Virus record (IMG/VR): IMGVR_UViG_3300009515_000025
Span: 1-24,485 of that record
DNA length: 24,485 nt
Strand: one strand, 5' to 3'
Source: a virus
In this document: one piece after another, positions 1 to 24,485 of the stretch
How positions within the stretch are numbered: the stretch's first letter is position 1
Layout of the letters: each line of letters opens with the position of its first letter
Program-made: the position numbers and the translations under genes
The notes under the pieces: model-generated
What the model saw: the letters and a program-made list of their open reading frames with translations, nothing else
Told to the model about the DNA's origin: nothing
Databases searched by the model: none

Positions 1-294
1 GGCAAGATCGCGCCGGGCGATACGGCCGCGATCGAACAAACCCTGAAATCGTTCGACACCTTGTTGGTCGATCTTTCCGAGCCGGTCGTTGCAGGCGTGC
101 ACCAGGCGTTCGACGTGCTGAGCTTCGGGCTGAGCCGCGGACTGGTGACCGGCCAGTGGTCCTCGTGGTCCAAAGAGCGTAATTCCCCACTGCCATTGCC
201 TTTCGATGGTTCCACGCAACACAGCAAGCACGTGGTCCAACGTGGTCCAAAACACATTTACATGGTCCAACGTAACACACCACACCTTGATTAA
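1..294 (+). CDS. Open frame in GC-rich left-edge segment, 5' truncated, unknown
   Basis: The frame is open from base 1 to a TGA/TAA-type stop near 294, with no start visible because the window begins inside it. The first 180 bases are about 64% GC and read as a plausible protein (motifs such as FDTLLVDLSEP and GLSRGLVTGQW). After about base 180 the composition drops and the translation becomes Gln/His/Pro-rich repeat-derived sequence, so the 3' part is probably not genuine coding sequence. I do not recognise a family. It could be the tail of a host gene at a phage-host junction, a foreign insert, or an assembly chimera. Only the composition break and the open frame are seen directly. Confidence 0.3.
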   Translation, partial: GKIAPGDTAAIEQTLKSFDTLLVDLSEPVVAGVHQAFDVLSFGLSRGLVTGQWSSWSKERNSPLPLPFDGSTQHSKHVVQRGPKHIYMVQRNTPHLD

Positions 295-400
295 CTTAGT
301 GCAGTAACAGTACCGTACTACCAACACATCACAGCTAACGCAAGTAGCTGGACCAGGAACGTGGTCCAAAAAGGCTCAAAAAAGGCCAAATGGACCACGT
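156..400. repeat. Cluster of ACGTGGTCCA repeats, direct and inverted
   Basis: Copies in direct orientation lie at 156-162 (GTGGTCC), 164-173, 230-240, 241-250, 261-270 (CATGGTCCAA variant) and 359-369. Inverted copies lie at 349-355 (TGGACCA) and 391-400 (TGGACCACGT). The copies at 231, 241 and 261 start 10 and 20 bases apart, which is helical phasing. The 359-368 and 391-400 copies form a perfect 10-base inverted repeat around a 22-base A-rich loop. This resembles iterons, a protein-loading array or transposition-type end sites. The adjacent primase-helicase makes a replication origin a reasonable guess, but this is inference. Region 295-431 has no supportable gene. Confidence 0.75.
359..400. 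terminator. Long-stem hairpin downstream of the primase-helicase stop
   Basis: ACGTGGTCCA at 359-368 pairs perfectly with TGGACCACGT at 391-400. On the minus strand the loop contains TTTGGCC, a run of T, and GAGCC, and the hairpin lies about 30 bases past the primase-helicase stop at 432. It could end the leftward transcript. The stem lacks a T-tract immediately after it on the minus strand, so it may instead be one more pair of protein-binding repeats. Confidence 0.35.
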
Positions 401-431
401 TAATTCGGGGGGATTCTTGGGAGGGAAAGTA

Positions 432-3176
432 CTATTTTGTTGGTATTGGGAAAGGCAATATTTCGCCCTTTTCTTGGATAATTTGCAAACCTACCATACC
501 ACGTATTTTTCTGCCATTGCAGTTAATTCGACCAAATTCAAGACCACTTCTTCGACAAAATTGGCGCATTTTTTTACAGAAAGAATTGAAAGTAGTACGC
601 CTGTCATCAGTCTCCGCCTGAAATTTCTCGTATGCGTCACGACTAGAAAGAAAGTCTTTTTCATTGCCAGTGACAAACAAACAGTCATCAATCCACTCCG
701 AAACTACATCTTTACTATTATCAACCATATCTTGAACCAGTGCGTCACTTTCAGACGGCACACTAAAATAACCTTGAGCCTGGACCCTGCACCATGCAGC
801 AAGAGCACGGTTAAGGATGCCAGGGAGTTCCTTTCTTATCTTGCCATTGACACCAGAAATCATTTTTTCAGTATGTTTAGTGAGGTCGAGGTCAAAGGGA
901 ACAATCAGAAGCCTTCTTTTCATGCCTTTGGAGAGATCATTCAGGAAAGGCATTTCATTATAGGTCATAATCATTTTGGCCCTATTTCTAAGTTGAAAGC
1001 CTTTTTCAAATTTGTTTTCACACCAAATGGTACCTTCGCCAGTAACTTGCTTCAAAGGGCCGGTGTCTTTAAAACATTTGGGGCTTTCTTCTTCACTGAA
1101 GTTAGCAAGCTTGCCCTCAAGGCCAGCGGCTATAAAGTTATTTTTAGAAAGATTGCTAATGGCAATGGCGGAACAATTCTTTTCGCCTATCATTTCTTGG
1201 AAGGCATTGACCAATGTAGTTTTGCCATTAGCTCCTTCACCATACAGAATAAGAACTTTATTTATAGAATATGGGCCACCATAGATGCAGTAGCCAAGAT
1301 ACTCTTCCAGTACGGTTTGCAATTGTGGTCGATTGCAAGTGACGTTTTTAAGCAATTCATCCCAGGTTGGACATACAGCAAGTGGGTCATGGTTGTAAGG
1401 TAGTTTATAAGTAAATCCAAACGCTGAATTATGGGGCAGCAGCGTTTTTTTAGATACGTCCAGAACACCATTGGCGAGATTGATAAAACCTTCGTTGGTG
1501 TTCTGGAGAAATTCGGGGGGAACTAAATTTGAAATTGATACAGCTTTGGCAAATTCTTCTAGTTCAGAATCTTTATCTGATGCAGGTTTGTAGTATTTTT
1601 CTGCGAATGCTTTCACTCGCTCACGAGTGTAAGTTTGGTAGTATCCATCTTTGAAAACAAGGGTCCTTTTTAGGCCGTCAATGTTTACGAATTTGGATTT
1701 ATTGTCAAAGAATTTGCGTAGAAGCTTTACTTCTCGTTTCATTTTCTGCTTTTTGCCCTCGAATTTGAAGGAAGTGAATCCCAAATCTATATATTCTTGC
1801 CAATTAATGCCATTGGTAGGGATTTTTGCGCCCTTTTTTGGGTGGTTGCTGTGTTGCGTAGAGGAAATTCCAGAATTCAATTCCTTTTTTGGTGCTGGGT
1901 CTTGGATTTTTTGAGGTTTTTCGACGTTTTCAGTTTTGTCAATTTTCTCATTTACCTTAGGTTTGGGAGTTGAAACGGTTTCTATGAGGGGTTCTGAAAA
2001 ATTGGAGGTATTTCCGGGGTCTTTTTCTGGCACTGTATTTTGAGGGGAGGGGTTTTTTTTGGATTGTGTTTTGGGCGTTCCTATAGTGTCTCCTGAATCC
2101 AGAAACTCGTCAACATTAAAATCGCCGATATCTTCAATTGCAGTGCTACAGTCCCATGGTGCGAGTGATATGGGGGTTCGAACCTTGCCTTTCCATTTGC
2201 AATTCCCGCACTGGCCGCCGTTCATTTGTATATCGGCGCAGGTTCGGGGGGCGTTGGTGGCAGTGTGTGCTTGCTCTAACTTTTGGTCTGTTTCCTGGGT
2301 CGTATATCCGGGGTGTTTTTTGGATATTTGGTGGGAGTATTTTTCGCGTTCGGGGGAGGGGAAGAAGGCGGTAACTTGGAGGGCAGCATACCACAATGGT
2401 TCGCTTGTTTCCCTGCCGCCTGAGAGTGCTTGCTGGTGCAGCTCTTGGCATTCTCTCATGACGTACTCTGGGTGCACTTTCTTCTCTACTAAATTTTCAG
2501 CGGTACTCTTGGGTTCTACAACTGGGACAATGAATTTGGTCCACGACCAGTCTACGACGGCATCTGAGCCATGTATCACGGTGCATTGTTTGGGTACAAC
2601 ATCGTCTGCCATTGGTGTCTTCATGGGCTTGCGATTGGCGGTGGCCGGCATTCGCAGCAATTTGCTTTGAGTCCAGCCGGAGAAATCTGCATTTCCCGCG
2701 ATGGCAGTTTCTTGGAAGCGTTTGTTTATGCGGTCGCAGAGTTCTTTGTAGTATGTGCGGTAGGTTTTTATATCGTGTGCGGAGTAGGTATCTACTTGCA
2801 GGATTAGGTGGAGGCCGTTGCCGGTGAAAATTTGTGTTATGTATTCAGGGTCTATATCTATAACATCAGACACCGCAACGACAATCATGCGTATTTCTGC
2901 TGCCATTGCCACAGCATCTTGGTGCAGGGTAATGGCATCTATGTCTATGGGTATAATGTCTGCTGTTTTATAATCGCGCTGGTGTGGTTGGCAGTGCCCC
3001 ATGGTGTAGAAGAGGTTGTAGTCTTCGTTGGGGTACTTGGCGGTAAATTTCTTGAGTATTAGATCGCTTCGTTTGGCAATGGCACTGTACTGTTTGATGG
3101 GTAGATCGTAGTAGACGTGCTTTAGTGTTACCACGCCATTTTTTGTAGTAGGCCTTAGGCCGTAAATTTGGTACAT
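432..3176 (-). CDS. PrimPol-type primase fused to SF3/D5-type helicase
   Basis: This 914-residue replication protein should make primers and unwind the phage DNA. The N-terminal primase-polymerase domain (about 50-210) shows the metal-binding IDID motif (D78, D80), GNGLH with H123, and LRMPATANRKP (174-184). C313, C323, C326 and C343 may bind zinc. A Pro/Lys/Ser-rich linker spans about 355-455. A D5_N-like stretch (563-610) precedes the SF3 AAA+ core: Walker A GEGANGKTT (646-654), acidic Walker B in FSEEE, sensor MTYNEMP with N740, and arginine-finger KRR (753-755). A C-terminal winged-helix-like tail ends it. The start at 3176 is chosen because AAGGAG lies five bases upstream; the frame stays open to 3380, but that part overlaps the promoter region. 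It is the only leftward gene in the left half. Confidence 0.9.
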   Translation of the reverse strand: MYQIYGLRPTTKNGVVTLKHVYYDLPIKQYSAIAKRSDLILKKFTAKYPNEDYNLFYTMGHCQPHQRDYKTADIIPIDIDAITLHQDAVAMAAEIRMIVVAVSDVIDIDPEYITQIFTGNGLHLILQVDTYSAHDIKTYRTYYKELCDRINKRFQETAIAGNADFSGWTQSKLLRMPATANRKPMKTPMADDVVPKQCTVIHGSDAVVDWSWTKFIVPVVEPKSTAENLVEKKVHPEYVMRECQELHQQALSGGRETSEPLWYAALQVTAFFPSPEREKYSHQISKKHPGYTTQETDQKLEQAHTATNAPRTCADIQMNGGQCGNCKWKGKVRTPISLAPWDCSTAIEDIGDFNVDEFLDSGDTIGTPKTQSKKNPSPQNTVPEKDPGNTSNFSEPLIETVSTPKPKVNEKIDKTENVEKPQKIQDPAPKKELNSGISSTQHSNHPKKGAKIPTNGINWQEYIDLGFTSFKFEGKKQKMKREVKLLRKFFDNKSKFVNIDGLKRTLVFKDGYYQTYTRERVKAFAEKYYKPASDKDSELEEFAKAVSISNLVPPEFLQNTNEGFINLANGVLDVSKKTLLPHNSAFGFTYKLPYNHDPLAVCPTWDELLKNVTCNRPQLQTVLEEYLGYCIYGGPYSINKVLILYGEGANGKTTLVNAFQEMIGEKNCSAIAISNLSKNNFIAAGLEGKLANFSEEESPKCFKDTGPLKQVTGEGTIWCENKFEKGFQLRNRAKMIMTYNEMPFLNDLSKGMKRRLLIVPFDLDLTKHTEKMISGVNGKIRKELPGILNRALAAWCRVQAQGYFSVPSESDALVQDMVDNSKDVVSEWIDDCLFVTGNEKDFLSSRDAYEKFQAETDDRRTTFNSFCKKMRQFCRRSGLEFGRINCNGRKIRGMVGLQIIQEKGEILPFPIPTK

Positions 3177-3202
3177 TGTAACTCCTTGTAAGTTTAGAAA
3201 GT

Positions 3203-3214
3203 GTACCACGGTAC
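3203..3214. promoter_or_regulatory. Palindromic GTACC-AC-GGTAC operator candidate
   Basis: The arms GTACC and GGTAC are perfect inverted repeats separated by two bases, and they overlap the candidate -10 box of the primase-helicase promoter. The same half-site recurs at 3324-3339 and 6598-6627 in control regions. A dimeric regulator binding here would block or recruit polymerase; the protein is unknown. Confidence 0.5.
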
Positions 3215-3236
3215 TTGCCATTTGCGAGGCCGTCAA
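3208..3236 (-). promoter_or_regulatory. Candidate leftward promoter for primase-helicase
   Basis: On the minus strand TTGACG (3236-3231) is followed after exactly 17 bases by TACCGT (3213-3208), which keeps the T, A and final T of a sigma70 -10 box. Transcription would begin near 3201, about 25 bases before the start codon. The -10 lies inside the near-palindrome GTACCACGGTAC at 3203-3214, a likely regulator-binding site. Confidence 0.5.
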
Positions 3237-3312
3237 GTAGAGTGGCGACGTGATTCCTTTTGTATGTATTGAAGGCCCTAGGAAAGATGGTACCTTTTCT
3301 GGGGCTTTTTGT

Positions 3313-3341
3313 TTGACTCTCCAGGTACCGCGCGGTACCCT
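3313..3341 (+). promoter_or_regulatory. Candidate rightward early promoter
   Basis: TTGACT (3313-3318), a 17-base spacer and TACCCT (3336-3341) mirror the arrangement of the leftward promoter. The transcript would start near 3348 with a leader of about 13 bases before the ATG at 3361. The palindrome at 3324-3339 covers the spacer and part of the -10. The -10 match is weak (three of six), which fits a promoter needing an activator or controlled by a repressor. Confidence 0.45.
3324..3339. promoter_or_regulatory. Perfect 16-base palindrome GGTACCGCGCGGTACC
   Basis: The sequence equals its own reverse complement over 16 bases and sits in the divergent control region, overlapping the candidate rightward promoter. 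Another GGTACC lies at 3289-3294. It looks like an operator for a dimeric DNA-binding protein. The ribbon-helix-helix-like protein at 8957-9214 is one candidate, by inference only. Confidence 0.55.
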
Positions 3342-3360
3342 CCTACTTCGGGGGCACAGA

Positions 3361-3666
3361 ATGACAAAAGACATTACCAATATAATTATTCCAAAAGCTG
3401 ATTTAATAAAAGTTTTACAAGAAGCTTACCTTGCAGGTATGCATCACTACTATAAAAATGTTTCCACAGTTTTAGATAAATCTTTCCAAAATTATTTAGC
3501 TGCCGACATGCCTCAAAAATATGCAGAGGGTGTGATGGAGGGGGCGATAGATAAAGGTCTAGAGTATATCCAGAAAAAAAAAGATTTAGAGGATAAGTTA
3601 AGGCAGCAGGAAAAAGAGAAGCAGATTAAAAAATCTGGATTCCAGATTATAAAGGACGAAGAATGA
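3361..3666 (+). CDS. Small early protein of unknown function
   Basis: This 101-residue protein is the first gene of the rightward block. The N-terminal half is mixed helical with an aromatic patch (MHHYYKNV). The C-terminal third (about 66-95) is strongly charged and helical, Lys/Glu/Gln-rich, probably a short coiled coil. I chose ATG 3361 over the longer frame from 3250 because the upstream part crosses the promoter and palindrome; the ribosome binding site is weak (a G-run at 3350-3354). It overlaps the next gene by ATGA, suggesting translational coupling. No family is recognised. Confidence 0.7.
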   Translation: MTKDITNIIIPKADLIKVLQEAYLAGMHHYYKNVSTVLDKSFQNYLAADMPQKYAEGVMEGAIDKGLEYIQKKKDLEDKLRQQEKEKQIKKSGFQIIKDEE

Positions 3667-3998
3667 AAGAACTACAAGCTAAACAAGAATTTTTTAATAT
3701 AATTAGGGAGTGCGAAGACAGGGGCACTAAGATGCAATTGCAGACTTGGTGGAAAAACTGGGTACAGCTTTTGGGGGCGTCTTATTTGGTTGATAGAGAA
3801 CACGAGGAACGTATTAAAGAAAAAGATGATTGGGACGATTACATGCTCTACATGAAAAGAAATGCAGGCAACAATTTAATTGAACCACTTATAAAAGATG
3901 TGATCGAGTTTAAAGAGTCTATGACTACAAATAGTTTTCAAAGAAACTGGCGTGGTGAGATATTAGTTATTGGGGATAAGAGAAAAGGGCAATTATGA
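3663..3998 (+). CDS. Small early protein of unknown function
   Basis: This 111-residue acidic-basic protein is rich in Trp (motifs QTWWKNWVQLLG and KDDWDDYM). No signal peptide, membrane segment or known motif is visible. It starts inside the stop of the preceding gene (ATGA) and its own stop overlaps the start of the next, so four consecutive early genes are translationally coupled. Function cannot be assigned; early position suggests a host-interaction role. Confidence 0.7.
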   Translation: MKELQAKQEFFNIIRECEDRGTKMQLQTWWKNWVQLLGASYLVDREHEERIKEKDDWDDYMLYMKRNAGNNLIEPLIKDVIEFKESMTTNSFQRNWRGEILVIGDKRKGQL

Positions 3999-4072
3999 AA
4001 TACATATTAATTTTATTGCTAGTGTCGTGCACTGGGCTTTCTTGTAGGTGGAAAAATGAAATGGAAAGGTAA
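3995..4072 (+). CDS. Tiny predicted lipoprotein (25 aa)
   Basis: ATG at 3995 overlaps the previous stop. The product begins MKYILILLLVSC, a positively charged start, hydrophobic core and lipobox LVSC with the lipidated Cys at position 12. The mature peptide would be only 14 residues with a second Cys. Its size is in the range of small Rz1-type phage lipoproteins, but the position in the early block and the order do not match a lysis cassette. A superinfection or envelope role is possible; this is inference. Confidence 0.5.
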   Translation: MKYILILLLVSCTGLSCRWKNEMER

Positions 4073-4211
4073 GTTCGAATTTAAAGGAAATAGGCGCGTT
4101 TTTAAAAAAGGCATACGAGAGTACTTAATAGAGTCTGTTGCCATTATTTTTGTAATTGCTTTGATTATTGGGCTTTTCTTTTTAAATAGCTATCGTTGGG
4201 GGTGCTCGTGA
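4056..4211 (+). CDS. Small single-pass membrane protein (51 aa)
   Basis: ATG at 4056 lies inside the lipoprotein gene (17-base overlap, different frame). The start region AGGTGGAAAAATG offers a usable ribosome binding site. The N-terminus is strongly basic (Lys/Arg-rich, 1-21). A hydrophobic helix at about 27-43 (AIIFVIALIIGLFFL) should span the membrane with the basic end in the cytoplasm. The stop at 4209-4211 overlaps the next start. Function unknown. Confidence 0.55.
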   Translation: MKWKGKFEFKGNRRVFKKGIREYLIESVAIIFVIALIIGLFFLNSYRWGCS

Positions 4212-4615
4212 CAACTGAATTAAAACCTTGTCCGTTTTGTGGGGGGGATGAATATTTGCGACCAATAGAAGGGCTAATTGAAAGTCGAAAATACGTTTGC
4301 TGCCCTTGTGGCGCTTACGGTCCGTTTGGCGATTGTGACATTGGAGCAATTGAGGCGTGGAACAAGCGGCATTGTATACCTTGCGATAACATTAAAAAAA
4401 CAATTATTGATACATTTAAAGAGCAAAAGAAAGAATTAAAGACAAAGAATAAATATATAGTTTTTGAGCAACAATTAGCTTCATTAAGTGAAAAAAGTCT
4501 AGCTAGACCTACCGGACCACTAGAAGAAAACTTAGCTAAACTTTGGTTCGAAATGGGAGTGCAGGCTAAAACAAAGAATTATGAATATAAAGAGGCGGCC
4601 AGTGATGAAAATTAA
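4208..4615 (+). CDS. Lar-like (restriction alleviation family) zinc-ribbon protein with C-terminal extension
   Basis: The N-terminal 55 residues match the Lar pattern: LKPCPFCGG (C8, C11), a second cysteine group C31, C32 and C34, then AIEAWNKR (47-54). Lar in Rac prophage modulates type I restriction-modification, and many phages carry small relatives, so protection from host restriction is the family-based guess. Further cysteines (C56, C59) follow. The remaining 75 residues are helical and Lys-rich, not part of the usual Lar core. The GTG at 4208 is chosen over TTG 4196 because it follows the G-run and overlaps the upstream stop. Confidence 0.65.
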   Translation: MTTELKPCPFCGGDEYLRPIEGLIESRKYVCCPCGAYGPFGDCDIGAIEAWNKRHCIPCDNIKKTIIDTFKEQKKELKTKNKYIVFEQQLASLSEKSLARPTGPLEENLAKLWFEMGVQAKTKNYEYKEAASDEN

Positions 4616-4808
4616 AGACATCCCAAACGAAATTGCAAATTTAGAGTTAGAAACTGTTACAAGTACCCTTGACAGTCTTTTAGGATCACTCCTCATAGGT
4701 CTAGCTCTAAGTTGTATTGTTGGCGCTGGCATTTTTTATTGGTTCTGGAAAAAAGAAGATCGAAAATTTGAAAAGTATTGGAATAGAGACGGACAGGGAC
4801 ACCGATGA
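4605..4808 (+). CDS. Small membrane protein (67 aa)
   Basis: ATG 4605 follows the AAGAGGCGG site and overlaps the end of the Lar-like gene. A hydrophobic segment (about 27-49, LLGSLLIGLALSCIVGAGIF) is followed by WFWKKEDRK, consistent with one membrane helix and a charged C-terminal tail on the cytoplasmic side. The amphipathic N-terminal 25 residues would be outside. The stop overlaps the next start (ATGA). It is not a recognisable holin because there is only one span and no lysin beside it; an early envelope-targeted role is possible. Confidence 0.6.
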   Translation: MKIKDIPNEIANLELETVTSTLDSLLGSLLIGLALSCIVGAGIFYWFWKKEDRKFEKYWNRDGQGHR

Positions 4809-4927
4809 GTAAGCAAGTGAGAAAATTTTTAAAGCGTACACTCTCAAGCTTGTATGCGAGTGCCGTGGCCAGGGGTGCACCTACTGATTGCCACGGCCCC
4901 GTCTCTTTTTATAAAGGAAAAATATGA
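4805..4927 (+). CDS. Possible 40-residue ORF bridging two genes
   Basis: The frame from ATG 4805 to TGA 4927 has ATGA overlaps at both ends, matching the coupled style of this block. The N-terminus is basic (MSKQVRKFLKRTL). However, its second half lies on a strong inverted repeat (4862-4897), so the DNA may be serving as a hairpin rather than as code. No family is recognised. Coding status is uncertain. Confidence 0.4.
   Translation: MSKQVRKFLKRTLSSLYASAVARGAPTDCHGPVSFYKGKI
4862..4910 (+). terminator. Candidate hairpin terminator
   Basis: GCCGTGGC (4862-4869) pairs perfectly with GCCACGGC (4890-4897) across a 20-base loop, followed by CCCGTCTCTTTTT. The T-run starts nine bases after the stem, so efficiency may be modest. 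It would split the membrane-protein genes from the helicase unit, or act as an mRNA processing or stability element. Confidence 0.45.
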
Positions 4928-5172
4928 ATTTCAAAGAATGGTACGACAATAAAAAGTACAAATACAAACGTTATGGTGACAAAATGGACGGGGATGGCAG
5001 CGAAGTTTTTCTCACTGGCACTGATATGTTAGCGGCTTATGAAGCTGGGTACAGGCAAGCTATGTATGACCAGCAAAGGAAGAAGTACAAGGATAAGGCA
5101 CAGGCAGAGCAAGAAGAAAGAACAGCGTTGTATGGAAGTGCATCTGACGAGGATAAGTTAAGTGACTTTTAA
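4924..5172 (+). CDS. Small hydrophilic protein of unknown function
   Basis: This 82-residue protein is very rich in Lys, Tyr, Asp and Glu. It begins MNFKEWYDNKKYKYK, has a central LTGTDMLAAYEAGYRQAM segment and an acidic end (ASDEDKLSDF). The central part recalls short phage proteins with an AAYEAG(Y/W) motif of unknown role; that is memory of a pattern, not a verified match. The RBS is AAAGGAA before ATG 4924. It overlaps the helicase start by 11 bases. Confidence 0.65.
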   Translation: MNFKEWYDNKKYKYKRYGDKMDGDGSEVFLTGTDMLAAYEAGYRQAMYDQQRKKYKDKAQAEQEERTALYGSASDEDKLSDF

Positions 5173-6598
5173 AGAACCAAGACTGTGGCTGCACCAAGCG
5201 AAAGCGTTGGAAATGGCGACGAGAAAAGATGTAACTGAATTTGCATTTTTATTTGAGATGGGCACTGGCAAGACGCTTACTACTATCAAAGTTATGCGGT
5301 ATCTTTATAATAAAGACAGAACTATGTTGCCCACATTGATTGTAGGGCCGGTAATTATATTGGAGAACTGGAAAAATGAAATCCTCAAATTCTCGAAAAT
5401 CAAAGAAGAAAGAATCTGTGTGCTCCAAGGACCTGTTAAAAAACGTATTGAAAAGTTTTGGAAGTACCAGAAGAAGTTTTTGGGAAAATTTATCTGCATT
5501 ACAAATTACGAGGGACTTTCTAGCAGTAATGAATTCTTCGAACTACTACGGGATTGGACGCCATCAATCTTGGTCATCGACGAGTCTCAGCGGATTAAAT
5601 CCCATAACTCCAAAAGAACAAAGCTTATTACAGATATTGCAGACCGAGCAACCTACCGTTATTTGCTCACCGGCACAGCTATCCTCAATTCTGCGCTTGA
5701 TATCTACGCCCAATACAGGGCGCTAGACGGTGGTAGGACTTTTGGGCACAATTTCTATTCCTTTCGTGCCAAATATTTCTATGACAAAAACTCGGGGATG
5801 CCGTCCCATAAGCACTTTCCAGACTGGAAGATTAGGGATGGGGCCAATGAGGAGCTCAATAAAAAGATTTATACAAAGGCAATGAGGGCAGTGAAGAGTG
5901 AGTGCCTGGATCTCCCGCCTTTGGTTAAGACTCGGATACCTGTGGAAATGTCGCCCAAGCAGGCACGTCTATATAAAGAAATGGAAAAGCATTTTATAGC
6001 CTACCTGGATGAGAACACAAGTACCACTGCCGACCTGGCACTGACTAAAACTTTGCGAATGCTCCAAATTGTAACTGGCTATGCCAAGGATGAGAACGAA
6101 GTAGAGCATAGTTTTGATACCCCTAGGAAAGCTGCGCTTAAGGAACTATTGGCAGATATTACACCAAACCACAAAGTAATTGTGTGGGCGTGTTTCAAGG
6201 AAAACTATAAGCAGGTAAAGGAAGTGTGCAATGGACTCGCTATCGACTATGTGGAGGCTCACGGATCAATTACTAACAAAAATAAGTATGCTAATGTCGA
6301 TAAATTTAATAATGATCCTGACTGCCGCCTATTTTTGGGGCATCCAGCGTCCTTGGGAATCGGTATTAATCTCGTTGCTAGCTCAGTTTGTATTTATTTT
6401 AGTCGTGGCTACTCTTCGGAGCAAAATCAACAAAGTGAGGCACGAAATTATAGAGGCGGGTCTGAAATACACGATAAAGTCACAAGAATAGATTTGTACA
6501 CACCAGGTACTATAGATGAGGTCATCCTCCACGCCCTAGATAAAAAACTTGCAAATGCAGAAGAAATTCTAAAAATGATAAAAAAGTCCTTGACGTAG
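5162..6598 (+). CDS. SNF2-like superfamily 2 helicase/ATPase
   Basis: This 478-residue ATPase has the ordered SF2/SNF2 motifs: Q-like region LWLHQAKALEMA (8-19), Walker A EMGTGKT (32-38), motif Ia around ENWKNEI (68-74), DESQ (140-143) as the Walker B DExx box, and LTGT (169-172). The second lobe has GHPASLGIGINL (393-404) and motif VI QNQQSEARNYRGG (421-433). Phage proteins of this class are thought to remodel branched DNA or remove bound proteins in replication and recombination. It uses GTG as start with GAGG upstream. Length is near that of minimal phage SNF2 proteins, with no extra nuclease domain. Confidence 0.9.
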   Translation: MTFKEPRLWLHQAKALEMATRKDVTEFAFLFEMGTGKTLTTIKVMRYLYNKDRTMLPTLIVGPVIILENWKNEILKFSKIKEERICVLQGPVKKRIEKFWKYQKKFLGKFICITNYEGLSSSNEFFELLRDWTPSILVIDESQRIKSHNSKRTKLITDIADRATYRYLLTGTAILNSALDIYAQYRALDGGRTFGHNFYSFRAKYFYDKNSGMPSHKHFPDWKIRDGANEELNKKIYTKAMRAVKSECLDLPPLVKTRIPVEMSPKQARLYKEMEKHFIAYLDENTSTTADLALTKTLRMLQIVTGYAKDENEVEHSFDTPRKAALKELLADITPNHKVIVWACFKENYKQVKEVCNGLAIDYVEAHGSITNKNKYANVDKFNNDPDCRLFLGHPASLGIGINLVASSVCIYFSRGYSSEQNQQSEARNYRGGSEIHDKVTRIDLYTPGTIDEVILHALDKKLANAEEILKMIKKSLT

Positions 6599-6618
6599 GT
6601 ACCGTACCATGATTTAAG
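6590..6618 (+). promoter_or_regulatory. Candidate promoter for the mini-gene block
   Basis: TTGACG (6590-6595), 17 bases, then TTTAAG (6613-6618, four of six -10 matches). It starts within the last codons of the helicase gene and reads toward ATG 6649. The paired GTACCGTACC elements lie in the spacer and directly after the -10, so regulation by the same factor as the divergent region is likely. Confidence 0.45.
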
Positions 6619-6627
6619 TACCGTACC
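6598..6627. promoter_or_regulatory. Tandem GTACCGTACC operator-like repeats
   Basis: Two identical GTACCGTACCA copies start at 6599 and 6618, 19 bases apart, and the first extends to GGTACCGTACC. They occupy almost all of the 50-base gap between the helicase and the next gene. The half-site matches the palindromes at 3203-3214 and 3324-3339. A related GTACCGTACT is at 310-319. Confidence 0.55.
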
Positions 6628-6648
6628 AAAACATACAAAGGAATAAAT

Positions 6649-7080
6649 ATGTGCGACCAAATTACAGTAAAAGATTTAGAAAGAGCAATTGAAATTGCTT
6701 TTGAACTTAAGAAACAACACGCAGAAGAAAAAGCAGTTGCCAGTGCCACCTATGCTGCTCTGGAGAGTCAGAAGCAAACAGTAATTGGGATGCTGGAAAC
6801 ACTTGGCAAAACGAGCTACAAATCAGACAATGGCACGTTCAGCTACAAGGAAGAATATAGTTATAGAGTACCCAAGGACCTGGCATCTAGGGACTTATTT
6901 TTTAAGCATCTAAGGGACAAAGGTATCTTTGAGGAAATGATTACTGTCAACTCTAGAACCCTTAATAGCTGGGCAAAATTAGAGGAGATAGCAGCAGAGA
7001 AAGAAGGAAATATAGATTATCAGGTTCCGGGGATAGAAAAATCTGAGCCTTCAATGAAGGCATCAATGAGGGGGAAGTAG
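6649..7080 (+). CDS. Conserved-looking phage replication-block protein, function unknown
   Basis: This 143-residue protein has a helical, probably coiled N-terminal half (5-50). A core with YKSDNGTFSYKEEYSYRVP (57-75) is followed by FFKHLRDKG (84-92) and TVNSRTLNSWAKLE (99-112). The TVNS-LN-W arrangement recalls a family of small phage proteins near recombination and replication genes whose role I cannot name. The C-terminal 30 residues are low complexity. The RBS is AAAGGAA before ATG 6649. The stop TAG overlaps the next GTG start (TAGTG). Confidence 0.65.
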   Translation: MCDQITVKDLERAIEIAFELKKQHAEEKAVASATYAALESQKQTVIGMLETLGKTSYKSDNGTFSYKEEYSYRVPKDLASRDLFFKHLRDKGIFEEMITVNSRTLNSWAKLEEIAAEKEGNIDYQVPGIEKSEPSMKASMRGK

Positions 7081-7289
7081 TGGAAGAAGTAAATAACAGG
7101 TATGTTGACAGTGAGCTACGGAAGATTACAGAGGTGAGAATTAAAGCAATTTTCAATGCCACTAGGAAAAACCGTCATTTTGACCTGTCTATGGTACACG
7201 ATATTTCTACAAGAATATCAATGAAAGACCCATTGACTCTACGTCAAGTGAAGTCCATAGAGCGTATTTATAATTCGGTGGTGGCATGA
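7080..7289 (+). CDS. Small basic protein of unknown function
   Basis: This 69-residue protein starts with GTG at 7080 inside the upstream stop, preceded by a GGGGGAAG ribosome site. It is helical and basic, with an SMVHDISTRISMKDPLTLRQ centre and a KSIERIYNSVVA end. The pattern of a helix followed by LTLRQVKSIERIY recalls short phage helical domains with a nucleic-acid or partner-binding look, but no family can be named. It overlaps the next gene by ATGA. Confidence 0.6.
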   Translation: MEEVNNRYVDSELRKITEVRIKAIFNATRKNRHFDLSMVHDISTRISMKDPLTLRQVKSIERIYNSVVA

Positions 7290-7432
7290 GTGATCAAGAA
7301 CATAATGAAAGGTACATGTGCGTAAGGTGTAGGACTATGCGAATATTTCGCTACTTTCACGAATGCTACTGGAAGAATAAAATGAGACTACTGTGCCAAG
7401 ATTGTTACTTGGAAGTGATGGAGAGGGCGTAA
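7286..7432 (+). CDS. 48-residue four-cysteine zinc-ribbon-like protein
   Basis: ATG 7286 overlaps the previous stop and the TAA overlaps the next ATG (TAATG). The product has CVRC (12-15) and CQDC (37-40) with an additional Cys27, a two-knuckle spacing typical of small zinc ribbons. The segment between the knuckles is aromatic and basic (RIFRYFHECYWKNK). Such mini zinc proteins in phages often bind nucleic acid or host polymerase, but that is family-level expectation only. Confidence 0.6.
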   Translation: MSDQEHNERYMCVRCRTMRIFRYFHECYWKNKMRLLCQDCYLEVMERA

Positions 7433-7662
7433 TGGAGCCAATAGCGATGCTTAAGGAAATTTTTGACAGATACGTTTCCGAGAATACCAAAAAGGTTGTT
7501 ACCAAAAACATATTGGATGGGAACTCTGAGGAACTAACAGAGTTACATATCTGTGCAATATTTGCAGACATTTTAGTTAGGGTTAAAAACATTGAGGAGT
7601 CACTATGTACAAAGCAAAAATCTACAATGACAAGCGAGACAAGTGGAACTCCTACGAAATAA
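7432..7662 (+). CDS. Small protein of unknown function
   Basis: This 76-residue product starts MEPIAMLKEIFDRYV. I take the ATG at 7432 rather than the longer frame from 7393, because it overlaps the upstream stop and avoids the coding sequence of the zinc-ribbon gene. The body is helical with HICAIFADILVRVKNIEES; the last 20 residues are Thr/Ser/Lys-rich and overlap the next gene by 58 bases in another frame. No family is recognised. Confidence 0.5.
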   Translation: MEPIAMLKEIFDRYVSENTKKVVTKNILDGNSEELTELHICAIFADILVRVKNIEESLCTKQKSTMTSETSGTPTK

Positions 7663-7811
7663 CATTAGACGTAGAGGGCAAAAAGTTCATAGCGTTTGGG
7701 GAGACCAAATCCGACGCGGTAGAGCGGCCCATACTGCAAATTGGGAAATTCATAGAGAAATTGAACAGAATAGATTTTCTGCCGGAAGAAGTAGAAGAGA
7801 GTCAGATTTAG
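7605..7811 (+). CDS. Small beta-rich protein of unknown function
   Basis: This 68-residue protein starts at ATG 7605 with a good GAGGAG site eight bases upstream. Its first half reads as beta strands (MYKAKIYNDKRDKWNSYEI and GKKFIAFGETKSDAVE); the second half is a helix with an acidic end (LPEEVEESQI). The strand-turn-strand plus helix with TKSDA resembles small phage domains with an ETKSDAVERAL-like pattern, function unknown. It overlaps the end of the previous gene. Confidence 0.6.
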   Translation: MYKAKIYNDKRDKWNSYEITLDVEGKKFIAFGETKSDAVERPILQIGKFIEKLNRIDFLPEEVEESQI

Positions 7812-7819
7812 GAGTAAGT

Positions 7820-8146
7820 ATGGAAGTGATAGTAAAAGAAAATCCAAATCATCTGGAGATGGTGGGGAAATCGTTTAACGTGACAGGTGAGAGTGAAGAT
7901 TGGTATTACCTAGATAATAATGATGTTACGGTAAATATCGAGAAAAAATATTGCGAGAAAGTGGAGGAGGAACGCGCCTTTATTCTAAGCTTAGAGTTGG
8001 AATTTTTGAACATTCACATGACTAGCTTACTAGATGTTGCAAAAAAGTGGGACAGGCCAAGCTGGCGGGAAGCGTTTTTTGTTGAGCATCTGGAAGAGGC
8101 CATGAAAAAATTAGACAAAATTAGAGAGAAGCACCCAGTGAACTAA
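7820..8146 (+). CDS. Small acidic protein of unknown function
   Basis: This 108-residue protein starts at ATG 7820 after AGGAG; the earlier in-frame start at 7643 would lie on top of the preceding gene. The N-terminus looks like an SH3-like or KOW-like beta segment (VGKSFNVTGESEDWYYLD). The C-terminal half is a long charged helix (HLEEAMKKLDKIREKH). There are no catalytic motifs. It closes the mini-gene run before an 82-base gap. Confidence 0.6.
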   Translation: MEVIVKENPNHLEMVGKSFNVTGESEDWYYLDNNDVTVNIEKKYCEKVEEERAFILSLELEFLNIHMTSLLDVAKKWDRPSWREAFFVEHLEEAMKKLDKIREKHPVN

Positions 8147-8157
8147 CGCTCACTGGG
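8134..8157 (+). terminator. Perfect 8-base-pair hairpin at gene end
   Basis: CCCAGTGA (8134-8141) pairs with TCACTGGG (8150-8157) around an eight-base loop that contains the stop codon of the 7820-8146 gene. It lacks a strong T-run, so it may be a weak terminator or an mRNA-stabilising 3' structure. The following gap to 8228 has AT-rich TATGAT (8190) and TATAAC (8204) stretches but no convincing -35, so I do not call a promoter there. Confidence 0.35.
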
Positions 8158-8228
8158 ATTCCTAGTGTCGGGTAATATGCCTGCTGGCGTATGATCCTAC
8201 TAGTATAACACAGAAACAAGGAGCAAGA

Positions 8229-8942
8229 ATGAAAGAAATGGTAGAAACAGGAAGTAAAGAGGTAGCAGCACCAATTGCCGACTTTGGTTTTGCCGATGAC
8301 CTCACGGCCGATGACCTGCAAATAGGTAGAATTGCAGTGGCACAGGCAATGTCGGAGAGTACTAAGAATGAGGTGACTAAGATTGGGGACATCTACAACA
8401 CAGCCACGTTGGAAGTGCTGGGGTCCAAGGATAAAAAACCCGTGGAGTTTATACCCGTGTATCTCAAGAAATATTGGGTACATAAGGATGGGGACAACTA
8501 CCTAGGCACAACTGAGTTTATCCACAAAGATCAATTCCCATTTGAGGAGGGGCCTAAGAAAAACTATGTTACATACAGTTTCTTTGTGCTATTGACAGCA
8601 GAGATGAAAGATGGGGTTGCAATGCCGTACCAGCTAGTGCTACAGTCTAGTGGGTTATCGGCAGCTAGGAAGATAAACGCATTCGCAGCTAAGCTAAAAC
8701 GAATGAAGAAAGCACCTTGGGCCAGAACCTACCTGCTTACAGCGGTACACTCTACTAAGGAAAAATACTCTTGGTGGAAGCCAGATGTGACAGTGGGCAG
8801 GGATACTTCAGCTAGTGAAATAGCAGACAGTGTGGATTGGGCACAGCAATTGAAAGGACAAGAACATTTAATTAAGCAGAGTATACAAGATACAGCTAAG
8901 GAAACACAACCGGAATATGTAAGTGAAGAGACAGATTTCTAA
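8229..8942 (+). CDS. Probable single-stranded-DNA-binding or replication accessory protein
   Basis: This 237-residue protein has an AAGGAG site before ATG 8229. It contains KIGDIYNTATLEVLGSKDKK (52-71) and FIPVYLKKYWVHKDG, a pattern I associate with phage proteins encoded beside recombination and replication genes. It ends in an acidic tail closing with an aromatic residue (SEETDF), as in T7 gp2.5-type and bacterial SSBs, where the tail docks polymerase and primase. Position just before the polymerase fits. No OB-fold was verified, so function is an inference. Confidence 0.45.
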   Translation: MKEMVETGSKEVAAPIADFGFADDLTADDLQIGRIAVAQAMSESTKNEVTKIGDIYNTATLEVLGSKDKKPVEFIPVYLKKYWVHKDGDNYLGTTEFIHKDQFPFEEGPKKNYVTYSFFVLLTAEMKDGVAMPYQLVLQSSGLSAARKINAFAAKLKRMKKAPWARTYLLTAVHSTKEKYSWWKPDVTVGRDTSASEIADSVDWAQQLKGQEHLIKQSIQDTAKETQPEYVSEETDF

Positions 8943-8956
8943 ATAAGGAGCTTATC

Positions 8957-9214
8957 ATGTCTACAACAACAACTGCGACCAAAACGGTTGCAAAAACCGC
9001 AACAAAAACTGATTCCAAGAAAACCAACGGGCGTGTCTACACTTATGTAGAGCCCAAAGTAAAAAAGTGGTTAACTGACCAAGTGAAGGCCGCTCAAAAA
9101 AACGGTGAGCGTACTGCCAGTGTGTCTAAGCTTGTAAGTGCCGCGATTCAAGAGAAGTACAATCGTGCCAAGTCTGCGGTAAACCGCAAGACCAAGACTG
9201 TTAAAGCAGCATAA
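8957..9214 (+). CDS. Ribbon-helix-helix-like DNA-binding protein
   Basis: This 85-residue, very basic protein has an N-terminal Thr/Lys-rich tail (1-24). RVYTYVEPKVKKWLTDQVKA (26-45) and a second helix (56-71, SVSKLVSAAIQEKYNR) follow in the strand-helix-helix order of CopG/Arc-type domains. The C-terminus is Lys-rich. A strong AAGGAG site and the intrinsic terminator just downstream suggest high expression. It could be the regulator that binds the GTACC palindromes, or an abundant nucleoid-like DNA-coating protein; nothing in the sequence decides. Confidence 0.55.
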   Translation: MSTTTTATKTVAKTATKTDSKKTNGRVYTYVEPKVKKWLTDQVKAAQKNGERTASVSKLVSAAIQEKYNRAKSAVNRKTKTVKAA

Positions 9215-9224
9215 CCAACTCCGG

Positions 9225-9246
9225 CCCCCCGTAAGGGGGGTTTTTT
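9225..9246 (+). terminator. Strong intrinsic terminator
   Basis: CCCCCC (9225-9230), loop GTAA, GGGGGG (9235-9240) and T6 (9241-9246) form a textbook rho-independent terminator, 10 bases after the stop of the RHH-like gene. The next gene starts 14 bases later with no promoter of its own that I can see, so polymerase expression may depend on read-through or antitermination. Confidence 0.9.
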
Positions 9247-9259
9247 CACAGAGGTATTT

Positions 9260-9433
9260 ATGATTAAGTACAAAGTTTTTTGTACAATGGACCCTATACC
9301 CTTAGAGAAAGAGTTAAATGAATTTGTTCAAAAGATCCTTGCACAAGGCTGCGATAAAGACACCATCTTTGTAGACTATGTTGTAAGTGACAGACGCATC
9401 TACGCATTTATGGAGTACCACGAAGAGGGATAA
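9260..9433 (+). CDS. 57-residue protein upstream of the polymerase
   Basis: ATG 9260 follows GAGG. The product begins MIKYKVFCTMDPIPLEKEL and runs to a short acidic end. A beta-alpha-beta pattern (YKVFCTM, helix LEKELNEFVQKILAQG, DTIFVDYVV) suggests a compact ferredoxin-like fold. The TAA stop lies one base before the polymerase ATG and its GAAGAGGGA end serves as the ribosome site for it, so the two are coupled. Function unknown. Confidence 0.65.
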   Translation: MIKYKVFCTMDPIPLEKELNEFVQKILAQGCDKDTIFVDYVVSDRRIYAFMEYHEEG

Positions 9434-9434
9434 A

Positions 9435-11255
9435 ATGCTGGTTTTAAAGGATACATTAAATAAGGTAATCACACACATAAACAACCAAACTGAAATTGCA
9501 TTAGATTGTGAGACTACAGGTAAGTACCCCTACAACGGGGACCGCCTCTTCTCCTTTGCAATTGCAACCAAGAAAGATGCCTTCTATTTCAACTTTCGCA
9601 CCGAGGGTCTGGAGGTGCAGGCCGAAATGGAAGACACCTTTCTGGATCGATCTCTTATACCTGAGATATTACCAGATTTCAGGAAAATAATATATATCCA
9701 CAATGCCAAGTTTGATTGGGCCATGGTGGAGAGAGAAGGCATGAACATTGCCAATGCCAAAATTATATGCACCCAAGTTGGGGCCCGCATAGATTTTAAT
9801 GACCACATGAAGCTTTCCCTAGACTACCTAGGGGAGAAAATTGGGTACCCAAAATCAGATGCTGTAAAGGAGTATTGTAACAAAAATAAACTTTTTGAGT
9901 ATGTACACCGGCCAGGCAAGAAAAAGAGGGAAAAGAAATATTTCTTTTACAAGGTACCTCTGGAAGTGGTCCAACCTTATGCGGAGCTAGATGCACGCAT
10001 ATGTTTACACCTAGGTCAAGGACAACTCAAAAATATTCACAAACAAGTTACCCTTACACCACACACAATACCTAAGCTAGATCAGGTTTTAAATAATGAA
10101 CGGAAACTGACAAAAGTTCTGTACAGAATGGAAAAACGAGGGGTGAAAATCGACAAAAATTTTGTCATGGATGCCTACAACTATGAGAAAGATCAAGTCG
10201 ATATCTGCATGAGAAAATTCAATAAAGCAACAGGCCGTGAATTTAAAGACTCTAATAAACTATTTTCCGAGGTGTTTACAGAAATTGGGGAGGTCTATCC
10301 TACCACTGCCAAAGGAAACCCTTCCTTCACGGACTCGGCATTGTCAAAAATGACTTCCCCAATGGCAGGCCTAATTCGGCGGTACCGGAAACATGCAACT
10401 AGGGCCGGAACTTATGAGAGTCTTCTTTACTTTGCCGATGATGAAGACGTGCTCCATGCTTCTGCCAAACAAGCTGGAACAGTGACAGGCAGAATGTCTT
10501 ACTCAAACCCACCTATGCAGTGTATGGAGAAAGTGGAGTCAGACGACCCTGCTTATGGTGACAAATTTTTAATTAGAAGAGCCTTTATTCCCCGCCCAGG
10601 GTACAAGCTTTTCATGCTGGATTTTGACCAATTTGAATACCGTATGATGCTAAATTATGCAGAGGAAATGGACCTCATAAAGAAAATAAATGAAGGTTTA
10701 GATGTCCACTCTGCAACTGGGGAAATGGTGGGGGTGTCGCGCAGCCATGCTAAGACAGTAAATTTTTCCTTACTCTATGGATCAGGAATCGAGGCACTTG
10801 CAGCATCTCTTGGGTTGGACTTAATGGCAGCTAGGGCCACCAGGGATAATTACTTTAGTACGCTACCCAATGTGGGGAAGTTAATTAAGCGGCTACATAA
10901 GCAGGTTTCATTTAGGGGTTACATTACCAATTGGTTTGGTCGAAAGTATACGATGGAACCTAAATTTGCCTATAAGGCACCCAACTATTTAATTCAGGGT
11001 GGCACAGCCGATTGGATTAAGTTGGCAATGGTAAATATAGATACCCTGTTGAAGAATTACAAAAGCGCCATGCTGTTGCAAGTGCACGATGAATTGTTAT
11101 TTGAAATCCATGAGAGTGAGGAACACTTAGTGCCAATTATAAAAAACATGATGGAGAATGTCACAGATGAACACCCACATGTTCACTTAAAGTATACGGT
11201 AGGTGTTGATTGCAGTGCCAAGTCTTGGCAGGATAAGCAGGAGTGGAAGCAATGA
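9435..11255 (+). CDS. Family A DNA polymerase with 3'-5' exonuclease
   Basis: This 606-residue replicative polymerase carries an N-terminal proofreading domain: DCE (D24, E26), HNAKFDW with D94, and YAELD (Y182, D186). The polymerase motifs are intact: TGRMSYSNPPMQ (351-362), motif A LDFDQFEYR (D396, E401, R403), O-helix R436, K440, F444 and Y448 in HAKTVNFSLLYG, YLIQGGTADWIKLAM, and motif C HDE (551-553). No 5'-3' nuclease domain is present, as in T7-like enzymes. The residue equivalent to E. coli F762 is Phe (F444). The start at 9435 is chosen for its GAGGGA site; the longer frame from 9387 would overlap the previous gene. Confidence 0.95.
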   Translation: MLVLKDTLNKVITHINNQTEIALDCETTGKYPYNGDRLFSFAIATKKDAFYFNFRTEGLEVQAEMEDTFLDRSLIPEILPDFRKIIYIHNAKFDWAMVEREGMNIANAKIICTQVGARIDFNDHMKLSLDYLGEKIGYPKSDAVKEYCNKNKLFEYVHRPGKKKREKKYFFYKVPLEVVQPYAELDARICLHLGQGQLKNIHKQVTLTPHTIPKLDQVLNNERKLTKVLYRMEKRGVKIDKNFVMDAYNYEKDQVDICMRKFNKATGREFKDSNKLFSEVFTEIGEVYPTTAKGNPSFTDSALSKMTSPMAGLIRRYRKHATRAGTYESLLYFADDEDVLHASAKQAGTVTGRMSYSNPPMQCMEKVESDDPAYGDKFLIRRAFIPRPGYKLFMLDFDQFEYRMMLNYAEEMDLIKKINEGLDVHSATGEMVGVSRSHAKTVNFSLLYGSGIEALAASLGLDLMAARATRDNYFSTLPNVGKLIKRLHKQVSFRGYITNWFGRKYTMEPKFAYKAPNYLIQGGTADWIKLAMVNIDTLLKNYKSAMLLQVHDELLFEIHESEEHLVPIIKNMMENVTDEHPHVHLKYTVGVDCSAKSWQDKQEWKQ

Positions 11256-11365
11256 GTTTTTGGCAATGGTTGAAGCGATTTTTTAACGATGAAATCTTTC
11301 TATTAGCAGTAGTTATATTTCTACTGATAATTATAATTCAGATTTATACAGAAGGAAACACATGA
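11252..11365 (+). CDS. Small membrane protein (37 aa)
   Basis: ATG 11252 overlaps the polymerase stop (ATGA) and the stop overlaps the next start. The product has an amphipathic basic N-terminus (SFWQWLKRFFND) and a hydrophobic helix at about 15-30 (IFLLAVVIFLLIIIIQ). A single-span phage peptide with an N-terminal amphipathic helix could anchor a replication complex or affect the host membrane; unknown. Confidence 0.6.
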   Translation: MSFWQWLKRFFNDEIFLLAVVIFLLIIIIQIYTEGNT

Positions 11366-11643
11366 TGTACAAGCAGTATTTGAACAAACTAGACGATGCA
11401 CCAACACCGGAATATACGAAGTTGAATTACTGGCGTGGTGAGATTACCAAATGGGTATCAGCGCCACCAGTTCAGCAGAGAGTAGGGTTACAGCATTTTG
11501 GCGTGTATCTTGTAGATGCACTTGGGGAAATAATAGAGCGATTGGAGAGGTTGGAGCGTGAACAAATCTCAACTAAAACTAGTGAAGGAAAGTCTCTTGC
11601 GTTTGAACAAAATTGTAGTTCGCTGGAAGGTAGAGAACTATGA
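11362..11643 (+). CDS. Small helical protein of unknown function
   Basis: This 93-residue product starts at ATGATG 11362 after AAGGAAA. It has LNYWRGEITKWVSAPPVQQR (22-41) and a helical end with LGEIIERLERLEREQ (about 54-68). The last 25 residues lie over the next gene's start in another frame and look non-protein-like. No known family. Confidence 0.55.
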   Translation: MMYKQYLNKLDDAPTPEYTKLNYWRGEITKWVSAPPVQQRVGLQHFGVYLVDALGEIIERLERLEREQISTKTSEGKSLAFEQNCSSLEGREL

Positions 11644-11917
11644 TGTTATCGGATACAATGAAATTGGCCGGGCACTAAAAGACATCTATAATATATTGGG
11701 GGTACTAGTTGAAACCAGAAACGAAATTCAGGAATCGGGTAGCCCCGAAACTAAAGAAAATAGCTGGTTTCTTCGAGAGCATACAGCAGCAAAGCATTCG
11801 GGGTACTCCGGATATAATAGGGTGTATAAAAGGTACGTTCGTTGCACTGGAGCTAAAGGCGTCCAAGAATTCGAACGTTACGAGAAAGCAGCTAGAAAAA
11901 CTAAAAAAGATAAGTGA
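11558..11917 (+). CDS. Overlapping small protein of unknown function
   Basis: GTG 11558 opens a 119-residue frame whose first 53 residues look like a real compact helical protein (MNKSQLKLVKESLLRLNKIV, then GRALKDIYNILGVLVETRN). From 11709 on it lies in a second frame of the nuclease gene and reads as low-quality sequence (HSGYSGYNRVYKRYVRC). Either the protein is real with a 209-base overlap, or a frame change near 11700 joins it to the nuclease. The 86-base overlap with the upstream gene is also unusual. Confidence 0.45.
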   Translation: MNKSQLKLVKESLLRLNKIVVRWKVENYDVIGYNEIGRALKDIYNILGVLVETRNEIQESGSPETKENSWFLREHTAAKHSGYSGYNRVYKRYVRCTGAKGVQEFERYEKAARKTKKDK

Positions 11918-12086
11918 CTCTGAGGGTGCAGCTTTGCTAGTGTATCCTGAGAACTGGCAGGAATGCTACCAATTTTTACTAGACCTTGAAGGGGGTAAAC
12001 GTGATCAAATTAAAGAACGGCGACTTATTCAGTCCTGGCTTCAACGCTGCCATCCAGGCCCTAATGCGGATGAAGATGGGTGTTAA
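11709..12086 (+). CDS. VRR-NUC-like nuclease (PD-(D/E)XK fold)
   Basis: This 125-residue nuclease shows GTPDIIG with catalytic D35, followed by FVALELKAS with E48 and K50, the PD-(D/E)XK signature in the VRR-NUC arrangement. E4 near the start may be the helix-1 acid. Such small phage enzymes are thought to cut branched DNA or flaps. It starts with TTG, after GGGGG. Residues from about 98 lie over the next gene's start and are likely a tail without conserved function. Exact substrate is not derivable. Confidence 0.7.
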   Translation: MKPETKFRNRVAPKLKKIAGFFESIQQQSIRGTPDIIGCIKGTFVALELKASKNSNVTRKQLEKLKKISDSEGAALLVYPENWQECYQFLLDLEGGKRDQIKERRLIQSWLQRCHPGPNADEDGC

Positions 12087-12489
12087 GGTAGGTTTTCACA
12101 TTGGCACTATCTTTAACAAGATGGACAAATTGCGTAAGCAGGCCGCTCCTGAGTATGACAAGCTTTTGAAGGACCACTTTAAGCAGGATGAGAAAGGTAA
12201 TTTCATGCCTGTAAAGGATGAAAAGGGTCTACCTGTTGGCAATGGTGATCGCTTCCATCTAAAAAGTGAGGCACCAGATGCTCAGGAAAAATTCAATAAA
12301 GAGCGTGATGAATTCATGGATATTGACGTAGAAATTACCCGCAGAAAAGTTAAAGTTTCTGAGTTGGTAGATCGAGAAGGTAAAGAACTTCAGATTGAGC
12401 CAGGGGTACTGGCAGACCTATGTGACATGCTGGATGAAGAAACCGACAACCAACTTGAGTTGCCACTGCCACTAAAGAAAGTTAAGTAA
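12001..12489 (+). CDS. Phage protein of unknown function (DUF1617-like pattern)
   Basis: This 162-residue protein starts at GTG 12001 with AAGGGGG eight bases upstream; an alternative TTG is at 11986. The N-terminal MIKLKNGDLFSPGFNAAIQA followed by a helix KMDKLRKQAAPEYDKLLKDH recalls DUF1617-type phage proteins, from memory. The C-terminus is acidic, then Pro/Leu/Lys-rich. It is the last rightward gene; its TAA (12487-12489) abuts the leftward stop. Confidence 0.6.
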   Translation: MIKLKNGDLFSPGFNAAIQALMRMKMGVKVGFHIGTIFNKMDKLRKQAAPEYDKLLKDHFKQDEKGNFMPVKDEKGLPVGNGDRFHLKSEAPDAQEKFNKERDEFMDIDVEITRRKVKVSELVDREGKELQIEPGVLADLCDMLDEETDNQLELPLPLKKVK

Positions 12490-14946
12490 TTAAAACCCTA
12501 GAAACTTTGTAAACCCTGATAGTGAGCCTGGGGGTGTCAAATCTCCAGACTGTTCATTAGGTACCGCTTGGCGTAGAAGTTTTTGATGCCTTTCTGCGCT
12601 AGGTGGTCCATAAATACTATCTAAGTATTTATTCGGGTTACTTGGCTTACCTTTGAATGGTGTCCTTTTTTCTTCTTCACGTAATTTTGGGTCTTCCCAT
12701 GGGCTGAAATCGAGTCTACTGTGAATTTTCCTTCCTGCTTCCGCTACAGGTTCTTTCAACAATGCCTCAAGTCCTGGCCGCACTATCACTCCTTGGCGTA
12801 GTAGGGATTCAGGAACCTTTTTACTAGGAATTTTAAAATATCTTGCGGGTGCTGTAATTGCCCTTTCTAACTTATGCCCTTTTCGTAACCCTTTAACTAC
12901 CCCTTGTGGGGTACCAGCGGCACCTATGACGTTCGCTGCAAATCGTGCAACTGTCTCTCTACCTGGCGCTACACTAGCAGAAAAATCTTTCACAGTTGGA
13001 TTTACTGTAGGTTGTAAGGCCTCCCCTAGAGCTTTCTTGGTAGGGCCAACTGCTTTATGGGCAAATAACATTTCTAGGTTATCTATGAACCCATCTTCAA
13101 ATGGGCCAATTAAATTTTTAAGTTCTCTTTCATCATCTATTCTGGCCATCAAGTCTCTGAACTGTAGGATATGGTCACTATCTCGCATCATTCTATTGTA
13201 TGCAGAGGCATCAAAATCAAGCTTCCCTTTCTTCCCTACTGTAAATAAGTTAGATAGAAATAAGTCTGTGTCTACTTGATCTCTAAAAGTTTTCAATAGG
13301 GCTCCATACTCTTCATGAACACCTTTCTTTACAACTCCATCTGGTGTTTGCACAACAACGTTACTCAGTGCTTTTTTAACAGAGTCATCTATTGACCAGT
13401 ATACTTCTTTGGCAATGGCATTTGCCCGCTTCATGCTTGGGGATAACTCTTTTTGGTTAGCTGCCATAAACGACTTCATAACGTCTAGGCCCTGTTGAAT
13501 ATCTTTATAGTCACTAATTGGTGCTGTGCTACCTCTGGTAACAGACTTAAATTTCTCTTTACCATTCTTATCTTTTGCTATTTTTTCTAACCCTGTTTTA
13601 GGATCTATAATATGTTCACCTTTTTTATTTATAGCGAGAACTGCCTCTTTAGAGTCGAAGGCATCTTTTTTTATCTGCTCTAAATGGTTAAGAAGATCAT
13701 TTTCAACGGTAGACCAATTGGCCTTTTCTAGTTGTTCCTCTCCTAAACCTAAAGCATTTTCCCCAAGCCCTCTAGCAGCAGACATTTTTTTATTGGTTAA
13801 CCTGTCTATATGACTTTGAATTAAATGTTGTGGCTCCTCTATTGAGAAAGGAATTCTACTATATCTCTTTCTAAAAACCCCTAAGGCCTTACCAGCTTCC
13901 TTCCTTTTCTTCCCAACATAGTCAATAGCATCTTCCGCGAGCTTCCCCGCAAACCCTAATTCATTTGGCGCGATCTTTTGTTGGATTTTATCATAGTTTT
14001 TTACATACACTCTAAAAGCTTCTGGTTGCCTATTTACAACAAAGGCACCTATTGATGGTGCTGCTCTCCTTGTAACACCCCTGTATGCTTTCTCTAGCAC
14101 TCCCCTTTGCTGGTTTCTTGCCTCTTCCATTAATACTTTTCTACGACGTGTGCCCATTACATTGTCTGGAAAGCGGCGTAGTGCTTTCTCTGCTGCCTCA
14201 TTGCCAATGATTTTCTTTAGAACTTGTTTTGATGCTCCCGTTCCAGCAAGCCATGGTGCAACTGTGCCAATTGCGGCAGATGTCCCTATTTCCCCTAGTG
14301 ACATACCCGCATCCGTCTCTTCATCTTTTGCAGCATCCCCTGTAGACTTTGGTATTGCGCCAAAATATCTTCCTAACCCTTGCCTTATCCCTTCGCCTGC
14401 TGCTTCAACTGCCCCACTTGCACCCATAGCTGCTAGCATGGAGCCAGGACCAGTGAATAATGAGGCTGCGGCCGCTGTTGCCCCTGCCGCTGCACTGGCA
14501 GATCCAATAAGAATATCTGCGGCAGAGTCGGTCATATCGTAGATTACTTCAGGTAGATCAATACCTTCAGGTTGGGTAAAGTCGTTGGGGTCCATGACAC
14601 TAAATTTTTTATCGCCTTTGGCCCCTAGCTTCTTTATAAGTACACGGTCATTTTCAGCCCGTATGTCATATCTTTTTCTAACTTCTCCAGTCTTGGGGTC
14701 TTTGATGCCTTTAAATTTATCTAGACCTCTTAAATAAGCGGCGGCATTTTTTGCAGATGTACCATGCTTTCTGGTTAGGTTTCTTAGAAGGAACCGATCC
14801 CCGAAGCTAACATCTTCGTGCATGGATTCATCAATACGGAATGAAGGGACTTCCCCGAACTTAAGCCGTATTCTATCATCAGGCTGCAATTTAATCTCAC
14901 CAAATTTAATCCCAATTCTTTCATCTGTCGTTAAATCTAAAGGCAT
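12490..14946 (-). CDS. Large internal virion / DNA-ejection protein
   Basis: This 818-residue protein ends the leftward module. Two near-identical repeats open it (DERIGIKFGE at 8-17 and DDRIRLKFGE at 23-32). An Ala/Gly-rich segment at about 139-190 (containing GSASAAAGATAAAASLF) could insert in a membrane. The remainder is long and helical, very Lys/Glu-rich, with a Pro/Lys-rich end. Size, last position after adaptor and smaller internal proteins, and composition fit the ejection proteins of T7 (gp15/gp16) and P22. No transglycosylase motif was found. RBS AGGGA. Confidence 0.55.
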   Translation of the reverse strand: MPLDLTTDERIGIKFGEIKLQPDDRIRLKFGEVPSFRIDESMHEDVSFGDRFLLRNLTRKHGTSAKNAAAYLRGLDKFKGIKDPKTGEVRKRYDIRAENDRVLIKKLGAKGDKKFSVMDPNDFTQPEGIDLPEVIYDMTDSAADILIGSASAAAGATAAAASLFTGPGSMLAAMGASGAVEAAGEGIRQGLGRYFGAIPKSTGDAAKDEETDAGMSLGEIGTSAAIGTVAPWLAGTGASKQVLKKIIGNEAAEKALRRFPDNVMGTRRRKVLMEEARNQQRGVLEKAYRGVTRRAAPSIGAFVVNRQPEAFRVYVKNYDKIQQKIAPNELGFAGKLAEDAIDYVGKKRKEAGKALGVFRKRYSRIPFSIEEPQHLIQSHIDRLTNKKMSAARGLGENALGLGEEQLEKANWSTVENDLLNHLEQIKKDAFDSKEAVLAINKKGEHIIDPKTGLEKIAKDKNGKEKFKSVTRGSTAPISDYKDIQQGLDVMKSFMAANQKELSPSMKRANAIAKEVYWSIDDSVKKALSNVVVQTPDGVVKKGVHEEYGALLKTFRDQVDTDLFLSNLFTVGKKGKLDFDASAYNRMMRDSDHILQFRDLMARIDDERELKNLIGPFEDGFIDNLEMLFAHKAVGPTKKALGEALQPTVNPTVKDFSASVAPGRETVARFAANVIGAAGTPQGVVKGLRKGHKLERAITAPARYFKIPSKKVPESLLRQGVIVRPGLEALLKEPVAEAGRKIHSRLDFSPWEDPKLREEEKRTPFKGKPSNPNKYLDSIYGPPSAERHQKLLRQAVPNEQSGDLTPPGSLSGFTKFLGF

Positions 14947-14948
14947 AA

Positions 14949-16496
14949 CTATATCCCTGTATGATACGCTTGTTCAGAAGATGTCATTTTTCTCATTGCT
15001 GCTTTTGCTTTACCACGGTCTGTTGCCATTAAAGAGTTAAACTCTTCTTTAGTAAAACCACCTACACGTTTATGCCCTTTCGTTGAAGGTGGTTTCCTTG
15101 TACTTGGATCACCCCCAGGCCGCTTAAGTCCTAAATTTTCTACACTGTCATAATAGGAATCAACAAACCAACCACCTTTACGGTACATTCTATCATTCTC
15201 ACCTTCCCTTAAATCTTGGAATATTTTAAGTTGGGCCTTGGTGTTGCCACCAAAAGTACTCGTTGCAGTTAGCCTTTCCTTAGCTAATTTTTGTTCATGC
15301 TCTGGAGCATTGGCACCGGATAGATCCCTGACAGATAGTTCCGCATATGTTTTTGCCATTGCCTCATAGGCCCGACGTTTATCGGACATATATAGCCCAC
15401 CAGTTAATTTCATAAGTAAGTTTTTAACTGGATCAGTAGGGTCAACGTCTTGGTTATTTTCCATGGCGGTCATAGCAGCATGAAGTGTTTTCATTCTACC
15501 ATGGTAAGCGTGGGAATTAAGTTGTCGGCCATCCGGTTGCTTCATCTCAAACATAGAGCCTCTGCTTCCAGGGGGTACCCCCATTGCAGTCGCAAGCTTG
15601 CCTGCTAGATCCCACTTTCTATAAAAGTTTAGGCCTTCTGCTTTTTGTCGAGCGAGGCCAGTTTCTAGTTTCTGTGTGTGAAAGTCTCTCTCATTTTTAT
15701 CTATAGCGTTTTTCTCATTGGCAATGCCACGTTGGAGGGATTTAACGAATGCTGCTCTATTCTCCTCTCCTCTTGGTCGCCTGTAGTATGGGGCAAAATT
15801 GGAGCCCGTCTGGGCATCCACATAAGATGCTAGTGGGGACAGGTCAACTTGAGTGTTAGATGTTACTGCTGCCTTTGCCATTTCAAACATATTGGCAATA
15901 CTTTCTTTTCTGGCCTCTTTGTTGGCATCTAGTTTTTCCCGATAGTCCTGTAACATTACATCAAATGTTTCAGGCCGGAACATGCCTTTCTTTTCTTGTA
16001 GCATGGCTTCGGAAAGATCAATCCTTCTAGCGGTTTTTTCAAGGTTACTGAAGGTTAGTTTTTTCTTCCCCTTGCCACCCTTCGATTTTAAATTAGCTGG
16101 TACAATTTGCGGTTTAAAAGTACCAGAAACGTCTAATGGGTTGTTCTCAATCAGACCTTTTTTATCCTTGCGTAACTTTTCCTTAAGCTCCCGTTGTCTG
16201 TCGGCATGTCTCTCTGATGGAGACTTACCAAATCTTCTCTTTGCATCCAACTCCCCAGGGGTGTCGGCGTTTGCCTCCCCAATCATAAAGTTTAGGGCCT
16301 GCTCAAAAATACCTTTAGGTGGCTTTGGTGTAAACACTGGGTCTACCCTACCAGTACCATTATAAAACTCTGTACCAACAGGGTCTTTCTTTGGTAGTGC
16401 AGTAGATTGCTGTGGTGTTGACTGCCTAGGTGGGGCATCAAATCCACCCTGCTGATCAATTACTTGTTGGTTATTTTCCAGTGTTCCGTTTGCCAT
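14949..16496 (-). CDS. Internal virion protein, probable ejection component
   Basis: This 515-residue protein has a Gln/Pro-rich N-terminus (about 1-70), a long Lys/Arg/Glu-rich helical body, and a basic C-terminus with DPSTRKPPSTKGHKRVGG. No enzymatic motif or signal peptide is visible. It sits between the 172- and 818-residue genes with spacing of only a few bases, so all are translated from one mRNA. Composition is typical of phage internal or ejected proteins. RBS AAGAGGTT before ATG 16496. Confidence 0.5.
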   Translation of the reverse strand: MANGTLENNQQVIDQQGGFDAPPRQSTPQQSTALPKKDPVGTEFYNGTGRVDPVFTPKPPKGIFEQALNFMIGEANADTPGELDAKRRFGKSPSERHADRQRELKEKLRKDKKGLIENNPLDVSGTFKPQIVPANLKSKGGKGKKKLTFSNLEKTARRIDLSEAMLQEKKGMFRPETFDVMLQDYREKLDANKEARKESIANMFEMAKAAVTSNTQVDLSPLASYVDAQTGSNFAPYYRRPRGEENRAAFVKSLQRGIANEKNAIDKNERDFHTQKLETGLARQKAEGLNFYRKWDLAGKLATAMGVPPGSRGSMFEMKQPDGRQLNSHAYHGRMKTLHAAMTAMENNQDVDPTDPVKNLLMKLTGGLYMSDKRRAYEAMAKTYAELSVRDLSGANAPEHEQKLAKERLTATSTFGGNTKAQLKIFQDLREGENDRMYRKGGWFVDSYYDSVENLGLKRPGGDPSTRKPPSTKGHKRVGGFTKEEFNSLMATDRGKAKAAMRKMTSSEQAYHTGI

Positions 16497-16505
16497 GATA
16501 ACCTC

Positions 16506-17024
16506 TTATACTCTTGAGAGCCCTTCAAAATCAGATCGTCCACTTCTACGGCCACCGCCAAATGAACTGAGAGAATTAAACTCACCTTGTGCGGCCAAAT
16601 CTCTAAAGTTGGTGATGGTGTCTCCACCCTGAAAACTAGAGCCCATGTTATTTAACATTTTTATTCGAGCATCTGTTAGCTTCTTGGAATTCTGGGCGGC
16701 ACTAATGTTGTTGGCCAACATGCCTCCGGTAATTCCTGCCTGTAGGATATTGGACCCACGGGCAACGGTTGGCGCTGGGGTTATGGGTGTATCTAAGAAA
16801 GGACTTAGCCTCTGATCTACGGCCCGTTGTCTCATCTGCCGTCTTCTAGCTGGGGCATCAAATAAAATGTCCTTACCTAGACCGAAGAGTGCTCCATATC
16901 CTAGACCTTGACCGATGGCCCCAAGTCCTGCAAGACCACCCATCCCTGCAAATATAGAACCGCCACCTGCTGCGGCAGCTCCACCGCCTGCCATTGCTGG
17001 TGCTAACATTAATGGTGCTGGCAT
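16506..17024 (-). CDS. Gly/Ala-rich small internal virion protein
   Basis: This 172-residue protein starts with MPAPLMLAPAMAGGG. It is hydrophobic and glycine/alanine-rich through about residue 50, followed by a basic stretch (APARRRQMRQRAVDQR) and a C-terminal Gly/Arg/Ser-rich end. A hydrophobic, Gly-rich N-terminus is a hallmark of small ejection proteins that enter membranes (for example T7 gp14-like), by analogy. A very strong AAGGAGG ribosome site suggests high expression. Confidence 0.5.
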   Translation of the reverse strand: MPAPLMLAPAMAGGGAAAAGGGSIFAGMGGLAGLGAIGQGLGYGALFGLGKDILFDAPARRRQMRQRAVDQRLSPFLDTPITPAPTVARGSNILQAGITGGMLANNISAAQNSKKLTDARIKMLNNMGSSFQGGDTITNFRDLAAQGEFNSLSSFGGGRRSGRSDFEGLSRV

Positions 17025-17034
17025 AATTACCTCC

Positions 17035-18009
17035 TTAAAAAATACCTAAAAATCTGTCTTTATCTGCTGCTTCTATTGTAGCTTGTGACTGTTGCTTGGC
17101 CGCCTCGATGCCTGCCTTAATCCTGTAGGCCTCAAGCTTTTGCTGTCGCTCTAATTCAGACTGCTTCAATATATTGGATATGTTAAACTGCTGAGTCTGA
17201 TTTGCGGCCTGTGATCGTTGAAGGTCAAACTGAGGAAGAAACTTTTGCAAGTCTAATTTATTTTCCTGCTCGGCAAGCTCAGATGTTCTAAACTGCCGTC
17301 CAGCCTCTCTACCTAATAATTGTTCTTGCAATTGCCCTGTCCTTATACCACCTAACTCTAATCGTTCAGTGGCACCTGACCGGAGGCCTCCGGCCGCTGC
17401 TAAGTTCCCCTTAGCTTCTGCCAATGAGCCAAGCCTTTGTCTCTTTAGGGCATCCCTAGAGGCAATTTTTTCTGCCTCAATATTCTCTTTCTGCAACTGC
17501 AGCCAAACGCTGGGATCATCACTATGAGCAAAATCTGATAATTTATTCAAATTTTCATCACTAAAATTAAAGTCGGCAGTTAGATTGCCAGGTAGTGACG
17601 GGCCAAGTGGTCCATCAATGCTGGGCCTATCTAGTGGGCCGCCACCTTGTATGAGCAGAGATTCAAATACTGGTGGTGCAAAAGGATCTTCCCCGGCCCC
17701 AGGAAGCTGGGCCCCAGATGCAGCGGCAAGAGTACCTGCAAAGTCACCATCCCCGGCCACAGGTACATTCACTTGGCCAATACCACCTTCATTGACAAAA
17801 GCAGTATCTATTGGGGCTAGCCCTGCTTTAACCCTATTGGCATTCTGGGCGGCCATTTCTATTTCAAAAGGAACGCCAGTACCATTCTTTATTCCAGGTA
17901 TAATCTTGGCCAGAAGATGGTCCCTATTCTCACCTGGCTCATCAAACAAGGCACCATACTTTTGTTGCACCATTTGTGATTGTTGCTCATTAAGTCCTGG
18001 TATCGCCAT
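17035..18009 (-). CDS. Gln-rich internal virion or tail protein
   Basis: This 324-residue protein has a Pro/Gly-rich central linker (about 85-150) and a C-terminal half of Gln/Glu/Arg helix containing LAAAGGLRSGATERLELGG. The sequence LAA(A/R)GLRSGA is a recurrent pattern in phage internal proteins. ATG 18009 is preferred over TTG 18021 because GGAG lies six bases upstream of it. It is downstream of the adaptor gene, matching the usual order of adaptor before ejection proteins. Confidence 0.5.
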   Translation of the reverse strand: MAIPGLNEQQSQMVQQKYGALFDEPGENRDHLLAKIIPGIKNGTGVPFEIEMAAQNANRVKAGLAPIDTAFVNEGGIGQVNVPVAGDGDFAGTLAAASGAQLPGAGEDPFAPPVFESLLIQGGGPLDRPSIDGPLGPSLPGNLTADFNFSDENLNKLSDFAHSDDPSVWLQLQKENIEAEKIASRDALKRQRLGSLAEAKGNLAAAGGLRSGATERLELGGIRTGQLQEQLLGREAGRQFRTSELAEQENKLDLQKFLPQFDLQRSQAANQTQQFNISNILKQSELERQQKLEAYRIKAGIEAAKQQSQATIEAADKDRFLGIF

Positions 18010-18011
18010 AA

Positions 18012-18722
18012 TTAACTCCAAATAGTATCGAGGTGCATGTCCTCATAAAAACTTAAATCTTTTTCTATCTCGGTGTCATTGTCAATGACCATATTTGTGA
18101 GGGTAGAAACCATCTGCTGTCTTTGTTGTGCTTCCCTCTGTATTGCCACCTGGTAATTTGGATGGCTCTCTTTCTCATATATGCGCATTTTGGCAAACTG
18201 TATGACAAAGGAAACAAATTCTGGTATATCACAAATATCTGTATCCGCCGCTAATCTATTGGCATTGCGCAGATAAAAAATGGTAAGTCCACCTGTTATA
18301 CTTGTTCGTGGGCTTGGGCTTACTTCTATCTGAGTCTTGGTGGACGCATCCGTATTTAATAGCATATACCTGTAATTAGCAGATGTTGAGAAATTATCAG
18401 TGATTACTTGATCCAAAAATTGATCTCTAAACCTAATCCTCTGAAGAGGATAAACTAAGGTATTCTCTTTATATATAATGCCACGAATTTTATTCGCATA
18501 AATATCTGTTGGAAGTGAATAAAGTTTTGTTCCGGCCACTAGATCAATAGTATCTTTACGAAGAAAGTAATCCTCATAAATAGTATGAATTTCTGCCTCT
18601 GCCTCATCGATTCCTTCGTTTACATAATCAAGAAGTTCACTTGGTTTTACAAATTCTTCTTGCTCGGTGGCCATATCCCGATTTATTTTTGTTTTTATTT
18701 CTAGGTAAGTCCAATATTTCAT
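18012..18722 (-). CDS. Adaptor / head-tail connector-like protein
   Basis: This 236-residue protein has a helical start (MKYWTYLEIKTKINRDM and LLDYVNEGIDEAEAEIHT), then a beta section with TKLYSLPTDIYANKIRGI, and a C-terminal helix of Glu/Gln-rich composition. The helix bundle followed by the Y.LP.D.....I.GI motif is typical of podovirus head-to-tail adaptor proteins. Its gene lies directly before the internal protein genes and after tail-type genes, as expected. The ATG overlaps the stop of the peptidase gene. Confidence 0.6.
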   Translation of the reverse strand: MKYWTYLEIKTKINRDMATEQEEFVKPSELLDYVNEGIDEAEAEIHTIYEDYFLRKDTIDLVAGTKLYSLPTDIYANKIRGIIYKENTLVYPLQRIRFRDQFLDQVITDNFSTSANYRYMLLNTDASTKTQIEVSPSPRTSITGGLTIFYLRNANRLAADTDICDIPEFVSFVIQFAKMRIYEKESHPNYQVAIQREAQQRQQMVSTLTNMVIDNDTEIEKDLSFYEDMHLDTIWS

Positions 18723-19306
18723 AACATGCCCTTTGAAGAATCCAATACTATACGCCAGTTAGCAGAATCTTCTAATAAAGAATCAGATGTCCATACCATT
18801 CTACCAAACACCTCTGCTTTTTTAAATCTCTGATCGGGGAATAACTTACGGTATGCCTCAAATATAAGCTCAAAACAGTACAGTTTTTGATCCCCTTCCT
18901 TAAACTGAAAGTCATAAGCGGTATCTTTATATAAAAGGGCCTGCATTGCCACATTTTTCATCATGGCATCGTCTGCGAATGTTGGCTCAATTATAACTAT
19001 TCTATCCTTGGAGGTTAGAAAAGTTACAAGATCAGTCTTTATCACTCCATCGGCAACAGACTCCATTATATATTTGATCCCGCCACCACCAAGATAGATT
19101 GCGCTATGTTTTAGCTCAGAGGGATTAATGATATTGGATAGCTCGCCTCTTGTTTTAGATAAAAATATTTGCCCAGGTTTAATCATGTCCCGCCATGAGT
19201 AATAATGTTTTCCAGTAATTCTCTTATGGGTGTACGGCCAATGGAGATCACCAATCCAATTAATGAGTGGTTGTGATTTTTCTACAATTTTATCCAACAA
19301 TCCCAT
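18719..19306 (-). CDS. Permuted papain-like (YiiX/NlpC-P60 superfamily) cysteine peptidase
   Basis: This 195-residue protein reads PGQIFLSKTRGELS (44-57), LKHSAIYLG (65-73, H67), YIMESVADG (79-87, E82) and KLYCFELIFEAYRKL (141-155, C144, E146). In the YiiX-type circularly permuted papain family the histidine precedes the cysteine, as here. Such enzymes cleave amide bonds in peptidoglycan peptides, lipids or proteins. Inside the virion block it could be a tail-carried wall hydrolase or a maturation protease. ATG 19306 is preferred to TTG 19327. Confidence 0.7.
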   Translation of the reverse strand: MGLLDKIVEKSQPLINWIGDLHWPYTHKRITGKHYYSWRDMIKPGQIFLSKTRGELSNIINPSELKHSAIYLGGGGIKYIMESVADGVIKTDLVTFLTSKDRIVIIEPTFADDAMMKNVAMQALLYKDTAYDFQFKEGDQKLYCFELIFEAYRKLFPDQRFKKAEVFGRMVWTSDSLLEDSANWRIVLDSSKGML

Positions 19307-19307
19307 A

Positions 19308-19877
19308 CTACGCTCTGTACATTTCAAAAGCTATGGATGCTTTATGTTTATATCCAGCATCGTGGTTTAATATTAGTTTCATTTCATTTGTGTGATAAGT
19401 GGCATTATAGTTAAGTCGCTTGGGTCTTCTTCCGTCTGCTACAAACCCATTTAAGGCTGGTATTAGTTTTAGATTTAGGCAGCAAATAAATTCTTTTGAC
19501 CCTGCCGGTGCCGCTACCTGAGGTACCCCTATGCAGTACATATAAATATTATTGGAAGGTACGGAACCTTGATGAAAGGAACCTTGTACTAATTCATAGT
19601 CAAAAGTAGGCTCCCATAAGATTACAGTTTTCACACAGTTTAAGTCTGCATCTGCTTGATTGGATGACTCTGTTGTTTCTAATAAGTCATTGTAACATTT
19701 AAGTGTAGCAAAGCTTAAATCAGAACCCTTATCATCCTTGTTATATAAAGAGTTTAATTGTGATGTCTCAAAAGATATTCCTTGCTTATGATAGTTCCAA
19801 CCAATCTCACTAAACTTATTGATAGGTTGTACTATATTACCATATGCATCTCTCTCGGGTATTAATATGCCACCCAT
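19308..19877 (-). CDS. Virion-module protein of unknown function
   Basis: This 189-residue protein is beta-rich, with KTVILWEPTFDYELVQGSF (83-101), cysteine-containing segments (FICCLNLKL) and a C-terminal FEMYRA. No signal peptide. It is encoded two bases after the 396-residue gene with an AAGGAA site and two bases before the peptidase ATG. Structural or chaperone roles are both possible; I do not recognise a family. Confidence 0.55.
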   Translation of the reverse strand: MGGILIPERDAYGNIVQPINKFSEIGWNYHKQGISFETSQLNSLYNKDDKGSDLSFATLKCYNDLLETTESSNQADADLNCVKTVILWEPTFDYELVQGSFHQGSVPSNNIYMYCIGVPQVAAPAGSKEFICCLNLKLIPALNGFVADGRRPKRLNYNATYHTNEMKLILNHDAGYKHKASIAFEMYRA

Positions 19878-19879
19878 AA

Positions 19880-21070
19880 TTAAGATTCCTTTTTAAATCC
19901 AACACCAAGACCTTCTAGTTGGGACAAACCAGAGCTAATATCATCTTGTATTTTTATTTGTACATAATCATCGTTACCCGCACCAAATGTTCCTGATTTT
20001 CGTATTGGGAAAGTTACGGGTGGTTCAAAAATTGCTAAGAATTGGTCAGAACCAGACTGCACATCAATTCTAAAAGCATCCCCAGAGGGGAATGAGAATA
20101 AGTTTTTAAAATCTTCTGTAGATTTTATTAATTGCAAAACGAGGGTTTCATTATCTGACTTGATGGTAACCTCTATACCAATGGTGAGTGTGACATTTTG
20201 GCTTAGAAACTTACCAAATTTAATACCATTACCACCCCCAAACATTCTTATCTGTTCAAAAAATAAATCATCGGTTGCATCTGCCTCTATTCTAAAGGTT
20301 ACAGGGGTTACACTTCCATCTACTAGCATGTCTGATGAGCCACCATTCTTAAAAAAGGCATCAAATCTTTTACCAATGGCCCCTGGTATTGTGGTAACTG
20401 AACCAGAAATACCTAGAATACCTAACCTATGTGGGTTATCTGGGTCACGCGCTAAAGAGGTTGACTTGCCTCTTGAGACAAAGTTATCGAACCCATCGGT
20501 TGTAGAGGCAGTGCCTGTTACCGTTGTGGCAAAGTCTCCGGCACCGTTTCTTTCGTAAAACTCTCCATCCATAGAAAGTTTTCTGGATGAAATATGGACT
20601 ATGCTCCTATCTTTTACTGCGTTTGCTTTTAGAAAGCAGGTGTCTGTAAATGTAGAATCTGTATTTAGCTCGCTGACTATTCGGTCTCGTAGAGCTATTT
20701 CGTCACCCACCTCCGCTAAGAGAGTAGTAAATGTTTTTGTGTAAGCGGGGACATCCCTATCTGGTACGCTTGGGTCCGCAGTCGTCGCGGCCACGTCTAT
20801 TTTTATAGTATCGTTTTCTGCACCAGTATTATCTATTCTAAAATAACTATCTGGTAATGGGTCTTGCCCAAAAACTTCTTCAACCGTGACGATAGCGTCC
20901 GTTAAGAGTCTATTTTTGCCGGCCTTTGTTTCTACATCAGGAGATAAACCTGTGTCTCCAAATATACGCACTTTAAGCTGATCTACAACATTACCAATAT
21001 TGGTATTGTCGCTATTGCCTTTTAGCTTCACCCAACCTTGTACAACTTTTAGTATTCCACCTAGGTTCAT
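19880..21070 (-). CDS. Beta-rich virion structural protein
   Basis: This 396-residue protein has a helical start (MNLGGILKVVQGWVKLKG), then Asp/Thr/Gly-rich beta segments (for example GTASTTDGFDNFVSRGKS) and a C-terminus with DDYVQIKIQDDISSG. There are no enzymatic motifs. The overall look is a tail or baseplate-type protein. It starts in the ATGA overlap with the upstream gene, and shares no obvious repeat with neighbours. Confidence 0.55.
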   Translation of the reverse strand: MNLGGILKVVQGWVKLKGNSDNTNIGNVVDQLKVRIFGDTGLSPDVETKAGKNRLLTDAIVTVEEVFGQDPLPDSYFRIDNTGAENDTIKIDVAATTADPSVPDRDVPAYTKTFTTLLAEVGDEIALRDRIVSELNTDSTFTDTCFLKANAVKDRSIVHISSRKLSMDGEFYERNGAGDFATTVTGTASTTDGFDNFVSRGKSTSLARDPDNPHRLGILGISGSVTTIPGAIGKRFDAFFKNGGSSDMLVDGSVTPVTFRIEADATDDLFFEQIRMFGGGNGIKFGKFLSQNVTLTIGIEVTIKSDNETLVLQLIKSTEDFKNLFSFPSGDAFRIDVQSGSDQFLAIFEPPVTFPIRKSGTFGAGNDDYVQIKIQDDISSGLSQLEGLGVGFKKES

Positions 21071-21495
21071 GTTTCCGCCAATTCAGATTTGTCTAAATCA
21101 TCACCGCTATAGGTGTATGTAGTCGTTAACGTTCTAAGTACGGTAGTGCCATCGGCGGGGTCGTATATCTTCCATACCTCAGAAGTTACCTTATCAGAAG
21201 TATAAGTAAGATCCACCCGCGCCAACCTGTTGGGAGTGGTCTGGGTAAACCCATTAAACACTTCCAACGCACTAACGTTATCGCCAGAATAAATGACCTT
21301 CTGGGAATGATCGGGGATTTGGATTTTAACCAAACCCCCAATTTTTTCTATTAAATAATCATCTAAGTTTTCAAATGATAAACCTTTCGCCGCTACATAA
21401 TCCTCAGCTGGGTCAACTTCGACGGGGTACATGTCATCTTCTGTGCCCCCCGTGGCGCTACTTTCTATCTTTAAAGGTTTAACTTTATCAACCAT
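21067..21495 (-). CDS. Small conserved-looking tail/fibre-associated protein
   Basis: This 142-residue protein starts MVDKVKPLKIESSATGG, followed by MYPVEVDPAEDYVAAKG, LDDYLIEKIGGLVKI and a beta-rich end (KIYDPADGTTVLRTLTTTYT). Sequences of this pattern occur in phage tail appendage modules; this is recalled, not verified. The V-K-x-x-K-I-[DE]-S start resembles the N-terminus of the next upstream fibre-like protein. RBS AAGGTTAGG. Confidence 0.55.
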   Translation of the reverse strand: MVDKVKPLKIESSATGGTEDDMYPVEVDPAEDYVAAKGLSFENLDDYLIEKIGGLVKIQIPDHSQKVIYSGDNVSALEVFNGFTQTTPNRLARVDLTYTSDKVTSEVWKIYDPADGTTVLRTLTTTYTYSGDDLDKSELAET

Positions 21496-21504
21496 AACCT
21501 AACC

Positions 21505-22335
21505 TTAAGCTCTACGGCCTAATTGCTCGATGTGGATGTGTAACTCAGTTGCACTCTTGGCATAGCCAACTTGTACAATAGTATTTCCAGTTCCCACAGG
21601 AGTAGTTGTTGTAATTGCCCCTGCAGTTGCGGGGTCAGCAAAGTACCTTGCCCCAGCAGTTAGGCCAGTGAAACCAGCTAACACACCTTCACTACAAACA
21701 TTTACAGTGGCAGTATCTATCGCAGAAGCTTCGGCAAAGCCGATAACTCTTGAAGCAGCACCACCGGCAGATACGTCTGCTTTGGAAACATTATCAGCGG
21801 CAGAGATGTATAGTGCATCTACAGCGGCCAATGCTTCATCAGCAGTGTACTCGTTACAAACTTTTCCAGCAGAATCTACGGTACTTAGGCTATCCCAAGC
21901 AGTACCATTCCAAACATAGAGGTCATCATTGGTACTGTCCCATGCTAGATAACCTTCACCACCATCAGCAGGAGTTGCCGAGGGTACCCCTGCAATTGCA
22001 GGAAGACGGAAAGCATCTAGTTGGTCTGCATCATCAGTAACTACTGGGAACAATACAGCACCAGCAGTTGTCATGATGTTTTCACGAGTCTGGAACATCA
22101 TATCGTCTTGGATAAATGCACCAGCAGTGATGGTTATGGTACCAGTAGTAGAATCATTGAACGAGACATTGTCAATGTCACTTATATCTTGGTTGTTCAT
22201 GTCTAGTCCAGTACCGTCAAGTACAGGACCGCCACCAGTTACCGTATAACTGAGAAACGTTACATCATCGGCGGAACCGTCGTGTTCTACCGACACCCCA
22301 TCCGAATCAATTTTAAATAATTTTACTTGTGCCAT
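21505..22335 (-). CDS. Fibre-like virion protein with C-terminal beta domain
   Basis: This 276-residue protein has N-terminal MAQVKLFKIDSDG, a Asp/Asn-rich segment (DMNNQDISDIDNVSF) suggesting a beta-helix rung, a YLAWDSTNDDLYVWNGTAW motif (129-147) common in phage tail fibres, and a beta-rich C-terminal domain (about 160-270) with ASRVIGFAEAS and GARYFAD. That domain resembles the whole of the 22686-23093 product. It probably binds the host surface or decorates the virion. RBS GGAGGAG. Confidence 0.6.
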   Translation of the reverse strand: MAQVKLFKIDSDGVSVEHDGSADDVTFLSYTVTGGGPVLDGTGLDMNNQDISDIDNVSFNDSTTGTITITAGAFIQDDMMFQTRENIMTTAGAVLFPVVTDDADQLDAFRLPAIAGVPSATPADGGEGYLAWDSTNDDLYVWNGTAWDSLSTVDSAGKVCNEYTADEALAAVDALYISAADNVSKADVSAGGAASRVIGFAEASAIDTATVNVCSEGVLAGFTGLTAGARYFADPATAGAITTTTPVGTGNTIVQVGYAKSATELHIHIEQLGRRA

Positions 22336-22338
22336 CTC

Positions 22339-22689
22339 TTACTCCTCCTTGATGTCGGGTAACTTGGTTACCCTAAAATCCTCTCTTATTGTTGTGTCCT
22401 TGAGACTAACTTTATATCTTGCCTCTAATTTTTCTTTAAATGGTTCATAATCTTTTTTACATTTATCTACAAAAGCAGCAGTCTCACTAAGTTTTGATCT
22501 AAACATGGCCATCTCCATACTTAGCATACGGTATTGTAGCTCCATACACTTATACTTCATAGTATTTAAACTATGTGATGTCTTAGCATGATCGATCTCT
22601 TCCATTGTCGCACGCCACTCCCAGTAATCTTCTGGCTTCAGGGTACACAATGTTACTTCATCAACAACTTTTTCATCTTCCTTAGTCAT
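22339..22689 (-). CDS. Helical protein between fibre genes, unknown function
   Basis: This 116-residue protein is a long charged helix (about 15-85, Met/Glu/Lys-rich, MLSMEMAMFRSKLSETAAF), followed by YKVSLKDTTIREDFRVTKL. The closing motif recalls short phage coiled-coil proteins with VSLKD..I.. near their ends. It may be a fibre chaperone or assembly protein given its position between two fibre-type genes; inference. It overlaps its upstream neighbour by ATGA. Confidence 0.5.
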   Translation of the reverse strand: MTKEDEKVVDEVTLCTLKPEDYWEWRATMEEIDHAKTSHSLNTMKYKCMELQYRMLSMEMAMFRSKLSETAAFVDKCKKDYEPFKEKLEARYKVSLKDTTIREDFRVTKLPDIKEE

Positions 22690-23093
22690 GCTCTCACCAC
22701 CCTCAACTCTGGCATAAATAATAATCTAGTTGTCGTATATGGTTTGCCAATGACCCATACGGTATATCCTGCCGTGGTTGGTACGGGCGGTACCGCTATT
22801 CCACCAGCTACACTATCTGATAAAAAATATTCTTTCGTCAAATCTAAACTACTGTAAATTCCATCTGTAATACCACCGGGTAGTAATACATCCCCAACAG
22901 TAGAGGAGCTTTTAGAAGTACATATCCCAAATACATGGGAAGCTGCTTTGGATGTAGCTATAGCATTAATGAAAGTACCACCAGACATTAGAACGACTGC
23001 CCCTACATATACACTAGCATCAACAGCAACGCTTTGCAATGTGCTAGAAGTAAAACTTCCAAGCTGCTTTACAGGTGTTTTTGATACTCCCAT
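22686..23093 (-). CDS. Beta-rich fibre/decoration-domain protein
   Basis: This 135-residue protein is Ser/Val/Gly-rich: SKAASHVFGICTSKSS, GDVLLPGGI, KEYFLSDSVAGGI and YTVWVIGKPYTTTRLLF. The order ASxVxGxxxxx, then VxxxG, then (K/R)YF and a final VGxxxTxxxL is shared with the C-terminal half of the 21505-22335 protein, so this is likely the same fold as a stand-alone chain. No enzymatic residues visible. RBS AGG seven bases before ATG 23093. Confidence 0.55.
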   Translation of the reverse strand: MGVSKTPVKQLGSFTSSTLQSVAVDASVYVGAVVLMSGGTFINAIATSKAASHVFGICTSKSSSTVGDVLLPGGITDGIYSSLDLTKEYFLSDSVAGGIAVPPVPTTAGYTVWVIGKPYTTTRLLFMPELRVVRA

Positions 23094-23099
23094 TATTAC

Positions 23100-23504
23100 C
23101 TACTTATTGTACCGTATGATAACACGATCCGGTTGACCAAATTCATTGGATGTTTCCAAGGTAAATCCGGCCGCAACGGGGTCAAATGTTACTACATTAC
23201 CACTAACTGTAAAGTGTTCTCCATTGGTCTGAGGTATACCATTAATCTCCATTTGCACCAAACTTGGCGCTGATGGTGTTGAGGTCAGGGTAAAAGTTGT
23301 TTGACCCACAACCGTTGTATCTTTTGTTTCAACTGCGTCAAAGTCAGATGGAGATCCACCCAACGTTGAAAAGCTAACTAACGTTTTTTTACCTGCCTCT
23401 ACGTCATCAAGAAATTGCTTGATCCTACGAAAACTTTCCCTGATGTATCTACCGTCAGAAGTTCTAGGACTAATCTCTCGAATTAATAGTTTGAGGTCTG
23501 TCAT
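23100..23504 (-). CDS. Small appendage or tail protein
   Basis: This 134-residue protein has a helical N-terminus (LKLLIREISPRTSDGRYIRE), a TTVVGQTTFTLTSTPSAPS segment and a C-terminal beta domain with QMEINGIPQTNGEHFTVSGN and VTFDP. The latter pattern (NG.....GE.F.VSG..V.F) is common in phage tail fibre-associated domains. It is coupled with its neighbour by ATGA. Family not recognised. Confidence 0.5.
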   Translation of the reverse strand: MTDLKLLIREISPRTSDGRYIRESFRRIKQFLDDVEAGKKTLVSFSTLGGSPSDFDAVETKDTTVVGQTTFTLTSTPSAPSLVQMEINGIPQTNGEHFTVSGNVVTFDPVAAGFTLETSNEFGQPDRVIIRYNK

Positions 23505-24485
23505 GCAGGATTACTCCCCTGTGAGGCAGAGGCAAAATCTACCGTATCACCAAGGTACGCATAGACCAAAGTAAAGGCTATAATATTTATAACCTCATTT
23601 TTGGGAAATCCCTTTACTACCCATTTCTGAGATCCGGACAAAACCTTATTGGTAGGATCTGTGAAAGTTAAAACATCCGCAGACCTTGCTGTAATTTCAA
23701 ACCCCTCCACATAGTTATCATGGGGAAAATATATCTTGTACCCAACCGAGTCTAACGGCCAGTCATAAGTTACCGTATCATCCAGGGTTATTGTCTTCGC
23801 AACATTGTTTACCGTCCCTGTGTCTAAGTCATCCGAATTTAATATTACTGTTTCCGCATTGGTCAATTGAATTTGCTTATACATACACCGCAATGCCACC
23901 GCATCGAATCTCCTCTGCTCAGAGATGATACCAGTAAAATCCCATATATCTGTTTCTGTACCCCAAGTAAGAGTAGGGTCACCCCACACCCAATTCTTTC
24001 TAAACCGGATCGGTTTCACCCCCTCTATTTGCTTGCCTATGTCATTGACTGAATTTAACTGAATAGATATATTTGTAGCATTCTCTGCAACTACAGATGC
24101 CCTCGACACAAACTTACGCCTGAAAGTACTACCAAAACTAGTAGCAAAGGACTTAAAGTCCCAAATAATTGCCTTTACCTCCCAAGTAGTAGGGTCGGCA
24201 CCAGTATCAATAATAGGGTCAGATGTATTATCAGAAGTATGCTCAAGTGTGTAACCACGACTATCACCACGTAGTAAGTTGCCACCAAAAAATATAGAGG
24301 CGGTAGGTACAAAGTCTGCACCGTTACTGGCAGTAGTAAATACGGCGGATATATTTTCTAAGTCATCACCAGCACGCCCCAAACCGTATCGCGTATCAAT
24401 TATATAATATTTATTTACCTCTGTCTCGCCTTCTTCTTGTACCGCCCACCAAACTCTTTTGGAGATGGGGTCAAAGGTACCGTAT
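23501..24485 (-). CDS. Large tail/stabilisation-type virion protein (5' part beyond window)
   Basis: The frame is open without a stop to the right edge, so the start lies beyond it; the visible 327 residues are the C-terminal part. It reads YGTFDPISKRVWWAVQ, YYIIDTRYGLGRAGDD, then repeated strand-like blocks with W/F. This resembles beta-propeller proteins such as packaged-DNA stabilisation or tail-hub proteins of podoviruses, by pattern only. The TTG at 24382 would be an artificial start; upstream codons continue in frame. It is the most upstream gene seen of the leftward virion operon. Confidence 0.55.
   Translation of the reverse strand, partial: YGTFDPISKRVWWAVQEEGETEVNKYYIIDTRYGLGRAGDDLENISAVFTTASNGADFVPTASIFFGGNLLRGDSRGYTLEHTSDNTSDPIIDTGADPTTWEVKAIIWDFKSFATSFGSTFRRKFVSRASVVAENATNISIQLNSVNDIGKQIEGVKPIRFRKNWVWGDPTLTWGTETDIWDFTGIISEQRRFDAVALRCMYKQIQLTNAETVILNSDDLDTGTVNNVAKTITLDDTVTYDWPLDSVGYKIYFPHDNYVEGFEITARSADVLTFTDPTNKVLSGSQKWVVKGFPKNEVINIIAFTLVYAYLGDTVDFASASQGSNPA

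Follow-up and report, generated by a model that had tools for sequence, protein, structure and literature searches.

The window analyzed here is an entire IMG/VR virus record (24,485 bp, in which no end repeats were detected) and is possibly a fragment. The open reading frame at its left end has a GC3 of 0.82 over bases 1-153, compared with 0.30-0.45 in the phage genes, and matches twin-arginine-signal-like proteins of ~190 amino acids that are encoded in Pseudomonadales upstream of a GMC-type oxidoreductase. The best match improved from E 3.9e-6 to E 3.4e-8 (per genome) once the SSW codons were added to the query, and a profile built from 20 homologs gave E 7e-18, with a match that extends through the WSSW codons to base 168. 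Among 398 Pseudomonadota genomes, matches to this frame were confined to Pseudomonadales, save for one weak match. The Pseudomonadales homology continues through ...GLVTGQWSSW, and likeness to host proteins stops at base 168-171. Based on GC3 and homology, bases 1-168 (+ strand) are assigned to the 3' portion of a host gene that is interrupted. Because the homology runs to ~168, the window appears to begin in host DNA, with the phage starting at ~169 within the host gene. The left end is probably a prophage end, with the host/phage junction placed within a few bases of 168/169 (166-175), where the homology ends. The record holds neither the remaining part of the host gene nor the other prophage end. 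A reading of the host gene as a dGTPase, based on weak matches, was replaced by that of the Pseudomonadales TAT-like protein, and assignment of the host to Bdellovibrionota found no support.

This host-gene start went unnoticed in the preliminary description of the sequence, which treated the DNA as non-coding from position 156. Bases 156-172 (AGTGGTCCTCGTGGTCC) are coding and read TGG TCC TCG TGG (Trp-Ser-Ser-Trp). Since the host homology persists through base 168, the two apparent repeat copies at 156-172 are host codons and lie outside the array.

On the phage side of the junction, a scan of the window identified exact copies of ACGTGGTCCA at 230-239, 240-249 and 359-368 (+ strand) and at 391-400 (- strand). 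Copies with one mismatch occur at 163-172 (within the host codons) and 260-269, both on the + strand, and an inverted copy with two mismatches occurs at 349-358. The array is real and well above chance: when at most one mismatch is allowed, the window contains 10 matches versus 0.6 expected, a number reached by 0 of 100 shuffles, and the commonest 9-mer of bases 169-440 occurs six times, compared with a maximum of four in ~80 control windows of the same length elsewhere in the record. Six direct and two inverted copies had been reported from position 156; the array stands, but its proper extent is 230-400 and it comprises four direct sites (starting at 230, 240, 260 and 359) and two inverted sites (349 and 391). 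The phasing at 10 and 20 bases described earlier is correct for the sites at 230, 240 and 260, as is the perfect inverted pair, formed by the sites at 359 and 391 (11 of 11 bases when the flanking base is counted). The sites fall into two sets, one at 230-269 (+ strand; 230, 240 and 260) and one at 349-400 (mixed strands; 349, 359 and 391), separated by a 79-bp spacer (270-348). The AT content of the spacer is 0.56 versus 0.58 for the genome, so it is not AT-rich. We found no paper that names the ACGTGGTCCA motif, blastn of the array against phages gave no significant match, and the tandem 20-mer is absent from 392 Pseudomonadales genomes.

The preliminary description also pointed to similar arrays at the ends of transposable phages, in which case the repeats would bind the transposase of a Mu-like element at its end. 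The prophage does interrupt a protein-coding gene of the host midway, with the repeats close to the prophage end. However, transposases bind the very ends of an element, whereas here ~60 bp separate the junction from the first site on the phage side. No rve transposase was identified in 14 relatives of this phage, and the phage has its own replication genes (PolA, PrimPol and SNF2). The parallel with transposable phages thus finds no support, and we regard binding by a transposase as extremely unlikely.

The only gene adjacent to the array encodes a primase/SF3-D5 helicase (PrimPol; 432-3380, - strand, with a start at 3380 or inside) with D5_N and DUF5906 domains. The gene reads towards the array, which is therefore 3' of it: the stop codon (at 432) is ~32 bp from the nearest iteron, and the sites at 230-400 span 30-200 bp 3' of the gene. 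The top PDB match of the protein is the SaPI5 primase-helicase (E 2e-12 by sequence, E 4e-18 by fold). AlphaFold2 predicts a C-terminal winged helix (480-707, - strand; wing at ~492-536), with pLDDT values of 70-80 in the helices and 55-58 in the wing, and we propose this domain as the reader of the iterons. By sequence and predicted fold, the protein is a helicase of the SaPI Rep/D5 family, with a predicted C-terminal winged helix as in that group. The window also encodes PolA, a SNF2 helicase and a virion-type gene block. Other genes include one for a protein of the Restriction alleviation protein Lar family (PF14354; 4196-4615) and, among the virion genes and beside a SU10-type adaptor, one for a permuted papain-like amidase (Peptidase_C92; 18719-19327).

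Repeats with inverted pairs are typical of operators, and the same record encodes a small basic, ribbon-helix-helix-like protein (8957-9214) of the kind that might act as a regulator at such sites. This protein has no family match, and the array is located behind, not in front of, the sole adjacent gene. In addition, analogs of the array covary with helicases (see below). An operator array is consequently a very unlikely reading.

The arrangement of the array resembles that of the origins of SaPI and other PICI elements. The C-terminal domain of SaPI helicases reads iterons located directly downstream of their own gene (PMC7581432), and an AT-rich region flanked by two sets of iterons is a constant feature of PICI origins (PMC6092414). 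As in these systems (rep or pri-rep plus ori; e.g., SaPI1, SaPIbov1, SaPI5 and EcCICFT073), two sets of short iterons are found here directly 3' of a primase-helicase gene, and the C-terminal winged helix of the SaPI5 primase-helicase has its predicted counterpart in the window protein. Unlike the SaPI/PICI origins, the array has iterons of mixed orientation and a spacer that is not AT-rich, and it is located at a prophage end. Also unlike SaPI/PICI, the element encodes PolA, a SNF2 helicase and virion proteins of its own, and thus is not a small satellite lacking a full virion gene set. Given these genes, and relatives of 40-52 kb with a terminase, we conclude that the element probably works like, but is not, a PICI. 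A second likeness is to Cch2 of SCCmec, a helicase of the D5 family that uses its C-terminal domain to bind direct repeats immediately downstream of its own gene (PMC7581432). The SCCmec system differs in having three short AAGTG iterons and a polymerase-type primase.

The phage family was found via matches to PolA and SNF2, and the relatives compared here came through the SNF2 helicase; a PrimPol-pattern search returned no close relatives. In most relatives the gene order is PrimPol (- strand), small genes, and then SNF2, PolA and a VRR-NUC-like gene (+ strand). Beyond PrimPol, the relatives checked continue with a terminase or other genes, where the window has host DNA. Arrays 3' of PrimPol were identified in four relatives, each with a lineage-specific word: TGTCCCAAT (seven copies; L010/L142), CAGTTAACC (seven; L013), AGAACAAGA (seven; L014) and GTGACAGGT (six; L017). 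In these four, the sets flank spacers of 93-103 bp that are 68-88% AT, so that L142, L013, L014 and L017, in contrast to the window, show the AT-rich region between sets that is expected of a SaPI/PICI-type origin. The array in L024 is suggestive. No significant array was found 3' of PrimPol in L015, L016 and L026, nor in L034 and L038, relatives in which PrimPol is co-directional. An array in this position is thus common in the family, though not seen in every member, and the motif varies. The expectation that relatives would carry the same array at the same place therefore holds for the location in four cases, but not for the exact motif. A match in L033 lies in coding DNA of a high-GC contig and was judged to be due to chance. 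L014 also encodes a short tyrosine recombinase (167 amino acids, without an arm domain; 4588-5091) downstream of PrimPol, at the place equivalent to the window junction.

Cumulative GC skew of the window has its minimum at 1308 and its maximum at 12662. The minimum thus lies near the left end. The third positions of the coding strand of the PrimPol gene (432-3215) are C-rich (GC3 skew of -0.37), in contrast to most other genes in the window. Both observations fit a replication fork departing from the left end, although this is weak evidence, as gene direction and the record ends both confound the skew.

Outside the phage family, paired exact copies of ACGTGGTCCA separated by 0-25 bases occur at 36 IMG/VR loci, compared with ~3 expected by our estimate. 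Most of these loci are Lactobacillaceae-type prophages or satellites of 13.7-17 kb or 46-66 kb, a host group inferred from integrase matches (Latilactobacillus and other lactic-acid bacteria). The typical block, 20-50 bp past the stop of a PrimPol-VapE operon, consists of two groups of three sites, separated by ~33 bp that contain a GTTGATATATCAAC palindrome. Because the motif itself served to find most of these loci, the helicase-side array was partly selected for. The likeness of these prophage or cf-PICI-like origins (L113, L118, L127 and others) to the window lies in the motif itself, in its main orientation relative to the helicase gene and in the three-plus-three layout. They differ in that the VapE-type helicase is on a separate polypeptide, the spacer is a 33-bp palindrome and a second, inverted copy is found beside the integrase. 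Such an inverted ACGTGGTCCA block often occurs right after the integrase gene (L005, 10218-10300; L111, 760-870; L125, 6640-6760; L113, 150-260), even where the iterons of the element's own helicase are quite different (L005, L111 and L125).

In the Lactobacillaceae group, a different helicase is accompanied by a different array. L005 has GGGGTAGA in seven copies, and L111, whose helicase has the same domain pair as the window protein (D5_N and DUF5906), has AATATCCA in 12 copies; in L125, with an L005-type helicase, just the end of such an array falls within the stretch read. Four elements found through another copy of the motif (L107, L109, L115 and L141) have variant arrays behind VapE (TGTGCCACG, TGTACCACG and TGTTCCACG), and the iteron words of the L113 and L115 types are TGGACCACG and TGTTCCACG, respectively. 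Six alignment columns separate the VapE proteins of the variant-iteron elements L107, L115 and L141 from 16 of 16 standard proteins, and all six fall within the final 13 residues of 464 (Fisher p 4e-6), whereas 44 of the 46 columns that are polymorphic within the standard group are outside these 13 residues. As proof, this covariation is weakened by sequence relatedness and by the closeness of the gene end to the array: because the VapE C-terminus adjoins the array, one recombination tract could shift both without functional coupling. At the C-terminus, the window helicase shows marginal similarity to VapE (E 0.002, 23%), so the identity of the motif across phyla may be coincidence. In L109 the VapE frame is apparently broken after residue 226 (7112-8497; a frameshift or sequencing error), with the iteron array intact. 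The densest array seen is that of L127 (1505-1914), with ~25 loose motif sites in two blocks 3' of VapE, counted with an 8-mer core, one mismatch allowed and overlaps included; its VapE is more distant (54% identity).

With the junction at ~168, only ~60 bp from the window array, the possibility has to be weighed that the repeats are arm-type sites of a tyrosine integrase. The array would then be one attP arm, 60-230 bp inside the prophage end, with the integrase at the other end. The short direct repeats near a prophage junction are indeed reminiscent of lambda-type arm sites and of the ten-base repeats P1-P6 described in Oenococcus phages (PMC8074189). Integrase attP arms in L062-L069 likewise consist of short direct repeats with 9-12-bp spacing, and in Lactobacillaceae elements ACGTGGTCCA is also found directly after the integrase gene. 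This explanation was favored initially, given that the sole viral match of the tandem 20-mer lies 36 bp after an integrase whose relatives have arm pairs. It was demoted after the spaced pattern revealed helicase-linked arrays and the integrase-side arrays proved to vary independently of the integrase. Integrases that are 98-99% identical (L005, L109, L113, L125 and L134) have beside them arrays that differ in motif and copy number, yet other repeat pairs (AGTCAGCCAAAAGGACAGCCAA; AAGCCAATTGGTAAGCCAA) are constant there. Thus, in the Lactobacillaceae elements the repeat motif is not constant with integrase identity, and the integrase-side array is not the arm set of that integrase. Elsewhere ACGTGGTCCA tracks the helicase rather than the integrase. 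No tyrosine recombinase was identified in the window (a record without its right end) and one was found in only 1 of 14 relatives. Relatives also have arrays in the equivalent position with no host junction beside them. We consider integrase arm sites, the main alternative to an origin, unlikely.

The array is probably the iteron part of a SaPI/PICI-type phage replication origin. The earlier suggestion of an origin, made from an iteron-like array beside a PrimPol-helicase, gains support from the position of the array 3' of the helicase gene, the analogous arrays of relatives, the identical motif 3' of PrimPol-VapE in Lactobacillaceae, helicase-iteron covariation, the SaPI5 primase-helicase match and the skew minimum at 1308. 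Counted against it are the spacer that is not AT-rich, the relatives that have no array and the motifs that differ between relatives. Origin firing would await excision of the prophage. The PrimPol-helicase, probably in the form of two hexamers, could then use its C-terminal winged helix to bind both iteron sets, melt the DNA in or beside them and load itself. The primase part would begin synthesis, to be continued by the phage PolA.

Two further possibilities appear quite unlikely: a fused attachment-origin locus, in which the iterons serve both the helicase and an integrase complex, or exchange of the ten-base iteron between proteobacterial phages and Lactobacillaceae satellites. If the locus were fused, integration itself would split or reshape the origin and so shut it off, with the iterons ~60 bp from the junction. 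Most likely, the layout is one already known from small phage parasites of bacteria, and what is new is its presence in an unstudied phage lineage. A probable origin of this type behind the PrimPol-helicase of PolA-carrying phages, with an iteron that is different in each relative, points to a modular initiator-origin system of wider occurrence. It offers a direct test of how the C-terminal wing of the helicase chooses its ten-base word, for which the Lactobacillaceae set represents a natural specificity series.
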